DNA from: Pedobacter antarcticus
Lineage (GTDB): Bacteria; Bacteroidota; Bacteroidia; Sphingobacteriales; Sphingobacteriaceae
Length of the DNA: 64,000 bases
Assembly: GCF_900112985.1 (NCBI RefSeq)
Contig: NZ_FONS01000002.1
Coordinates: forward strand, 372,001-436,000
Direction of reading: 5' to 3'
The notes under the pieces were generated by a model. It did no database searches, was not told the DNA's origin, and worked only from the letters and a program-made list of their open reading frames with translations. Of this stretch, positions 1-64,000 are shown piece by piece (within the stretch, counting starts at the first letter, position 1; every line of letters begins with the position of its first letter). The position numbers and the translations under genes were made by a program.

Positions 1-2
1 CC

Positions 3-719
3 GATATCCAGGTTATCAGAGATATAACACCTGCGAAAAGAAAGACCTATGCCTGGCAGTTATTAATGGCTACTGTGTTTCTGATGATGAACTGGTATAC
101 GTTTATATATGCTGTTAATAATGTCAGTCTGACCTCAGCAGCATTTGCCTATATGGTGTGTCCATTATTGACGGCATTTGGCGGCTTTCTTATCCTGAAA
201 GAACCGTTATCCGGATTGAAGCTTCTCTCTTTGGGGCTGGCGCTTGTTAGTATTGTTTTCCTGGCCACGGGTTCTCTGACAGAAGTATTGTGGTCCACTG
301 TGATTGCTTCTTTTTATGCAGGTTATTTGCTCATTCAGCGTAAAATGCAGGGGCTGGATAAATTAAATGTGCTTGCGGCGCAATTCGCTTTGGCAGTATT
401 AATCCTGTTGCCTTTTTATTTTTTCAGGCATCATGGCTTCCCAGACAGTTCCTGGTTTTGGTTGAATATCCTTGCTATCGCCATAATATTCACTATTATC
501 CCTTTATTCCTAAGTTTATACGCACTGATCGGTATCCCGTCTTCAACTTTAGGGATTATGATTTATATCAATCCGATCATAGCATTTGCTGTAGCAATCC
601 TGTATTTCGGTCAGATCATTAGCCTGAATCAGGTTTATGCTTATGCCACGCTTTTATTTTCTGTAATTTTATTCAACTCGAAGCAGCTTAGAGAAATCTT
701 TGTCGCTAAATCCAATTGA
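3..719 (+). CDS. EamA/RarD-like membrane transporter, 5' truncated
   Basis: The reading frame is open from base 3 with no stop before the first ATG at 66, so the gene begins outside the window and only about the last 238 codons are present. The visible part is almost entirely hydrophobic, with roughly seven membrane segments. The stretch beginning NWYTFIYAVNN and the following LTSAAFAYMVCPLL resemble the second repeat entry of RarD-type members of the drug/metabolite (EamA) superfamily, inner-membrane exporters or permeases of small metabolites. The substrate cannot be told from the sequence. The stop overlaps recG by 20 bp on the same strand, so the two are probably co-transcribed and translationally coupled. 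The alternative is another DMT subfamily; membership of the superfamily is reasonably safe. Confidence 0.75.
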   Translation, partial: DIQVIRDITPAKRKTYAWQLLMATVFLMMNWYTFIYAVNNVSLTSAAFAYMVCPLLTAFGGFLILKEPLSGLKLLSLGLALVSIVFLATGSLTEVLWSTVIASFYAGYLLIQRKMQGLDKLNVLAAQFALAVLILLPFYFFRHHGFPDSSWFWLNILAIAIIFTIIPLFLSLYALIGIPSSTLGIMIYINPIIAFAVAILYFGQIISLNQVYAYATLLFSVILFNSKQLREIFVAKSN

Positions 720-2829
720 TCTTTTGCTGAATGCTGATCTAGATACAACAATTGAGTTTCTGAAAGGGGTAGGACCCAAGAGAGCCGAAGTGCTGCAGAA
801 AGAACTGGGTATTTATACCTATGCGGATCTGCTTGGTTTTTATCCTTTCCGTTATATTGACCGTACCAGGTTCTATAAGGTTTCAGAACTGGATCCGGAG
901 CTTCCTTATGTACAAATTCTCGGCCGGATTACAGGAAAAGAAACAATCGGAGAAAAGCATAAAAAACGAATTGTTGCACGACTTACTGACGAAACCGGAA
1001 CGATAGAATTGGTGTGGTTTCAAAGTCTTAAGTGGGTAGAAGAAAACATCATGCGCGGTAAAGTGTATATCGCTTTCGGTAAGCCAACGGTATTTAATGG
1101 TAGCTTCAGCATATCTCATCCTGAGCTGGAGCCTTATCCAAGACCGGCAACAGTTACGGGAAATTTAACATTGCAGCCAGTTTATAATTCGACTGAAAAA
1201 CTAAAGAAGTTTTCAATTGACAGTAAGGGTATTCAAAAACTGCAGGCATTGGTTATTACGAGCTGTTTGTCTGAGGTTAGGGAAACGCTACCTGCATATA
1301 TTCTGGAGAAATACAAATTGATCAGTCGTAAAGAGGCGTTGCTTCATATTCATTTTCCTGCAGATAGTAAGATGCTGCAGCACGCCCAGCGCAGGCTAAA
1401 ATTCGAAGAGCTATTCTTTATTCAATTGCAGCTTTTGGCTAATAAACAATTTCGGGAGCTTAAGTTCAAAGGACACCGTTTTTGCCTGGTTGGAAATTAT
1501 GTCCATACCTTTTACCAGGACATTCTCCCTTTTGAATTAACAAACGCTCAAAAAAGGGTCATAAAAGAGATCCGTACTGATACGCAGCGTGGCATTCAAA
1601 TGAACCGGCTTGTGCAGGGAGATGTGGGCAGCGGTAAAACCGTCGTCGCGCTAATGAGCATGCTCCTGGCAAATGATAATGGATTCCAGGCCTGTATGAT
1701 GGCGCCTACAGAAATTCTGGCGAGGCAGCACTATCATTCTATTTTTGAATTGGTCGGCGATCAGCTAATCCGGGTGGCTATTCTAACGGGAACAACAACC
1801 AAAAAGCAGCGTACGCTTTTGCATGCGCAGCTGGAGGCGGGTGAGATAGATATATTAATTGGGACACATGCTCTCATCGAAGATAAGGTGGTTTTTAAAA
1901 ATCTGGGGCTGGTCGTTATTGATGAGCAACACCGGTTCGGCGTTGAACAACGGGCGAAATTGTGGCGCAAAAATGCAGTGCCGCCTCATATTCTGGTCAT
2001 GACGGCAACACCGATTCCACGTACACTCGCAATGACGATCTATGGTGATCTGGATGTTTCGGTGATAGATGAGTTACCCGCCGGGCGAAAACCAATTGAC
2101 ACCCGTCATCTCTACGAGGGGCAGCGTTTACGCATGTTTGGCTTCATGAAGACTGAAATTGCTAAAGGGAGGCAGGTCTATGTGGTTTACCCGTTAATTA
2201 AAGAAAGTGAAAAGCTGGATCTGCTCCACTTGGAAGCAGGTATTGAACAGATGCGGTATCAGTTTCCCCTGCCGGACTATCAGATCAGTATCGTCCACGG
2301 TAAGATGCCAAATGCAGATAAGCAGTTCGAAATGGATCGTTTTATTACTGGTAAGACTCAAATTATGGTGGCTACTACCGTCATAGAAGTTGGTGTAAAT
2401 GTTCCAAATGCTTCGGTTATGATTATTGAGAATGCTGAGCGCTTCGGACTCTCCCAGCTGCACCAGCTCCGGGGTCGTGTAGGCAGGGGGGCGGAACAAA
2501 GTTTTTGTATTCTGATGTCCGGTAATAAATTAAGCAAAGAAGGCCGTAAAAGGCTGGAGACAATGGTGAGAACAAATAACGGTTTTGAGATCTCTGAGAT
2601 CGACCTGGAACTGCGTGGACCAGGTGATCTTTCTGGTACGCAGCAGAGTGGTGTGCTTGACCTGAAGCTGGCAGACTTGGTTAAAGATCAGCAAATCCTT
2701 CAGGAAGCCAGAAACACGGTTATTGATATTTTCCAGCAAGACCCTCTGCTTACTTTACCCGAAAATGCGCTTTTGAAGCGTTTTACAGATAAAAAAAACA
2801 GAGGGATTGCACTGGATAAAATTTCTTAA
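700..2829 (+). CDS. recG: ATP-dependent DNA helicase RecG
   Basis: 709 codons, the usual RecG length. RecG remodels stalled replication forks and branch-migrates Holliday junctions. Visible parts are an N-terminal wedge domain with OB fold (about residues 60-150, around ILGRITG to AFGKPTV), the Walker A box GDVGSGKT (307-314), the DEQH box followed by RFGVEQR (from 408), the SAT-like MTATPIPRT, and the C-terminal helicase motif GRVGRG (from 592). No ATG lies upstream in frame (the frame is closed by TAA at 664), so the best start is TTG at 700, inside the preceding transporter gene; translational coupling is inferred. The stop (2827-2829) overlaps the stop of the convergent serine hydrolase gene. 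Confidence 0.95.
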   Translation: MSLNPIDLLLNADLDTTIEFLKGVGPKRAEVLQKELGIYTYADLLGFYPFRYIDRTRFYKVSELDPELPYVQILGRITGKETIGEKHKKRIVARLTDETGTIELVWFQSLKWVEENIMRGKVYIAFGKPTVFNGSFSISHPELEPYPRPATVTGNLTLQPVYNSTEKLKKFSIDSKGIQKLQALVITSCLSEVRETLPAYILEKYKLISRKEALLHIHFPADSKMLQHAQRRLKFEELFFIQLQLLANKQFRELKFKGHRFCLVGNYVHTFYQDILPFELTNAQKRVIKEIRTDTQRGIQMNRLVQGDVGSGKTVVALMSMLLANDNGFQACMMAPTEILARQHYHSIFELVGDQLIRVAILTGTTTKKQRTLLHAQLEAGEIDILIGTHALIEDKVVFKNLGLVVIDEQHRFGVEQRAKLWRKNAVPPHILVMTATPIPRTLAMTIYGDLDVSVIDELPAGRKPIDTRHLYEGQRLRMFGFMKTEIAKGRQVYVVYPLIKESEKLDLLHLEAGIEQMRYQFPLPDYQISIVHGKMPNADKQFEMDRFITGKTQIMVATTVIEVGVNVPNASVMIIENAERFGLSQLHQLRGRVGRGAEQSFCILMSGNKLSKEGRKRLETMVRTNNGFEISEIDLELRGPGDLSGTQQSGVLDLKLADLVKDQQILQEARNTVIDIFQQDPLLTLPENALLKRFTDKKNRGIALDKIS

Positions 2830-4034
2830 TCTTCGTCGCTTCCGGGAAGCGATCCGGACCCGCTGTATGCTCCTTTCCGGATAACAGGTACGCCGAGATG
2901 TTTATAAAGTTCATCTAAATGAAGTAAACTTCCATTAGTTAGGTTACCCAGAAATACAATTACAATATTTTTGTCCAGATCTCGGACGTATATATGTCTG
3001 AATCCATGCCACCACCCCGTGTGGTAAACCACTTTCCTACCTTTATTTCCGTCGAACATTCTCCACCCATAGCCGTAATTAAAGTGGCCGTTAACAGGTT
3101 TATTATGTCCGGTATAAGCCGAATCCAGGCTCGCTTGTGTAAGCAATCTTCCGGTTCTGAGCGCATTGTCATATAAAACGAGATCGTGAACTGTACTGTA
3201 TATTCCCTTGTCTCCAACAGGGCCATCCAGGAAGTTCTGTACTACCGAATACTTCCATGTGCGGTCGTGGCCGACAACGTCAACAGGTATTTTCGGATAC
3301 ACTGTTGTCGAATATACATGCGTATTTTTCATGCCTGCCGGTTTAAAGACATGATCCATCATATAATCTGAATAGGGTTTGCCGGTTACCTTTTCTATGA
3401 TGGAAGCCAATACCATGTAATTTGAATTGTTATAGTGAAATCTGGTATCAGGCTTGGCGTAACGGTTAGGCTTGTATTCTGCAATCAGGTTCATGACGTC
3501 CATATTGCTCATAGGTTTCTTCTTATCTTTCCATACACCGTCACTGAAATAGACATAATTCATCATCCCACTACGGTGCGTAAGTAATAACCTGACGGTC
3601 ACTCCTTCATAGGGGAAATTTGGGAAGAATTTTTTGACATCATCAGTCAGGTGGATTTTACCTGCTTCTATCAATTGCATAATCGCTACACCCGTGAACG
3701 TTTTGGTGATAGATGCGAGTTCAAACTCTGAATTGATTTTGAGACTGTCCCTGTGTAGGTAGTCTGCCCATCCTAAAGACTTTTCATAGAGTATTTTGCC
3801 ATCTTTGGCAACAAGCATGTTTCCGTTAAATCCGTATTTTTTATGGAGATTCTGAGCAAAGTCAGCAATCCATTTATCCCCTTTTTCAGGATTATAAACC
3901 AATAAAAGACTATCTTTTTTATCATCGCTAACTGTCCGGATTTTCGGATCCGCTATTTTTTTTTCGGAGTTGGAGCAGGCACTAAATGTAGATACAGCTA
4001 GTAAAGCTGCAAAGGTAATTATACGATAAGTCAT
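2826..4034 (-). CDS. Serine hydrolase lipoprotein (beta-lactamase/PBP4-like family)
   Basis: 402 residues from the chosen ATG at 4034, which places a lipoprotein signal at the N terminus (hydrophobic stretch ending FSAC, Cys20); an upstream ATG at 4073 would add 13 residues that spoil the signal. It is a class C beta-lactamase/D-Ala-D-Ala peptidase fold protein: S108-I-T-K111 is the SxxK nucleophile motif, Y201-N-N is the YxN motif, and H338-T-G replaces the usual KTG box, as is common in the esterase/peptidase branch. It probably sits on the outer membrane facing the periplasm. The substrate (peptidoglycan stem peptides, esters or D-peptides) is not predictable. Its stop shares a TTAA with the recG stop on the other strand. 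Confidence 0.9.
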   Translation of the reverse strand: MTYRIITFAALLAVSTFSACSNSEKKIADPKIRTVSDDKKDSLLLVYNPEKGDKWIADFAQNLHKKYGFNGNMLVAKDGKILYEKSLGWADYLHRDSLKINSEFELASITKTFTGVAIMQLIEAGKIHLTDDVKKFFPNFPYEGVTVRLLLTHRSGMMNYVYFSDGVWKDKKKPMSNMDVMNLIAEYKPNRYAKPDTRFHYNNSNYMVLASIIEKVTGKPYSDYMMDHVFKPAGMKNTHVYSTTVYPKIPVDVVGHDRTWKYSVVQNFLDGPVGDKGIYSTVHDLVLYDNALRTGRLLTQASLDSAYTGHNKPVNGHFNYGYGWRMFDGNKGRKVVYHTGWWHGFRHIYVRDLDKNIVIVFLGNLTNGSLLHLDELYKHLGVPVIRKGAYSGSGSLPGSDED

Positions 4035-4146
4035 GAATTGGTTTGGTCTTTTTTGAAGCTCGAAAAATAACACTATTACCGCTTAAAACGCAAAAGAGTT
4101 TTAAACATTATAAAAGACTTTACATTCTTGTATACATATAAAACGC

Positions 4147-4192
4147 TATTTTTGTAATGCGTCGTTTTTTTAACGCAGCAAAACTATTTTTG
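4147..4192 (+). promoter_or_regulatory. Two candidate -7 boxes for fumC
   Basis: Two exact TAnnTTTG elements (TATTTTTG) lie at 4147-4154 and 4185-4192 in the 162-bp fumC leader. The second would give an untranslated leader of about 40 nt, the first about 80 nt. A CTTG at 4127-4130 is a possible -33 box for the first. Which one is used cannot be decided from sequence. Confidence 0.5.
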
Positions 4193-4235
4193 AGTAGAAA
4201 CAGAATATAATTACATCAAATTAAATACAGAACAA

Positions 4236-5633
4236 ATGACTTTTAGAACCGAACACGACACCATGGGCGAAGTGCAGGTACCTGCCGATAAATATTGGGG
4301 GGCACAAACTGAACGTTCACGTAATAACTTTAAAATCGGACCGGAAGCTTCTATGCCGAAGGAGATTATCCATGCTTTTGGTTATTTGAAAAAGGCTGCA
4401 GCACTGGCGAATAATGAGCTGGGTGTTCTGCCTGCTGATAAAGCCGACTGGATCGCTAAGGCTTGTGATGAAGTTATTGCAGGTAAGCTTGATGATCAGT
4501 TTCCACTGGTAATCTGGCAAACTGGTTCAGGCACGCAAAGTAATATGAATGCAAATGAAGTGATCGCTTACCGCGCACACGTATTGAATGGTGGCGACCT
4601 GGCAGATGCATCAAAAATCCTTCACCCTAATGATGATGTGAATAAGTCTCAGTCTTCTAATGATACTTATCCGACAGCAATGCATATTGCGGCTTACAAA
4701 CAGGCTGTTGAAATTACGATTCCGGGTCTGGAAAAATTACAGCAGACTTTACAAGCCAAGACTGTAGAATTTGCTAATGTAGTTAAAACAGGCAGAACCC
4801 ATTTTATGGATGCTACGCCTCTAACACTGGGCCAGGAGTTTTCGGGCTATGCACAGCAGCTAACAAATAGTATCCGTGCTATAAAAAACGCCCTGGTTAT
4901 GATCACTGAACTTGCGCTGGGTGGTACAGCGGTTGGTACTGGTCTGAATACGCCTAAAGGTTATGATGTACTGGTAGCTGCAAAAATTGCAGAATTGACT
5001 GGATTGCCTTTTGTTACTGCACCTAATAAATTTGAAGCACTGGCTGCACATGATGCGATGGTGGAGCTTTCTGCAGCTTATAAACGTACAGCTGTAGCTT
5101 TAATGAAAATAGCCAATGATATACGTATGTTGAGTTCAGGCCCACGTTCAGGAATTGGTGAAATTGTTATTCCAGACAATGAACCAGGTTCTTCTATTAT
5201 GCCGGGTAAGGTTAATCCGACTCAGCCTGAAGCGCTAACAATGGTTTGTGCACAGGTAATGGGTAATGATGTGACAGTTGGTATTGGCGGAAGTAACGGG
5301 CATTTTGAATTAAATGTCTTTAAACCGGTTATCGCAGCAAATGTTCTTCAATCAGGAAGATTATTAGGCGATGCATGTGTTTCATTTAATGATAACTGTG
5401 CAGTTGGTATTCAGGCAAATCTGCCGGAGATTAAGAAACATCTGGAGAATTCACTGATGCTGGTTACAGCTCTTAATCCGCATATTGGATATGAGAACGC
5501 TGCTAAAATTGCTAAAAAAGCACATAAAGAAAATAAAACATTACGTGAAGCTGCAATTGAACTCGGCCTGGTAACCAGTGAGCAGTTTGACCAGTGGGTG
5601 AAACCTGAAGATATGGTAGGTAGTCTGAAATAA
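4236..5633 (+). CDS. fumC: Class II fumarate hydratase
   Basis: 465 residues, the standard length for the iron-independent class II enzyme, which interconverts fumarate and malate in the cytoplasmic TCA cycle. Diagnostic features are the superfamily signature [11 protein letters not shown] (318-328), the substrate-binding stretch [11 protein letters not shown] near residue 100, and the active-site segment [10 protein letters not shown] near 185. The ATG at 4236 is preceded by an A-rich leader and two candidate promoters. A lipoprotein gene starts 1 nt after the stop, so the pair is an operon. Codon choice and composition match neighbouring genes; nothing is missing. Confidence 0.97.
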
Positions 5634-5634
5634 T

Positions 5635-6132
5635 ATGAAAGGGTATCATTATCTTTTTTTGTTATTTACGCTACCCGTATTTTTGGCTTGTGAACGCAGG
5701 CCAAATGTACAGGGAAACGGGGAAGTATTTTTACAGGGTGTCTGGAATCAGGATAGTATTCCCAATTCAGAAAAACTAATGACCTACACTAGTCATCAGA
5801 TTAAGTTTACATGTGATTCATTTTATGTAGATATGACCACGCATTCCAAAGTAAATTATTATGAAGATCCTTGTTATAATAACGGGGTTTGGAAAGAGTA
5901 TGCAAAAGGTGTATATGAGGTTCGTAAAGACAGCCTTTTTCTGGAGGGCACTTACACCAAAGCCAATTATAAGCAGAAAGTATCTGGCTGTTATACTGTA
6001 GGGATTTACAGGAAAAGTTTCCTGATCAAGCCTGCTGAGAAAAGACAGTTATATCTGCAGAACCTTAGCGATCAGCGTGATGTGCACTTAGTGCTTAAAC
6101 AGGATATCGTCTGTGTTCCAAAAGAACTATAA
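5635..6132 (+). CDS. Small lipoprotein encoded with fumC
   Basis: 165 residues with a short N-terminal hydrophobic segment ending in a lipobox-like LAC (Cys19), then a polar domain rich in aromatic and beta-strand residues (repeated pattern of VYEVRKDSLFLEGTY type), suggesting a small beta-sandwich or lipocalin-like lipoprotein. It has five further cysteines or pairs of them (around 60, 83, 123, 158), so periplasmic disulphides are possible. The start is one base after the fumC stop and a terminator follows, which makes it the second gene of a fumC operon. I do not recognise a function; a direct role in fumarate metabolism is unlikely for an exported lipoprotein, and the link may be only shared expression. 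Confidence 0.8.
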   Translation: MKGYHYLFLLFTLPVFLACERRPNVQGNGEVFLQGVWNQDSIPNSEKLMTYTSHQIKFTCDSFYVDMTTHSKVNYYEDPCYNNGVWKEYAKGVYEVRKDSLFLEGTYTKANYKQKVSGCYTVGIYRKSFLIKPAEKRQLYLQNLSDQRDVHLVLKQDIVCVPKEL

Positions 6133-6138
6133 TTTTAT

Positions 6139-6173
6139 TCAGCCTGTGGAATACGCAGGCTGATTTTTGTTTT
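6139..6173 (+). terminator. Intrinsic terminator after the fumC operon
   Basis: Stem TCAGCCTG (6139-6146) pairs with CAGGCTGA (6156-6163), extendable by a G-U pair, followed by TTTTTGTTTT. Confidence 0.8.
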
Positions 6174-6225
6174 GAGCCATTCTTAAGGAGGCTCTTTTTA
6201 TTTATTTAATAGCATAAATTGCTCT

Positions 6226-7017
6226 ATGAAACAGTTTAAAAAGTTGTTTTTTCTAATAGCCATTCTGGCTTATCTTCCTTTCAATGTATCAGCCTGGGGT
6301 ATAACCGGACACCGTATTGTCGGGCAGATTGCCGATTTTTACCTGAATGCAAAAGCACGGAAAGCCGTCAAAAAAGTTTTAGGTACGGAAAGTCTGGCAA
6401 TGGCAAGTAACTGGCCTGACTTCATCAAGTCCGATACCAGCTACAATTATATGGGCAGCTGGCATTACGTGAATCTTCCGGAAGGTTTAGATCAGCAGGG
6501 TGTTTTCAGTTTTCTGGATTCTTTTAAAGAGGCAAATGTTTACAGTAAAATCCCTGAAATGACTGCGATTTTAAAAAATAAAAATGCTAGTCCGGAAGCA
6601 CAGCAACAGGCAATGCGTGTGCTGATTCACTTGGTTGGAGATCTTCATCAGCCTATGCATACGGCAAGGAAAGACGATTTAGGAGGCAATAAAATTCAGG
6701 TAAGCTGGTTCGGACAACGTTCAAATCTGCACAGGGTATGGGACGAGGCCTTGGTAGATTACCAGCAGTTGAGCTATACAGAGTATGCCAATGCAATCAA
6801 TCATCCAACAAAAGCACAATTTCAGGCCTGGAGCCATGACAGCCTTAAAGATGCTGTTTTTCAAAGTTACCTGATTTGTAATGATATTTATAAAGCTACC
6901 CCAGCAGAAGCCAAGTTAAGCTATAACTACAATTTCAAGTTCGTAGATGTGGTTAACCAACAATTGCTAAAAGGTGGGATCCGTCTGGCTGAAATTATCA
7001 ACCGGATATACGGGTAA
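6226..7017 (+). CDS. S1/P1-family zinc-dependent nuclease, secreted
   Basis: 263 residues. A signal peptide covers about residues 1-23 and cleavage after SA would expose W24, which in S1/P1 nucleases is the N-terminal residue whose backbone and side chain bind zinc. Further family landmarks are H29 in GHRIVG, D in NWPDFI, H in WHYVNLP, and the dense ligand run HLVGDLHQPMH followed by GGN and NLHRVWD. These enzymes cut single-stranded DNA and RNA at a trinuclear zinc site and act in the periplasm or outside the cell, probably for nucleotide or phosphate scavenging. It is a single gene with terminators on both sides. The length is typical of bacterial members. Confidence 0.93.
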   Translation: MKQFKKLFFLIAILAYLPFNVSAWGITGHRIVGQIADFYLNAKARKAVKKVLGTESLAMASNWPDFIKSDTSYNYMGSWHYVNLPEGLDQQGVFSFLDSFKEANVYSKIPEMTAILKNKNASPEAQQQAMRVLIHLVGDLHQPMHTARKDDLGGNKIQVSWFGQRSNLHRVWDEALVDYQQLSYTEYANAINHPTKAQFQAWSHDSLKDAVFQSYLICNDIYKATPAEAKLSYNYNFKFVDVVNQQLLKGGIRLAEIINRIYG

Positions 7018-7034
7018 TCTAAAGTTGAATTCAA

Positions 7035-7074
7035 AAAAGGGCTGCTGCAAACATTAATCTGCAGCAGCCCTTTT
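7035..7074 (+). terminator. Strong intrinsic terminator
   Basis: Fifteen-base perfect arms (7035-7049 and 7060-7074) built on GGGCTGCTGCA, A-rich before and T-rich after, directly behind the nuclease gene. Confidence 0.9.
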
Positions 7075-7176
7075 CTATTTGGTTTGCTGTCTGACCAGTG
7101 TATTTACCTGTTTGTATAATTGTGAAAACCTTTTATAAGGATACCTGTTCTGGAGGTACATCAAAACCAATGAAAT

Positions 7177-7632
7177 ATGGAAAATACAACAGTTAACCCG
7201 GAAACATTAAACGATCTGATTCAAATAAATAATGATCGCGTTGCCGGTTATGAGAAAGCAATTGAAGAGTTACAGCCAGAAGATAGCGACCTGAAAAGTT
7301 TATTCGTCAGGATGATTTCCGAAAGTCATCAGTACAAACAGGCGCTTGCGTCTGCCGTACAGGGTACGGGTACAGAGTTGGAAACTGGAACGACAACATC
7401 AGGAAAAATTTACCGGGCATGGATGGATGTGAAAGCTGTGTTTACCGGACACGATAGGAAAACTGTTCTGAGCAATTGTGAGGCTGGGGAAGACGCAGCC
7501 CAACGTGCCTATAAATCTGCTTTGGAGGAAGAAGGCTTATCTGCCGCTAACAGAGATCTGATTAGCACACAAAAGGCAGAGCTCAGAAAATCCCATGACG
7601 AAATTAAAGCATTAAGGGATCAGCAGGGCTAA
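7177..7632 (+). CDS. DUF2383/PA2169-family four-helix-bundle protein
   Basis: 151 residues, wholly helical, no signal peptide. The opening segment (ETLNDLIQINNDRVAGYEKA) and the conserved SHQYKQ, GRIYRAWMD-like (here GKIYRAWMDVKAVFTG) and CEAGEDAAQRAYKSAL stretches match the DUF2383 (PA2169) family, a ferritin-like four-helix bundle often made under stress or in stationary phase. The function is not established. It is a single gene with a terminator on each side; the leader contains TTTGTATAATTG, an imperfect promoter. Family assignment is confident; nothing more can be said about its role. Confidence 0.88.
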   Translation: MENTTVNPETLNDLIQINNDRVAGYEKAIEELQPEDSDLKSLFVRMISESHQYKQALASAVQGTGTELETGTTTSGKIYRAWMDVKAVFTGHDRKTVLSNCEAGEDAAQRAYKSALEEEGLSAANRDLISTQKAELRKSHDEIKALRDQQG

Positions 7633-7669
7633 ACCAATCTTTTGGTCAGCCACTGATAGGTGTTTTACA

Positions 7670-7710
7670 AATGAGAGAGCCTGGTCTGGAAAGACCGGGC
7701 TCTTCATTTT
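7670..7710 (+). terminator. Intrinsic terminator
   Basis: Stem AGCCTGGTCT (7678-7687), GGAA loop, AGACCGGGCT (7692-7701), extended by flanking bases and ending in TTTT. Confidence 0.85.
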
Positions 7711-7772
7711 AATTGGGGTAAGTATTTTTTTTTGATTCTGGGTTAGTTTACAGGTGTTTATATAAAAAAAAT

Positions 7773-7780
7773 TATATTTG
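7773..7780 (+). promoter_or_regulatory. -7 box TATATTTG ending 4 nt before an ATG
   Basis: Exact TAnnTTTG. With the usual transcription start 3-6 nt after the G, the transcript would begin at or next to the ATG at 7785, so the mRNA is predicted to be leaderless. Confidence 0.55.
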
Positions 7781-7784
7781 CGTT

Positions 7785-8456
7785 ATGTATAAACTCTGTT
7801 TGGGACTAGTTTTTTTAATAAATATAGTTCCGGCCTCTGCACAGTCCAGTAATTATGTACTGCAGGAGCCATATATCAGTTCGGGCGCTATCAATGTTGC
7901 TGTGTCAAGGGACGACGGAGATTTGTACTTTGAAGAGGGTGAAAAGAATGAAAAAAGTGGTGATCTGAATGACGCAATCACTTTTTTCGGTAAGGCAGCT
8001 TTTGAATATAATAATGTCCGGAATTTTTCCAGATACGGTGCGTCGCTGCTTAGACTAAGCCACGTTCATTATCTGATGCAGCACTATACCGAAGCAGAGC
8101 AGGTGATTCTGAACGTCGCTTTAAAAACGTATTCGAAATCTGGCAACAGGTCAGGGCAGATGGCTTCCTATAATCAGTTAGGAAGAATTTACCTGGCTTC
8201 AAACAAACTGACGCAGTCTATGTGGTTCTATACCCAACAAGGTATTCTCGCCAGGCAAACAAATAGCAACCTGAACTATATAGATTCTATGCTCGGCATT
8301 ATAAGAGTTAAGATTAAGAAGCGGGAGTACGCTATGGCTCTGAAAGATATACAACGGGTTGAATTGCTAACGAAAAATACAAATGCCCCGCAGTACCAGG
8401 TTCAATTGCGCCAGGTAAGGGCAGTGATAGCAGAGAAAAAAGCAGGAATCAGGTAA
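7785..8456 (+). CDS. Secreted TPR-repeat protein
   Basis: 223 residues. An N-terminal signal peptide (about 1-19, ending ASAQ) is followed by helical pairs with TPR character: GDLYFEEGEKNEKSGDLNDA, then a segment around SLLRLSHVHYLMQHYTEAEQ, another around YNQLGRIYLASNKLTQSM and a last near RVKIKKREYAMALKDIQR. It is likely a periplasmic protein-interaction scaffold; no enzyme motif is visible. No other Met is available for the start, and the ATG is only 4 nt from a perfect -7 box. No operon partner; the downstream hairpin at 8563 ends the unit. Specific function unknown. Confidence 0.8.
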   Translation: MYKLCLGLVFLINIVPASAQSSNYVLQEPYISSGAINVAVSRDDGDLYFEEGEKNEKSGDLNDAITFFGKAAFEYNNVRNFSRYGASLLRLSHVHYLMQHYTEAEQVILNVALKTYSKSGNRSGQMASYNQLGRIYLASNKLTQSMWFYTQQGILARQTNSNLNYIDSMLGIIRVKIKKREYAMALKDIQRVELLTKNTNAPQYQVQLRQVRAVIAEKKAGIR

Positions 8457-8562
8457 TTATTTTGATACCCATGGCATCGAATTTCAAATGCAGCATGTTT
8501 TTTGTAAAAAGAATTATGCAACTGCTGGTTATTCATGTATTTAATTATTTTTGATAAAGATT

Positions 8563-8603
8563 ACAGAAAAGAGACAGTGAGATACTGTCTCTTTTCTGTT
8601 TAA
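8563..8603 (+). terminator. Intrinsic terminator with 16-bp perfect stem
   Basis: Arms 8563-8578 and 8584-8599 are perfectly complementary (core GAGACAGT/ACTGTCTC), 5-nt loop, then TTTAATT. It sits about 60 bp before the next gene. Confidence 0.85.
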
Positions 8604-8664
8604 TTATGAAATTGGTACCATATTGGTTGTTACTGTAGAAATGGATTTTAAATTATTAAAAGAG

Positions 8665-10821
8665 ATGTTGAAAAGAGTATTATTAGTCACCTTCACAGCA
8701 GCAATCCTGGCGTGTCAGGCAGCTCCAAAGCCGCAGCAGCTTGTTGAAGGCATTCCTAATATTAAACCTGATGAGCAGCAAGGCCTGGTTTTGAAGGAAA
8801 TTGTGACGCTTATAGAAAACTACAACTATAAGAAGATACCGTTAAACGATTCAATATCTTCCCTGATACTGGATAAATATGTCAAATCACTGGATCCGTA
8901 TAGAAGCTACTTCCTGGCTTCTGATATTAAAGACTTCGAGCAGTTCCGTTTTACACTGGATGACTCATTCCGGGCGGGAGATCTAAGCGCTCCGTTTTAT
9001 ATATTTAATGTCTATTCCAAAAGGTATAATGAAACGTTGGATTATGCTATGGCACAGATTAAGGATAAGTATGATTTCAACAAGAATGATACTTATGTTT
9101 TTGACCGCGAAAAAATGCCCTGGGTTACTTCTGTATCTGCTCTAAACGAAATCTGGAAGAAAAGAGTAAAATACGAATTAATTAACCTGAAAATTGCTGG
9201 AACTACAGAAGCGAAAAATGTAGAGACCCTCACTAAAAGATATCAGAATCTGAAGTCACAATCTGCAAAACTGAATAACCAGGATGTATTTCAAATGGTT
9301 ATGGATGCATTTACCGAGACAATAGATCCACATACTAATTATTTTAATCCGGCAAATGCTGAACGTTTTAATGAAGATATGGCCCGTTCCTTTGAGGGGA
9401 TAGGTGCGAGATTACAATTGGAAAATGATATTTTGAAGATCGCTGAAATTATTCCGGGAGGTCCTGCTTTTAAAAGTAAACTGCTGAATACAGGTGACAG
9501 AATTGTAGCTGTAGCACAGGCAACAGGTGATTTTGAAGATATTATAGGCTGGAGAATAGAAAGTTCTGTAGCGAAGATAAAAGGGCCTAAAGGCACGAAA
9601 GTACGTTTGAAAATCATTCCGGTAGGTCAGGATATGTCTTCGAAGCCAGTTGTTATAGAGCTAACGAGAGAGAAGATCATTATGGAAGATCAATCTGCCA
9701 AAAAGGAAGTGAAAACGATTCAGTCAGATGGTCATACTTACAAAATAGGGGTAATTAGTGTGCCCGCATTCTACGCAGATTTTAAAGCTGCCAATGCTGG
9801 TGATCCGAACTATAAGAGTACAACACGTGATGTTAAGTTACTACTGGATACACTGAAAAGGATTGACAAGGTTGATGCAATCATGATGGATCTGCGTGCA
9901 AATGGAGGCGGTTCTCTTGTTGAATCTATCGATCTTACGGGTTTATTTATCGATAAGGGGCCTGTTGTACAGGTAAAAGATCTTAAAGGTCAGATTCAGG
10001 TAAACAGCGACGAAAATGCTGGCGTTGCCTGGTCAGGACCGATGGGTGTAATGGTAGATCGTTTAAGTGCATCTGCATCGGAGATTTTCGCTGGAGCAAT
10101 TCAGGATTATGGACGTGGCATCATTATCGGTACACAGACTTATGGTAAGGGAACGGTTCAATCATCCATTAATCTGAATAATTTACTGAATCCGTCATTA
10201 GTGCAGCGACTGGCTATGCTGATTCAGAAAAGTTCAGGAGCTGCAGTTAAAGTTAATGGTGCTAATGCAGCTGCTGCTCCGCCTCAGCTGGGACAGATTA
10301 ACTTAACTATGGCCAAATTTTACCGTGTTAATGGTAGCAGTACACAGCATAAAGGCGTAATGCCTGATATCGTTCTGCCTTCATTCTATCCATTAGATAA
10401 AATCGGGGAAGATACCGAGCCATCGGCTCTGGCATGGGACGAGATTCGTCAATCTAATTTTATTCCTGTTGCAGATCTAAGCGGTCTTAAGCCCGAACTG
10501 ATCAAAAGGCATGATGCAAGGATGGAGAAATCTCTTGATTATAAAGCGTTGATGGATGATATTGAAAGCATGAAGAAGCGTGAGCAGGAAACGTCAGTAA
10601 CTTTAAATGAAACCAAACTTAAAGCGGAAAGAGATAGTCTGGAAGCTAAGAACCTGGATAAAATAAATAAGCTTCGTGCTTCACGCGGCTTGCCTGCGGT
10701 GAAAAAAGGAGATAAGATTAAAAAGGATGAGAATTTTGATTTCATACAAGACGAAAGTCTGCATGTACTTGCAGATCTGATGGGACTGGAACCTAAGCCC
10801 AGCCCTAAAGTTAATCCTTAA
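8665..10821 (+). CDS. Carboxy-terminal (tail-specific) protease, S41 family
   Basis: 718 residues from ATG 8665, chosen because it gives a compact lipoprotein signal (LKRVLLVTFTAAILAC, Cys17); an in-frame ATG at 8641 would add eight residues and is the main alternative. It is a Prc/Tsp-type periplasmic protease that degrades proteins from the C terminus and trims envelope proteins or peptidoglycan hydrolases. Order of parts: N-terminal helical domain, PDZ domain (about 240-320, around FEGIGARLQLENDILKI), S41 catalytic domain with the SASASEIFAGA motif (Ser470 by comparison with E. coli Prc) and Lys495 in TYGKGTVQ, 25 residues apart as in Prc, then a charged helical C-terminal domain (DUF3340 type). 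Single gene closed by a bidirectional terminator. Confidence 0.93.
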   Translation: MLKRVLLVTFTAAILACQAAPKPQQLVEGIPNIKPDEQQGLVLKEIVTLIENYNYKKIPLNDSISSLILDKYVKSLDPYRSYFLASDIKDFEQFRFTLDDSFRAGDLSAPFYIFNVYSKRYNETLDYAMAQIKDKYDFNKNDTYVFDREKMPWVTSVSALNEIWKKRVKYELINLKIAGTTEAKNVETLTKRYQNLKSQSAKLNNQDVFQMVMDAFTETIDPHTNYFNPANAERFNEDMARSFEGIGARLQLENDILKIAEIIPGGPAFKSKLLNTGDRIVAVAQATGDFEDIIGWRIESSVAKIKGPKGTKVRLKIIPVGQDMSSKPVVIELTREKIIMEDQSAKKEVKTIQSDGHTYKIGVISVPAFYADFKAANAGDPNYKSTTRDVKLLLDTLKRIDKVDAIMMDLRANGGGSLVESIDLTGLFIDKGPVVQVKDLKGQIQVNSDENAGVAWSGPMGVMVDRLSASASEIFAGAIQDYGRGIIIGTQTYGKGTVQSSINLNNLLNPSLVQRLAMLIQKSSGAAVKVNGANAAAAPPQLGQINLTMAKFYRVNGSSTQHKGVMPDIVLPSFYPLDKIGEDTEPSALAWDEIRQSNFIPVADLSGLKPELIKRHDARMEKSLDYKALMDDIESMKKREQETSVTLNETKLKAERDSLEAKNLDKINKLRASRGLPAVKKGDKIKKDENFDFIQDESLHVLADLMGLEPKPSPKVNP

Positions 10822-10840
10822 TACAACACAGCCTTTTAAT

Positions 10841-10881
10841 AAAAACGCCCCCAAAAGCAGCTAGCTATTGGGGGCGTTTTT
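10841..10881. terminator. Bidirectional intrinsic terminator
   Basis: Perfect 14-bp arms (10841-10854 and 10868-10881) with a GC core CGCCCCC and A/T tracts on both sides; serves the protease gene on the plus strand and the convergent SPFH gene. Confidence 0.9.
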
Positions 10882-10896
10882 TGTTGGCAAGAAATA

Positions 10897-11820
10897 TTAA
10901 GGATCTTTCCTCTGCATCTGCATAGCCATCATTTCTTTCATTGTTTTGTTCATTCCTTCTGTAGACCCATCCAGGAATATCACGTTCCCCTCACTGTTCT
11001 CTGCGAACTGTTTAATGGATTCGGTCCACATTGTAAATAGGATCACTGAGATGTCCAGATTAGCTTGTTCCATCTCCTGTGCGGCCTTGGTCATACCATG
11101 GGCGACTTCTGCACGGAATAAAGCAATACCTTGACCACGGAGTTGTGCAGCTTCTCTTTCTGCAGCAGCAGCAATCTTAATCGCATTACCATCTGCTTCT
11201 GCACCTTTTGTTTTTGTGATTAAGAGTGCCTGACCTTCATTTTCTGCGGCGGCCTTCAGGTTATGAGAAGCAACGACCCGACTCATTGAACGCATAATTT
11301 CATCGTCGAAGGTTATATCATTCAACTGCAGATCCTGCAGATGATACCCCCAGGATTCCAAAACCTTATCAATCTGCTCCTTCACATGCTCCACAATTTC
11401 ATTTCTTTGTGCCAATACATTTGCCTGTTTTTGTGTGGCAACATACGCACGAATAGAACCTTCAATAGTACGAATTAGTGCCTGCATCAGATTGCTTGCA
11501 TCTACGAACTTAAAAGCAACGTTTTTGATAGTTTCTTCTCCCTGATCCAGAACTGAGTAAAGTAGCATCGCTTTAAAATATACATTGGCCTGATCCTGAG
11601 TTACAGCTTGAAATGATAACTCTACAGAGCGGTTCTGAATAGATATCCTGGAATGTATGACTTCGATTAAGGGTATTTTAAAGCTCAGTCCCGGTCTGAG
11701 CTGCCGGCGATATTTGCCGAATACGGTGACAACTCCGATAGTGCCTTGTTTAACGGTGACAAAGGAGCTGAAGAGGATGATAACTACAAAAAAAACCAGG
11801 AAGTAGAGTACGTAAGCCAT
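10897..11820 (-). CDS. SPFH/Band 7 (stomatin-like) membrane protein
   Basis: 307 residues. One N-terminal membrane segment (about 2-24) anchors an SPFH domain (about 25-185, starting VKQGTIGVVTVFGKYRR) and a long Ala/Glu-rich coiled coil (about 185-260, AAAENEGQALLITKTKGAEA) as in stomatin/paraslipin and HflC relatives. Such proteins form oligomeric cages or patches in the inner membrane and influence neighbouring proteases or channels. The C terminus is Met/Lys rich. No NfeD-type partner is encoded next to it, which argues against a QmcA/NfeD pair. Single gene between a bidirectional terminator and the CapA gene. Confidence 0.9.
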   Translation of the reverse strand: MAYVLYFLVFFVVIILFSSFVTVKQGTIGVVTVFGKYRRQLRPGLSFKIPLIEVIHSRISIQNRSVELSFQAVTQDQANVYFKAMLLYSVLDQGEETIKNVAFKFVDASNLMQALIRTIEGSIRAYVATQKQANVLAQRNEIVEHVKEQIDKVLESWGYHLQDLQLNDITFDDEIMRSMSRVVASHNLKAAAENEGQALLITKTKGAEADGNAIKIAAAAEREAAQLRGQGIALFRAEVAHGMTKAAQEMEQANLDISVILFTMWTESIKQFAENSEGNVIFLDGSTEGMNKTMKEMMAMQMQRKDP

Positions 11821-11892
11821 AATGATATTGAATTAGTGTAAATGTTATAATATAAGAAAATATCCCCGGATAGCCACCGTTTATTATTCCCA

Positions 11893-13035
11893 TCACTGGG
11901 ATGAAGGAGCGATTCGCTGACCTTTGAAGCTAAGCCCATGCCCTGGAAAGTCCTGACCAGTTAAAGTGGCGATTTTCCAGAATGCGGTATGTAGCGGATC
12001 AACAGTCAAACCATTCAGCTTGTCTTGTTTAACGGAAACTACGTCTGCGTAAAGAAAATCACCATTGGCTTTGATTCTGATATCCATTAGTGGTGCGAAG
12101 CCATTAGGGCCTTTAAGGCTAAACTGTCCATAGGTGCAGAAATTACCCAGACTATAGGCTATAAATTTATTTTTATAGACTTCTACAGCCCTTGTGACAT
12201 GCGGGCCATGCCCCAATACAAGATCGGCTCCGGCATCAATTACGGCATGGGCGAATGCGTAAACGTTTCCGCGATTTTCCTTATAAAAGATTTCATCTGT
12301 TCGGGGTACGTGTTCGAACTTTGCGCCCTCAGCACCACCATGAAATGACACTATTACAATATTGACCTGTTTTTTTAGAAATGAGACCAGTGCTTTAGCG
12401 CTGTCTGTCTGATTAATCGAAACTGTATTCTCGTTGGGAGCAAAGGCACAGAATCCATATTTTACACTGTCTTTTTCAAAGATACTGTAAGGATGGGATG
12501 TTAGGCCGGCATAATTAATTTCCAATGAATCCAGTAAAGCCATGCTTCTCTTACGACCCTTATTGCCGAAATCTCCGACATGATTATTTGCGAGGCTTAA
12601 TAAGTTAAAACCCGCTTCTTTATAAATGCTGGCATATGCTTCAGGCATTCTGAAGGCAAAGCAGCTATTGCCTAATGTGTCTTTACATTTGGTGGATTTG
12701 CCAGAGTCAAGAAAGCTTCCTTCAAGATTTCCGAATACTATATCTCCGTTAAGATAAGAAGCTACGTTTTTAAAGCTGTCCCTGCCCTGACGTGGGGGTA
12801 GACCTGAAGGAGAAGGGTAAGCTGATCCAAGCATAATATCTCCCACTGCTATTACTTTAAGTGTGTCTTTTCCAGGTGTAGCTACAGTGTCCTGAACTGA
12901 CACCGCGTTAACGGTTTCATTAATTGTCCCTGCAGCACGTGAGCAGCTGAGCAGGATAGGTATAGCAAGGCCTACAGTTAGTGCGATTAGAAGCTTTGCG
13001 TAAAGTTTTACTGGATGAATCATTTTTGCCATCAT
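11893..13035 (-). CDS. CapA-family lipoprotein (PGA_cap metallophosphatase-like)
   Basis: 380 residues. The N terminus is a lipoprotein signal with lipobox LLSC (Cys31). The remainder is a PGA_cap/CapA domain of the calcineurin-like fold: VIAVGDIMLGS (first metal motif), GNLEGSF, SLANNHVGDFG, VSFHGGAEG, LGHGPHVTR and YSLGNF. CapA takes part in poly-gamma-glutamate capsule synthesis in Bacillus, but in Bacteroidota it is usually a lone gene of unknown substrate, so a capsule role is not claimed. ATGs at 13035, 13032 and 13023 are all possible starts. A terminator of the upstream gene lies only 18 nt before the start. Confidence 0.88.
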   Translation of the reverse strand: MMAKMIHPVKLYAKLLIALTVGLAIPILLSCSRAAGTINETVNAVSVQDTVATPGKDTLKVIAVGDIMLGSAYPSPSGLPPRQGRDSFKNVASYLNGDIVFGNLEGSFLDSGKSTKCKDTLGNSCFAFRMPEAYASIYKEAGFNLLSLANNHVGDFGNKGRKRSMALLDSLEINYAGLTSHPYSIFEKDSVKYGFCAFAPNENTVSINQTDSAKALVSFLKKQVNIVIVSFHGGAEGAKFEHVPRTDEIFYKENRGNVYAFAHAVIDAGADLVLGHGPHVTRAVEVYKNKFIAYSLGNFCTYGQFSLKGPNGFAPLMDIRIKANGDFLYADVVSVKQDKLNGLTVDPLHTAFWKIATLTGQDFPGHGLSFKGQRIAPSSQ

Positions 13036-13051
13036 TGATATCTGGGATAAA

Positions 13052-13087
13052 AAAAAAGTCCTTCTAATTTTAATCAGAAGGACTTTT
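13052..13087 (-). terminator. Terminator of the NlpC/P60 gene, close to the CapA start
   Basis: AGAAGGACTTTT on one arm (13076-13087) pairs with AAAAGTCCTTCT (13054-13065); read on the minus strand it ends in a run of T. It leaves about 18 nt before the next ATG, so CapA needs either read-through or its own very compact promoter. Confidence 0.8.
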
Positions 13088-13104
13088 AAATATTTTTTTA
13101 GTTT

Positions 13105-13659
13105 TTATTCTTCAATCAGATCTTTTTTGCCTGATTCCAGGATTCTTCCGCCTTTATAAAAGAACCTTGAATAATAGGGTTCGTTCAAATTGCTGATTAC
13201 GACTCCTCTGGATGAAGAGGCGTGTGCAAAGCGATTATCGCCTAAATAAATACCAATATGTGTAATGCTTTTACTTTTGATTTTGAAGAATACTAAATCT
13301 CCTTCTTTCAGTTCATCTTTTGGCAGGGGGTCTACCATACTGAATATATCTCTTGAGTTTCTGAGTAAAGTTGTATTGAAAACTTTATCGTAAATGGCTT
13401 TTGTGAAAGCTGAACAGTCAATCCCCTTTTGTGTGTTACCGCCAAAACGATAAGGAGTTCCGATCCATTCGTAGATAAACTTGTAGAGTTTTACGTTAGA
13501 TGTTGCGTCGACTGCAACACCCATAACCTGCGAAAAATATTGTGAGGCTAAGTTGTCAGGATCTGCTAATTTATTGGTTTCTTTAGTTTTGGTCTGTGCA
13601 TTTAATGCTGTAAAACTGCATAAGGTGACCAGGCTAGAAAACAAAAATTTTTTTATCAT
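13105..13659 (-). CDS. NlpC/P60-family cell-wall endopeptidase
   Basis: 184 residues with a signal peptide (about 1-21, ending LNAQ). The NlpC/P60 catalytic domain spans about 55-180: Cys82 in GIDCSAF, His134 in ITHIGIYLG and His146 in RFAHASSSRGV form the papain-like triad. These enzymes cut the D-gamma-Glu to meso-DAP bond in peptidoglycan peptides and act in the periplasm during wall growth or recycling. The domain is complete and of usual length, without SH3 or LysM binding modules. Single gene; the stop is followed by a terminator. Confidence 0.93.
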   Translation of the reverse strand: MIKKFLFSSLVTLCSFTALNAQTKTKETNKLADPDNLASQYFSQVMGVAVDATSNVKLYKFIYEWIGTPYRFGGNTQKGIDCSAFTKAIYDKVFNTTLLRNSRDIFSMVDPLPKDELKEGDLVFFKIKSKSITHIGIYLGDNRFAHASSSRGVVISNLNEPYYSRFFYKGGRILESGKKDLIEE

Positions 13660-13833
13660 GTTACACTGTTAAGTTTGGGTAAACGGTACTTGCACTTAAA
13701 CGTACACCACGGGGGCTTATTGTCAGGTTGTCAAAACTATGTAATTTAGTTATGTTATCCAAATGTTATCTATGCATTCACGGCAATTTAACACTTTTAC
13801 ATTGATTTGATATCATGCATTTTACAGTATTTC

Positions 13834-13864
13834 TTCGATATATTACAATAATAAAGTAGATTTG
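13834..13864 (+). promoter_or_regulatory. Promoter of pdhA
   Basis: Exact -7 box TAGATTTG (13857-13864) with TTCG at 13834-13837 as a -33-like box, spacer 19 bp; predicted leader of about 25 nt to the ATG at 13894. Confidence 0.6.
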
Positions 13865-13893
13865 CTCTCATAAATAAAAATCAATAGCCAAAA

Positions 13894-14889
13894 ATGAGTG
13901 CAGTAGAAATTAATAAAGATACCTATCTGAAGTGGTTTGAGTCGATGTTGCTGATGCGTAAATTCGAAGAGAAAACTGGTCAACTTTACGGACAGCAAAA
14001 GATCCGTGGTTTTTGTCACCTGTACATTGGACAGGAGGCTGTCGTAGCAGGAGCTATATCTGCGCTGCAGCCTGAAGACTCCATGATCACAGCTTACCGT
14101 GATCACGCTCATGCTTTGGCTAAGGGTGTTAGTGCAAATAGCATCATGGCCGAAATGTACGGAAAAGCAACTGGCTGTTCCAAAGGTAAAGGCGGTTCGA
14201 TGCACATGTTTAGTAAAGAACACAACTTCTATGGCGGTCACGGTATCGTGGGTGGCCAGATCCCTCTGGGTGCTGGTATCGCTTTCGCTGAAAAATATAA
14301 AGGAACAAAAAATGTAAACGTTTGCTATATGGGCGACGGTGCAGTTCGTCAGGGCGCACTGAATGAAGCCTTTAATATGGCTATGTTATGGAAACTTCCT
14401 GTAATCTTTGTTTGTGAGAATAATGGTTACGCTATGGGAACTTCCGTAGAACGTACTACTAATATGCTGGATATCTATAAACTGGGTTTAGGTTTTGATA
14501 TGCCATGCGCACCAGTTGATGGTATGGATCCAGTTGCAGTACATAATGCGATGGATGAAGCTGCTCAGCGTGCAAGAAACGGTGAAGGTCCGACTTTCTT
14601 AGAAATGAGAACTTACCGTTACCGCGGACATTCAATGTCTGACCCTGCAAAATACCGTACAAAAGACGAACTGGAAGAATATAAAGCTAAAGATCCGATT
14701 GAATCTGTAAGAGAGGTAATCTTAAAAGAAAAATATGCTGATGAGGCATGGATTGAAGAGATCGAAGCTAAAGTAAAACAGATCGTTGATGAATCGGTGA
14801 AATTTGCTGAAGAATCACCTTGGCCGGAAGCATCAGAATTATATACTGATGTTTATGTGCAGCAGGACTATCCATACGTCCTGGATTAA
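13894..14889 (+). CDS. pdhA: Pyruvate dehydrogenase E1 component, alpha subunit
   Basis: 331 residues. It is the thiamine-diphosphate-binding half of a heterodimeric (alpha2beta2) E1, decarboxylating pyruvate for acetyl-CoA formation. The ThDP/Mg motif begins GDGAVRQG (147-154) and ends with ENN (175-177); the conserved loop YRYRGHSMSDP is near 205-215; the early RDHAHALAKG matches the family. The next gene encodes E2, but no E1-beta gene lies between or nearby, so pdhB must be elsewhere, an arrangement common in Bacteroidota. Stop to next start is 32 nt, one operon. Confidence 0.96.
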   Translation: MSAVEINKDTYLKWFESMLLMRKFEEKTGQLYGQQKIRGFCHLYIGQEAVVAGAISALQPEDSMITAYRDHAHALAKGVSANSIMAEMYGKATGCSKGKGGSMHMFSKEHNFYGGHGIVGGQIPLGAGIAFAEKYKGTKNVNVCYMGDGAVRQGALNEAFNMAMLWKLPVIFVCENNGYAMGTSVERTTNMLDIYKLGLGFDMPCAPVDGMDPVAVHNAMDEAAQRARNGEGPTFLEMRTYRYRGHSMSDPAKYRTKDELEEYKAKDPIESVREVILKEKYADEAWIEEIEAKVKQIVDESVKFAEESPWPEASELYTDVYVQQDYPYVLD

Positions 14890-14921
14890 TTTTTGAACAT
14901 ATTTCAATTTGATATTATAGA

Positions 14922-16568
14922 ATGGCTGAAGTAGTTAAGATGCCCAAGATGAGCGACACCATGACCGAAGGGGTAATGGCGAAGTGGCATAAAAAAGTTG
15001 GCGATAAAGTAAAAAGCGGTGATGTACTGGCTGAAGTGGAAACTGATAAAGCAACCATGGATCTGGAATCATACTGGGACGGAACTATGCTGTATATCGG
15101 CGTAGAAGAAGGAAAAGCGGTACCAGTAGATGCAGTTATCGCTGTAATTGGTAAAGAAGGAGAAGACTATAAAGCTGCTCTTGATGCGGAAGGTACTGCT
15201 GCCCCGGCTGCAGCTGCAGAAGCACCTGCCAAAGAAGATGAAGAAGAAGCTAAAGAGGCACCAGCGGCAAAGGGCGCAGCATTAACGGATGCAGATCTGG
15301 AAAAAATGGGTGTTACAGTAGTACGCATGCCTTTACTAAGCGACACCATGACTGAAGGCGTAATTGCTGAATGGCATAAAAAAGTTGGAGACCAAGTTAA
15401 AGACGACGATATTCTGGCTGATGTAGAAACCGATAAGGCAACTATGGAAGTTATGGGTTATGCTTCAGGAACTTTACTACACATTGGTGTAGAAAAAGGT
15501 GCTGCGGCTAAAGTCAATGGTATTATTGCAATTGTTGGCCCGGAAGGAACTGACATTAGCGGTATCCTAAGCCAGGGCGATGCGCCAGCTAAACCGGCTG
15601 CAGATGCTGCAACTGCGGCTCCTGTCAAAGAAGCTGCTGTTGCAGAAGAACCAGCAGAAGCTGCACATACATCAACTGACGGAAGCCGTTTAAAAGCGTC
15701 TCCTTTAGCCAAACGTATAGCAAAAGAAAAAGGAATTGATTTATCTCAGGTAGCAGGTAGTGCTGATGGCGGTAGAATCATTAAAAAAGATATAGAGAAC
15801 TTTAAACCAGCTGCTGCGCCTGCGAAAGCAGAAGCAAGTGCTGCAACTGAAAAAGCTACTCCGTCTATCCCTGCATTTATTGGTGAAGAGAAATACACAG
15901 AGAAACCAGTTACACAAATGCGTAAGGTTATTGCCAAACGTCTTTCTGAAAGCTTGTTCACTGCTCCTCACTTTTATCTGACTATGAGTATTGACATGGA
16001 CGGAGCAATCGCTGCCCGTGCAAAAATCAATGAATTCTCACCAGTTAAAATCTCATTCAATGATATGGTACTGAAGGCAGTTGCTGTAGCATTGAAACAA
16101 CACCCTAATGTGAATTCTTCATGGTTAGGTGATAAAATCCGTTATAATGAGCATGTGAACATCGGTGTAGCAGTAGCTGTGGAAGATGGTTTACTGGTAC
16201 CTGTAGTTAGGTTCGCAGATGGAAAATCTCTTTCTCATATTTCTGCAGAAGTTAAAGATTTTGCGCAACGTGCAAAAGCTAAAAAGCTTCAGCCTGCAGA
16301 TTGGGAAGGGTCGACATTTACGATTTCTAACCTGGGTATGTTCGGAATAGATGAATTTACTGCGATTATCAATCCACCTGATGCTTGTATTCTGGCTATC
16401 GGAGGAATCTCACAAGTGCCGGTAGTTAAAAATGGCGCTGTGGTTCCTGGAAATGTCATGAAAGTTACCTTAAGCTGCGATCACCGTGTAGTAGATGGCG
16501 CAACAGGTTCTGCATTCCTGCAAACACTGAAATCATTACTGGAAGAACCAGTTAGATTATTAGTTTAA
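14922..16568 (+). CDS. pdhC: Dihydrolipoamide acetyltransferase (PDH E2), two lipoyl domains
   Basis: 548 residues. Order: lipoyl domain 1 (lipoylated Lys43 in ETDKATM), Ala/Pro/Glu linker, lipoyl domain 2 (Lys172 in the same ETDKATM context), second Ala/Pro linker, peripheral-subunit-binding domain (about 255-295, KASPLAKRIAKEKGIDL), third linker and the catalytic CAT domain (about 325-548) with the catalytic His521 in DHRVVDG. It forms the core of the pyruvate dehydrogenase complex and transfers the acetyl group to CoA. The two lipoyl copies are similar in DNA as well as protein, an internal duplication and not a mobile repeat. It is followed by a UUCG-loop terminator. Confidence 0.96.
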   Translation: MAEVVKMPKMSDTMTEGVMAKWHKKVGDKVKSGDVLAEVETDKATMDLESYWDGTMLYIGVEEGKAVPVDAVIAVIGKEGEDYKAALDAEGTAAPAAAAEAPAKEDEEEAKEAPAAKGAALTDADLEKMGVTVVRMPLLSDTMTEGVIAEWHKKVGDQVKDDDILADVETDKATMEVMGYASGTLLHIGVEKGAAAKVNGIIAIVGPEGTDISGILSQGDAPAKPAADAATAAPVKEAAVAEEPAEAAHTSTDGSRLKASPLAKRIAKEKGIDLSQVAGSADGGRIIKKDIENFKPAAAPAKAEASAATEKATPSIPAFIGEEKYTEKPVTQMRKVIAKRLSESLFTAPHFYLTMSIDMDGAIAARAKINEFSPVKISFNDMVLKAVAVALKQHPNVNSSWLGDKIRYNEHVNIGVAVAVEDGLLVPVVRFADGKSLSHISAEVKDFAQRAKAKKLQPADWEGSTFTISNLGMFGIDEFTAIINPPDACILAIGGISQVPVVKNGAVVPGNVMKVTLSCDHRVVDGATGSAFLQTLKSLLEEPVRLLV

Positions 16569-16584
16569 TCGAGATCAAATAATT

Positions 16585-16610
16585 AAAAAGCTGCTTCGGC
16601 AGCTTTTTTT
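16585..16610 (+). terminator. Terminator with TTCG tetraloop
   Basis: AAAAAGCTGC (16585-16594), TTCG loop, GCAGCTTTTTTT. Very stable; ends the pdhA-pdhC unit and its T tract falls in the -33 region of the hisS promoter. Confidence 0.92.
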
Positions 16611-16627
16611 ATGCCTTTTACTTTTTG

Positions 16628-16635
16628 TACTTTTG
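16628..16635 (+). promoter_or_regulatory. -7 box TACTTTTG of hisS, 5 nt before ATG
   Basis: Exact TAnnTTTG ending 5 nt before the hisS ATG (16641), 17 nt after the preceding terminator. Predicts a leaderless hisS transcript. Confidence 0.55.
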
Positions 16636-16640
16636 CCCGC

Positions 16641-18044
16641 ATGTCAAATATCAAACCATCCTTAGCCAAGGGTACCCGTGATTTCTCACCTCAGGAAATG
16701 GTGAAGCGTAATTTCATTTTTGATACCATTAAAAAAGTATTTAAAAAATACGGGTATGCTGAAATTCAGACTCCATCGATGGAAAACCTGTCTACCCTGA
16801 CTGGGAAGTATGGTGATGAAGGTGATAAACTTATCTTTAAAATCCTGAATTCAGGCGATTATTTAGCTAAAGCTAATCAGATAAATTTGGCCGAAAAGAA
16901 TTCTTCAGCATTAATCTCTTCAATCAGTGAAAAAGCGTTGCGGTATGATCTGACTGTTCCTTTTGCAAGGTATGTAGTCATGCATCAGAACGACATCGCT
17001 TTGCCCTTTAAACGTTTCCAGGTTCAGCCGGTTTGGCGTGCAGACAGACCTCAAAAAGGGCGTTACAGAGAATTTTATCAATGCGATGTAGATGTAGTCG
17101 GATCGCCGAGTTTGTTGAATGAGGCCGAATTCGTACTTATCTACCAGGAAGCACTGACTAATCTGGGGATGAAGGATTTCACTATTAAAATTAATAACAG
17201 GAAAATCCTGAGTGGTATCGCCGAAATAATCGGTAAACCGGAATTGATTATTGATATGACAGTAGCGATTGACAAACTGGACAAAATTGGTTTGGATGGT
17301 GTGATCAAAGAGTTACTGGACCGCGGATTTACAGATGCAGATATAGATAAACTGAAGCCAGTTATTTTGTTGGAAGGTAATAATGAGACTAAACTGGCTC
17401 AGTTAAAAGAAGTGCTGGCTAATTCGGAAACAGGACTTAAAGGGATTGAAGAACTGGAGCAGGTTTATAGCTACGTCCAGAATCTCCTTTCAGGAAGTCA
17501 GCTTAAATTTCCCGACCTGGAGCTGGATATTACTTTAGCGAGGGGCCTTAATTATTATACAGGCTGTATTTTCGAAGTTAAAACTAATGAAGCTGCAATG
17601 GGGAGTATCGGTGGTGGTGGAAGATATGATGACCTGACAGGGATGTTCGGATTGAAAGGTTTGACCGGGGTTGGGATATCTTTCGGAGCTGACCGAATCT
17701 ATGACGTGATGGACGAACTTGAACTGTTCCCTGAATCTGCGACTGCCGGTACAACCGTATTAATCAGTAATTTCGATGCGCAGGCCGAACTTTATGCGCT
17801 GCCTGTATTACAGCAGTTCCGTGAGGCTGGGATTGCAGCTGAACTTTACCCGGCATCAGCAAAACTTAAAAAGCAAATGGGTTATGCAGATGCTAAATCT
17901 ATCCCTTATGTCATTTTGATTGGAAGTGACGAAATGGAAAGCGGAAAACTGACACTTAAAAATATGCAAAGTGGTTCCCAACAACAATTAAATGCTGAGG
18001 AAATCACTTCAATCCTAATAAAGGAGATCAACGGCGCAGATTAA
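16641..18044 (+). CDS. hisS: Histidyl-tRNA synthetase
   Basis: 467 residues from ATG 16641; a longer frame from 16611 exists but the first ten codons run through the promoter and terminator region and are not conserved-looking. Class II synthetase charging tRNA-His. Visible are motif 2 (QPVWRADRPQKGRYREFYQCD), the histidine-binding ARGLNYYTG and motif 3-like GGGGRYDDLTG followed by VGISFGADRI, then the C-terminal anticodon-binding domain (about 375-460). The stop overlaps that of the convergent dienelactone hydrolase gene in a shared TTAA. Confidence 0.96.
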   Translation: MSNIKPSLAKGTRDFSPQEMVKRNFIFDTIKKVFKKYGYAEIQTPSMENLSTLTGKYGDEGDKLIFKILNSGDYLAKANQINLAEKNSSALISSISEKALRYDLTVPFARYVVMHQNDIALPFKRFQVQPVWRADRPQKGRYREFYQCDVDVVGSPSLLNEAEFVLIYQEALTNLGMKDFTIKINNRKILSGIAEIIGKPELIIDMTVAIDKLDKIGLDGVIKELLDRGFTDADIDKLKPVILLEGNNETKLAQLKEVLANSETGLKGIEELEQVYSYVQNLLSGSQLKFPDLELDITLARGLNYYTGCIFEVKTNEAAMGSIGGGGRYDDLTGMFGLKGLTGVGISFGADRIYDVMDELELFPESATAGTTVLISNFDAQAELYALPVLQQFREAGIAAELYPASAKLKKQMGYADAKSIPYVILIGSDEMESGKLTLKNMQSGSQQQLNAEEITSILIKEINGAD

Positions 18045-18811
18045 TGCGATGTTAATTCTTTAAGAAAAAGCAGAAAATGTTCCCAGGAACGTTTATCTGC
18101 TTTTTCATTATACGCGGCGCCTTTCGAATTATCGTTGCCGGCGGCAGGTTCTGTAAAAGCATGCACTGCATTAGCATATGCAATTAACTGCCAGTCTGCT
18201 TTGGCCTTGCGCATTTCATCTTCAAAAGCGAGTACCTGAGCTGGAGGTACGGAAGGATCATCAGCACCATGTAAAACGAGAACAGCCGGTTTTATTGCAG
18301 AGTCACTAGCGCGCTCAGGATCTTTTCCTAGTCCGCCGTGGAAGGAAACAACGCCCTTTACCGGGAAGTTGGCTCTAGCCGCTTCAATTGCGCCTGTCCC
18401 GCCGAAACAATAACCGATTACGACAATCTCATTTGGATTTGCACCAGATTTAATCAGCTGTTGTAGCGCAAGCCTGATCCTCTCCTGATAGATTTTATAA
18501 TTTTTCTTATAAAACCCCGATTGCTCTGCCGCAGATTTATTGTCTGTAGGATAATGTCCCTCACCATAGATATCGGCAATGAAGGCATAATAACCCGTTT
18601 TGGAAAGTTCTTCCGCTACCTTTTTGGCGTGATCATCAATACCTTTCCAGGCAGGCAGGATAAGTATACCTGTTTTGCCGGTTCCGGGTTTCGCAGGTAT
18701 GATCGACAGGCCGCTAAGTTTTTGGTCTTTATCCTGATAGCTCACAGGTTTGAGTTGTGCGAAGGATGTCGAAACGATCAGACTAAGTACAATGGTGAGT
18801 TTCGTGTTCAT
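18041..18811 (-). CDS. Dienelactone hydrolase family protein, exported
   Basis: 256 residues from ATG 18811, which places a signal peptide at the N terminus (about 1-18, ending SFAQ); an upstream ATG at 18844 would bury it. Alpha/beta hydrolase of the DLH family with Cys135 as nucleophile in GYCFGG, Asp in LHGADDPSVP and His in AVHAFTEP. DLH proteins open dienelactones or other esters; the exported form here points to periplasmic ester turnover, substrate unknown. Divergent from Ku with 72 bp between the starts and convergent with hisS with overlapping stops. Confidence 0.9.
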   Translation of the reverse strand: MNTKLTIVLSLIVSTSFAQLKPVSYQDKDQKLSGLSIIPAKPGTGKTGILILPAWKGIDDHAKKVAEELSKTGYYAFIADIYGEGHYPTDNKSAAEQSGFYKKNYKIYQERIRLALQQLIKSGANPNEIVVIGYCFGGTGAIEAARANFPVKGVVSFHGGLGKDPERASDSAIKPAVLVLHGADDPSVPPAQVLAFEDEMRKAKADWQLIAYANAVHAFTEPAAGNDNSKGAAYNEKADKRSWEHFLLFLKELTSH

Positions 18812-18883
18812 ATCGATAAGTTTATGGTTCAGCAATTTAAACAAACTCCTTACAATATTGTTAAAATCTCAAAGGACAATCTT

Positions 18884-19651
18884 ATGAGAACTATATGGAA
18901 AGGATCGATTGGATTTGGGCTGGTTAATATACCAGTTAAATTATACGCAGCTGTGCAGACCAGCCGTTTAGATCTGGATATGCTCGACGGTAAAGATCAT
19001 TCCAGAATCAAGTATCAGCGGATTAATGAACACACCGGAAAAGAAGTACCATATAACAGAATTGTGAAAGGTTATATGCTCGACGAACAGTATGTAATAC
19101 TAGATGAGCATGATTTTGAGGATGCAAGTCCGGAAAAGAATAAAATGATCAATCTGGAGAATTTTGTTGGTATAGATGAAATTGATCCAATTTATTATGA
19201 GACTTCTTATTATGCACTGCCTGAGAAACAAGGTAAGAAAGCATATTCCCTGTTGCTTAAAGCCCTGACGGGGGCAAAAAAGGCCGGTGTGGCCCGATTC
19301 GTATTACGCAGCACGGAAAACCTGTGTGTAATTCACCCGTTAGACGATGTATTGGTTATTACCAAGATCAGATTTGATGAAGAAATCCGGCCAACGTCAG
19401 AACTGGATATCCCGAAGCCTGATACTATCACTAAGAAAGAGCTCGATGTGGGCCTGGCGCTTATCAAGCAATATACATCCCCATTTAATATTGAAGGGTT
19501 TAAAGACGAGTATAATGGAGAACTGCTCAAAATTATTAAAGCAAAAGCCAAAGGGAAACGTGTGAAAATCAAAAAATTGAAAATTACCGAAGAAAAGAGT
19601 GATGACCTTTATAGTCAGTTGATGCAGAGTTTGGGAAAAAAAGGAGCGTGA
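18884..19651 (+). CDS. ku: Ku protein for non-homologous end joining
   Basis: 255 residues from ATG 18884. The frame is open far upstream through the neighbouring gene, but the canonical bacterial Ku opening (RTIWKGSIGFGLVNIPVKLY) begins exactly here. The Ku core beta-barrel covers most of the protein (DGKDHSRIKYQRI, YYETSYYALPEKQGKKAY, LCVIHPL), ending in a Lys-rich tail as is usual. It binds broken DNA ends as a homodimer and recruits LigD. LigD is not in this window. The stop abuts directly the stop of the convergent receiver gene. High confidence. Confidence 0.95.
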   Translation: MRTIWKGSIGFGLVNIPVKLYAAVQTSRLDLDMLDGKDHSRIKYQRINEHTGKEVPYNRIVKGYMLDEQYVILDEHDFEDASPEKNKMINLENFVGIDEIDPIYYETSYYALPEKQGKKAYSLLLKALTGAKKAGVARFVLRSTENLCVIHPLDDVLVITKIRFDEEIRPTSELDIPKPDTITKKELDVGLALIKQYTSPFNIEGFKDEYNGELLKIIKAKAKGKRVKIKKLKITEEKSDDLYSQLMQSLGKKGA

Positions 19652-20035
19652 TTACCTGTCTTTATCCAGAATAGCTTCAATCTTGTCTAATAAACTATCG
19701 ATGTCGAAAGGCTTGGCAAGAAAATCATCAGGTTTTTCAGAGCCATGTTCTATGTTTTCAACAGTATAACGCGCGGAAATCATCAGCACAGGAATTTTGC
19801 TGGTGTGGTCCTGTGAGCGGATCAGCGTAAGCAAGTCTCTGCCATCTACATCCGGTAGCATGATATCAAGAATGATAAGATGCGGCTTATGCAAATTTAT
19901 ATGCTGTAAAATATCTGCGCCTTTATTTAAACCGGTCACCTGATATGCCTCACTTTGCAGTATAAGTGTGATTACATCTAGAATCGCACGATTATCTTCA
20001 ACAACAAGTATGTTTTTATTGACTGACGGACCCAT
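19652..20035 (-). CDS. Stand-alone response regulator receiver (CheY-like)
   Basis: 127 residues from ATG 20035, chosen because a perfect -7 box lies 18 nt upstream (20054-20061). One REC domain only: acidic pair E13-D14, phosphoacceptor Asp57 in LIILDIMLPD, Lys in LAKPFD near 110. No output domain, so it signals by protein contact or as a phosphate shuttle. No kinase gene is adjacent; the partner is unknown. Its stop codon touches the stop of the convergent Ku gene with no gap. Confidence 0.92.
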   Translation of the reverse strand: MGPSVNKNILVVEDNRAILDVITLILQSEAYQVTGLNKGADILQHINLHKPHLIILDIMLPDVDGRDLLTLIRSQDHTSKIPVLMISARYTVENIEHGSEKPDDFLAKPFDIDSLLDKIEAILDKDR

Positions 20036-20053
20036 GATGCTATCTGTATTACA

Positions 20054-20061
20054 CAAATATA
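20054..20061 (-). promoter_or_regulatory. -7 box TATATTTG of the receiver gene
   Basis: Exact TAnnTTTG on the minus strand, ending 18 nt before the ATG at 20035. Confidence 0.55.
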
Positions 20062-20127
20062 TCAAAAACAGATCATGTTTATGTAAATTCAGATTTGTAT
20101 AAACAAAAAATGAACGTAAGCGTCAAA

Positions 20128-21438
20128 TTACACCTCTTCATTCAATTTTGGCTGATATGTATCCGTTTTAACCACCGCTTTTAATTCCTGGAGTATCGTA
20201 TACAGACCGAAGTTGGTGCGATTTACATAAATAAAGTGTTTTACTCCCCTGGCTTGCTTAAATTCGGGCATTTTTGCAATTTTTTCACCGTAAAGGTAGA
20301 GCTTCTCAAAAAACTCAGGTTGGCTGAAATCGAAAGTTTTGCTGGTATATGGCTTGGCAAAAAGCTGGATCATTTCCAGGTAGGCTTGATAATAAAAGTC
20401 AATCTGGCTGGGAGAATCACCCGGAAGAATCATTTCTAATTTACGGAAAGCCTGTATCGTTTTTTCCCGGTCATTTATTACATCTGTAGAAATTAAGGAG
20501 AAGAACGGCTGATAAAAATCTTCTGGCATCTCTTTAATACAACCGAAGTCGATGACGCCAAGTTTCTCATCTGGTGTGATCAGGAAGTTTCCCGGATGCG
20601 GATCCGCATGTACAGCTCTGAGCTCATGCTGCTGAAAATTATAAAAGTCCCATAGTGCCTGGCCGATTTTATTACGCAGCTGTTGGGAGGGGTTCGTTGC
20701 CAGGAATTCCCGGAGATGTTTGCCTTCAATCCAGTCCATGGTAATAATTCTCTTACCTGACAATTCGGGGTAGTAACTTGGAAAAACTACATTATCAAGC
20801 ACTACGCAAGCATTGGTAATCTCTATGGACCTTCTTACCTCGAGTTCATAGTCTGTTTCTTCCAATAGACGTTCTTCGACCTCAGCGATATAGATATTAA
20901 GTTCTTTTTCACTCATCCCGAGCAGACGGAACGCAAAAGGTTTGACCAGCTTGAGATCTGAAGAGATGCTGTCTCCAACACCAGGATACTGAATTTTAAT
21001 GGCGAGTTTCTTTCCATTCAGTTCTGCCTCATGTACCTGTCCAATAGATGCGGCGTGGGTCGAACTGAGTTTAAATTTATCGTAAATCGCTTCCGGATTT
21101 TTACCGAAATTCTTTTTGAAAGTGCGTACGATCAGCGGCCCCGAAAGAGGTGGCGCATTATATTGAGACTGTGTGAATTTATCTATATAAGATTTCGGCA
21201 GGATATTTTTATCCATGCTCAGCATTTGTGCTATTTTTAAGGCGCTGCCTTTCAGTTCGCTCAGCGACTTGTAAATGTCCGTTGCGTTGTCCTCATTCAA
21301 CTGTGCTCTGTCCAGATCCGGATTGAATAGTTTCTTAGAATAATGTTTGATATAATTTCCCCCTATCTGGAAGCCTGTCTTAACAAATTTTGCAGACCTT
21401 TCAACTTTGGTAACCGGGATACTTTCTTGCTCGTTCAT
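20128..21438 (-). CDS. ABC1/AarF/UbiB-family atypical kinase
   Basis: 436 residues. Family signatures: the KxGQ-type helix KGSALKIAQ (63-71), the Ala-rich loop THAASIGQVH (128-136), Lys148 in LAIKIQYP, the catalytic loop HADPHPGNF (277-285) and the metal-binding DFG (297-299). No C-terminal membrane segment is evident, unlike UbiB. Members support ubiquinone or menaquinone biosynthesis or lipid homeostasis by ATPase-like activity. It follows the TetR gene by 11 bp on the same strand, so the two are an operon and the regulator probably controls it. Confidence 0.92.
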   Translation of the reverse strand: MNEQESIPVTKVERSAKFVKTGFQIGGNYIKHYSKKLFNPDLDRAQLNEDNATDIYKSLSELKGSALKIAQMLSMDKNILPKSYIDKFTQSQYNAPPLSGPLIVRTFKKNFGKNPEAIYDKFKLSSTHAASIGQVHEAELNGKKLAIKIQYPGVGDSISSDLKLVKPFAFRLLGMSEKELNIYIAEVEERLLEETDYELEVRRSIEITNACVVLDNVVFPSYYPELSGKRIITMDWIEGKHLREFLATNPSQQLRNKIGQALWDFYNFQQHELRAVHADPHPGNFLITPDEKLGVIDFGCIKEMPEDFYQPFFSLISTDVINDREKTIQAFRKLEMILPGDSPSQIDFYYQAYLEMIQLFAKPYTSKTFDFSQPEFFEKLYLYGEKIAKMPEFKQARGVKHFIYVNRTNFGLYTILQELKAVVKTDTYQPKLNEEV

Positions 21439-21449
21439 GCAGGCTTATT

Positions 21450-22094
21450 TCAGATAGTAAAAGATTTTTTATTTCTGGAGAGGAATTTTCCATATTCCAG
21501 TAAATTATCCAGCGGAGAACGCTGTAAAAGATCAAAAGTTACGTTGATACCCTTTTCAATAGCTTCATCTGTTTTCTCAAAGTCTGTGCTGTCGTCGTTA
21601 ACCCAGAAATTCAGAATAAAGCCGAACTGTATCCATAAAGCATCCTTATATCTTTTTGTGAGAAATTTGCGATCTGCTATTTCGCCATTTTCCAGACCTT
21701 CGGCAATCAGCTCATCGGCAAAGTTTTCAAAGATTGGTCTCACACCGGAGAGCACTTCCGGAGCACTGAGTCTTTTAGGGGATCTACCTAGCGAATAGAT
21801 GATAAAACTTCTGTCTTTTTTTAACAATTCAGTATAGCTGTAGAAAAAAGATAACATTTTGTCCCTGGAAGAATATTCCGTCCATACTTCCTGGCCACGG
21901 ATAGCAGATAAAGTCTCTACTGTTAATTCAACCCAGATTATTTTTTCAATACTGTCAAAAGACGCGAAGAAACTGTAGAAGTCTGCTTCGGATATTTTCA
22001 GCTTCTTAACAAAACTGTAGACAGATTTCGGTTGCCCATCATGTGTCAGCACATAATCGATGTAACCGTTTCTAATTTGTTGCGCAGTTGCCAT
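21450..22094 (-). CDS. TetR-family regulator
   Basis: 214 residues from ATG 22094. The N-terminal DNA-binding region (about 1-55) has the TetR layout, with a helix-turn-helix around SVYSFVKKLKISEADFYSFF, followed by an all-helical ligand-binding domain (TetR C-terminal type). A longer frame to 22223 has no family resemblance. It is the first gene of an operon with the ABC1 kinase and is divergent from the His/Cys-rich protein gene, so it could also act on that promoter; this is inference. Ligand unknown. Confidence 0.82.
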   Translation of the reverse strand: MATAQQIRNGYIDYVLTHDGQPKSVYSFVKKLKISEADFYSFFASFDSIEKIIWVELTVETLSAIRGQEVWTEYSSRDKMLSFFYSYTELLKKDRSFIIYSLGRSPKRLSAPEVLSGVRPIFENFADELIAEGLENGEIADRKFLTKRYKDALWIQFGFILNFWVNDDSTDFEKTDEAIEKGINVTFDLLQRSPLDNLLEYGKFLSRNKKSFTI

Positions 22095-22248
22095 AATTGT
22101 TTTATTAATGAACGAAATAAAGGCAGGATTAGTTTTGAATCCGCATTTAATTACCTGTGTTTCACCTGCAATTTCCTGACATTTCGATAAAAAGTAGTCA
22201 TATGAGCGCAATGTTACGTTCATGAGTTTTTATTTACCCCGTTTTACG

Positions 22249-22256
22249 TATTTTTG
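22249..22256 (+). promoter_or_regulatory. -7 box TATTTTTG ahead of the His/Cys-rich gene
   Basis: Exact TAnnTTTG ending 6 nt before the likely TTG start at 22263. Confidence 0.45.
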
Positions 22257-22262
22257 TTCAGC

Positions 22263-22604
22263 TTGAAAGCACATCGTCAACATATCAGTCAGCTACTGGC
22301 ATTCCTTTTACTCTGCGTGTTTGCTATAGCGTTAACACCATGGAGTTCTCTGCACCATCATCAGGAGCAGCAGGAAAGTTGTGCGAAGCCGGGCGACTTT
22401 TGTCAGCACAAAGTGCATATCAGTAAACAGCAGCATAATTGTCTGGTCTGTTCTGCCCATTTCGAAAAAGATTACAGTAAAACAAGTCAAACACCTGCTA
22501 TCAGTATCGGCAGTAGTTATCTCCGCTATGCAGACCTTATCGCGCATGCCGGTTATACGGCCTTAATCAGTCAGTCACTTCGTGGCCCCCCTTTGTACAG
22601 CTAA
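22263..22604 (+). CDS. Small exported His/Cys-rich protein, possibly metal binding
   Basis: About 113 residues. There is no ATG; TTG at 22263 (or TTG at 22254, which lies inside the -7 box) is the only reasonable start. A hydrophobic signal or anchor segment (about 10-28) is followed by LHHHQEQQES and three Cys plus a HNCLVCSAH motif, then a C-terminal SLRGPP. This layout resembles the DUF2946-type small proteins found beside metal-related TonB receptors, but the assignment is tentative. It lies 119 bp upstream of a TonB-dependent receptor on the same strand. Copper, zinc or haem handling is a guess from composition and context. Confidence 0.6.
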   Translation: MKAHRQHISQLLAFLLLCVFAIALTPWSSLHHHQEQQESCAKPGDFCQHKVHISKQQHNCLVCSAHFEKDYSKTSQTPAISIGSSYLRYADLIAHAGYTALISQSLRGPPLYS

Positions 22605-22723
22605 TTTGCTGGCGGATTTTCCGCTGTAATTCCGGGCGAAATGCGCGGACGAAGAATTGTACAATTGATCAGGCATAATCTGTTTGCTTCGGCGGAGCAG
22701 AGGAGCCAATTTAAGAAACTTTT

Positions 22724-25042
22724 ATGAAGAAGATATTTCTGCTCATAGCGCTGCTATGTTCAGTTTTTGCTGCATTTCCTGTTTTAGCAGTAGATAATGC
22801 AGTGCTGCGAGGTAGGATCACTGATACCCAAAACCAGCCGTTACCAGGAGCAACAATTAGTATTCCGGATCTGCGTATTTCAGCTATTGCAGGAGCCGAT
22901 GGAACATTTAAATTCAGTCAGGTTCCAACAAGAGGTGCAGCGCTGGTGCAGGTGAGTTATATCGGTTATCAGACCATTACCAGAACTATAAACTTTTCAA
23001 GTCCGGGTGATTTGGATTTTGTACTTAAAGCCAGCGTAATAGAAGGACGCGAGGTGGTTATTACCGGCACAGCATCTAGCTCAGATAACCGGAAGAACAG
23101 CACCTCTGTGACTACGGTAAGTAAAGATGATCTGCTTTACCGCCCTTCAACCAATCTGATGGATGCTCTGAGCAGGGTGCCAGGAGTATCTCAGGTTACA
23201 ACCGGACCTGCTATTTCCAAACCGGTAATCCGAGGCTTGAGTTATAACCGTGTCGTTACGTTGAATAATGGCGTCAAACAACAAGGGCAACAGTGGGGGG
23301 ATGAGCATGGAGTTGAGATTGACCAGTACAGTGCAGACCGGGTCGAGATTCTCAGAGGCCCTGCGAGTCTTATGTATGGCTCAGATGCATTAGGAGGTGT
23401 AATCAATATTTTGGACGGACTTCCTGCACCGGAAGGAACGCTGAGAGGTGAGTTTCTGACAAACTATGCGACAAATAACGGCATGACAGGTAATTCATTA
23501 ATGTTACAGGGCAATGAGAACGGACTGGTTTATAAGGTACGAGGATCTTATAAGAATGCCTATGCCTACAAGACGCCCACTGAGTATGTACCTAACTCGG
23601 GGTTCAATGAAACTAATTTTGGAGGTCAGATTGGTTTGAATAAAAAATGGGGATATGCACATTTAGATGCTTCAAGCTTCCGTACGCGTATCGGTTTTTA
23701 TGATCCGGAAAGAAATGAAGATGGACAACTGATAAATGAAGATGGAGAACCTTTCACTAAGTCAGAGAACAAAGACAGGACATTAGCCTATCCGCAACAG
23801 GATATCAGGCACTATAAAATTGCTTTGAATAGTAATATTCTGTTAGGGGAGGGTAGTTTGAAAGCGACACTCGGTTACCAGCATAACCTGCGCCGTGAGC
23901 TGGAAGAACCAGGTGAAGATCCTGCGTTGTTCCTGAATAGCTATACTTACAGTTACGACCTAAAATATTCTTTTAAAAACTTTAATGGCTGGTCTCCGGT
24001 GGTTGGCGTTTCAGGCGAGTTTATTCACAGTTTAAATACAAGCGGAGAAGAGCAGCTTATTCCTGACTTTGATTCCAGGACATTTGGAGCATTTGCATTT
24101 ATCAAAAAAACGTGGGATAAAAGCACCTTTAATGCCGGTGCGAGGATCGATTACCGGAAGATGACTGGAAAGGCATTTGAAGGAGAAGAATCGAGCTTTG
24201 GCGCCTTTAGCAACCAATTTAATAGAGTGTCAGGTGCATTAGGATACACCTACGAGTTTAATGATGCCCTGAGTTTTAAAGCGAATGCAGGATCGGCATT
24301 TCGGGCACCAAATATTGCTGAGTTAGCCAGTAATGGAGTTCATGAAGGTGCATTTCGTTATGAAATTGGGAATGCAGACCTGAAACCGGAACAGAGTTTC
24401 CAGTTTGATGCGTCCTTTGATTATCAAAACCAGTACGTGAGTGCCAGTTTAGGTGGTTTTGCGAATATCATAAACAATTATATTTATTACAGAGCAGACG
24501 GCGAGACTATTGAGGCTCAGGATAGAAAGTTCCCTGTCTTCCGTTTTGTTCAGGACGACGCATTCCTTCGCGGTGTAGAAGCTATGCTGACATTGCACCC
24601 GGTACATTATCTGCATTTTGAGAATAGTTTCTCCTATACACGTGCCACGAACCGTGCAAATAAAGAATCCCTGCCATTCATTCCGGCGGCTACTTTAAGA
24701 AATGAACTGCGTTTTGAACCAGAGGTTCGCGGAACAAAACATAGTTATATTTCAGTTGGAATAGATAACTTCTTTAAGCAGAATAAAGTTGACAGTTTTG
24801 AGCAATCCAGTTCCGGTTATACGTTGTTAAATGCTGCAGTGGGCACGACGCTTAAGTTGAGTAAAAAACAGGATATTACTTTGTATGTAGCTGGTAAGAA
24901 CTTGCTGAATAAAGCTTATTATGATCACTTGAGCCGCTTTAAACCAGGGAGGTTAAGCGAAGAAGAGCCAACATTGGGAATCTATAACCAGGGTAGAAAT
25001 GTAACTTTTGGAGTAACACTTCCATTCACTATTAAAAATTAA
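22724..25042 (+). CDS. TonB-dependent outer-membrane receptor
   Basis: 772 residues. Signal peptide (about 1-22), CarboxypepD_reg-like beta-sandwich (about 27-105, VLRGRITDTQNQPLPGATIS), plug domain (about 115-230, with VPGVSQVTTGPAISKPVIRG and VEILRGPASLMYGSDALGGV) and a 22-strand barrel ending in GVTLPFTIKN. The length and barrel type fit small-ligand receptors (metals, metal chelates, haem) and not SusC glycan importers, which are near 1000 residues and paired with SusD; no SusD is present. The His/Cys-rich gene immediately upstream suggests a metal substrate, unproven. Two hairpins follow the stop. Confidence 0.93.
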   Translation: MKKIFLLIALLCSVFAAFPVLAVDNAVLRGRITDTQNQPLPGATISIPDLRISAIAGADGTFKFSQVPTRGAALVQVSYIGYQTITRTINFSSPGDLDFVLKASVIEGREVVITGTASSSDNRKNSTSVTTVSKDDLLYRPSTNLMDALSRVPGVSQVTTGPAISKPVIRGLSYNRVVTLNNGVKQQGQQWGDEHGVEIDQYSADRVEILRGPASLMYGSDALGGVINILDGLPAPEGTLRGEFLTNYATNNGMTGNSLMLQGNENGLVYKVRGSYKNAYAYKTPTEYVPNSGFNETNFGGQIGLNKKWGYAHLDASSFRTRIGFYDPERNEDGQLINEDGEPFTKSENKDRTLAYPQQDIRHYKIALNSNILLGEGSLKATLGYQHNLRRELEEPGEDPALFLNSYTYSYDLKYSFKNFNGWSPVVGVSGEFIHSLNTSGEEQLIPDFDSRTFGAFAFIKKTWDKSTFNAGARIDYRKMTGKAFEGEESSFGAFSNQFNRVSGALGYTYEFNDALSFKANAGSAFRAPNIAELASNGVHEGAFRYEIGNADLKPEQSFQFDASFDYQNQYVSASLGGFANIINNYIYYRADGETIEAQDRKFPVFRFVQDDAFLRGVEAMLTLHPVHYLHFENSFSYTRATNRANKESLPFIPAATLRNELRFEPEVRGTKHSYISVGIDNFFKQNKVDSFEQSSSGYTLLNAAVGTTLKLSKKQDITLYVAGKNLLNKAYYDHLSRFKPGRLSEEEPTLGIYNQGRNVTFGVTLPFTIKN

Positions 25043-25052
25043 TAATAACACG

Positions 25053-25127
25053 GCTGAGCCAGTTTCTGCTCAGCGTTTGCAAACAGGAGGCGCCTGGTTT
25101 TTCTATGGATAAATCAGGCGCCTCTTT
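25053..25127 (+). terminator. Tandem hairpins after the receptor gene
   Basis: Hairpin 1: GCTGAGC (25053-25059) with GCTCAGC (25068-25074). Hairpin 2: GAGGCGCCTG (25087-25096) with CAGGCGCCTC (25115-25124), then TTTGTAT. The second is the likely terminator. Confidence 0.7.
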
Positions 25128-25246
25128 GTATATAATGCCGGAAATCCAATTTCCGTTCAATGTAATTTTAATAAACACACAGCGCCTTTATCTTTAATAA
25201 AACTTATTTTTACTATTTTAATAGTAACGATATTATACCTTATTAC

Positions 25247-26236
25247 ATGTTCCGAAGATCCGTATTTACATTTTTTATAAGTGCCATTTTATGCCTGTCC
25301 GCATCAGCTCAGCAACAGGATACACTATCTATTACTTTGGAGAACGTAACTTATCCGTATCCAGTGAAATTCCTTCCAATTCAGACCGAAGGCCAGGATC
25401 TTCGTATGGCTTATATGGACGTGCTGCCAACCGGTAAAGCCAATGGCAGAACTGTGATGCTTTTTCATGGGAAAAATTTCGGAGGATACTACTGGGCAGA
25501 TGTGATAAAAGCATTAACCGGAAGAGGGTTCCGGGTGGTGGTTCCGGATCAGATTGGTTTTGGGAAATCATCAAAACCATTTATTCATTACAGCTTCCAT
25601 CAGATGGCTGCCTGGAATAAATTATTACTGGACGGATTGGGGATACCGAAGGCAAATATTCTCGGACACTCTATGGGCGGCATGCTTGCTACCAGGTTTG
25701 CACTGATGTATCCACAGCAGACAGAGAAGCTGTTATTGGAAAATCCGATCGGTCTGGAAGATTACCGTAGTTTTATTCCTTATACCAGTACTTCCGACCA
25801 ATATCAGAATGAGTTAAAAGCAACAGCAGAAAGCATCAAACAATATTATAAAAGTTCTTATTTCGTAGCCTGGAAACCGGAATATGATAAACTGGTGAGC
25901 GTAGCAGCTGGTGTAACCAACAGTGCCGATTTTCCAAGATATGCGAAAGTGGCGGCCATGACCTTTACTATGATCTATGAACAGCCTGTTGTATATGAAT
26001 TCCAGCATGTGACCGTACCTACTATTTTATTTATAGGAAAAGAAGATCATACGATTGTAGGCAAGAGCTTGTTAAGCCAGCAACAGCAGAATCAATATGG
26101 GCAGTATAAGGTTTTAGGCAAGCAAACTGCGGCAAAGATTCCCAATGCAAAATTAATTGAATTTGATGGGGCCGGACATATTCCACATCTGGAAGTGCCC
26201 ACAGAGTTTTTAGTTGCCCTTTTGGGCGGATTGTAA
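25247..26236 (+). CDS. Exported alpha/beta hydrolase
   Basis: 329 residues with a signal peptide (about 1-21, ending SASAQQ). Alpha/beta hydrolase fold with oxyanion region FHGKNFGG (73-80), nucleophile Ser142 in GHSMGG, an acid in FIGKEDHTIVG and the catalytic His in GAGHIPHLEVP near the C terminus. Related to the haloperoxidase/epoxide-hydrolase-like branch of lipases and esterases; the substrate is unknown. Single gene, closed by a perfect palindromic terminator. High confidence in fold, low in reaction. Confidence 0.9.
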   Translation: MFRRSVFTFFISAILCLSASAQQQDTLSITLENVTYPYPVKFLPIQTEGQDLRMAYMDVLPTGKANGRTVMLFHGKNFGGYYWADVIKALTGRGFRVVVPDQIGFGKSSKPFIHYSFHQMAAWNKLLLDGLGIPKANILGHSMGGMLATRFALMYPQQTEKLLLENPIGLEDYRSFIPYTSTSDQYQNELKATAESIKQYYKSSYFVAWKPEYDKLVSVAAGVTNSADFPRYAKVAAMTFTMIYEQPVVYEFQHVTVPTILFIGKEDHTIVGKSLLSQQQQNQYGQYKVLGKQTAAKIPNAKLIEFDGAGHIPHLEVPTEFLVALLGGL

Positions 26237-26244
26237 AGCGCAAA

Positions 26245-26288
26245 AAAAAAGCCCTTTCTACGAGATATCTCGTAGAAAGGGCTTTTTT
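26245..26288. terminator. 44-bp perfect palindrome acting as bidirectional terminator
   Basis: Bases 26245-26266 are the exact reverse complement of 26267-26288, beginning AAAAAAGCCC and ending GGGCTTTTTT. It lies between convergent genes with A and T tracts at the ends, so it can terminate both. Confidence 0.92.
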
Positions 26289-26303
26289 GGTTTATAGATG
26301 AGA

Positions 26304-27317
26304 TCAGGATTCCAAAATTTCAAGTTGGGCAATCTGCTGCTCTTGTGTAACAGGAAATGGCTGCTGATGTACCAGGGTTTGGTAGACAGCTTCGAAAAGG
26401 TTACCGTAATTTGAAGGCTTTGCAACTATAAATTCGGTATAACGATCACCAGCGGAGTTAATAGTAGTCAGTTTAGCTTCTTTACCTTCTGGCTCTACTC
26501 CGAAACCAGGCGTTCCGGGCTTAATACCTTTCAGTAACTGTTCTTCCTGTATGTCGGCTCTCTCTTTAACCAGTGTTCCATTTGTTCCATGTGCTATAAA
26601 CGAAGGCTGAATATCTACAACCAGCATACTGGAGTACACAAAAACATTTACGCTGTCCGGATAGGTAAGGTGGATACAGAAATAATCGTCAACTAAAGTG
26701 TCTTTGCGGTTTTTGCCGAGAATTTTATGGAAGGACAGGGGGATTCCAAATAAGCTGATAGCCTGATCAAGCACATGTGGACCCAAGTCGTATTGCAGCC
26801 CGCTCGCCGGAAATGGTTCTTCTTTAAAAGCTTTTACGCCGATTGCAGATTTATACCGGTCATAACGGATATGTACTTCAGACAATTTACCCAGTTTTCC
26901 GCTTTCAACGACTTCTTTAAAAGTGCTAAAGTCACTATCCCATCTTCTGTTCTGATAGACAAGTATGTGCAGATTTTTTTTTGCAGCCAGTTCAAACAGG
27001 TATTTAGCTTCAGCTGAACTTGGGGTAAAGGGTTTTTCTACTAAAATATGCTTTCCGGCATTCAGAGCCTTTTCTGCATATTCATAATGCGTATTATTGG
27101 GTGTGTTAATGACAACCAGTTCAATCTCAGAATCATTTAACAGGTCTTCAACACTTGAATAACTGATAATTCCCGGATAATCTTTGTCTGCATTTTTAGC
27201 AGAACGCTCTGTTACAGCCCGCAGTTTGAATCCCGGGTGATTATCGAGAAAAGGACCATGAAATATTTTTCCTGACATGCCATAAGCAAGCAAACCGGTT
27301 GAGATTACTTTTTCCAT
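26304..27317 (-). CDS. Gfo/Idh/MocA-family oxidoreductase
   Basis: 337 residues, cytoplasmic. N-terminal Rossmann domain with GLLAYGMSGKIFHGPFL (the YvaA-like variant of the GxGxxG motif), the conserved ILVEKPF motif near residue 93 and the C-terminal-domain segment LGPHVLDQAISLFG near 180. Members are NAD(P)-dependent dehydrogenases of sugars, inositols or related polyols. Substrate not deducible; the YvaA-type start suggests scyllo-inosose or a similar ketose. Its start lies 4 nt from a perfect -7 box and it is divergent from the small gene at 27400. Confidence 0.92.
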   Translation of the reverse strand: MEKVISTGLLAYGMSGKIFHGPFLDNHPGFKLRAVTERSAKNADKDYPGIISYSSVEDLLNDSEIELVVINTPNNTHYEYAEKALNAGKHILVEKPFTPSSAEAKYLFELAAKKNLHILVYQNRRWDSDFSTFKEVVESGKLGKLSEVHIRYDRYKSAIGVKAFKEEPFPASGLQYDLGPHVLDQAISLFGIPLSFHKILGKNRKDTLVDDYFCIHLTYPDSVNVFVYSSMLVVDIQPSFIAHGTNGTLVKERADIQEEQLLKGIKPGTPGFGVEPEGKEAKLTTINSAGDRYTEFIVAKPSNYGNLFEAVYQTLVHQQPFPVTQEQQIAQLEILES

Positions 27318-27321
27318 AATT

Positions 27322-27329
27322 CAAAAGTA
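27322..27329 (-). promoter_or_regulatory. -7 box TACTTTTG, 4 nt before ATG
   Basis: Exact TAnnTTTG on the minus strand, 4 nt from the oxidoreductase ATG (27317); predicts a leaderless mRNA. Confidence 0.55.
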
Positions 27330-27387
27330 ACTAATCCTGCAAATTCGTGGTAAATTATATTGTCATAAAAAGAGGCGTTAAAAAATT

Positions 27388-27395
27388 TACCTTTG
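27388..27395 (+). promoter_or_regulatory. -7 box TACCTTTG, 4 nt before ATG
   Basis: Exact TAnnTTTG 4 nt from the ATG at 27400; divergent partner of the box at 27322. Confidence 0.55.
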
Positions 27396-27399
27396 TAGC

Positions 27400-27753
27400 A
27401 TGAAACCCGCAGAAATAAATGAAAAATGGAAAATTCTACAGCAAAGAATTGCGAAAGAATTTGATTCAGATCTGCCGGATCTGAAGGTGATGTTATTCCT
27501 TATAGGAGTCCAGGAGCTCGGTAAAGGACCAGGTAAGTATAGCAAAAGACAAAAAGAAGAGTTGATGCATATTGCGACCTGCAGGCTGATGAGTGAGATG
27601 GGCTTTTATGAAATAGAGGGATTGGATCAGGATGGATGGCCACACTGGAAGTTGGTTAAAGATATTCCTTCATTTGCGATGATGGAGCAGGAATTACTCC
27701 TGAAGTCATTGGCTATACATTATTTTGAAGATATCTATACCACGGAATCGTAG
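27400..27753 (+). CDS. Conserved-looking small cytoplasmic protein, unknown function
   Basis: 117 residues, no signal or membrane segment, mixed charge, mainly helical. Features that look like real coding constraint are the LFLIGVQELGKGPGKYSKRQ stretch, a hydrophobic MHIATCRLMSEMGF helix and GWPHWKLVKDIP. It has a promoter box and a good terminator of its own. I do not recognise the family; similar short proteins occur in Bacteroidota without function. It may be linked to the divergent oxidoreductase only through the shared 82-bp promoter region. Confidence 0.75.
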   Translation: MKPAEINEKWKILQQRIAKEFDSDLPDLKVMLFLIGVQELGKGPGKYSKRQKEELMHIATCRLMSEMGFYEIEGLDQDGWPHWKLVKDIPSFAMMEQELLLKSLAIHYFEDIYTTES

Positions 27754-27799
27754 CAGGCACACTCCGTATATATTCCTTTTCAGGAAATTAAGGCAATAA

Positions 27800-27826
27800 A
27801 AAAACCGGGAAAGTCCCGGTTTTTTC
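27800..27826. terminator. Bidirectional terminator
   Basis: AAAAACCGGGA (27800-27810), AAG loop, TCCCGGTTTTT (27814-27824); between the small plus-strand gene and the convergent OmpA gene. Confidence 0.9.
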
Positions 27827-27856
27827 GTTTTTCATAGGTATAATAAATATTTGAAA

Positions 27857-28540
27857 TTAGCCGCCAGCTTGTGATGCTGCTTCTTTTTTCAATTGCTCAT
27901 TAGCAGTAATAACAACCTCTACACGACGGTTGGCAGCTCTTCCAGCGTCAGTAGAATTATCTGCGATAGGCTCAGAAAATCCTTTACCTACTGTAGTTAA
28001 ACGGGAAGCCGGAACTCCCTGAGAAACAGCATATGCTTTAACGGCAGCAGCTCTTCTTTCAGAAAGACCCATATTGTAAGTTTCAGTACCTTTATTATCA
28101 GTATGGCCGATAATTTTGATTTCTGTGTTAGGGTATTCATTTAATGAACCCGCAAGAGATTTTACGTTGTCCTTTGCCTGTGCTTTTAAGTTCGCACTAT
28201 CAAAGTCAAAAAGGATACCACTATCAAATTTAACGATAATACCTTCACCTTCACGTACCACTTCTGCATTCGGAATTGCATTCTGAATTTCGGCAGCCTG
28301 CTTATCCATACGCTTTCCGATAAATCCACCCGCTGTACCACCTACTGCACCACCGATAATGGCACCAACAGCTGTATTTCCAGCTTTCTTACCAATAATA
28401 GCTCCTAATACACCACCGGCAGCAGCGCCTATACCTGCACCTTTTTGTGTTTTGGTTAAGCTATCGCAGCTCTGAAATGCCATTGAACCAATAGCCAATG
28501 CCACGCTGAATGTTGCTATTTTAAATTTTGAAGTGATCAT
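27857..28540 (-). CDS. OmpA-family lipoprotein with glycine-zipper region
   Basis: 227 residues. Lipoprotein-type signal ending at Cys25 (FQSC), a glycine-zipper membrane-inserting segment (about 33-80, GAGIGAAAGGVLGAIIGKKAG and repeats), and an OmpA C-terminal peptidoglycan-binding domain (about 100-215) with the diaminopimelate contacts Asp in GHTDNKG and Arg in ANRRVEV plus the helix LSERRAAAVKAYA. This is the YiaD/Pal-like architecture that ties the outer membrane to peptidoglycan. Single gene with its own -7 box (28574-28581). Confidence 0.93.
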   Translation of the reverse strand: MITSKFKIATFSVALAIGSMAFQSCDSLTKTQKGAGIGAAAGGVLGAIIGKKAGNTAVGAIIGGAVGGTAGGFIGKRMDKQAAEIQNAIPNAEVVREGEGIIVKFDSGILFDFDSANLKAQAKDNVKSLAGSLNEYPNTEIKIIGHTDNKGTETYNMGLSERRAAAVKAYAVSQGVPASRLTTVGKGFSEPIADNSTDAGRAANRRVEVVITANEQLKKEAASQAGG

Positions 28541-28573
28541 AATAATTTCTCTATGTTAATGCCGAGTGAGAAT

Positions 28574-28581
28574 CAAAGGTA
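28574..28581 (-). promoter_or_regulatory. -7 box TACCTTTG of the OmpA lipoprotein gene
   Basis: Exact TAnnTTTG on the minus strand, leader about 28-30 nt to the ATG at 28540. Confidence 0.55.
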
Positions 28582-28716
28582 ATGCCAAGAATTCAATCAG
28601 TAAAATCTTTGTTAGGAAACGGTAAGAATTAATGTTGTTGTAAACACTTGTGTGGTAAAGAGACATAAAAGAAAACCGGGTGACCAATAATCTGTACAAT
28701 CAGGATATGTATAAGC

Positions 28717-29409
28717 TTACAGTGCAAAATAATTTTCCAATTCCCTTAATGTATGCTCATCTTTTTGCAGATCACGAATAATCCTGCCTTTTTCGAAAAG
28801 TATAATCCTGTCACAGACATCAGTAACGTGATTCAGATCGTGGCTGGAGATTAATAGCGTCAGGCCCGTGGCATTTAAAGATTTCAAATGTGCTTTTAAC
28901 CTAATTTGCGTACTTGGATCGAGGTTAGCGAAAGGTTCATCCAGAATTAGTAGTTCCGGTTTTTGCATTAAGGCCGAACAGATACCTATTTTATTCTGGT
29001 TCCCCTTTGAAAAATCACGTATAAACTTCCCGGTATCCAGGATTTCGCCATTGAAAATTTCGGTATATTGCTGTAAGCTATCGGTAAGCTGTTTTTTGCT
29101 CATTCCCTGCAGGCTTGCTATGAAATCGAAATACTCTTCCGGGCTTAGATAACCGATTAAAAAACCTTCATCCAGATAGGAAGCTGTATAATTTTTCCAT
29201 TCCTGGTCTTCAGCCACAGATTTCTCCTTTAATAATACCTGCCCTTGATCAGCCCGGATAAGGTCTAGGATCATACGGAATAACGTTGTTTTTCCCGCGC
29301 CGTTATTCCCGATTACACCGATTGTTTCTCCAGCATTGATCTGTAGGTCTTCTATCTGAATAACCGTTTTTCCGGTGTATGTTTTGCGAAGTTGCTGTAT
29401 CTGAATCAT
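28717..29409 (-). CDS. ABC transporter ATP-binding protein
   Basis: 230 residues. Walker A GNNGAGKT (34-41), a degenerate signature FSKGNQNKIGI in place of LSGGQ, Walker B LLILDEPFANLD and the switch His in ISSHD. The ATG overlaps the stop of the upstream permease gene (TAATG), so both are translated from one mRNA. Together they form an export-type ABC system whose substrate is unknown; degenerate signatures of this kind are common in ABC-2-like exporters. Confidence 0.93.
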   Translation of the reverse strand: MIQIQQLRKTYTGKTVIQIEDLQINAGETIGVIGNNGAGKTTLFRMILDLIRADQGQVLLKEKSVAEDQEWKNYTASYLDEGFLIGYLSPEEYFDFIASLQGMSKKQLTDSLQQYTEIFNGEILDTGKFIRDFSKGNQNKIGICSALMQKPELLILDEPFANLDPSTQIRLKAHLKSLNATGLTLLISSHDLNHVTDVCDRIILFEKGRIIRDLQKDEHTLRELENYFAL

Positions 29410-30887
29410 TATGAATTTTGTCTAAAGCCCTCTGTAATCTTATATTTCCTATATTTAAATGCTCGTGTGAGAATGTTGATTACATGCCCCTGCAGCAGCA
29501 AAGCAACAAAGCCTAACCCTGCCAATATATATAGCGCAACATATGGCGTGGAAATCCAACTGAATAAATAATAAAGCCCGACAGGCATCATAATCAGTGG
29601 CAGCGCAAGTATTATTGTAGATGCACTCACGCCCTGCCAGTTCATACTTGCTCCTTTACCCAGTTCAATTTTCTTACTGTTAAAAGTAGCGAAATATAGA
29701 ACCACGACATTCCCGATTCCTATATAATAAAGACAGGCTGTAAAGTGTAATAGCAGTATCTTCGGGTTCAGGAAACCATAAGGGCTGAGAATGAGTGTGA
29801 AGAGTACCGTCCAGGTGGTCATTAAAAGTAATTTTCCCCTGAAAAAATCTTTAAGGGTCATTTTACTTGTCATCAGACCATCGAACTCTTCCCCCTGCCA
29901 GCCAAACATAAACTGACCGTAAATCGTCGAGATATTCCCGACCATAAAAATTGCGGCGAAAAAAAGCAGTCCGAACTGGTTAGCGTCCAGCTCCTTTTGT
30001 TTATAGAATACAAATCCGTAAAAAATAAAGATCAAACTCTTGCTGACTGTAGCTCTAGGGCGTTTATTACGCAAGATTAATTTGATTTCCAGTGAAGCGA
30101 GTTTACCGGGTAAACCAAATGAAGCCGGAAAATTCAGACTGAAAAGGTTTACGCTTTTACGCTTGCCGGTTATTTCTTCAGTATATAAATGATGGCGCAG
30201 GTAATTGCCATTGATCCTAAAGATTAGCAGTACCGGAAGCGTAAACAGAAAGGCGATCCATGGAGAGCTTAAAATCGAGCTGAAAATAAAGTCTGAGATA
30301 CCCGATAAATGATAGATCCCGAGGTATTCCAATAGCGCAGCAACGCCCGCGAGAAAGAAGCCGGAGATCATTAGCCACAAATGACCAGTTGCTATCCGTT
30401 TAAGATATAGTACGGTATAATTATTCCACAGAACCAGGCAAAGCAGGGCAAAAAGATACATGGCTGCTGTGAATGTATCTGAGATAAGTAAGATTTCCGA
30501 TAAAATAAAAGGCGTGAAGATAAAAAATGGAATCAGGTTAAATACGCTGAATAGTGGGCGTAGCTGTAGAAAATCCAGTATTTTCTCCTTGGGAATTCTT
30601 AAATGCAGATAGGGAACTATTGCTAGCGCAGGCAACTCCTGGAGTTGAAAACGCATTAGAAAATCCAGTGCAAAATAATAAAGCAACAGACCGTTAAAGA
30701 CTGCAAATACAGACTTATCCGGAAAAAATTCAATGATCAGCTTATCTAGGTTGAACCCTACCAGCAGCGCGGTTGCCATAATATAGAGAATCAGAAATCC
30801 CATGACGAGCTGTATACCCAGGTCGCGGCCTTTGCCTTTTGAACGCCAGAAACTCAGCCACTGATGTCTGATAAAGATGAACAGCAT
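29409..30887 (-). CDS. DUF5687-family ABC transporter permease
   Basis: 492 residues with about ten to twelve membrane segments. The N terminus (FIRHQWLSFWRSKGKGRDLG) and the segment LRIPKEKILDFLQLRPLFS match the DUF5687 family, a Bacteroidota-specific permease of ABC-2 type that is always next to an ATP-binding gene. It is the first gene of the pair; the 1-nt stop/start overlap with the ATPase supports coupled translation. rarA ends 10 nt upstream on the same strand, so all three could be one transcript. Substrate unknown. Confidence 0.88.
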   Translation of the reverse strand: MLFIFIRHQWLSFWRSKGKGRDLGIQLVMGFLILYIMATALLVGFNLDKLIIEFFPDKSVFAVFNGLLLYYFALDFLMRFQLQELPALAIVPYLHLRIPKEKILDFLQLRPLFSVFNLIPFFIFTPFILSEILLISDTFTAAMYLFALLCLVLWNNYTVLYLKRIATGHLWLMISGFFLAGVAALLEYLGIYHLSGISDFIFSSILSSPWIAFLFTLPVLLIFRINGNYLRHHLYTEEITGKRKSVNLFSLNFPASFGLPGKLASLEIKLILRNKRPRATVSKSLIFIFYGFVFYKQKELDANQFGLLFFAAIFMVGNISTIYGQFMFGWQGEEFDGLMTSKMTLKDFFRGKLLLMTTWTVLFTLILSPYGFLNPKILLLHFTACLYYIGIGNVVVLYFATFNSKKIELGKGASMNWQGVSASTIILALPLIMMPVGLYYLFSWISTPYVALYILAGLGFVALLLQGHVINILTRAFKYRKYKITEGFRQNS

Positions 30888-30897
30888 ATCGTTCCGG

Positions 30898-32178
30898 TTA
30901 ATAGTTATATTTATCTTTCCAGTTCTGTTTTAGTTTTTCTCTGAGTTTATCTTCGGCTGGATTATTTCCGGGGTCATAAAGTTTTGTTCCACTGATCTGT
31001 TCAGGCAGGTATTCCTGCGGACTGAAGTTCCCCTCATAACCATGTGCATATTTATAGTCTTTACCATAACCGATATTCTTCATTAATTTGGTAGGTGCAT
31101 TACGGATATGAAGTGGTACCGGCAGATTCCCGGTTTGTTTAACCAGTTGCTGTGCCTTATTTATCGCTTCATATGCTGCATTACTTTTAACAGAAGATGC
31201 CATATAAGTTACGGCCTGTGAAAGGATAATTCTGGACTCTGGAAATCCAATCACATTAACGGCCTGAAAACAATTATTAGCAAGCAGGAGTGCATTGGGG
31301 TTAGCATTACCAATATCCTCTGAAGCGAGAATCAACAATCTGCGGGCAATAAATAAAGGATCTTCCCCTCCTTCTATCATCCTTGCAAGCCAATAAACTG
31401 CACCATTAGGATCACTCCCGCGGATACTTTTAATAAAGGCAGAAATAATGTCATAATGCTGCTCACCAGCCTTGTCATATAAGGCTAGGTTTTGTTGTGC
31501 ATGCTTCAGTACATTTTCATTATCAAGAGTAATTTTGTCACCCCCGATTCCGTTGACGGCTATTTCCAGTACATTCAACAACTTGCGGGCGTCGCCACCT
31601 GATAAACGGATTAAAGCTTCGTGTTCTTTGATTTTGATCTTTTTTTGCTTCAATACTTCATCCTCCAGGATTGCGGTATCGAGTAAACCACGAAGCTCTT
31701 CCTCATCCAGAGCCTGCAAAATATAGACCTGGCAACGGGACAGTAAGGCAGAAATGACTTCGAAAGAAGGGTTCTCCGTAGTGGCGCCAATTAAAGTTAC
31801 GAGTCCTTTTTCAACTGCGCCCAGCAGACTGTCTTGCTGCGATTTACTAAAGCGGTGAATCTCATCAATAAATAGGACAGGGACACCCATCAGACTATCT
31901 TTTAATCTGGCCGCCCGTTCTATGACATCCCTGATATCCTTTACTCCGGAATTAATAGCACTCAGGTTAAAAAAAGGTCTGTCCAGCGTTTGGGAAATAA
32001 TATAAGCAAGTGTTGTTTTTCCGACACCCGGCGGGCCCCAAAAGATCATGGAGGGTAATTGTCCACTTTGGATAGCTTTTCTTAAAACAGCATCCGGACC
32101 AACCAAATGCTTTTGACCTACATATTCGTCCAGATTTTGCGGACGCATACGTTCTGCCAATGGAGGGAGGTTTTGCAT
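30898..32178 (-). CDS. rarA: Replication-associated recombination protein A
   Basis: 426 residues from ATG 32178 (a longer frame to 32208 runs into the upstream terminator). AAA+ ATPase related to clamp loaders: N-terminal [20 protein letters not shown], Walker A GPPGVGKT (48-55), Walker [13 protein letters not shown], sensor 1 [10 protein letters not shown], and the C-terminal MgsA tetramerisation region with the conserved [16 protein letters not shown]. RarA acts at stalled forks and binds SSB. It precedes the DUF5687/ATPase pair by 10 nt. A TAACTTTA box lies 5 nt before the ATG. Confidence 0.95.
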
Positions 32179-32190
32179 AAATATAAAGTT

Positions 32191-32221
32191 AAAAAAAAAC
32201 AGGAGCAATTAGATGCTCCTG
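32191..32221 (-). terminator. Terminator of the DEAD-box helicase gene, abutting rarA
   Basis: CAGGAGCA (32200-32207) pairs with TGCTCCTG (32214-32221); the T tract on the minus strand corresponds to the A run up to 32200 and ends 12 nt before the rarA ATG. Confidence 0.85.
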
Positions 32222-32262
32222 TCTGTGTTTGATCGTTTTCTGCTGCGGAAAAGGTCTTGCTT

Positions 32263-33576
32263 TTATGCCTGACTTGCACTGCTTTCACCAGAGACAGTAC
32301 CTTTTGTATTATTATCAGAGGCCGGTCCGGACTGGTTAGCCGCGGTACCTGCGGTCTTTGGTTTTTTATTCCAGACCTTGCGCTGAGGTTTTCTTTTGTC
32401 TCTTCCAGAGCGGTCTGACGTAGATTTGTTTTCACTTTCTGCAGGAACTTCGCCCAATTCTTCGGGTAATGGCATCCGCTCAATGGTTTTACCGATCAGC
32501 TTCTCAATGTTTGCGAACTTTCGTTTGTCCTTTTCATTAACCAGTGTAATGGCCGTTCCTGTCGTGGCAGCACGTGCTGTACGACCAATTCTGTGAATAT
32601 AGTCCTCTGGATCATGTGGCACATCAAAGTTGATCACCAATGTAATACCTTCCACATCTATTCCTCTTGAGAGTACGTCAGTACCAATTAGTACCGGAAC
32701 TCTTTTGTTCTTAAATTCAGATAAAATCGCTTCTCTTTCTTTCTGGTCGAGGTCAGAATGAAAAGCTTCAGCTTTGAAACCCAATCCACGGAATACCTTA
32801 CCCAGATTCTTAACTTTTTCCTTAGTGGAAGCAAAAATCAGGATGCTCGGATAGTCTACATTTTTCATCAGACGGGTGAGTAACTTTACCTTTTGTAAAT
32901 CATGTACAAGGTAAGCTTGCTGGCTGATCCCGGCTGCGGGTTTGGATATAGCAATACTCACCTGTTCAGGTTCATGGAGCAAACTGCCGGCAAGTTTTCT
33001 GATCTTAGGGGGCATAGTTGCCGAGAATAATACTGTTTGTCTTTTCTCGGGCAAGAAACTCACAATTCTCATGATGTCGTCGTAAAAACCCATATCAAGC
33101 ATGCGGTCTGCCTCATCCAGGATCAGATGCTGGAGCTGGTCTAGTTTTAAAACGCCTGAAGAAAGATGGGATATTAGTCTGCCCGGCGTCGCGATAATAA
33201 TGTCGACACCGTCACGCATACTGCGTTTTTGCTGTTCATAGGCGATTCCATCTCCACCGCCATAAACTGTAATTGAGCTGATGTTGGTAAAGTAAGAGAG
33301 GGCTTCTACCTGTAAATCAATCTGCTGGGCAAGTTCCCTTGTCGGCGCAAGAATTAAAGTATTATTATGACGGTTTTCCGTTTGGCTGATCATATTCATA
33401 ACCGGCAACAGATAAGCCCCGGTTTTTCCGGTGCCCGTTTGTGCACAGGCAATGAGGTCTTTCTTTGCCAGTATTAAAGGAATAGCTTCCTGTTGTATCG
33501 GGGTTGCATTTCTGAAACCCATGGCTAATAACCCTTCGAGTAATTCCGGGTTAAAATTAAAATCTTTAAAATCCAA
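32263..33576 (-). CDS. DEAD-box RNA helicase, RhlE-like
   Basis: 437 residues from TTG 33576, chosen because the Q-motif-containing N terminus typical of RhlE (FKDFNFNPELLEGLLAMGF) starts here and no ATG is available; the frame continues upstream to 33744 but would overlap the DUF4197 gene and is not conserved-looking. Q motif ATPIQQ, Walker A AQTGTGKT (45-52), DEAD in LILDEADRMLD, SAT, RGID and HRIGRTAR motifs are intact. The C terminus is a basic, Ser/Asn/Lys-rich tail of about 65 residues that probably binds RNA. Likely role: ribosome or RNA remodelling, often cold-induced. Confidence 0.93.
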   Translation of the reverse strand: MDFKDFNFNPELLEGLLAMGFRNATPIQQEAIPLILAKKDLIACAQTGTGKTGAYLLPVMNMISQTENRHNNTLILAPTRELAQQIDLQVEALSYFTNISSITVYGGGDGIAYEQQKRSMRDGVDIIIATPGRLISHLSSGVLKLDQLQHLILDEADRMLDMGFYDDIMRIVSFLPEKRQTVLFSATMPPKIRKLAGSLLHEPEQVSIAISKPAAGISQQAYLVHDLQKVKLLTRLMKNVDYPSILIFASTKEKVKNLGKVFRGLGFKAEAFHSDLDQKEREAILSEFKNKRVPVLIGTDVLSRGIDVEGITLVINFDVPHDPEDYIHRIGRTARAATTGTAITLVNEKDKRKFANIEKLIGKTIERMPLPEELGEVPAESENKSTSDRSGRDKRKPQRKVWNKKPKTAGTAANQSGPASDNNTKGTVSGESSASQA

Positions 33577-33664
33577 TATATTGTCTTTATGCGTAATGAT
33601 TCTGTAAAGTAATCTTTTTTTTTTACTTCTGTTAATCAGTATAGTTAATCTGTCACCCCTATGC

Positions 33665-34402
33665 CTATTTCTGCTTATCGGCGTAGCCAAATACTTTCTG
33701 TAAAACAGGTGAGGTACGAGCTCCAAGATTATTGCGGACGTCAAGTTCTTCCCTGGCTACCTGGATAAACATCCCTTCAATTGCTTTCTCTGCTACATAG
33801 GCAGACAAATCTGTATCTACCTTTTTAACCAGTGGAAGCTGGTTATATTTACCTGCAGCGTCAGACCAGTATTTAGTTGCACCCATTTTATTCAAACTAG
33901 CGGTAACTACGGGACTAAATTTTTCCATCAGCTGTGAAGTTGTCACTCTTTTAAAATAGTTGGTTGCGGCATCGTCACTTCCCAGCAATATCTGGCTTGC
34001 ATCTTTTATTGTCATTTGTTTGATGGCAGAAACGAAAATTGGTTTAGCCTCTTTGGCTGCATCTTCTGCCGCATGATTTAAACTGGTAATGACATTATCT
34101 GCAAGTTTGCCCATTCCTAGCTGACGCAACGACTTTTCTACCTTTTGTGCCTCCGGTGGAAACAAAATTTTCACAGCCGGATTACTTAAGAATCCATCTT
34201 TTGCTGAAAGTTGATCAGCACCTTTGGAGATGCCAATAGTTAGGGCTTCCTTTAAAGCTGAACTGATGTCAGTAGTAGTTGGATTGTTTGAAGATTTAGT
34301 CGATTTTAAGAGATTGCCGAGATTAATTTGTCCCCTGGCAGTAATGCTGACAAAGCTTAGTATCAGAAAGAAAGAGCAGATGCTCCATTTATATATATTC
34401 AT
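33665..34402 (-). CDS. DUF4197 domain protein, exported
   Basis: 245 residues with a signal peptide (about 1-24). The DUF4197 domain occupies the rest: DISSALKEALTIGISKGADQ, the AVKILFPPEA stretch, AKPIFVSAIKQMTIKDASQI and DYF-like NYFKR motifs, and the C-terminal LGARTSPVLQKVFGYAD. Mainly helical periplasmic protein of unknown function, widespread in Gram-negative bacteria. A perfect -7 box (34419-34426) lies 16 nt upstream; the DEAD-box gene follows 88 nt downstream on the same strand. Confidence 0.9.
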   Translation of the reverse strand: MNIYKWSICSFFLILSFVSITARGQINLGNLLKSTKSSNNPTTTDISSALKEALTIGISKGADQLSAKDGFLSNPAVKILFPPEAQKVEKSLRQLGMGKLADNVITSLNHAAEDAAKEAKPIFVSAIKQMTIKDASQILLGSDDAATNYFKRVTTSQLMEKFSPVVTASLNKMGATKYWSDAAGKYNQLPLVKKVDTDLSAYVAEKAIEGMFIQVAREELDVRNNLGARTSPVLQKVFGYADKQK

Positions 34403-34418
34403 AGTGTTGTGTTACAGA

Positions 34419-34426
34419 CAAAAATA
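34419..34426 (-). promoter_or_regulatory. -7 box TATTTTTG of the DUF4197 gene
   Basis: Exact TAnnTTTG on the minus strand, 16 nt before the ATG at 34402. Confidence 0.5.
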
Positions 34427-34556
34427 AGCAAAATTCCAGCCATTAATCTGATAATTAGCTGTCACAGCTATTTTATATGACCCGTTTGTGTATAAGAAAC
34501 ATGGCTTTCCCGGAAAAAATATTTATACTTGAAGAGAATTTTCCCCGAGAAACAAC

Positions 34557-35135
34557 TTGAAATTTATTAAAAATACAGACGGAAAGAGAGATACGGCAGA
34601 TGCAGAATTGATTGCCCGGTATAAATCGAGTGGCGATCTTGAGATCCTGGGTACACTATACAGTCGCTATATGCATTTGGTTTATGGTGTGTGTCTGAAT
34701 TATTTCAAGGATGAAGAGGCAAGCAAGGATGCTGTTATGCAGATCTTCGAAGAGCTAATTCCCAAACTGAGGATACATGAAGTGCAGAATTTCAAAAGCT
34801 GGCTGCATGTTTTAACCAGGAATCACTGTCTGATGGCTATGCGTAAATCTTCTCGTTATCAGACTGTCTCTATTGAAGATCAGTTTGTGGAAAATGACAC
34901 ATTTGTGCATCTGGATATAAGTGATGTACAGGAACAGCAGTTTACTGTGATGGAAAAGTGTATGGAAACGTTATCGGAGGAGCAGCGCCAAAGTGTTGAC
35001 CTTTTCTATTTGCAGGAAAAGTGCTATAAGGAAGTAGCGGAAATTACAGGATACGAAATGTTAAAGGTGAAGAGCTATATTCAGAATGGGAAAAGGAATT
35101 TGAAAATTTGTATAGAAAAAAACAGCGGTGAATAA
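34557..35135 (+). CDS. ECF-type RNA polymerase sigma factor
   Basis: 192 residues from TTG 34557; no ATG is near. Region 2 (about 25-95: LYSRYMHLVYGVCLNYFKDEEASKDAVMQIF) and region 4 (about 125-180: LSEEQRQSVDLFYLQEKCYKEVAEITG) are clear. It is followed, with an 8-bp overlap, by a membrane protein with an anti-sigma-like N terminus, the usual ECF arrangement. An imperfect -7 box (TATACTTG, 34524-34531) precedes it. Target genes unknown. Confidence 0.9.
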   Translation: MKFIKNTDGKRDTADAELIARYKSSGDLEILGTLYSRYMHLVYGVCLNYFKDEEASKDAVMQIFEELIPKLRIHEVQNFKSWLHVLTRNHCLMAMRKSSRYQTVSIEDQFVENDTFVHLDISDVQEQQFTVMEKCMETLSEEQRQSVDLFYLQEKCYKEVAEITGYEMLKVKSYIQNGKRNLKICIEKNSGE

Positions 35136-36033
35136 CGATTGGTTAGATATAGCAATACTGGAAGATTACCTGGATGGTAAGCTTGATGCCAAAAGTATGC
35201 ATCAGGTGGAAAAACATGCGCTTGAGGACCCTTTTGTGGCACAGGCGTTAGCTGGTCTCGCCGAGCATCCTTCTCGTATGTCACAACAGGTTTCACTGTT
35301 GCAGAAACAACTTTATGAACGAACTGCGGTACAGCGTCAGCAAAAAAAATCCAGTGTTTTTACTTGGCAGCGTTTAAGTATAGGGGCAGCTGCTGCTGTC
35401 ATGTTTATTACAGTGAGTGTAATCTTTCTAATGCGCGAAAGAGCCGGAAAAGAACAGCTTGCAGCAAATCCTAAGAAAGTTGAGGTCGATCTTGGTCCGG
35501 TAACCGGACCTGCCGGGCAAAGTCTGGTAAACCCGGGTGGAGATTCTGCGGAATTACCGCAGGCTGAGCTGAGCGTAGCCGCTGTTCAACCAAAACATAA
35601 ACCGGTAACATCTGCCGGAAACACCGTTGACGCTGCTACAGCAATGTCAGCGCCAGTTGCTGCTGATGTACAAACTTTCGGCGCAAGTGATATTTCAGAC
35701 TCAGTAGCCGTAAATACGGCCGCTGTAACTAGTAAGATGGCCTCTGCCCGCATTGCCACTGCAGTGCCTGCTGCTTCTGCGCCAGTAGATGGTTGGGCCG
35801 AACTTGACACTTACCTTAACGACCATAAATCGGTAAATACACCGGAAGGAATTGCGAAGATCGTTGAGCTTAGCTTTCAAATTAATGCTGCTGGTAAGCC
35901 CTTTAATTTTAAAGTACTGACAAGCGCAGGTAAGGCTCTGGATAGTGAAGCTATCAAGTTGCTTGCTGAGGGGCCGCTTTGGGAAAAACCAGCCACTCCC
36001 GAGACCAGAGTAAACTACACTGTTGCCTTTTAG
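35128..36033 (+). CDS. Anti-sigma-like membrane protein with TonB-C-like periplasmic domain
   Basis: 301 residues from GTG 35128 (8-bp overlap with the sigma gene). The cytoplasmic N terminus has LEDYLDGKLDAKSMHQVEKH and ALEDPFVAQALAG, a pattern typical of Bacteroidota anti-sigma partners; one membrane segment lies at about 83-102; then a low-complexity Ala/Val/Ser/Pro periplasmic linker (about 110-220); the last 75 residues (ELSFQINAAGKPFNFKVLTSAGKALD, EAIKLLAEGPLW) resemble a TonB C-terminal fold. It probably sequesters the sigma factor and could sense an outer-membrane receptor through its TonB-like end. The latter is inference. Confidence 0.78.
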   Translation: MNNDWLDIAILEDYLDGKLDAKSMHQVEKHALEDPFVAQALAGLAEHPSRMSQQVSLLQKQLYERTAVQRQQKKSSVFTWQRLSIGAAAAVMFITVSVIFLMRERAGKEQLAANPKKVEVDLGPVTGPAGQSLVNPGGDSAELPQAELSVAAVQPKHKPVTSAGNTVDAATAMSAPVAADVQTFGASDISDSVAVNTAAVTSKMASARIATAVPAASAPVDGWAELDTYLNDHKSVNTPEGIAKIVELSFQINAAGKPFNFKVLTSAGKALDSEAIKLLAEGPLWEKPATPETRVNYTVAF

Positions 36034-36070
36034 CAGAAAGCAATCTGTCATTAATCTGATCCTGCTCAGT

Positions 36071-36691
36071 TTATTTCAGCTGTTCGTTTTCTTTTAAATC
36101 ATTTAACAGTGACTCAAGCTCAGATTTCACCTCGTCTATTTCAATAAGCTGCTTTTTATGTTTGTAATTCCTGCTCCATAATGTAATTCCTAAAAGATAG
36201 GAAGTTGTGATAGCCATTGCAGTGAAAGTGAACAGGAAACTGGCACCTTTAGTTATCTCAATAATGTAGATGGAAAAGGCAAACCATAATATCGTGTTAT
36301 AAATCCATATATAGACTGTGAGTGTTTTACGTTGCCATTGGATTTTCTGCAACTGGTGCCGGATAAAATCAATACTCGATTCACCTCTGTTCTCTTTTTT
36401 GAATGCGTAGCTTCGCCAGCTTACGAATAAGAAAACTATCATTGAGCAGTAAATTGCCGCAATGCTTAATTCGAATGGCCATTCATATTTACTCCGAAAA
36501 GTAAAGTACACCCAGCCGATTACCATTAGTGCCATTAGAAATCCAACGCTCATGCACATATTTGACCACAATACTTTACGTTGGTTCCGCTGCCATTTAT
36601 CAGGCAGCGCGGAATTAAGTGCTTCTTGCTTAACAGATGTGCTGACAGGCTGGGAAAGCCAGTTCTTTTGTAAATCTTCGAAATTTGTCAT
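36071..36691 (-). CDS. Membrane protein paired with ECF sigma factor, putative anti-sigma
   Basis: 206 residues. Soluble N terminus (about 1-40, NFEDLQKNWLSQP), then two membrane segments (about 46-66 and 75-95), a cytoplasmic loop with RHQLQKIQWQRKTL, two further segments (about 125-145 and 148-170) and a charged C-terminal helix with coiled-coil character. The start overlaps the sigma stop by 4 bp (ATGA), so it is translationally coupled to the sigma gene and most likely regulates it. No known domain recognised; role inferred from context. Confidence 0.75.
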   Translation of the reverse strand: MTNFEDLQKNWLSQPVSTSVKQEALNSALPDKWQRNQRKVLWSNMCMSVGFLMALMVIGWVYFTFRSKYEWPFELSIAAIYCSMIVFLFVSWRSYAFKKENRGESSIDFIRHQLQKIQWQRKTLTVYIWIYNTILWFAFSIYIIEITKGASFLFTFTAMAITTSYLLGITLWSRNYKHKKQLIEIDEVKSELESLLNDLKENEQLK

Positions 36692-37203
36692 GGCTTAATA
36701 GTCTCCATTAGATTAAGTAAACGACCTTTTATACGGTTAATTTTTACCCCTGTATTGCTCAAACTGCTACCGGTAATTTCTCCGATCTCTTTATAGCTTT
36801 TATTTTCCAGTACCAGTGAGATGATCAGCCGGTCCTGTGGAACTAGTTGACTAATACAGAAACGGAGTTTAATTAGCTGGGCTTCCTGTTCCTTTTTTTG
36901 CACCAGTGTATCCTGATAGGGGATTTGAAAAGATTCTGGTAAAGGCAAATGCTGATGGCGTTTGTTTTTGATATTATAACTAATCGCAGTGTTTACTGCG
37001 ATACGATATATCCAGGTACTGGCTTTTGCCTGTCCTTTGAAGTTCTTAAGTCCCTTCCAGGCCTGGTAGAGTATCTCCTGATACAAATCATCAGCATGAG
37101 AAATATCATACAGGTAAGCTCTGCAAATACGATATATGCTCGCATGATTTTCCCTGACCAGTTCGGAAAACAAATCTTGTTGTTGATTTAAAGTATTTTG
37201 CAC
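36688..37203 (-). CDS. ECF-type RNA polymerase sigma factor
   Basis: 171 residues from GTG 37203 (no ATG nearby). Region 2: FSELVRENHASIYRICRAYLYDISHADDLYQEILYQAWKGLKNF; region 4: LVPQDRLIISLVLENKSYKEIGEITGSSLSNTGVKINRIKGRL. It is not closely similar to the other ECF factor 1.5 kb away and has a different kind of membrane partner, so these are two independent modules facing each other. Upstream lies the 696-bp non-coding region with unusual repeats. Confidence 0.92.
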   Translation of the reverse strand: MQNTLNQQQDLFSELVRENHASIYRICRAYLYDISHADDLYQEILYQAWKGLKNFKGQAKASTWIYRIAVNTAISYNIKNKRHQHLPLPESFQIPYQDTLVQKKEQEAQLIKLRFCISQLVPQDRLIISLVLENKSYKEIGEITGSSLSNTGVKINRIKGRLLNLMETIKP

Positions 37204-37333
37204 AGCCAGATCCTATTTATTTATTCTTTGCTGTATTAGTCCGGGCAATATCGAATTTATTACAGTTGCTGCTGGATTATTTTCAATCATGGTAAACACG
37301 GTTTTGATGGGTTAACCCCAATTTGAATAAAAC

Positions 37334-37374
37334 GATACCCGACCAATACAGGAGCCATACGACCATAAAAAAGA
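37334..37374. repeat. Direct repeat copy 1
   Basis: Begins GATACCCGACCAATACAGG; identical to 37811-37838 over 28 bases, then two mismatches, then a shared CATAAAAAA. Copy 1 is followed by GAGGTCG, not by the PiT terminator stem. Confidence 0.85.
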
Positions 37375-37515
37375 GGTCGTGTCATTGATAATCTTAAGAG
37401 CTGCCTGTCCTAACCAGAAAGACATAACTTATATATTTTTGATTCATGCCAGCTGCCGTTCAGCATAAACATACACTTGTATCATTGCTTAAAGCAAACA
37501 GCCAAAAGTTGAGAT

Positions 37516-37536
37516 CTTACGTATTTCGAACGTAAG
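37516..37536. repeat. Small perfect hairpin
   Basis: CTTACGT (37516-37522), 7-nt loop, ACGTAAG (37530-37536). No T tract follows, so it is not an obvious terminator. Confidence 0.5.
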
Positions 37537-37590
37537 CATCTTTGGTTCCTTTATAACAGAGAAATTAGTTAGCTAGTTTTACGCTAAAAG

Positions 37591-37678
37591 GCTATTGAGT
37601 CGGTATTGATAGGGTGTTCAGTCGGTCATTGGGTATATCAACACCGACTGAACACCCTGTCAATACCGTATCAACACC
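37591..37678. repeat. Palindromic array of eight contiguous 11-bp units
   Basis: Four units read on the plus strand (GCTATTGAGTC, GGTATTGATAG, GGTGTTCAGTC, GGTCATTGGGT; 37591-37634) and four on the minus strand (from the centre outward GGTGTTGATAT, GGTGTTCAGTC, GGTATTGACAG, GGTGTTGATAC; 37645 to 37678). Consensus GGTRTTGANNN. The inner arms 37601-37626 and 37643-37668 form a 26-bp stem with one G-T pair. Confidence 0.85.
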
Positions 37679-37810
37679 ATTTTAACCTTTAACAATATCC
37701 GAGTTGTCCTATATTGGAATTAGTTTACAGTAAAAAAGTAAATTACTGATTAGTGTTTACATTAATAAGTGGTCTAATACAACCAACCGTTTTTAGATCG
37801 ATTGCCAAAT

Positions 37811-37850
37811 GATACCCGACCAATACAGGAGCCATACGGTCATAAAAAAA
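37811..37850. repeat. Direct repeat copy 2
   Basis: Second copy of the element at 37334, 477 bp away; its A tract is also the T tract of the PiT terminator on the minus strand. Confidence 0.85.
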
Positions 37851-37874
37851 GGGTATCCATAACTATGGACACCC
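37842..37874 (-). terminator. Terminator of the PiT gene
   Basis: GGGTATCCATA (37851-37861) pairs with TATGGACACCC (37864-37874) with one mismatch; a run of A on the plus side at 37844-37850 gives the T tract. Confidence 0.8.
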
Positions 37875-37899
37875 CTAATCAGGAAAACCTGTTTATTTT

Positions 37900-38910
37900 T
37901 TAAAAGAATAAGTGAATCACAGAAAAGATTAAAGCGGCAAGAGTTGCAGATACAGGGATGGTTAATACCCATGCCCAAAGTAAACTTACCGTTACACCCC
38001 AACGTACTGCAGAAACACGTTTAAGCAATCCTACACCTACAATGGAGCCAGTAATCGTATGGGTTGTAGATACAGGGATACCGAAATGCTCAGTGATACC
38101 CAGGGTTACAGCACCAGCAGTTTCAGCTGCTACACCTTCGAAGGCATTTACTTTAGTAATTTTGGAACCCATTGTTTTAACGATTTTCCAGCCACCACTC
38201 ATTGTTCCGAGTGAGATTGCGGCATAACAAGTAATAGGAATCCATTCAGGCATTGCATCACCTGTTTTCAGTACGTTTCCGGCAACCATGGCGACATAGA
38301 TGATACCCATTACTTTTTGAGCATCATTACCGCCATGCGTGAAACTTAAAGCTGCCGATGAAACCAGCTGTAATTTCTTAAACCAGTATTCAGCGACAGA
38401 TGGTCTTGCGTTCTTAGACAAATGCAACAGAATAATTGATATAATCACGGAGATTACCATACCAATAACTGGAGCAAGTACGATAAAGGCAACCACTTTC
38501 AGGATAGGGGCAAGATTAATAGCAGTCATAACACCTGCGCCCATTGACGCTGCTTTAGCCATACCAGCGCCGGCAAATCCACCAATTAGTGTATGAGATG
38601 AACTGGACGGTATACCATACCACCAGGTTAGCAGGTTCCAGAGAATTGCTGCGACCAGGCCCGAAAGAATCACCTCCAGGGTAATGAAGTTCTCCACTAC
38701 GGTTTTGGCTATTGTATTTGCAACTTTATGGTCTGTAAAATAGAAATATGCAGCAAAGTTGAAAATAGCCGCCCAAAGTACGGCTTGAAACGGGCTCAGG
38801 ACTTTTGTAGACACAACTGTGGCAATAGAGTTAGCCGCATCGTGAAAACCGTTGATATAATCAAAGGCAATAGCCAGGAAAATAACAACAATTAATAAGG
38901 TTGATACCAT
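37900..38910 (-). CDS. PiT-family inorganic phosphate transporter
   Basis: 336 residues with about ten membrane segments in two inverted halves. The family duplicates are visible: NGFHDAANSIATVVST at the N terminus and HGGNDAQKVMG in the middle, with SSSSHTLIGGFAGAG and STTHTITGSIVGVG as the paired re-entrant motifs. It moves phosphate with protons or sodium at low affinity. The DUF47/PhoU-like gene lies 12 nt upstream on the same strand, the standard Pit accessory arrangement. A terminator follows. Confidence 0.95.
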   Translation of the reverse strand: MVSTLLIVVIFLAIAFDYINGFHDAANSIATVVSTKVLSPFQAVLWAAIFNFAAYFYFTDHKVANTIAKTVVENFITLEVILSGLVAAILWNLLTWWYGIPSSSSHTLIGGFAGAGMAKAASMGAGVMTAINLAPILKVVAFIVLAPVIGMVISVIISIILLHLSKNARPSVAEYWFKKLQLVSSAALSFTHGGNDAQKVMGIIYVAMVAGNVLKTGDAMPEWIPITCYAAISLGTMSGGWKIVKTMGSKITKVNAFEGVAAETAGAVTLGITEHFGIPVSTTHTITGSIVGVGLLKRVSAVRWGVTVSLLWAWVLTIPVSATLAALIFSVIHLFF

Positions 38911-38922
38911 TTTTTAAATTTT

Positions 38923-39564
38923 TTAAGCGTTCTTAACCAAAATAGATTCCAGCACGTTAGCTGCATCCTCACATTTATCAGTAGCCATTTCCAGCGTTTG
39001 CAGGACTTCTTTTTGTTTAATCAGCTCAATTGCGTTGGTTTCGAATTCAAATAATCTTGCGATAGCCAGATTACACACATTGTCTGCCTGGTTTTCACCA
39101 CTATTAATTCTAACGCAGGCGTCAGCAATTACACGGATGTTTTTAAAGCTTCTCAATTCTTTGATCGCTTTTTCCAGGTCGGTACACATTTCTACAAGCA
39201 ATTCTGCCAGTTTAACCATGGCGTCACCAATGTTAGTGATCTGGTATAAATGGATATTACTTGCCGAAGCGTGGATATAATCTGCAATGTCATCTACTGC
39301 ACTGGCAAGGGCATGGATATCTTCCCTGTCAAAAGGAGTAATAAAATTCTTGCTGAGTTCCAGGAAGATTGAATGGGTGATATCATCACCCACGTGCTCT
39401 AAACGCTCGATTTCATCGATATGTTTTTTTCTCTCATCCAGATCTTTAGCGCTAACTGCAAGTAACAGTGCTTCAGAAATCTTTAATACATTACTTCCTG
39501 CCTGCTCAAACAGCGGTTGGAATTTCTTGTCTTTCGGGGTAAAGAACTTAAAAAGATTATTCAT
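38923..39564 (-). CDS. DUF47/PhoU-like accessory protein of the phosphate transporter
   Basis: 213 residues, all helical, cytoplasmic. The PhoU-like DUF47 fold is recognisable from LERLEHVGDDITHSIFLEL-like (here IERLEHVGDDITHSIF), FITPFDREDIHALASAVDDIADYI and the C-terminal ATDKCEDAANVLESILVKNA, where the Asp/Glu clusters bind metal. It modulates the PiT transporter encoded 12 nt downstream. A perfect -7 box (39585-39592) starts this operon. Confidence 0.94.
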   Translation of the reverse strand: MNNLFKFFTPKDKKFQPLFEQAGSNVLKISEALLLAVSAKDLDERKKHIDEIERLEHVGDDITHSIFLELSKNFITPFDREDIHALASAVDDIADYIHASASNIHLYQITNIGDAMVKLAELLVEMCTDLEKAIKELRSFKNIRVIADACVRINSGENQADNVCNLAIARLFEFETNAIELIKQKEVLQTLEMATDKCEDAANVLESILVKNA

Positions 39565-39584
39565 GCTAACTAATAAATATGCTA

Positions 39585-39592
39585 CAAAAGTA
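39585..39592 (-). promoter_or_regulatory. -7 box TACTTTTG of the DUF47-PiT operon
   Basis: Exact TAnnTTTG on the minus strand, 20 nt before the ATG at 39564. Confidence 0.55.
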
Positions 39593-39650
39593 GGATCGCA
39601 ATGTTAAGTTAGTGTTAAGTGTTAACATAAAAACCATATTTTTTTAAAAA

Positions 39651-40676
39651 CTACCCTCCTTTTTCTAAGGTGAATGCGAAGGTGGTACCAATTTGTAAAG
39701 TACTTCTTACAGAGATAATTTGCTCATGAGCCTCCAGAATATGTTTCACAATTGCCAGACCGAGTCCTGTGCCACCTACTTCTCTGGACCGGTGAGAGTC
39801 AATTCTATAAAATCTTTCGAACAATCGCGGCAGGTGTTTTTCATCGATTCCGATACCATCATCAGTAACTTCAATCAGAAACTGATCATGGAGTTCAAAT
39901 ATTTTAAGAGAGGTAGATCCATTTTCCTTGCTGTATTTCATTGAATTAGAAATCAAGTTAATAAGTACTTGACGGATCTTTTCCCGGTCAGCCCTGACAA
40001 AGGCAGGGTGCATATATTTATCCTTGAAGAATAGTTTGATACCACGTTTTTTTGCTTTGTCTTCCATTGATTCCATCACTTCCTTCGTCAACAAAACGAT
40101 ATCAAATTTTTCGTAATTAATTGGAATTTCGCCAGTCTCAAGTTTCGAAATAGAATCCAGATCATTGATCAGGTAACTCAGGCGTTCTACATTATTCTCT
40201 GCTTTCTGCAGGAACCTCACTGCAGTTTCCGGATCATCGATCAGGCAATCCTTTAGCGTCTCGATATAACCCTGTATTGCAAAAAGCGGAGTTTTAAATT
40301 CGTGAGAGACGTTAGATAGAAATTCCCGTCTGAACTGTTCTTGCTTTTTAAGCAGTTCAATCTCATTTTTTTTGGCTCCTGCCCATTCTTTCACTTCATG
40401 CTCCACATCATTAATCGGATCGGAACTCACATATTCTCCCAAGGCATCCTTCAGATCTTTACCGAGCTTGAGATTGTGTATGAGCTTGTAGATCAGCTTG
40501 ATTTTAGAATAGATGAATTTTTCGAGCAGGTAATAAAATAAGATGAAACTGGTCGCAAAGGAGATCCCGAAGGAGACCAGCATAAAATACCAGCTCTGTT
40601 GAAAATGGAAATTTACAAGCCCGATCGACAGGCCTACCGCCAGTGCGGTGATTAAAACCAGGATACTTAATTTCAT
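39651..40676 (-). CDS. Sensor histidine kinase, PhoR-like
   Basis: 341 residues. Two membrane segments (about 5-22 and 30-53) with almost no periplasmic loop, a short linker, HisKA with His125 in SNVSHEFKTPLFAIQGYIETL, and HATPase_c with N box NLISNSMKYS, G1 DDGIGI, and G2 GGTGLGLAIVK. No HAMP or PAS. The H-box resembles PhoR kinases and the next genes on this strand are DUF47 and PiT, so phosphate sensing is plausible. No response regulator is adjacent; its partner must be elsewhere. 86 bp and a promoter separate it from DUF47, so it is not simply co-transcribed. Confidence 0.9.
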   Translation of the reverse strand: MKLSILVLITALAVGLSIGLVNFHFQQSWYFMLVSFGISFATSFILFYYLLEKFIYSKIKLIYKLIHNLKLGKDLKDALGEYVSSDPINDVEHEVKEWAGAKKNEIELLKKQEQFRREFLSNVSHEFKTPLFAIQGYIETLKDCLIDDPETAVRFLQKAENNVERLSYLINDLDSISKLETGEIPINYEKFDIVLLTKEVMESMEDKAKKRGIKLFFKDKYMHPAFVRADREKIRQVLINLISNSMKYSKENGSTSLKIFELHDQFLIEVTDDGIGIDEKHLPRLFERFYRIDSHRSREVGGTGLGLAIVKHILEAHEQIISVRSTLQIGTTFAFTLEKGG

Positions 40677-40730
40677 AGGACCAAATTAGCATTAAATTTG
40701 ATCAAAGCTAAAGGAACCTGCATTACTAAA

Positions 40731-41492
40731 TTATTGTTTTTCTGTGAGGTATTTCCAATAGCGTTTAGGCACGTGGCGGATATGCAGGGCGGTATTTTTT
40801 CGCGCCGGAATATTAGTGCTTTTAAAATAATCCTGCCACAGCAGTGAATACAAACTTTCTTGTGCCGACTGTTGTGTGGCAGGTAGTATCGAAGATCTCA
40901 GGCCCATTTTCAGGTCGAGCTGTATTTCCTGAACATCCTGTTTATTATAGAAGATCCCATACTTTCTTTTAAGGTCGTAAATTATCCACTGCTGGTCGGC
41001 ATAGCGGTTTTGAAAATGCCGCTGCAATAATGGGATAACATTGAAATCCGGGTCGATTCCACAATAATAAATTCCGTCGGCTGTTTCCTGAAACCGTATA
41101 AACGCCTCCATGCGATGTTTTTCTCTTTCCACTTTCTTTGCAGTTTGGCTTAACAAAAGCACATTAGGATCTCCATAGTTGTATTGAATCGCGGCAGGTG
41201 TTGTAAAGAGATTACAGCAGAACTGGAAAAGGGCAATCCAGGTTTCTTCATTTTCGGCCAGACAGCAGCAGTGGAGCCTTCGGATCCAATCTTTGCTAAG
41301 TTTCTGTACCAAACCCTTCCAAACGCGGCTTGCTTTCTGACTGTCATTATGAATAAACATGACATCATAGAAGGCATCCGGCTGGTGTTTATCTTTGGTT
41401 TGCAGGCTGATTTTTCCAGGTTTTCGCTCAAACCATTCGAAGACCGCAGTGAGCAGACCTTCAGTAGTTCCGTCAAATAAGTATATCTGCAT
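40731..41492 (-). CDS. DUF4130/TIGR03915-family DNA metabolism protein
   Basis: 253 residues. The opening IYLFDGTTEGLLTAVFEWFERK, the central RMEAFIRFQETADGIYYCGIDPDFNVIPLL and HFQNRYADQQWIIYDLKRKYGIFY are the landmarks of the TIGR03915 family, which is found either beside the TIGR03916 radical SAM protein or fused to a uracil-DNA-glycosylase-like domain. It starts 15 nt after the radical SAM stop, so both are one operon. No catalytic residues are established; a DNA repair or DNA-modification role comes from family context only. No UDG domain is fused here. Confidence 0.88.
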   Translation of the reverse strand: MQIYLFDGTTEGLLTAVFEWFERKPGKISLQTKDKHQPDAFYDVMFIHNDSQKASRVWKGLVQKLSKDWIRRLHCCCLAENEETWIALFQFCCNLFTTPAAIQYNYGDPNVLLLSQTAKKVEREKHRMEAFIRFQETADGIYYCGIDPDFNVIPLLQRHFQNRYADQQWIIYDLKRKYGIFYNKQDVQEIQLDLKMGLRSSILPATQQSAQESLYSLLWQDYFKSTNIPARKNTALHIRHVPKRYWKYLTEKQ

Positions 41493-41507
41493 ATTATTCC
41501 GGGGGAG

Positions 41508-42764
41508 CTAAAAAAGTTTAATCTGATTGAGGTCGTGTTTCAGGTACTTGCTCTGACTTTCTGCAAGGATAAAGGCTTTAATCTGAAAGCCCTGGTAGTC
41601 TCTCAATTGTATAGGGCTGTCTGCACACTGGATAAAGTGCCTTGCGCGATTGTAGGCCACGCCAATCTTTTTTAGCTGATCGATACGGAGCCGGCCAAAT
41701 TGCCTGGCCTGAACGATCTTTTTAGCCGATCCCACGCCAATTCCCGGAACTCTCAGAATCATTTTATACGCAGCGGTATTAATGTCGACGGGGAAGTACT
41801 GCATGTTGCGGAGTGCCCAGCTTAATTTAGGGTCTATATCAATATCCAGATGAGGATTACTGTCATTAAGAATTTCATTGACATGGAACCCGTAAAAGCG
41901 CATTAACCAGTCTGTTTGGTATAATCTGTTTTCACGAATGAGTGGCGGCTGTGTGCCAATTACCGGGAGACGCTGGTCATGAGAAATAGGGATATAACCG
42001 GAATAATAAACACGTTTGAGCGAGAAATCCTGGTAGAACCGATGGGCAGTCTGCATAATTTCTTTATCTGTCTCCGGTGTTGCTCCGATAACCATTTGTG
42101 TACTTTGACCTGCAGGAACAAATTTAGGGACATTGCGGATAAGCTTGCGTTCCTCCTTAAATTGTACAATCTGTTTCTGTACGTAGTCAAGGGGGGTAAT
42201 AACTTCCTGATGTGTTTTTTCCGGCGCTAGCAATCTCAGGCCGGCCTCGGTTGGCATTTCCAGATTAATACTCATACGGTCTGCATAAAGGCCGGCTTCT
42301 TTGATGAGTTCCTCACTGGCACCTGGAATCGTTTTGAGGTGGATGTATCCGTTAAACCGTTCTTCAAGCCGTAATTTTTTGACCACACGTAATAAACGTT
42401 CCATCGTGAAGTCTGCATTTTTGAAGATACCGGAGCTGAGAAAAAGGCCTTCTATATAATTTCTCCGGTAGAAATTCATCGTTAGAGAAACTACTTCCTC
42501 GACAGTAAAAGCTGCTCGCTGGATGTCATTGCTTTTTCTGGAAACACAGTAAGCACAATCAAAAATACAGTGATTGGTTAAAAGGATTTTGAGCAAAGAA
42601 ACGCAACGTCCGTCCTCAGTATAAGTGTGGCAGATTCCTGAGGAATGGCTGTCGCCTAGACCTTTATTAGTGTTTTTTCTGGTTCCGCCGCTTGAGGAGC
42701 AGGAGACATCATATTTGGCTGCATCAGCCAGAATGTTTAATTTTTCCCGAATACGATCTGACAT
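41508..42764 (-). CDS. Radical SAM protein, putative DNA modification/repair (TIGR03916)
   Basis: 418 residues. The 4Fe-4S cluster motif CxxxCxxC is C66-IFD-C70-AY-C73; additional family cysteines occur at 22, 45 and 54 in SCSSSGG and GICHTYTEDGRC. A TIM-barrel-like core follows (GLFLSSGIFKNADFT, HLKTIPGASEELI), and the C terminus carries a helix-hairpin-helix DNA-binding motif (LRVPGIGVGSAKKIVQARQF). The HhH plus its operon partner point to a DNA substrate; the reaction is unknown. A perfect -7 box (42781-42788) precedes it. Confidence 0.9.
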   Translation of the reverse strand: MSDRIREKLNILADAAKYDVSCSSSGGTRKNTNKGLGDSHSSGICHTYTEDGRCVSLLKILLTNHCIFDCAYCVSRKSNDIQRAAFTVEEVVSLTMNFYRRNYIEGLFLSSGIFKNADFTMERLLRVVKKLRLEERFNGYIHLKTIPGASEELIKEAGLYADRMSINLEMPTEAGLRLLAPEKTHQEVITPLDYVQKQIVQFKEERKLIRNVPKFVPAGQSTQMVIGATPETDKEIMQTAHRFYQDFSLKRVYYSGYIPISHDQRLPVIGTQPPLIRENRLYQTDWLMRFYGFHVNEILNDSNPHLDIDIDPKLSWALRNMQYFPVDINTAAYKMILRVPGIGVGSAKKIVQARQFGRLRIDQLKKIGVAYNRARHFIQCADSPIQLRDYQGFQIKAFILAESQSKYLKHDLNQIKLF

Positions 42765-42780
42765 AAGACTAATTTGCTAA

Positions 42781-42788
42781 CAAATATA
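42781..42788 (-). promoter_or_regulatory. -7 box TATATTTG of the radical SAM/DUF4130 operon
   Basis: Exact TAnnTTTG on the minus strand, 16 nt before the ATG at 42764. Confidence 0.55.
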
Positions 42789-42816
42789 GTATTATGTTAC
42801 TAAATAAATTAGTTAT

Positions 42817-43476
42817 TTATTTTTTACCTTCCCATTCAGCGTAAAACTGGTCAAGAAACTGCAGCATAAACTCGTGTCTTCCTTCAGCCATTTTTCTTCC
42901 TGTATCGGTTTGCATCAGGTTTTTCAGGCGCAAGAGCTTTTCGTAAAAATGATTGATGGTAGGGGCAACAGAGTTCTTATAAGTTTCTTTATTGAGATCT
43001 TGTTCGGGGGGGATAGCAGGATCGTAAAGTAGCCGGTTTTTATAACCGCCATAAGTGAAAGCACGGGCTATACCGATGGCTCCGATTGCATCCAGCCTGT
43101 CGGCATCCTGTACAACCGCCATTTCGTGGGAATAGTAAGTAGTTCCACCCAGACTTGCTTTATAGCTCATGTTTCTGATGATCTGTTTCACATCTTCCAC
43201 AACACGCTCTTCGACCTGGATTTTTTGCATAAATTCTACAGCCAGCTGCGGGCCTATCTCTTCATTGCCGCCATGAAATTTACTGTCTGCTATATCGTGC
43301 AGCAGGGCAGCAAGCGATACTCTCAAGGATTCGGCATTTTCGACAGCATTGATATGAAGTGCATTGTGATAAACCCGTTGGATATGAAACCAGTCATGCC
43401 CGGCTTCTGCACCTTCGAGTGTCTTCTTTACGAAAGTGATTGTTTTTTCGATGATTGAACTGATACTGGTCTCCAT
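42817..43476 (-). CDS. HD-domain phosphohydrolase (YedJ-like)
   Basis: 219 residues, cytoplasmic. HD-fold metal ligands: H31 in HDWFHIQRV, H60-D61 in ALLHDIADSKF, and the distal Asp in VVQDADRLDAIGAIGIARAF. This is the pattern of YedJ-type phosphohydrolases acting on nucleotides or similar phosphoesters; substrate unknown. The start is preceded by a TATCTTTA box at 5 nt and by the terminator of the methyltransferase gene. Confidence 0.92.
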   Translation of the reverse strand: METSISSIIEKTITFVKKTLEGAEAGHDWFHIQRVYHNALHINAVENAESLRVSLAALLHDIADSKFHGGNEEIGPQLAVEFMQKIQVEERVVEDVKQIIRNMSYKASLGGTTYYSHEMAVVQDADRLDAIGAIGIARAFTYGGYKNRLLYDPAIPPEQDLNKETYKNSVAPTINHFYEKLLRLKNLMQTDTGRKMAEGRHEFMLQFLDQFYAEWEGKK

Positions 43477-43493
43477 AACACTAAAGATAAAAC

Positions 43494-43521
43494 AAAAAAA
43501 ACCGGATTATTGTTCCGGTTT
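43494..43521 (-). terminator. Terminator whose stem includes the end of the coding sequence
   Basis: AAACCGGA (43499-43506) pairs with TCCGGTTT (43514-43521). The stop codon of the methyltransferase (43507-43509) is in the loop and the upstream arm is coding. The T tract ends about 17 nt before the next ATG. Confidence 0.8.
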
Positions 43522-44712
43522 TGGTGTTTTTGGCTGGGGCCTTTCATGCTCAGGTCTTTTTGTACCGTCGTACAGCTCGTACTCCAGCAGACGGCAATCC
43601 AGTTTCCCATTATAAAATTCGACTTTTCTGGAAGCTTTCAATCCTATTTTTTTGGCAAGATCAGGATTACCGGTAAAAATATAGCCGTTATATCCTTTGC
43701 ACTCCTGTTTAAGGAAATCTCCTATCCTTTTATAAGTCAGTTCAAGTTGTGAATGTACACCCAAACGTTCACCGTATTCCGGGTTAAAGACTACAACACC
43801 TTTACCCCCCTGCGGTACCTGTGTATCGGCGAAGTCACATACCTCGAAAGTGATCAGTGTATCTACTCCTGCGGTTTTTGCATTCTTCCTGCTGATATCA
43901 ACTGCATCTTCGGAAAGATCGGTAGCCACAATCTGCAGGTCTGTATTTTTTATAACCTGGTCTTTCAGAATCCGGCGTTCTGCAAAGAACACTTCTTCAT
44001 CATATCCCAGAATGTGCATAAATCCATAATTCATACGGAACAAACCTGGTCTTCTGTTGGTCGCAATTAATGCAGCCTCAATAGCCAGAGTTCCCGAACC
44101 ACACATCGGATTAATAAATGGTGTTTTGCCGTCCCAGCCTGTACCCATCACTACACTGGCTGCAAGTGCCTCCAGCATCGGTGCTTTTCCAGGGATTTTA
44201 CGGTAACCATGTTTAGCCAGTGTTTCACCTGAAGTGTCCAGGAAAATATCGGCTTTATCATCTTTCCAGTAAAGGTGAACTACAGTTTTATTTGCATCCG
44301 ATCCTGAATTGGGGCGCATACCCTTTTTTTCTTTGATTCGGTCTACAATTGCGTCTTTTACTTTCAGGTTGGTGAAAAGCGGTGTAGTTATGGTTGGGTT
44401 ATCCACATTTGAGGTAACCGAGAAATAGCCCGAAAAATCAATCAGGTCTTCCCATGGCATATCGACTAATTCGCGGTAAAGTTCTTCCGGATTATTTACT
44501 TCAAAACTTTTCAGGGAATACAGGATCTGACTTGCGCAACGCAGGTTTAAATTCAGTTTAATGCACTCCGAAAGTGTGAGGTGAAGCTCTAGTCCGGTAG
44601 GGAACTCCCTGACAATTTCGTACCCGAGTTCAGTCACCTCAGTTGCGAGGTAGGCGGAAAGCCTTTTGTTACAGGTTATAATAACCTTACTTTTGTTGTG
44701 GAAAACTTGCAT
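43507..44712 (-). CDS. THUMP-domain class I RNA methyltransferase (RlmL/YpsC-like)
   Basis: 401 residues. N-terminal ferredoxin-like plus THUMP domain (about 1-160), then a Rossmann methyltransferase domain: motif I NPMCGSGTLAIEAA (201-214), ATDLSEDAV near 263, and the catalytic motif IV as N310-P-E-Y-GERLG, where most members have NPPY. It belongs to COG0116, which methylates N2 of guanosine in 23S rRNA. The Pro-to-Glu change is noteworthy but the rest of the site looks intact. Charged, Pro-rich C-terminal tail. Divergent from the DUF3127 gene. Confidence 0.92.
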   Translation of the reverse strand: MQVFHNKSKVIITCNKRLSAYLATEVTELGYEIVREFPTGLELHLTLSECIKLNLNLRCASQILYSLKSFEVNNPEELYRELVDMPWEDLIDFSGYFSVTSNVDNPTITTPLFTNLKVKDAIVDRIKEKKGMRPNSGSDANKTVVHLYWKDDKADIFLDTSGETLAKHGYRKIPGKAPMLEALAASVVMGTGWDGKTPFINPMCGSGTLAIEAALIATNRRPGLFRMNYGFMHILGYDEEVFFAERRILKDQVIKNTDLQIVATDLSEDAVDISRKNAKTAGVDTLITFEVCDFADTQVPQGGKGVVVFNPEYGERLGVHSQLELTYKRIGDFLKQECKGYNGYIFTGNPDLAKKIGLKASRKVEFYNGKLDCRLLEYELYDGTKRPEHERPQPKTPKPEQ

Positions 44713-44784
44713 AATTTATTGTGCGAAGTTATCAATAATAATATAGAGATTTGAATTAGAAAGTAGAATAAAAGAGTATTTGTT

Positions 44785-45153
44785 ATGGAATTAAAAGGAA
44801 AAGTGCACGAAATCGGTGCATTACAGCAGGTGAGTGAGACATTTAAAAAGCGTGACCTCATTATTGAGTACGCAGAAAACCCTACTTATCCTGAATATAT
44901 CAGGTTCGAAGCTTTACAAGATAAAACTGCATTATTTGACAGCCTTAAAACCGGTGACGACGTGGAGGTTTCCTTCAATCTTCGTGGCCGTCCATGGACT
45001 GACAAAACAGGCAAAACCTCTTATTTTAACAGTTTAGTAGTATGGCGTATCAATGCATTGACTAACAGTGCAGCAGCGGCTTCTACTCCACAATATGCAC
45101 CACCGGCAGACCTGAATAGCGCTCCAGGCGAGGAAGATGATCTGCCATTCTAA
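44785..45153 (+). CDS. DUF3127 OB-like protein with SSB-type C-terminal tip
   Basis: 122 residues. The DUF3127 domain (about 1-95) has the five-stranded pattern of an OB fold: ELKGKVHEIG, LIIEYAENPTYPEYIRFEAL, DDVEVSFNLRGRPW, YFNSLVVWRI. It is followed by an Ala/Pro-rich linker and ends in EEDDLPF, very like the acidic tip of single-stranded DNA-binding protein that docks RecO, RecG, RarA, PriA and others. Single-stranded nucleic acid binding with recruitment of repair enzymes is inferred. The gene has a strong terminator. Confidence 0.85.
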   Translation: MELKGKVHEIGALQQVSETFKKRDLIIEYAENPTYPEYIRFEALQDKTALFDSLKTGDDVEVSFNLRGRPWTDKTGKTSYFNSLVVWRINALTNSAAAASTPQYAPPADLNSAPGEEDDLPF

Positions 45154-45186
45154 GACCTTTTTTAGGAAAACAAATTGTACCATGAG

Positions 45187-45216
45187 TGCCGGGAATTTAT
45201 TCCCGGCATTTTTTTT
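45187..45216 (+). terminator. Intrinsic terminator of the DUF3127 gene
   Basis: TGCCGGGAA (45187-45195), 4-nt loop, TTCCCGGCA (45200-45208), then eight T. Confidence 0.92.
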
Positions 45217-45284
45217 GCCGTTACCCCGCCGGTCCTGCGGTGTTAAAATTTGTTAAAATAGCTGCTTTATCTGCCTGTCTTACT

Positions 45285-45292
45285 TATTTTTG
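45285..45292 (+). promoter_or_regulatory. -7 box TATTTTTG of the two-component operon
   Basis: Exact TAnnTTTG, predicted leader about 28 nt to the kinase ATG at 45326. Confidence 0.55.
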
Positions 45293-45325
45293 GATTTAAT
45301 CCGATAAGCTTAACAGCTGCGATTC

Positions 45326-47149
45326 ATGAAGAGAAAAAGCCTTTGGTTAATTACCGCTTTAATGACTGTGGCCTTATTAGGGGTCTTTGTAATGCAGCTG
45401 TATTACATCAGGGAAGGATACAGGCTAAAATCTCAGCTGTTTGAACAGGATGTCAATCAGGCCCTGACTGCTGTTGCAGGAAAAGCACAACGCTTAAATG
45501 CGGTAGATAATATTAATAAGAAGGATCTGGAATGGCGTATTAAGCTCGAAAACCAGCGTCGTGACCGCACCAGAAAGCTAATAGATCTCGATCAGAAATT
45601 TAAAGAAGACGAGCGTCAAAGAAAATACCGGCAGCAGAAACAGATTATTGACGAACTGAATTATCAGGACGAAATTATCCGTAAAATATATCTCAGTCCT
45701 GCTATTATATCTGAAGCAGATTTTTTTGCATTAGCGAATGAATCGACCACCCCGTTAAATGTTGACGTTAATGTCGGGTTTGATGCCGACTTAAATATGA
45801 TTGGCAGTAATGTGCGCAAGACCTTCAGAATGGGAGGCACCAAGACTTTTAATATTGAGCCTAAGAAACTTCCGGATAGTATTCGTTATCTGGTCTATAG
45901 CAGGGTAGATGGCCGGCCGCTCCGGGTTTCACTGCCTAGTCAGACCGATGAGATGAAATCGAAATTTCGTCTGGAAGATGAGGTTGCAGCAAGGCGGAAA
46001 AAGAATGAATTGAAGGAACTTCAAAGCGATACCGTTCTGTTCCATGAAAATGATTTTAATGTGCTGGAAGCGGCTGCTAAAGAGATGAGCCAGGTAGATG
46101 TGCCGCTGCGCTCCCGTATTGATCCGGACATGCTGGACACATTGCTCAGGAAGGAATTGGAGAATAGAAATATCAGATTGGATTACAGCTTCTGGTTGAA
46201 AAGTGTAACACATAATACGGTGCTTTTTCGCAAAGCCTCCGTCGAAAAAGGAGAACTTTTGCCAGCCAATACTTATCAGACCACACTGTTCAGCCAGGAT
46301 GTTATCCGCGATCCCGGAATGCTTTATGTTAATTTTCCAGATAAAGAGTCTTTGATCTTCAGTAATCTGGGTGTGACTATGGCTTCCTCAGCGGGACTTT
46401 TGCTGGTGCTGATTTCTATTTTCTCCTATACGCTTTATGCAATTTTGAAACAGAAGAAAATCTCCGAGATGAAAACGGATTTCATTAATAATATGACGCA
46501 TGAATTTAAAACACCGGTATCTACGATTATGATTGCCAGTGAGGCGCTGCGTGACCCGGAGATTCTTGAGGATAAGACAAGGGTGAGCAGACTTGCGGGG
46601 ATTATTTATGATGAAAATGTCAGATTGGGTAATCATATAGAAAGAGTGCTGAGTATTGCCAGACTGGAAAAGAGAGAGCTTCAACTTGACTATGAGCCTG
46701 TAGACATGCATACTTTAATTAATGCGGTGGTGGACAGTATGGATCTGCAGTTTCAAAAACGATCGGCAGATGTATTGCAGGAACTTCATGCTGTAAATCA
46801 CGTCGTGACTGCAGACGAATTACATTTGTCCAACGTACTCTATAACCTGCTCGATAATGCCAATAAGTACAGTAAAGAGAAACCGCAGATCCGTCTGACT
46901 ACCCGTAATTCAGGGAATAATCTGATTATTGAAGTAGCGGATAAGGGAATCGGAATAACACGGGAACATAGTAAACGGATTTTCGACCAGTTTTACAGAG
47001 TGCCGACTGGAAATCTTCATGATGTGAAGGGTTTTGGACTTGGGTTAAACTATGTAATGGATATTATCACACAGCTGAAAGGGACAATCAGCGTTAAAAG
47101 TGAAAAGGATAAAGGTACTGTATTTGAGATCGTATTGCCGCTGGCTTAA
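45326..47149 (+). CDS. Sensor histidine kinase
   Basis: 607 residues. First membrane segment at about 7-26, a periplasmic sensor region of about 310 residues with an early coiled coil (KKDLEWRIKLENQRRDRTRK) and no recognised domain, second membrane segment at about 350-370, HisKA with His392 in MTHEFKTPVSTIMIASEAL, and HATPase_c with N box NLLDNANKYS, DKGIGI and GFGLGLNYV. The layout is the common Bacteroidota cell-envelope sensor. The response regulator follows after 53 nt; one operon. Confidence 0.93.
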   Translation: MKRKSLWLITALMTVALLGVFVMQLYYIREGYRLKSQLFEQDVNQALTAVAGKAQRLNAVDNINKKDLEWRIKLENQRRDRTRKLIDLDQKFKEDERQRKYRQQKQIIDELNYQDEIIRKIYLSPAIISEADFFALANESTTPLNVDVNVGFDADLNMIGSNVRKTFRMGGTKTFNIEPKKLPDSIRYLVYSRVDGRPLRVSLPSQTDEMKSKFRLEDEVAARRKKNELKELQSDTVLFHENDFNVLEAAAKEMSQVDVPLRSRIDPDMLDTLLRKELENRNIRLDYSFWLKSVTHNTVLFRKASVEKGELLPANTYQTTLFSQDVIRDPGMLYVNFPDKESLIFSNLGVTMASSAGLLLVLISIFSYTLYAILKQKKISEMKTDFINNMTHEFKTPVSTIMIASEALRDPEILEDKTRVSRLAGIIYDENVRLGNHIERVLSIARLEKRELQLDYEPVDMHTLINAVVDSMDLQFQKRSADVLQELHAVNHVVTADELHLSNVLYNLLDNANKYSKEKPQIRLTTRNSGNNLIIEVADKGIGITREHSKRIFDQFYRVPTGNLHDVKGFGLGLNYVMDIITQLKGTISVKSEKDKGTVFEIVLPLA

Positions 47150-47202
47150 TGCCGAAGCAGGAAATTAGAGCTAACCTTATATAAACGTATAAAAAAGATA
47201 AG

Positions 47203-47901
47203 ATGAAGAAAATTCTGCTGGTGGAAGACGACCCTAATCTGGGCATGCTGTTACAAGACTATTTGCAATTGAAAGGTAAGTTTGATATTGTCCTTTGTGT
47301 AGATGGAGAAGAAGGTCTGCGTGCTTTTAGCCGCCAGAACTTTGATCTATGTATCCTGGATGTGATGATGCCTAAAAAAGATGGTTTTGCACTGGGGAAG
47401 GAAATTCGTAAAATGAATGAGCATGTGCCAATTATTTTTGCGACGGCGAAAGCAATGATGGAAGATAAAGCTGCAGCCTACGATCTGGGCGGAGATGACT
47501 ATATCACCAAACCATTCCGAATCGAAGAGCTTTTATTGCGTATCAATGCTTTATTGAAAAGAGTGTCGGCTAAAGAGACCGTTCCCGCTGCTCCTGAACA
47601 GACTCTTTTTGAAATTGGAAATTACACATTTGATTATACGACGCAGCTGATTACCCACAAAGGAGTGCAGCAAAAACTCTCCACCAAAGAGGCCGAATTA
47701 CTCCGTTTACTCTGTTTGAAGCAGAATGCCGTGTTGACAAGAGAAGAAGCATTACTCAGTATATGGCACGATGATAATTATTTTAACGGACGATCTATGG
47801 ATGTGTTTCTCAGTAAGTTACGTAAGTATTTAAGGGAGGATTCCAGGGTTGAAATACTAAATGTACATGGTAAGGGTTACAAACTCCTGATCAATCTTTA
47901 G
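47203..47901 (+). CDS. OmpR-family response regulator
   Basis: 232 residues. Receiver domain with acidic pair at 8-10, phosphoacceptor Asp53 in CILDVMMPKKDG and Lys in YITKPFR; winged-helix DNA-binding domain (about 135-230) with LSTKEAELLRLLCLKQNAVLTREE and the recognition-helix region GRSMDVFLSKLRKYL. Cognate to the kinase just upstream. Targets unknown. Confidence 0.95.
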   Translation: MKKILLVEDDPNLGMLLQDYLQLKGKFDIVLCVDGEEGLRAFSRQNFDLCILDVMMPKKDGFALGKEIRKMNEHVPIIFATAKAMMEDKAAAYDLGGDDYITKPFRIEELLLRINALLKRVSAKETVPAAPEQTLFEIGNYTFDYTTQLITHKGVQQKLSTKEAELLRLLCLKQNAVLTREEALLSIWHDDNYFNGRSMDVFLSKLRKYLREDSRVEILNVHGKGYKLLINL

Positions 47902-47909
47902 TACCTTTG
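47902..47909 (+). promoter_or_regulatory. -7 box TACCTTTG of the PIF1-like helicase gene
   Basis: Exact TAnnTTTG overlapping the end region of the response regulator gene; leader about 8 nt to ATG 47918 or 23 nt to ATG 47933. Confidence 0.5.
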
Positions 47910-47932
47910 CAGTTCAAATGCTGCGAAATATG

Positions 47933-50188
47933 TCCGAATACAATCCTGCTGAAGTTGCTGCCAGATTCATCAATTACACCTCCAGACACATTTTTCTGAC
48001 CGGTAAAGCCGGAACCGGAAAGACTACTTTTTTGAGGAATCTGATGGAGCTGACACATAAAAGAGCAGTAATTGTCGCTCCGACAGGTATTGCAGCGATC
48101 AATGCAGCTGGAGTTACTATTCACTCACTTTTTCAATTACCTTTCGGGACTTATCTGCCTAAAGCTCCTGCAGTGGAGCCTTTCAATCAGTTGTATAATA
48201 CCCCGCGGTCAATCGTGCGGCATTTGCAGATGAATACGACCAAGCGGCGGATATTTCAGGATCTGGAACTGCTAATTATTGATGAGGTCAGTATGTTGCG
48301 GGCAGACCTGCTTGATGCAATTGATATGGTGCTGCGTTATATCCGTAAAAATAATGAAAGCTTTGGCGGAGTACAGGTTTTGTTTATCGGAGATCTTCAT
48401 CAGCTGCCGCCGGTCGTTAAAGCCAATGAATGGCAATTGCTCGGAGAGTTCTATAAAAGTATTTATTTCTTTGATGCACATGCGCTGCAGCATCATCCAC
48501 CTGTTTATATTGAGCTGGAGAAAATTTACCGCCAGGCCGATGATGTCTTTATCAGCCTGCTTAACAATCTCCGGAATAATGAGATCACGGCGGAAAATAT
48601 AGCATTGCTGGAAAAATATTACCGTCATGATTTTGTACCCGGAAAAGACGATAAATATATTACACTTACCACGCACAACCAGCGTGCAGACACCCTGAAC
48701 AAGAAAAGTCTGGAAGAACTTGAAGGTAAGTCATATTTCTATAAAGCTACAATTGATGGTGAGTTTTCCGAAGGGTCTTATCCGGCGGAACATCGTCTGG
48801 AATTAAAGCTTGGCGCACAGGTTATGTTCATTAAGAACGATCAGAGTGGGGAAAGGAAATTTTTTAATGGTAAGATTGCAACCGTCATCAGCCTGGACGA
48901 GGACCGGATAGAGGTGCTCACAGATGGAGAGGGTGAAAAGATTGTACTGGAAAGCTTTACCTGGAAAAACATCAGGTATACAAACCATAAGGTTACCAAC
49001 GAGATTGAAGAAGAGGTAATCGGTAAATTCATCCAGTTTCCGATAAAACTCGCCTGGGCTATTACTGTGCATAAAAGCCAGGGTCTTACTTTCGATAAAG
49101 CAATTATTGATATTGGGAATGCTTTTGCCCCCGGACAGATTTATGTAGCACTATCAAGGCTGCGTTCACTAGATGGTCTGGTGCTGACTTCCCAAATCTC
49201 CAGAACGGGAATCAGGCAGGATCAAAACGTATCGTTATTCTCTAAAAATAAGCAAACTCAGCAGACACTGGATGAGCAGATCAAGCATGAAAGTGAATTC
49301 TTTCTACGCAGGTATCTGCTGCAATGCTTCGATCTCACGCCACTTGATAATTTTGTTTACGAACACGTACATTCCTATTCAAAGGATATTAATAAATCTG
49401 CGAAGCAGAAGCATGTAAAGTGGGCTCAGCAACTCTTAAAGGATCTAAGTGAGGTTAAATCTAATGCGAGTAAGTTTCTTGCTCAAATACAACGGCTCTG
49501 CCAGGATCAATCAGAAGACGGGCTCCGGATTTTACTGGAAAGAACGCAGGCTGCGGAGAAATACTTTAATCCCCTGCTGCTGGACTTAAGCCGGAGAATC
49601 TTTGAAAGGATGGAACTGGTAAAACAAGACAAACTGGTTACAGCCTATTTAACAGAGTTGCTCGAAATGGAATCTTTGTTCTATGAGCAGTTTAAGAAAA
49701 TTAGAAAATCTTCGGGTCTGCTGCAATGTAAGATTGATGGTACCGATTTTACAAAAGCAGAAATGAGCGGTCTGCTGAATCAGGAGGAAAGAGAAGCCCA
49801 AATGAAAAAGGTTCATGCGGTGCCCGGTAAACTTGATTTTACAGCGAAGCGGGAAAGGGCTAAGAAATCTGATGCGCCTAAGGAGCCTAAAGAAGATACG
49901 AAGGAAGTTTCACTGGAGCTTTTTCTCGATGGAAAGTCGATCTCTGAAATTGCTTCGGAACGAAAGATGGTCGTTGGTACAATAGAGGGGCATTTGGCCC
50001 ATTATGTGGCCAAACAGGAGATTTCTGCGCTGGATATACTTGGAAAGAAGAAATTAGATAAAATCCTGCAGGCAATTAAGGTACTGCAAACGATGAACCT
50101 GACACCGATCCGTGCCCACCTGGGTAAAAGTTATACTTTCGGTGAGATTAAGATCGGTATCGCAGCGCATCTGGCGGAGGGAGAGTAA
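47933..50188 (+). CDS. PIF1-like SF1 helicase with C-terminal helix-turn-helix
   Basis: 751 residues from ATG 47933 (in-frame ATG at 47918 is the alternative). N-terminal SF1B helicase: Walker A GKAGTGKT (25-32), APTGIAAINAAGVTIHSLF, Walker B LLIIDEVSMLRADLL, GDLHQLPPV, and the late motif WAITVHKSQGLTFD followed by YVALSRLRSLDGL, as in PIF1/RecD2/Dda helicases. The C-terminal ~90 residues (SLELFLDGKSISEIASERKM, VVGTIEGHLAHYV) form a helix-turn-helix of the HTH_40 type that also occurs in RecQ-like proteins. Likely acts on DNA structures such as forks or G-quadruplexes. The stop abuts the convergent dapF stop. Confidence 0.92.
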   Translation, partial: SEYNPAEVAARFINYTSRHIFLTGKAGTGKTTFLRNLMELTHKRAVIVAPTGIAAINAAGVTIHSLFQLPFGTYLPKAPAVEPFNQLYNTPRSIVRHLQMNTTKRRIFQDLELLIIDEVSMLRADLLDAIDMVLRYIRKNNESFGGVQVLFIGDLHQLPPVVKANEWQLLGEFYKSIYFFDAHALQHHPPVYIELEKIYRQADDVFISLLNNLRNNEITAENIALLEKYYRHDFVPGKDDKYITLTTHNQRADTLNKKSLEELEGKSYFYKATIDGEFSEGSYPAEHRLELKLGAQVMFIKNDQSGERKFFNGKIATVISLDEDRIEVLTDGEGEKIVLESFTWKNIRYTNHKVTNEIEEEVIGKFIQFPIKLAWAITVHKSQGLTFDKAIIDIGNAFAPGQIYVALSRLRSLDGLVLTSQISRTGIRQDQNVSLFSKNKQTQQTLDEQIKHESEFFLRRYLLQCFDLTPLDNFVYEHVHSYSKDINKSAKQKHVKWAQQLLKDLSEVKSNASKFLAQIQRLCQDQSEDGLRILLERTQAAEKYFNPLLLDLSRRIFERMELVKQDKLVTAYLTELLEMESLFYEQFKKIRKSSGLLQCKIDGTDFTKAEMSGLLNQEEREAQMKKVHAVPGKLDFTAKRERAKKSDAPKEPKEDTKEVSLELFLDGKSISEIASERKMVVGTIEGHLAHYVAKQEISALDILGKKKLDKILQAIKVLQTMNLTPIRAHLGKSYTFGEIKIGIAAHLAEGE

Positions 50189-50968
50189 TCAGATTTCCCC
50201 TTCGAAAACTCTCTTTGCCGGTCCGCATAAAAATATATTACTGTAGTTATCGCCATTCGCTTCAAACTGTACTTTCAGTCTACCGCCCAAGACCTTAATG
50301 TCAGTTTCAATTTTACCCTGCTGACCTTTGGTATGCGCAATCGCCAATGCAACTGCAGTAACTCCGGTTCCGCATGCATAAGTTTCGTCTTCCACACCCC
50401 TTTCAAAAGTTCTTACAAAAAGATGATCAGGGTGTTCTTCCACGAAGTTTACATTAATACCTGCTGTTTTATAATTTTCCTGATTGCGAATCTGTTTGCC
50501 GTCCTGATATACATCTTTAGTGTCCAGGCCAATTACCTGTTGTACATAATGCGGTGAGCCAGTGTTCAGCACATAATCTTCACCATCGCGGTTTAGCGCA
50601 TGGACATCTATCATCTGTAGTTCGACCCAATTACCTTCAGCTGTAATTTTGGCATAGTGAGGCCCGTCGACTGCCAAAAAGTTAGTCTCACTGTCAATGA
50701 TATTCAGGTGCTTAGCAAATGCGACGATACATCTGCCTCCATTTCCGCACATACTGCCGGGATTTCCATCTGCGTTGTAATAAACCATTTCGAAATCGTA
50801 ATCCGCATGATTTTGAAGGAGCATAAGACCGTCTGCCCCAACGCCAAAACGCCTGTCGCACCACTGGCGGACAGTATCTGTGTCCTCCGGATTAAAGGCT
50901 CCGCTGCGGTTATCAAGCAGGATGAAATCGTTACCGGCTCCCTGGTATTTATAAAAATGTACTGACAT
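50189..50968 (-). CDS. dapF: Diaminopimelate epimerase
   Basis: 259 residues from ATG 50968, which gives the canonical start VHFYKYQGAGNDFILLDNR; the ATG at 50995 would add nine residues. It converts LL- to meso-diaminopimelate for lysine and peptidoglycan synthesis by a two-cysteine mechanism: Cys74 in GSMCGNGGRC and Cys199 in YACGTGV. Complete, normal length. Convergent with the helicase gene without any gap between stops. No other lysine pathway gene is near. Confidence 0.96.
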   Translation of the reverse strand: MSVHFYKYQGAGNDFILLDNRSGAFNPEDTDTVRQWCDRRFGVGADGLMLLQNHADYDFEMVYYNADGNPGSMCGNGGRCIVAFAKHLNIIDSETNFLAVDGPHYAKITAEGNWVELQMIDVHALNRDGEDYVLNTGSPHYVQQVIGLDTKDVYQDGKQIRNQENYKTAGINVNFVEEHPDHLFVRTFERGVEDETYACGTGVTAVALAIAHTKGQQGKIETDIKVLGGRLKVQFEANGDNYSNIFLCGPAKRVFEGEI

Positions 50969-51047
50969 ATCTTTGGTGTAGGATTGATTTAACATTTTTT
51001 AACACTAATAGCTGTGTTTATACCTGCAAATATCGTTCTAATGGTAT

Positions 51048-51055
51048 TAAATTTG
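51048..51055 (+). promoter_or_regulatory. Possible distal -7 box upstream of htrA
   Basis: TAAATTTG fits TAnnTTTG in the 275-bp dapF-htrA intergenic region, but it would give a leader of about 185 nt. Nothing closer fits well. Confidence 0.3.
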
Positions 51056-51243
51056 AATACCTTGTACAAAAGAATTTCATATGCCGCCTTAAATTCAATT
51101 TAATGCCCAGTCTTGATATCATCGGACAAAAATATCGTGGCGGGCAAATCAGGAACAGAGGTTAGCTGTTCATCAGAAATAATCTTATACACAAATAGAC
51201 CCGGTATTCCACCGGTTTTATAACAAATGAAAAATAAAACAAC

Positions 51244-52779
51244 ATGAAAAAAATAGCATTAATTTTCTTAGCCGCATTCGTAGGTGGCGCAGCAGCAATC
51301 GGTGGCTACAAAATGTTGGAAAATAAAACCAACAACATGACCCTTGCTGAGAAGCAGAACCTTCTTTTTGCGAGTAATCCTTCAAAAATTTCATCTGCCG
51401 GAGCAGTTGATTTTGTTCAGGCAGCCGCAGTGGTTTCACCAGCTGTCGTGCATATTCAGACTACATTTAGTTCTTCTGGTTCATCCGGCCCTTCCTCACC
51501 GATGGATATGATGGAAGAATTCTTTGGCGGCCGGGGCGGCCGCAGAGCTCAGCGTGCGCCAAGAGCAGCTTCGGGTTCCGGAGTTATTTTAACTTCTGAC
51601 GGTTATATCGTGACGAATAATCACGTTGTGGACAACGCTGAGAAAATTCAGGTGATTTTGTCTGACAGACGTAAAGTAGAAGCTAAAGTAATTGGCCGTG
51701 ATGCGAATACCGACCTTGCACTGATTAAAGTGGAAGCAACAGATTTACCAGTAGTTAAAATGGGTAATTCAGATAACGTTCAGGTAGGAGAGTGGGTTCT
51801 TGCAGTAGGCTTCCCGCTAAACCTGCAAACCACAGTGACGGCCGGTATTGTGAGTGCTAAAGCCAGAGCAATTGGTATTTTAGGCCGCGAACAGCAACAG
51901 CCTACAGAAGAAGAATATGAAGAGTATCAGCGTACAGGTAAAGTTCCTTCACGTACAAATTCTGCCATTGAATCTTATATTCAGACAGATGCGGCAATTA
52001 ACCCAGGTAACAGTGGCGGCGCCCTGGTAAATGCGAACGGTGAGCTGATCGGTATTAATGCAGCTATCGCTTCACAGACTGGTACTAACGAGGGTTACGG
52101 CTTTGCTATCCCTGTTAATCTGGCTAAAAAAATTCTGGAAGATTTTAAAAAATACGGAAGCGTAAAAAGAGGTTATGTGGGAGTAACATTCCAGGAGCTG
52201 AATGCAGACGTTGCTGAGCAAAATAAAATTAAAGATATCAGTGGTTTGCTGGTTAGTGGTGTCGTACCTGGTGGTGGCGCGGCTGCAGCTGGTATTAAAG
52301 AAGGAGATATCATTAAGAAAGTAGATGGTAAAGAGATTTTTGCCTCACCAGACCTGCAGGAAAAAATTGGCAGACTGAGTCCTGGTGACAAAGTTCAGCT
52401 GACTATTTCCAGAGGCGGTAAAGAACAGAATGTATCGGTAACCTTAAAAGGTGAAGAAACACTGGCTAAGACCAAATCAGAAACAGCAGGTAGAAGTACC
52501 GGCATGAGCATTGATAAATTGGGCGCAAGTTTTGCTCCGGCATCCGCTTCGGCTAAGGAAAAATATGGGGTGAAGAATGGTGTCATTGTAACCAGCGTTG
52601 TTCCAGGTAAACTGTTTGATAGTTTAGATATCCCGAAAGGATTATTGGTAACTACGATCAATGGTAAAGCTGTTAACAGTGCAAAAGATGTCGAGTCGGC
52701 ATTACCAACTTCGAAAAACGGCAAGATTACTGTTTCAGGAGTCGGACCTAACGGAAATTACACGTTTAGTTTCAACTAA
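51244..52779 (+). CDS. Do/DegP-type periplasmic serine protease and chaperone
   Basis: 511 residues. Signal peptide or N-terminal anchor (about 1-22), trypsin-like domain with His127 in NNHVVD, Asp157 in NTDLALIKV and Ser257 in NPGNSGGAL, a regulatory loop after LGREQQQPTEEEYEEY (Glu/Gln rich), PDZ1 (about 300-390, GYVGVTFQELN) and a second PDZ-like region (about 425-510). It degrades or refolds misfolded envelope proteins under stress. Single gene, followed by a strong terminator; long AT-rich leader upstream. Confidence 0.95.
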   Translation: MKKIALIFLAAFVGGAAAIGGYKMLENKTNNMTLAEKQNLLFASNPSKISSAGAVDFVQAAAVVSPAVVHIQTTFSSSGSSGPSSPMDMMEEFFGGRGGRRAQRAPRAASGSGVILTSDGYIVTNNHVVDNAEKIQVILSDRRKVEAKVIGRDANTDLALIKVEATDLPVVKMGNSDNVQVGEWVLAVGFPLNLQTTVTAGIVSAKARAIGILGREQQQPTEEEYEEYQRTGKVPSRTNSAIESYIQTDAAINPGNSGGALVNANGELIGINAAIASQTGTNEGYGFAIPVNLAKKILEDFKKYGSVKRGYVGVTFQELNADVAEQNKIKDISGLLVSGVVPGGGAAAAGIKEGDIIKKVDGKEIFASPDLQEKIGRLSPGDKVQLTISRGGKEQNVSVTLKGEETLAKTKSETAGRSTGMSIDKLGASFAPASASAKEKYGVKNGVIVTSVVPGKLFDSLDIPKGLLVTTINGKAVNSAKDVESALPTSKNGKITVSGVGPNGNYTFSFN

Positions 52780-52800
52780 CCGCCGCATTTTAAAACTTTA

Positions 52801-52837
52801 AAACGGGTAGCAATTAAATTTGCTACCCGTTTTTTTT
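52801..52837 (+). terminator. Intrinsic terminator of the htrA-type gene
   Basis: AAACGGGTAGCAA (52801-52813) pairs with TTGCTACCCGTTT (52820-52832), followed by a run of T. Confidence 0.92.
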
Positions 52838-52949
52838 GCTTAAAAAGGCCCATGGCGGCTTGTCAGGGCATTCTGATGTAGAATGTTTCTAAATAGGTTA
52901 ATTCTTTTTATTTGGACTGGTATATGTATAAATTAAGTCATTTATTAAA

Positions 52950-52957
52950 TACTTTTG
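52950..52957 (+). promoter_or_regulatory. -7 box TACTTTTG of the sdhCAB operon
   Basis: Exact TAnnTTTG; predicted leader about 27 nt to the sdhC ATG at 52989. Confidence 0.55.
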
Positions 52958-52988
52958 CATTAATAGAACTCAAAAATAAATAAATCTA

Positions 52989-53669
52989 ATGGCTAGTTTC
53001 GGAAACGCTTTTTCCTCATCTATAGGAAAAAAACTAATAATGGGTATCACCGGCCTGTTTCTAATTTTATTTCTTATTGTACATTGCTTTATCAATGCTT
53101 TGATATTTGTCAATGACGGTGGTTTAACTTTTAACATCGGTGCACATTTTATGGCAACCAACTGGCTGATCAGAGCTTCTGAAGTAATTCTGATGGCGGG
53201 TCTATTGCTGCACATCATTCAAGGTCTGCGCCTTACCTTTCAGAATCAGGCAGCCCGCCCTGAGAAGTATGCAGTGTATGATGGTAAAGCAAACAGTAAA
53301 TGGTATTCCCGCTCTATGGGTTTATTAGGTACGTTATTGCTGATTTTCCTGATCGTTCACTTATCGAACTTCTGGGTAGTTTCACGCTTTACTGGTATTC
53401 CTACTGAAGATGCTAACGGGCACGAAGACCTGTTCGCGGTGATGAAGGAAACATTCCAGAACGTATGGCTGGTAGTATTGTATGTATTGGCAATGGGTTC
53501 ATTGCTATACCACTTATTACATGGTTTTGCATCTGCGTTTCAGACTTTAGGCTGGAATCACAAGAAATACTCACCGCTTATTAAAGCGCTTGGTGTATGG
53601 TATTCCATCATTATTGCAGTGGTCTTTGCGGCAATGCCGATTGCCATGTATGCAGGGTTTATTAATTAA
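52989..53669 (+). CDS. sdhC: Succinate dehydrogenase cytochrome b subunit
   Basis: 226 residues with five membrane segments, the B-type (single large anchor, di-haem b558) form of succinate:quinone oxidoreductase. Haem-ligand histidines fit His in VHCFINAL, LLLHIIQGL, FLIVHLSNFW and LLYHLLHGFAS. It anchors SdhAB and passes electrons to menaquinone. First gene of sdhCAB; sdhA starts 27 nt downstream. Confidence 0.95.
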   Translation: MASFGNAFSSSIGKKLIMGITGLFLILFLIVHCFINALIFVNDGGLTFNIGAHFMATNWLIRASEVILMAGLLLHIIQGLRLTFQNQAARPEKYAVYDGKANSKWYSRSMGLLGTLLLIFLIVHLSNFWVVSRFTGIPTEDANGHEDLFAVMKETFQNVWLVVLYVLAMGSLLYHLLHGFASAFQTLGWNHKKYSPLIKALGVWYSIIIAVVFAAMPIAMYAGFIN

Positions 53670-53696
53670 GGTTTAGAACGTATAACGCTAAATAGA

Positions 53697-55676
53697 ATGG
53701 CAGATATGAATGCAAATATACCGGAAGGTGAACTGACCGGTAAATGGACTAAACTGAGGTCTTCAATGCCTCTTGTTAATCCGGCGAATAAAAGAAGTAT
53801 AGAAATAATTATTGTAGGTTCAGGTCTGGCAGGTGCTTCGGCAGCGTCCACCCTGGCTGAAATGGGATATAAGGTTAAATGTTTTTGTTTCCAGGATTCA
53901 CCTAGAAGAGCTCACTCAATCGCGGCTCAGGGTGGTATCAATGCGGCAAAAAACTATCAGAATGATGGTGACAGCGTTTACCGTTTATTTTATGATACAA
54001 TTAAAGGTGGTGATTACCGTGCCCGTGAAGCTAACGTACACCGTTTAGCTGAGGTTAGTGCAAACATCATCGACCAATGTGTTGCTCAGGGTGTTCCCCT
54101 GGCCAGAGAATATGGTGGATTACTGGATAACCGCTCATTTGGTGGTACACAGGTTCAACGTACTTTTTATGCAGCAGGTCAGACTGGTCAGCAATTACTT
54201 TTAGGAGCATACAGCGCACTGGAACGCCAGATTGGCATGGGTAAAGTCGAAATGTTTACCCGCCATGAAATGCTTGATGTTGTCGTAATTGAAGGTAAAG
54301 CGCGTGGAATTATTGCACGTAATCTGATTACCGGAGAACTGGAGCGTCATTTTGGTCATGCAGTATTGTTGGGTACCGGTGGATATGGTAACGTATTCTA
54401 TCTCTCTACAAATGCAATGGGAAGTAACGTAACTGCAGCCTGGAAAGCACATAAAAAAGGCGCTTACTTCGGTAACCCTTGTTTTACTCAGATTCACCCG
54501 ACCTGTATTCCGGTTTCAGGAGATCACCAGTCTAAGTTAACCCTGATGTCTGAGTCCTTACGTAATGACGGACGTATCTGGGTTCCTAAGAAAAAAGACG
54601 ATCAGCGTAAAGCAACCGATATTCCAGAAGAAGAAAGAGATTATTATTTAGAGCGTCGTTATCCTGCTTTCGGTAACCTGGTTCCACGTGATGTGGCTTC
54701 CCGTGCTGCTAAAGAGCGTTGTGATGCAGGTTATGGTGTTGGCCAGTCTAAATTGGCTGTATACCTCGATTTTACTGCAAATACAGAACGTTACGGACGT
54801 ATCGAGGCTACAAAACACAATATCCACAATCCTGACCGTGAAACTTGCATGCGTTTGGGTCGTGATGTAATCAAAGAAAAATATGGTAACCTGTTTGATA
54901 TGTACAAGCAGATCACAGGAGAAGATCCTTATGAACTTCCGATGCGTATCTATCCTGCTGTTCACTATACAATGGGTGGTCTTTGGGTTGATTATAACCT
55001 GATGACGACGGTACCTGGCCTTTATGCGCTGGGTGAAGCGAACTTTTCTGATCATGGAGCTAACCGTTTAGGTGCGTCTGCACTGATGCAAGGTCTGGCA
55101 GATGGTTATTTTGTAATTCCTTATACAATAGGAGCCTACCTGTCAAAAGAGCTGGCGACTAAACCTATTCCATTGGATCACCCTGCCTTTGTTGAAGCAG
55201 AAGCTAGTGTAAGAGGTATTCTTGAGCATTTCCTGTCGGTTAAGGGAACGAAATCTGTGGATTTCTTCCATAAACGTTTAGGAAAGATCATGTGGGAGAA
55301 ATGCGGAATGGCGCGTAATGCAGAAGGTCTTACTTCAGCGATAGCCGAAATTCAGGCTTTACGTAAAGAATTCTGGCAAGATGTGCGTGTTCCCGGTGAG
55401 ATGAATGAATTCAATCCTGAGCTGGAGAAAGCCGGACGTGTGGCAGACTTTATTGAACTTGGTGAACTGATGTGTATGGATGCATTGCAGCGAAACGAGT
55501 CTTGCGGTGGTCACTTCAGAGAGGAATATCAGACTGAAGAAGGTGAAGCATTAAGAGATGATGAAAATTATGCTTTTGTTTCAGCCTGGGAATACAAAGA
55601 TGATGTGAAGTTTGAACTGCATAAAGAGCAACTGAAGTTCGAAAACATCAAAATCGCACAAAGAAGTTATAAATAA
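53697..55676 (+). CDS. sdhA: Succinate dehydrogenase flavoprotein subunit
   Basis: 659 residues. FAD-binding Rossmann motif [18 protein letters not shown] (41-58), the covalent-FAD His73 in [10 protein letters not shown], substrate-site landmarks [13 protein letters not shown], and the capping-domain [10 protein letters not shown] followed by [20 protein letters not shown]. It oxidises succinate to fumarate (or works in reverse as a fumarate reductase) on the cytoplasmic face. Length fits the B-type enzymes, longer than E. coli SdhA. Mid gene of the operon. Confidence 0.96.
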
Positions 55677-55700
55677 GCTAGTACTAAAATCTCCAATACC

Positions 55701-56471
55701 ATGAGTACAGGAAATATGAATTTAACGCTGAAAGTTTGGCGTCAGAAAAATAACAAAGCCAAAGGTAATTTGGTCGATTATAAAATGTCGGAGATTTCTC
55801 CTGACATGTCCTTCCTAGAAATGTTTGACGTTTTAAACGAGCAGCTGATCAATAAGGGAGAAGAACCAATTGTATTTGATCATGACTGCAGAGAAGGTAT
55901 CTGCGGCGCATGCTCGATGTATATTAACGGAAGACCTCACGGGCCTAAAGAAGGCATTACTACATGCCAGCTTCATATGCGTTCGTTCCAGGATGGCGAT
56001 ACCATTGTTGTAGAACCATGGAGAGCTAAAGCATTCCCGGTAATTAAAGATTTAGCGGTAGACCGTACAGCATTTGACAGAATTATTGCGGCAGGTGGTT
56101 TTATTTCTGTGAATACAGGAAATGCACAGGATGCAAATGCATTGCCTATTCCTAAATTTCAGGCAGACTCTGCTTTCGAAGCAGCAGCTTGTATCGGATG
56201 TGGCGCTTGTGTAGCAACATGTAAGAATGCTTCGGCCATGTTATTCACCTCGGCGAAAATATCTCAGCTTGCACAACTGCCTCAGGGTCAACCGGAGCGT
56301 TACCGTCGTGTTCAAAGTATGGTTGCACAGATGGATGCTGAAGGTTTCGGTAACTGTACTAATACCGGCGCCTGCGAAGCAGAATGCCCTAAAGGAATCT
56401 CCCTGGAGAATATTGCAAGAATGAACAGAGATTTTTATTCAGCAAAATTTGTTTCTGAGGAAGAAGTTTAA
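55701..56471 (+). CDS. sdhB: Succinate dehydrogenase iron-sulfur subunit
   Basis: 256 residues. The 2Fe-2S ferredoxin domain has Cys63, 68, 71 and 89 ([11 protein letters not shown] and GITTC). The C-terminal domain carries [11 protein letters not shown] (Cys164, 167, 170, 174) and [12 protein letters not shown] (Cys219, 225, 229) for the 4Fe-4S and 3Fe-4S clusters; the non-classical spacing in the last motif is typical of the B-type enzymes. It relays electrons from SdhA to SdhC. Last gene of sdhCAB. Confidence 0.96.
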
Positions 56472-56499
56472 TAGATTTAGGTCTACGAGACAAGGATTT

Positions 56500-56540
56500 A
56501 ACAAGAAACCCCGGCAGATTTTGCCGGGGTTTCTTGTTTT
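56500..56540 (+). terminator. Terminator of sdhCAB
   Basis: 17-bp perfect arms (56500-56516 and 56522-56538; core AAACCCCGGCA) with a short loop, ending in TTTT. Confidence 0.92.
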
Positions 56541-56563
56541 TAGGCCATGCTAAAACCTGCTGT

Positions 56564-57814
56564 TTATGCTTTTGCTGGTTTCTTAGTCAGCCCGAAATGG
56601 ATTGGGATATTATACTTCACCCGGACTGGTGTATTACCTACTTTTCCGGGAATCCAGTTAGGGGATTCTGTCAGCACTCTGACTGCTTCCGCATCCAGGG
56701 CTGCATTCAATCCTCTTTCGACTTTAACATGGCTAATTTTACCATCCGTTTCTACGATATAGCTTAGGAACACTTTGCCCTCCACCTTATTTTTAGCGGC
56801 TGATTCCGGGTATTTAAGTGATGCGCCCAGATATTCATAGAATTTTTTCATGCCCCCCGGGAATTCCGGTTGGGTGTCAGTTTTAACGAATTCGTAGACC
56901 TTTCCTGGCTCCTGCTGCTGTAAGCCGAATTGATTTAGTGGCGTGGAGGCAAAGTAGGAATTTCCGGTGCCTGAGTTTTCGGACTTTGTCTCTTTTGTCA
57001 ACGTTGCAGATGTCAGTAATAATGTTCCTGCGCAAAGAGGTACGAACAGCGCGTATTTCAATGCCGCCGGTTTTGCTGATTTTCTTTTGTTTAACATATG
57101 AATTCGGGTTTTAAGTAAAGGTTCATTGAAAAAACTATTGGTCAGTACCTGGGGATTAATCCGGAGCGCTTTACTGAGCAGCAGCATGGCATAGGCAGAC
57201 TTGTCGCCCTGATATGCAGAAGCTATTTCATCTGCATAGAACTCATGGACCTGTACTATCGACTTTTTATAGGCGTAGATCACCGGATTGAACCAGCACA
57301 TAATTGCCAGGATCTCAAAAAAGATAATGTCCGCACTATGTAAATGTCTGATATGGACCTCCTCATGCCTGTCAATTATCGCTGCACCAACCAATCTTCT
57401 GTCGACACATTTAAAGCTGAAAAATGAGAAGGCCACGCCCGAAAGGGGTTCGCTTATTATTTTTCTGAGTTGAATCAGACGCCTGAATAGCTTTAAGGTG
57501 AAGAAAATACCACCAGCCAGATAAATACTCAAGGCAAAACTGATCCATACGGGAGTATTGCTTTTCAATGGCGATACGCTAACCTCAGAGAGCATAATTA
57601 GTATCTCCCGGGGGTTGTTCTCATTAAGGAGGTCTTTTTGCAAGGGCAGCCAGTCCTGTGGTATCAGCGGTATAAGCATCGCGGACATTGCAGCCGTGAT
57701 CAGGTAGTATCTGTTGAGCCTGAAAAACGTCTCCTTTTCAAGGAGCAGTTTATAGAGAAGATAAAATAGCAGCAGACTGCTGTTGACCACCAAAATATAA
57801 ATAATCCAGTTCAT
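56564..57814 (-). CDS. BlaR1-like M56 metalloprotease with TonB C-terminal domain
   Basis: 416 residues. Membrane segments at about 5-25, 37-52 and 90-110, then the zinc protease motif H150-E-E-V-H154 with the distal HEFYADE (E191), a further segment near 250, and a periplasmic C terminus (about 325-410) of TonB type: FPGGMKKFYEYLGASLKYPE, GKVFLSYIVETDGKISHVKV, LTESPNWIPGKV. This replaces the penicillin-binding sensor of BlaR1. It lies 1 nt after the BlaI-type repressor gene, with which it forms a protease-repressor pair responding to an unknown envelope signal, not necessarily a beta-lactam. Confidence 0.92.
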   Translation of the reverse strand: MNWIIYILVVNSSLLLFYLLYKLLLEKETFFRLNRYYLITAAMSAMLIPLIPQDWLPLQKDLLNENNPREILIMLSEVSVSPLKSNTPVWISFALSIYLAGGIFFTLKLFRRLIQLRKIISEPLSGVAFSFFSFKCVDRRLVGAAIIDRHEEVHIRHLHSADIIFFEILAIMCWFNPVIYAYKKSIVQVHEFYADEIASAYQGDKSAYAMLLLSKALRINPQVLTNSFFNEPLLKTRIHMLNKRKSAKPAALKYALFVPLCAGTLLLTSATLTKETKSENSGTGNSYFASTPLNQFGLQQQEPGKVYEFVKTDTQPEFPGGMKKFYEYLGASLKYPESAAKNKVEGKVFLSYIVETDGKISHVKVERGLNAALDAEAVRVLTESPNWIPGKVGNTPVRVKYNIPIHFGLTKKPAKA

Positions 57815-57815
57815 C

Positions 57816-58187
57816 TTATTTCTTTTTTAGTTCATTGATCATTTTGAGAATATCATCCACATCCTTAACGTCCAGCTTTTCCTCTTTCACGAAAAACGAA
57901 AACATGCTTTCCACTGAGTTTCCGAAATAATTGCCCAGCAATTTGTCTGTGGCGTGGCGCTTATAATCTTCAAGTGAGATAATCGGATAATACAGGTGCG
58001 CTTTGCCGGCTGGCTCATGTGCAATAAATCCCTTGGTTTCCAGGATCCTGATTATTGTAGATACGGTATTGTACGCTGGTTTTGGTTCTGGAAGTAAGTC
58101 AACTACTTCTTTCACAAAGCCTTTTTTAATCTGCCATACAATTTGCATGATTTGTTCTTCTGCTTTAGTCAGGTCTTTAATTTCCAT
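57816..58187 (-). CDS. BlaI/MecI/CopY-family repressor
   Basis: 123 residues. N-terminal winged helix (about 1-75: LTKAEEQIMQIVWQIKKGFVKEVVDLLPEPKPAYNTVSTIIRILETKGFIAHE) and the C-terminal dimerisation helices (GNSVESMFSFFVKEEKL, LKMINELKKK) of the family. It represses its own operon with the M56 gene until the protease inactivates it. Two AACTAA-N4-TTAGTT palindromes lie 32-72 bp upstream and are the obvious operators. Confidence 0.94.
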   Translation of the reverse strand: MEIKDLTKAEEQIMQIVWQIKKGFVKEVVDLLPEPKPAYNTVSTIIRILETKGFIAHEPAGKAHLYYPIISLEDYKRHATDKLLGNYFGNSVESMFSFFVKEEKLDVKDVDDILKMINELKKK

Positions 58188-58218
58188 AATTCTTTTTATT
58201 TGGCTTTGTGCCGTTTGT

Positions 58219-58259
58219 AACTAAGCCTTTAGTTAAATGTACAAACTAAACTCTTAGTT
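58219..58259. promoter_or_regulatory. Paired operators of the BlaI-type repressor
   Basis: AACTAA-GCCT-TTAGTT (58219-58234) and AACTAA-ACTC-TTAGTT (58244-58259), centres 25 bp apart, enclosed in a larger symmetry in which TTTGTAACTAAG (58214-58225) mirrors CTTAGTTACAAA (58253-58264). Placed 32-72 bp ahead of the repressor start. Confidence 0.75.
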
Positions 58260-58294
58260 ACAAAGAGAAATATTGAAAACTTTGATAAATAAAA

Positions 58295-58325
58295 AAAAGG
58301 TAGCCATCCAGCTACCTTTTTTATT
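58295..58325. terminator. Hairpin terminator
   Basis: AAAAGGTAGC (58295-58304), 6-nt loop, GCTACCTTTT (58311-58320), A tract before and T tract after. On the minus strand it would end the small gene at 58435. Confidence 0.8.
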
Positions 58326-58434
58326 TATTAACTAAAACTAAACTATATATGGTGTTAATCCCTCCAGAACGGAGGAAAGGGTGTTTAGTGCAATTTAAAG
58401 GGGCTGTATTGCCCGGTCAAATACGATCTTTTTC

Positions 58435-58701
58435 TTAAAAAAAGCTGTAGATCATCACAGTTAAAACGGGAATCAGCATTAACAGGAATGGAGAAACAGT
58501 TGTTAATTTATCCATAATATATGTTTTGGCAGCGGATAAGCTGCTGATATGAGATTGGTAACTATTGTACATCCTGTCACTTACAAGCGGTTGTGAAAGG
58601 TGTTGATATGCTGAAGTTTTCATAGGTATATATTTTGTTGTGAAACTGCTGATATTATGCTGAACTGTTTTTTGGTCGAGGTAGTAAGCAGAAGTTTTCA
58701 T
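58435..58701 (-). CDS. Small tail-anchored protein with an internal duplicated start motif
   Basis: 88 residues from ATG 58701. MKTSAY occurs at the N terminus and again about 27 residues later, each encoded by near-identical DNA (GAAGTTTTCAT on the plus strand), so either ATG could be the start. The last ~20 residues (TVSPFLLMLIPVLTVMIYSFF) are a hydrophobic tail ending at the stop. No family recognised. It has a terminator downstream, supporting a real transcript, but coding status is not certain. Confidence 0.45.
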   Translation of the reverse strand: MKTSAYYLDQKTVQHNISSFTTKYIPMKTSAYQHLSQPLVSDRMYNSYQSHISSLSAAKTYIMDKLTTVSPFLLMLIPVLTVMIYSFF

Positions 58702-58804
58702 CTTTATTTCGTTTTGTTGAAACAAATAGAATTATAAATTTTTGGCTGTTAAAATGTTTTATACGAAGGGGATATAATTCTAGATCAACGGCTCAAATCA
58801 GATA

Positions 58805-58855
58805 AACAGGCATATTTCATGGGTTTATCCAGTTCGTAGAATAAAAATGCCTGTT
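58805..58855. repeat. Imperfect inverted repeat upstream of the LytS-type kinase
   Basis: Thirteen-base arms 58805-58817 and 58843-58855 (AACAGGCAT / ATGCCTGTT core) with one mismatch and a 25-nt spacer; no T tract. Possibly an operator. Confidence 0.4.
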
Positions 58856-58964
58856 CGTCGATTTAAATACCGATCAATCGGAGATTTCTTGTTTTATTCC
58901 TATCAGAACGCGGTTTAATTTTAAAAATTAATAGCTTTAGACCTGATTCTTATTGTGCAAACAA

Positions 58965-59990
58965 ATGAAAGATAATAGAGAGATCATTTCCCATTTAGCT
59001 TACTGGCTGTTTATCGGGGCAATTCTTGGCCTGACGATATTTATGAGTGGCAAAAGTATATTTTCCCGGGAAGTCGTTGTTAGTCTTGGCTATTATTCTA
59101 TAATCAATATATCCGTATTCTATATTAATTATACCCTGCTGATCCCTCAGCTGCTGAAAAAGTACTGGATGTATATTCTGGCGCTTGTATTATTAATTGC
59201 TGGGATGACGGCTGCAAAAACGATCATCGCGGTATTATACAGGGACGTGATTTTAGAGCACCACGACAGTAAAACAGGAGCGCTGCAGGAAACGGATCTC
59301 TCTGTATATATGATTAGTACTGTGTTCGTGTCCGGTTTCTTTATCATTTCCAGCTGCCTGATTAAATTCATGCTGGATTGGTTCAGTAATATCAGGGTAC
59401 AACGTAGTCTGGAGAATGAAAGGAAAGATATGGAGCTGCAATTCCTTAAATCGCAACTTAACCCGCATTTCTTGTTTAATTCGCTGAATAATATTTACTC
59501 ACTCGCTTACCAGAAATCTGAGAAAACAGCTGATGCCGTACTTAAATTATCTGAAATAATGCGCTATATGATCTACGAAAGCAATGATATATGGGTGGAA
59601 CTTAGCAAAGAGATCTCCTATCTTGAAAGTTATGTAGACCTGCATCGACTGCGTTTTAAAGATGGTGCAGCCATTGAGATGAGTATTAATGGCGAAATTA
59701 AAGATCAGAAGATTATCCCCCTGGTGCTGATCTCATTTGTAGAAAATGCATTTAAACATGGCGTGGCAAATGATCCTGCCGACCCGATTCGTATTAATAT
59801 CATCGCCAATCAAAAGATTCTTCATTTCAGTATTACGAATAGGAAGAGAATTGGAAATAAGGATGAGGTGGGTGGAGTAGGTCTAAACAACGTTGAAAGG
59901 CGTTTACAGTTGCTTTATCCAGATAGATATAAATTAAATATTGTAAATTCAGCAACTCATTATACCAGCGAGCTGATGCTGGATATATAG
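58965..59990 (+). CDS. LytS-type sensor histidine kinase
   Basis: 341 residues from ATG 58965 (frame open to a TTG at 58953). Four membrane segments (about 12-30, 38-60, 68-92, 115-138), a coiled linker, and the His_kinase domain with His168 in QLNPHFLFNSLNNIYSL, followed by HATPase features FVENAFKHGV and GGVGLNNVERRL. No periplasmic sensor domain. The LytTR regulator follows 33 nt downstream. Typical Bacteroidota pair of unknown signal. Confidence 0.93.
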   Translation: MKDNREIISHLAYWLFIGAILGLTIFMSGKSIFSREVVVSLGYYSIINISVFYINYTLLIPQLLKKYWMYILALVLLIAGMTAAKTIIAVLYRDVILEHHDSKTGALQETDLSVYMISTVFVSGFFIISSCLIKFMLDWFSNIRVQRSLENERKDMELQFLKSQLNPHFLFNSLNNIYSLAYQKSEKTADAVLKLSEIMRYMIYESNDIWVELSKEISYLESYVDLHRLRFKDGAAIEMSINGEIKDQKIIPLVLISFVENAFKHGVANDPADPIRINIIANQKILHFSITNRKRIGNKDEVGGVGLNNVERRLQLLYPDRYKLNIVNSATHYTSELMLDI

Positions 59991-60023
59991 ATTATAACGA
60001 AAAAATTATTAAACAGCCCTAAA

Positions 60024-60782
60024 ATGACTTTGAAGTGTATAGCTGTAGACGATGAACCATTAGCGCTGGATATCATCGAAGATTACGTATCGAAAGTACC
60101 TTTCCTGGAACTGGTTAAAAGAACCGAAAATGCAATTGAAGCTTTGCAGCTGGTTCAGGCAGGTGGTATAGACCTGGTTTTTCTGGATATACAGATGCCC
60201 GATCTGACTGGTATACAGTTTCTTAAAATTGCCAGTAATAAAGCCAGTTATATTCTTACTACTGCCTATTCACAATATGCGCTGGAAAGCTATGACCTGG
60301 ACGTTTCAGATTATCTGCTAAAACCAATCGCATTTGACCGCTTCTATAAGGCAGTTGAAAAAGTACATAACAGACAGAATAAACAGCTGGAAGGGAATCA
60401 GACAATTGTAGCTGCAACCACTCCGGCTCCGCCACCGGCTCCGGCAAACCATTCAGAACAGGTGACAGATTTTATCTTTGTTAAATCAGAACATAAGATC
60501 CAGAAGATTGAACTGAACGATATCCTCTATATTGAAGGTTTAAAAGATTATATCTCAATTTATACAAAGAATGAGCGGGTGATCACGCTGCAGAACATGA
60601 AAAGGATGGAAGAAACTTTGCCTTCTGCAAATTTCATCAGAGTACATAAATCCTATATCATCGCACTGGATAAAATCGAAAGTATAGAGCGCAGCCGAAT
60701 CAGTATCTGTGATAAGATCATTCCGATAGGAGATACGTACAGGGATGAGTTCTTCCGCCGGATTGAGAATAAGAATCTATAA
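60024..60782 (+). CDS. LytTR-family response regulator
   Basis: 252 residues. Receiver domain with D9-D10-E11, phosphoacceptor Asp55 in LVFLDIQMPDLTG and Lys in YLLKPIAFDRF; Ala/Pro-rich linker (about 135-150); LytTR DNA-binding domain (about 155-250: FIFVKSEHKIQKIELNDILY, IEGLKDYISIYT, FIRVHKSYI). Partner of the kinase upstream. It converges with the acyltransferase gene with only 20 nt between and no terminator. Confidence 0.94.
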   Translation: MTLKCIAVDDEPLALDIIEDYVSKVPFLELVKRTENAIEALQLVQAGGIDLVFLDIQMPDLTGIQFLKIASNKASYILTTAYSQYALESYDLDVSDYLLKPIAFDRFYKAVEKVHNRQNKQLEGNQTIVAATTPAPPPAPANHSEQVTDFIFVKSEHKIQKIELNDILYIEGLKDYISIYTKNERVITLQNMKRMEETLPSANFIRVHKSYIIALDKIESIERSRISICDKIIPIGDTYRDEFFRRIENKNL

Positions 60783-60802
60783 TATTTCGTTCTTCAGCTG
60801 GC

Positions 60803-61546
60803 TTAGTTTTTCATTTGATTTAAGCTTATCCGGATTGATTTTTCTGCCTGCAAAGCAATTTCCTCAGGATTCAGCCCTTCAGTGATGATAGGGCTGAGTA
60901 CAGTCCAACGGAGTTTTAACCCGGCGCAAAGTGGAAATGGTCCGTATTGCACAATTTTCCAGGAATTTTCAATAGCAACAGGTACGATGAGTGCGTCGGG
61001 AACCGCTTTCAGCAGTGTAGCTATACCACCGACCTGAAAAGGTTTCATCTGTCCGTCTTTAGCACGTGTACCTTCAGCGAAGATCATTGTCGACCAGTTA
61101 TTCGATTTCATTCTGCGACCCAATTTGATAATTTCAGATACGGCTTGCTTACTGTCTTTCCGGTTTATATTGGCTCCTCCTCCATGTTTCAGGTTATAGG
61201 ATATGGAGGGAATACCCTTGGTAAGTTCTATCTTCGAGATAAACTTTACGTGGTATTGTCTGAGAAACCAGATCAGAGCGGGAATATCATACATGCTCTG
61301 GTGATTGGCAATAAAGATTACCGGGCGGCCCTGCGGAAGTTTTTGTTTATTAATAAATGTAGTAGATGAACCCAGGAATATCTGGCAATAGGTCAGACAA
61401 AAATTAAGGTAATCTACAACCACTTTATGTGCCCGGTATCCAAATAAACGGAAAGAAATCCATTGGAGCGGATGAAAGATCAAAAGTGACAAGGTGAAAA
61501 AAAAGTAGAAAACAGGGGTAAGGATATAACCCAGAAATTTGCTCAT
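60803..61546 (-). CDS. 1-acyl-sn-glycerol-3-phosphate acyltransferase
   Basis: 247 residues. Two N-terminal membrane segments (about 8-26, 44-60), then the PlsC domain: block I NHQSMYD (H82, D87), block II region KIELTKGIPSISYNL, block III FAEGTRA (E158) and block IV VPVAIENSW. It makes phosphatidic acid from lysophosphatidic acid at the inner membrane. It follows the NUDIX gene by 7 nt; one operon. Confidence 0.93.
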   Translation of the reverse strand: MSKFLGYILTPVFYFFFTLSLLIFHPLQWISFRLFGYRAHKVVVDYLNFCLTYCQIFLGSSTTFINKQKLPQGRPVIFIANHQSMYDIPALIWFLRQYHVKFISKIELTKGIPSISYNLKHGGGANINRKDSKQAVSEIIKLGRRMKSNNWSTMIFAEGTRAKDGQMKPFQVGGIATLLKAVPDALIVPVAIENSWKIVQYGPFPLCAGLKLRWTVLSPIITEGLNPEEIALQAEKSIRISLNQMKN

Positions 61547-61553
61547 GTGTAAT

Positions 61554-62108
61554 TTATAATTTGCCTTCGAGTATCATTATTTTAGCTTTTAGCAGAGCGG
61601 CCACGCTGATACTATCAGTGATAGATCCATTTTCTGCCATTGTGCATGCTTCTTGCAACGGGAGGCGGCGTAAAACCAGTTCTTCGGTATCTTCAGGGGC
61701 AGCCTGTCCCTGTGTTAATCCTCTGGCTAGATAAACTATTGCCAGTTCGTCCGTAACTGAGTTAGATAGGTGTAAACGCTGTATTTCCGTCCATGAATCT
61801 GCCGAAAGACCTGTTTCTTCCTGAAGTTCCCGTTTTGCACTATCGAGTGGGGATAGATGTAACGGACCACCACCCTCAGGAATTTCCCAGCTGTAGGCTT
61901 TTAGGGGGTAGCGATATTGTCCGACAAGCCAGGTATGCATTTCATCGTCAACCGGAAGAATCCCAATAGCCAGGTTTTTAAAGCTTACCTGACCGTAAAT
62001 ACCTTTGCCGCCGGAAGGATTAATCACCTGGTGTTCAGTAAGACCAATCCAGTTATTTTCATAAACCAATCTGCTTTCCAATGTAGTCCAGGGATTTTCA
62101 TTTTCCAT
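61554..62108 (-). CDS. NUDIX hydrolase (ADP-sugar pyrophosphatase-like)
   Basis: 184 residues. The Nudix helix is AKRELQEETGLS (R93-E94-L-Q-E97-E98-T-G), with the upstream Gly present; the first Glu of the GX5E motif is Leu here while the metal-binding Glu cluster is intact. The beta-strand region VGQYRYPLKAYSWEIPEGGG and LARGLTQG match the ADP-ribose/ADP-glucose branch. Removes nucleoside diphosphate-linked compounds. First gene of an operon with the acyltransferase. Confidence 0.9.
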   Translation of the reverse strand: MENENPWTTLESRLVYENNWIGLTEHQVINPSGGKGIYGQVSFKNLAIGILPVDDEMHTWLVGQYRYPLKAYSWEIPEGGGPLHLSPLDSAKRELQEETGLSADSWTEIQRLHLSNSVTDELAIVYLARGLTQGQAAPEDTEELVLRRLPLQEACTMAENGSITDSISVAALLKAKIMILEGKL

Positions 62109-62167
62109 GCCGCAAGATACAAAAATCTAGAATCTCCAAAAACCTGTCATTCGGATAGGCCTTAAAC

Positions 62168-62196
62168 AAAAAATGACCGCTGTAAAGCGGTCATTT
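62168..62196 (-). terminator. Terminator of the beta-barrel receptor gene
   Basis: AAATGACCGCT (62171-62181), GTAA loop, AGCGGTCATTT (62186-62196); T tract on the minus strand; 2 nt after the stop codon. Confidence 0.88.
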
Positions 62197-62198
62197 CC

Positions 62199-64000
62199 TT
62201 AAAATTGGCCTTCATCAGGTCTGTTGTCAACCTGTTCAGGTTTCTTCTGTTTTTTCTGGAATGTCGTCTGACCGAAGCGGTAAGAGAACGTAATGTTGCC
62301 CATTGGACCTGTCATATAACGTTCAAAATCTACGATAGACCTGCCGTCATTGGTTACCATACCAAACTGGCGTGTGTTGAAAATATCTCTTACATTCAGG
62401 CCGAGTGAAGCTTTTTTACCCGGAAAATCGTATTTAGCGCCGCCGTCAAAAGTATACATCGACTTCCGTCTACCTTGAGCCAGTACCTGCGACGAAGTGT
62501 ATTCACCTCTGAGCTGTAAAGTAATTCCGTAAGGAAGTACAAAATTGTTAGTCAGGTTAGAGTTCCAGCTAAAACCCGAATTGCCGGCAATGTCATAAGC
62601 TGGGACAGCATCAATTTTACTGTGATATACATTTACGTTTGCTGTAAAGTTCCATGCTTTTAGCACATCGACTTTAGCAATTAGTTCCAGCCCGCTCGAA
62701 AGATCTTTAGTTAAATTCTGAGGAGTAGAGATAATCACCCCATTTTCATCAGGCTGAGAACGTACACGCTGAATAAGGTCGTTCGTTCTGCGTACGTATG
62801 CACTGGAAATTAAGGTAACTTTAGGCCAGAATTTGCTGTATCCGAGTTCGAAAGCATGTACATCTTCAGGCAGCAGGTTTGGATTACCGCGACGCCAGTT
62901 TAAAGGATCACCATAATCAATAAACGGATTGGTATCCCATGGTCTTGGTCTGTTTACTCTTCTGCTGTAACTTAACTGGATCTGCTGCTCATGTTCCATT
63001 TTCTGTGTCAGATAGATACTTGGATAAAGACGTTTATAAGCAATTTTAGAAGTTGCATTTACCAATTGGTTATTCAGGTCATAACCACCGCTATTAGATA
63101 CCAGGGAAGCATCTTCTGCACGTAATCCGAACTGATAACCGAATTTGCCAATCTGATTCTGATAATTCATATAGATTGCATGTACCTGATCTTTACTGTC
63201 AAATAAATTTGTCAGACGCAGATCCGGGCGGTAACTTTCTAAATCGTAGTCAAATAACTGGGCATCTGTAGTGTTGTCTGAAAAACGGATCTGGCTGCGA
63301 TATCCTGCCTCCAGTTTACCTGTTTTACCGATCGAAGTATTATAATCTGCCTGAATATTATAGTTTTTGTTATCGCCCTCATTATCATTCGTACGTCTTT
63401 CGCCATTACCAGGAGCAATACCGTTCAGGCTTTGCAGATCGGTAATGTATCGCTGGAAATTGTCGTTATTACCTTTGGAGAAGCCAAAATTGAAAGTCAG
63501 CTCTTCACCTGGTTTAAACTTATGGCTATAATCCAGGTTAGTATCAAAACTCTTGCCGCTGCCCAGATTAGTATTTGTCCGGTTGCTCAGTTCGAGCGGA
63601 TTACGTTGTGCATTATATTTATTAATGTCCAGTAATTCAGTCCGGTCATTATCCCTGATATTAAAACCACCAGAAAAACTCAGAATATCTTTAGAAGTCA
63701 GATAATAATCCAGACCTGCTTTTACATTATGACTTTTATCGGTGTTTCTAGAGTCTGTCAACTGATCGGCGAAGGCAAGTTCACCAATGGGCTGCAGGTA
63801 TTCTATATTATTGAAACCGCCGCCAATTCTATTTCCTCTTCTGAAAGAATAATTACCATAAAGATTCACTTTTTTATTTTGAAAACTCAGACTGGTATTT
63901 GCGTTATAGTTATCCCTGTTTCCTGCAGTAAGTGCAACATTCCCGTTAAAGCCTAATTTAGCGTTCTTTTTCAATACGATGTTAATGATACCTGATTGCC
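62199..64000 (-). CDS. TonB-receptor-like outer-membrane beta-barrel protein, 5' truncated
   Basis: At least 600 codons; the frame continues past the right edge, where the visible GIINIVLKKN is the end of a TonB-type plug domain. The rest is a large beta-barrel of the OMP_b-brl_3 family (repeated aromatic-rich strands, e.g. YGNYSFRRGNRIGG, FNFGFSKGNNDNF, RLYPSIYLTQKMEHEQQIQL, NPFIDYGDPLNWRRGNPNLLPE) ending in ITFSYRFG plus a short charged tail. In full it would have a CarboxypepD_reg-like N terminus. Ligand unknown; no SusD partner in view. Confidence 0.9.
   Translation of the reverse strand, partial: QSGIINIVLKKNAKLGFNGNVALTAGNRDNYNANTSLSFQNKKVNLYGNYSFRRGNRIGGGFNNIEYLQPIGELAFADQLTDSRNTDKSHNVKAGLDYYLTSKDILSFSGGFNIRDNDRTELLDINKYNAQRNPLELSNRTNTNLGSGKSFDTNLDYSHKFKPGEELTFNFGFSKGNNDNFQRYITDLQSLNGIAPGNGERRTNDNEGDNKNYNIQADYNTSIGKTGKLEAGYRSQIRFSDNTTDAQLFDYDLESYRPDLRLTNLFDSKDQVHAIYMNYQNQIGKFGYQFGLRAEDASLVSNSGGYDLNNQLVNATSKIAYKRLYPSIYLTQKMEHEQQIQLSYSRRVNRPRPWDTNPFIDYGDPLNWRRGNPNLLPEDVHAFELGYSKFWPKVTLISSAYVRRTNDLIQRVRSQPDENGVIISTPQNLTKDLSSGLELIAKVDVLKAWNFTANVNVYHSKIDAVPAYDIAGNSGFSWNSNLTNNFVLPYGITLQLRGEYTSSQVLAQGRRKSMYTFDGGAKYDFPGKKASLGLNVRDIFNTRQFGMVTNDGRSIVDFERYMTGPMGNITFSYRFGQTTFQKKQKKPEQVDNRPDEGQF

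Follow-up and report, generated by a model that had tools for sequence, protein, structure and literature searches.

The palindrome studied here belongs to a real, dispersed palindromic element whose nearest kin are MITE/REP-like repeats and whose architecture is both unusual and repeatable. It was found in a 64-kb stretch of the Pedobacter antarcticus genome (G000:C14:372001-436000), the whole of which is called the window. Directly observed were the dispersal of the element, flanks shared between copies, absence of the element from some orthologous gaps, a difference of one 11-bp unit and the re-use of loci by unlike arrays. As a whole, the material is best read as a set of non-autonomous dispersed elements, built of phased sites, that re-use the same gaps, and we regard this reading as probable.

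The palindrome and its gap

Eight 11-mers tile 37591-37678 without a gap, four per strand and with the junction at 37634/37635, and the unit listing of the window thereby confirmed the arrangement given in the initial annotation. In order, the plus-arm units are GCTATTGAGTC, GGTATTGATAG, GGTGTTCAGTC and GGTCATTGGGT, and the minus-arm units, when reverse-complemented, are GGTGTTGATAT, GGTGTTCAGTC, GGTATTGACAG and GGTGTTGATAC. The third unit from the outside is the same in both arms, as had been claimed, and overall the two arms are identical at 33 of 44 positions. The proposed consensus GGTRTTGANNN holds as a type, with units 1 and 4 deviating from it. The tiling score amounted to 66 at this place, compared to 53 at the second-best place in the window and to 52-53 at most in five Markov-1 random windows. 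When the palindrome was folded as a single strand and compared with shuffled sequences, z values of -10.3 as DNA and of -10.95 as RNA were obtained, and an inner stem of 26 pairs, corresponding to the 26-bp inner arms described earlier, appears in the predicted fold. The inverted repeat exceeds its earlier description and reaches 37576-37693 rather than 37591-37678, and the match between the window and other genomic copies extends over 37564-37737 at maximum. A pitch of 11 bp brings the sites to roughly one face of negatively supercoiled DNA, and in A-form RNA it sets them one turn apart. By eye, no run of five T residues directly follows the palindrome on either strand, and a terminator scan of the gap (loops of 3-8) gave two terminator-like sites, the palindrome not being one of them. 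An Rfam search of 37200-38000 gave five matches, all far under the gathering score, and thus no structured RNA family.

The non-coding gap that holds the palindrome (37204-37899) spans about 0.7 kb, in a window of which 8% falls outside ORFs of at least 100 aa. On one side, the ECF sigma gene reported earlier is real and occupies 36688-37203 (-). On the other side, genes for a pit phosphate transporter, a DUF47 PhoU-like protein and a histidine kinase follow in a row (37900-40676). Pho boxes likewise have 11-bp units. The other 12 copies of the palindrome have no pit, PhoU-like or kinase genes nearby, as far as flanking frames were recognisable by eye.

In the window copy, the mntA fragment has displaced the remaining left flank of the element. 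This fragment is 93% identical to the intact gene at another locus, L030 (L030:2174-2837), where an intact mntA-hepT pair and a 289-aa ORF without any Pfam match precede a further copy of the palindrome. The 48-bp direct repeats around the stretch correspond by eye to a single stretch in G051 (taken as P. cryoconitis Xaverov 94), which among the genomes of the genus set is nearest to P. antarcticus (pit locus 92% identical, the next reaching 79%). They are a target duplication of exceptional length or else a scar left by recombination. The features of the gap are collected in Table 1.

Table 1. Features in and around the palindrome (positions in the window).
Feature	Position	Strand	Basis or remark
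48-bp direct repeat, left copy, flanking the stretch that holds the palindrome	37330..37377	+	repeat analysis
5' fragment of MntA-type nucleotidyltransferase (antitoxin-like) gene	37434..37567	+	directly before palindrome
Short left flank common to other subfamily A copies	37564..37575	+	pairwise copy matches
Imperfect palindrome, full extent, 118 bp, 16-nt centre	37576..37693	.	repeat analysis, DNA and RNA folds
Four plus-orientation units of 11 bp, GGTRTTGANNN type	37591..37634	+	repeat analysis and unit listing
Four minus-orientation units of 11 bp	37635..37678	-	repeat analysis and unit listing
Right flank common to other copies	37694..37737	+	pairwise copy matches
48-bp direct repeat, right copy, 90% identical, overlapping the pit terminator	37807..37854	+	repeat analysis
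Intrinsic terminator-like hairpin of pit gene	37849..37876	-	terminator scan

Copies in the genome and their orthologous loci

A blastn search with the palindrome revealed 13 places in the 4.57-Mb genome of P. antarcticus (E of 1.7e-6 or better). A pattern of three units, allowing up to 3 mismatches, gave 45 matches, all of them inside these 13 places, and the reversed pattern used as control gave 0. Scattered intergenic copies, for which the initial annotation had proposed a search, therefore exist and fit its option of a mobile palindromic element. Eight copies (the window copy and L030-L036) have sequence in common beyond the palindrome and are referred to as subfamily A. For the window copy, the shared left flank is cut down to 8-12 bp by the mntA fragment, and the shared right flank comprises 8-44 bp, where the match runs to about 37701-37711 with L030-L034, to 37731 with L036 and to 37737 with L035; the pair L031/L032 has up to 277 bp in common. 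The remaining five copies (L037-L041) align with subfamily A chiefly in the core. L035 and L036 carry one extra unit each, and the centre of L036 is by eye inverted relative to its flanks. In the fuller copies the element is about 175-280 bp long. Judged from the longest reading frames, five of the 13 copies lie in convergent, five in tandem and three in divergent gaps, and subfamily A copies adjoin unlike genes.

A left end could be read in six copies (L031, L032, L034, L035, L036 and L108 of G051), and in five of these the element begins right at the T tract of a terminator-like stem or only a few bases from it (a raw count, by eye); the left end of L034 is preceded by TTTT only. Direct repeats around the element differ between loci, being 9 bp long at L034, absent at L031 and 48 bp long in the window. 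Inspection by eye of the aligned copies and of the comparisons for L031 and L034 revealed no terminal inverted repeats. The 9-bp repeats at L034 flank a stretch of 446 bp (L034:2429-2874) that is absent from G051 and holds the palindrome together with a C-terminal fragment of an IS1182-type transposase. IS1182 was rejected as parent of the element because full IS1182-type genes of P. antarcticus and of G051 share nothing with it.

In G051, orthologs were traced for 11 of the 13 loci, the query pieces of L035 and L037 matching none. The palindrome is kept at three loci (L036, L039 and L041), the flanks are directly joined at two (L031 and L034), and other sequence without an array is present at two (L030 and L032). 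At three further loci G051 has a palindrome of unlike letters whose best lag is 11, with lag-11 identities of 0.51 (L033), 0.58 (L038) and 0.62 (L040). The gap corresponding to that of the window lacks the palindrome and holds a weak 11-bp array (0.51) and a CAAX-protease-like gene (Rce1-like). The palindrome is therefore missing at 8 of 11 traced loci when unlike arrays are counted as absence. Like MITEs, the element is short, non-coding, dispersed and missing at orthologous sites in a close relative. The insert at L031 also carries other sequence, so insert ends are not clean element ends. Where the palindrome is kept, the arrays of L041 and of its G051 ortholog L099 align with a single gap, which is exactly 11 bp long. 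Across the genus, the three-unit pattern at up to 2 mismatches occurs in 10 of 145 genomes, P. antarcticus included, with 37 matches in the latter and 1-6 in each of the nine others; a backward control pattern gave one match in total over the 145 genomes.

Arrays of the same pitch with other letters

A periodicity scan that is free of any motif (77-bp windows, identity of at least 0.53, ORFs of 100 aa masked) was applied to 1.6 Mb from P. antarcticus contig C17 and from G051, G049, G153, G074 and G128. At lag 11, 19 non-coding regions were detected (6, 7, 1, 0, 2 and 3, respectively), of which at least two, C17:187766 and a region of G074, look like chance matches in AT-rich sequence, whereas each other lag from 8 to 25 gave 0-3 regions in total, with the exception of the harmonic 22 with 8. 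A looser scan (66 bp, 0.50) gave 9 regions at lag 11 versus 0-4 at other lags in C17 and 9 versus 0-7 in G051, and no clear lag-11 excess in G049 and G153. In the 64-kb window, lag 11 gave no region at the strict and one at the looser setting, and contig C13 of P. antarcticus (340 kb, unmasked) contained 3 regions at lag 11 versus 0-1 at others. The unit families of these arrays include GGTRTTGANNN, GGGTATNNCAA, GTGGGTNNNNT, TTCGGACTTCC and TTGTTCGGGTC, and several unlike families coexist in one genome. Also, several arrays are palindromic, and in C17 three of four palindromes (at least 66 bp, score 22) have 11 as their best lag. At L087 (G053:C1:1237835), a palindrome with lag 11 (0.62) spans about 167 bp and reads as some 15-18 units, the letters of which shift from one end of an arm to the other. 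At G051:C22:188141-190366 (L200), arrays of one family flank two IS3-like genes, which encode an rve integrase core protein and an HTH protein.

The gap that holds copy L040 was followed through the genus. Its neighbours are a calcineurin-like phosphoesterase gene and a YfhO-like gene, the latter matching Pfam YfhO with 27.8 bits, slightly below the cut-off of 28.5. It was taken from 70 of 138 matching genomes, a non-random set of the 30 best matches and 40 picked for usable contigs; 17 loci were dropped as the upstream YfhO ortholog was not found, and in the 53 kept the promoter end was trimmed. An array of at least 0.53 at lag 11 was present in 11 of these 53 species, or in 11 of 36 gaps of at least 150 bp, and among the other lags from 7 to 16 only lag 8 and lag 15 occurred, once each. 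This count stands in place of the figure of lag 11 being best in 20 of 30 loci, which is inflated by a conserved promoter motif. The units in this gap are TTGATACGGTG in P. antarcticus, TTGCGATACCC in G051, TTGAAACGGGG in G074, TTGAACCGGGG in G013 and G050, TTGAACTAGGG or similar in G147 and G019, CGTCCTTTAGC in G098, TTGTTCGGAGA in G024 and TTCGTCTCTGG in G049; the array of G018 is irregular by eye. Arrays with the TTGANNNGG theme may be one array altered in place, and others look unrelated.

Beyond the genus, an exact pattern scan of species genomes gave 41 stretches, 2 of them in Pedobacter; the other 39 read mostly as short tandem arrays, some within long open frames. Other phyla, too, have plain tandem arrays of 11 bp in which the core letters recur, from which nothing is concluded here, and in viral contigs the three-unit pattern occurs in 6 stretches that read as simple head-to-tail 11-bp arrays. 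In plasmid and phage collections, window positions 37391-37740 gave no blastn match at 1e-3. Three Bacteroidales contigs found by motif (L125, L138 and L145) contain intergenic-looking 11-bp arrays that go beyond a plain tandem unit, a second 11-bp unit type following in L138 and L145 and inverted stretches being present in L125 and L145, which is a hint that the class may extend beyond Pedobacter.

Constraint on the units and competing explanations

Over the 88 units of class 1, information content is 1.0-2.0 bits at each of the eight core positions and 0.46-0.72 at the three of the spacer. Stronger conservation of a core of 7-8 positions is seen in three unit families, a pattern that is partly built in since the units were chosen by their core. 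In an alignment of 13 rows made without a core filter, invariant columns, as read from its list, fall almost only at core positions. These rows consisted of 11 P. antarcticus copies (L035 and L036 with their extra unit being excluded) and two G051 copies trimmed at one end, which leaves 11-13 rows per pair, and they showed no hairpin covariation beyond shuffling, as 353 of 500 shuffles reached the observed number of pair changes on both sides. A constraint on the site motif is therefore better supported than one on base pairing. Together with the pitch of one turn per 11 bp, the constraint on the core motif leads us to infer that some reader encounters the sites in phase; the pitch may, however, have arisen by mutation alone.

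One rival explanation is change in place, according to which each locus holds an old palindromic minisatellite that evolves by slippage of 11-bp units and by template switching from arm to arm, and most loci need no mobility. Three comparisons are in agreement with it: C17:255733 of P. antarcticus and G051:C22:272066 have the same flanks and genes, with units changed in both arms and the hairpin kept (by eye); four species (G147, G019, G013 and G050) have a TTGAAC-type unit in common at the yfhO locus, with drifted letters; and L041 and L099 differ by exactly 11 bp. However, change in place leaves unexplained both the eight copies with common flanks beside unlike genes and the orthologous gaps without any array, and the covariation no better than shuffled also argues against it. 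As a general explanation we consider it rather unlikely.

Alternatively, the arrays might serve the host as sites of a chromosome-organising or regulatory protein that binds every 11 bp and whose specificity shifts between lineages, letters turning over while spacing is kept. PhoB/OmpR-type regulators and ParR bind once per 11 bp, and the parC iterons of plasmid R1 (ParR) and pho boxes (PhoB) are tandem arrays of 11-bp sites. Like the Pedobacter arrays, they have a short core every 11 bp on one helix face; in contrast, they run head-to-tail, are tied to particular operons or a plasmid and have a constant sequence, whereas the Pedobacter arrays have two opposed halves, are dispersed and fall into several unit families. 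The pattern of core plus spacer in three unit families (with core-selected units), with which the architectural site suggested in the initial annotation would be compatible, the re-use of the yfhO locus across species with different letters, and the three copies in divergent gaps, two of which (L039 and L041) are kept in G051, would suit a role for the host. Against it stand the mixed gene context of the 13 copies, the window copy not being conserved in G051 and several unlike unit families within one genome, and we judge such a role to be unlikely.

Of the three options offered initially, the mobile palindromic one fits best, and the multi-site operator fails. With some 390 bp between it and the start of the downstream sigma gene, the palindrome is placed as an operator of this gene (or of pit) might be, yet it is absent from the gap of G051 with sigma and pit genes in place, and twelve further copies lie beside other genes. 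On the pit side, no array of at least 0.53 at lag 11 was found in 10 further species, and the sigma gene itself is located elsewhere, not beside pit, in at least G153, G019 and G146. An operator function is therefore very improbable.

Mobilisation as a REP/REPIN by a RAYT (Y1, TnpA-REP) transposase is scarcely tenable. The element is dispersed, palindromic and intergenic, and Bacteroidetes RAYTs of subclass 2.6 are described, in the part of the source consulted, as flanked by atypical secondary structures (PMC6006769). Nevertheless, Y1_Tnp (PF01797) has 0 matches in P. antarcticus, and the 82 of 145 genomes in which it does match include neither any of the 10 that hold the three-unit pattern nor any of the 11 whose yfhO locus carries an array. 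A set of 20 RAYT-like loci from 19 genomes was assembled from weaker Y1 matches with long open frames; the frames read in six loci contain NH[FV]H and HxNP motifs by eye, and one of the 20, L393, is cut by a contig end. None of the 20 has a lag-11 array of at least 0.53, and lag 11 was best in one, an AT-rich stretch at 0.50. Similarly, lag 11 was best in none of the 30 best Y1 loci; judging by four frames that were read, these loci resemble Y1 types other than RAYT. G128 is a counter-example, having both Y1 genes and three lag-11 regions, so that presence or absence of Y1 is no strict rule and may reflect clade. Altogether, Y1 being absent in pattern genomes and RAYT-like loci being without strong lag-11 arrays, a strict REP with RAYT is not supported. 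Six RAYT-like loci of other Pedobacter (L381, L389, L390, L391, L394 and L396) have palindromes of their own, for example of GGATTTGCAATCCCGAC and GTCGTAGCGTCTCGCTACGAC types, which are probably their REPs. A profile search with PF01797 and PF13751 found no transposase owning the arrays.

The element shares with REP/REPIN and RAYT systems that it consists of dispersed, non-coding, intergenic palindromes in lineage-specific families, but REP/REPINs are short hairpins, whereas the Pedobacter core comprises about 90-120 bp of 11-bp units, and they go with RAYTs, whereas the 10 pattern-bearing genomes lack Y1 and RAYT-like loci of the genus carry other palindromes. From the same phylum, the BrickBuilt MITE of Porphyromonas gingivalis, as far as the consulted part of its description goes, is likewise intergenic and made of tandem internal repeats, with 18-19 copies per strain, predicted long stem loops, a repeat number that varies between strains, and, for 10 of 19 copies, rho-independent terminators and/or polyadenylation sites predicted nearby (PMC4596501). 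BrickBuilt differs by its 23-nt direct repeats, leader and tail, and IS5-like terminal inverted repeats (PMC4596501), whereas the Pedobacter element has 11-bp units, two opposed halves and no terminal inverted repeats seen. PINSR of Prevotella intermedia is, according to the consulted part of its description, also a lineage-specific, dispersed, intergenic and probably non-coding repeat of Bacteroidetes without terminal inverted repeats, but it is a 188-bp repeat with 177-184 copies for which that part describes no 11-bp pitch (PMC4755523). In the literature searches, judged by titles and abstract openings, no description of 11-bp palindromic arrays in Bacteroidetes was found.

According to our preferred reading of non-autonomous dispersed elements, the palindrome would be the core of an element present 13 times in its own genome, and this core would be an array of 7-8-bp sites, one per 11-bp helical turn, whose two halves face each other. 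Several families of these elements, unlike in their units, alike in the 11-bp pitch and in many cases palindromic, would have spread in Pedobacter, gaining and losing whole units and resettling in the same gaps, in some cases right after an intrinsic terminator. A trans-acting enzyme or a DNA/RNA-binding protein presumably reads the phased sites, and the element would be mostly selfish. Points against this reading are that terminal inverted repeats were not seen, that the repeats around the element are inconsistent between loci, that the profile searches gave no transposase owning the arrays, that choosing units by their core inflates its conservation, and that arrays also occur in G128, which has Y1 genes.

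The dispersed arrays suggest that a type of small DNA element, mobile or read by a protein, has so far gone unrecognised. Most surprising is that pitch and place are conserved while letters are not. It is by sequence that most dispersed bacterial repeats are recognised. Since unlike sequences at one locus keep the spacing of one turn, the class escapes searches by sequence but shows up in a scan for periodicity. We tentatively raise the possibility that a class of DNA elements is defined by architecture, with 11-bp pitch, dyad symmetry and gap conserved and unit letters free between species. Such a class might be read by a filament protein or transposition machine that places one subunit per helical turn and has a fast-changing sequence preference, or it might be the product of replication that proceeds by copying one turn at a time. 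A protein that reads the pitch, should there be one, would represent a novel type of mobilising enzyme or of binder acting across the genome, and this in genomes without the usual candidate; if none does, the arrays would provide a clear natural case of turnover in hairpins and units.
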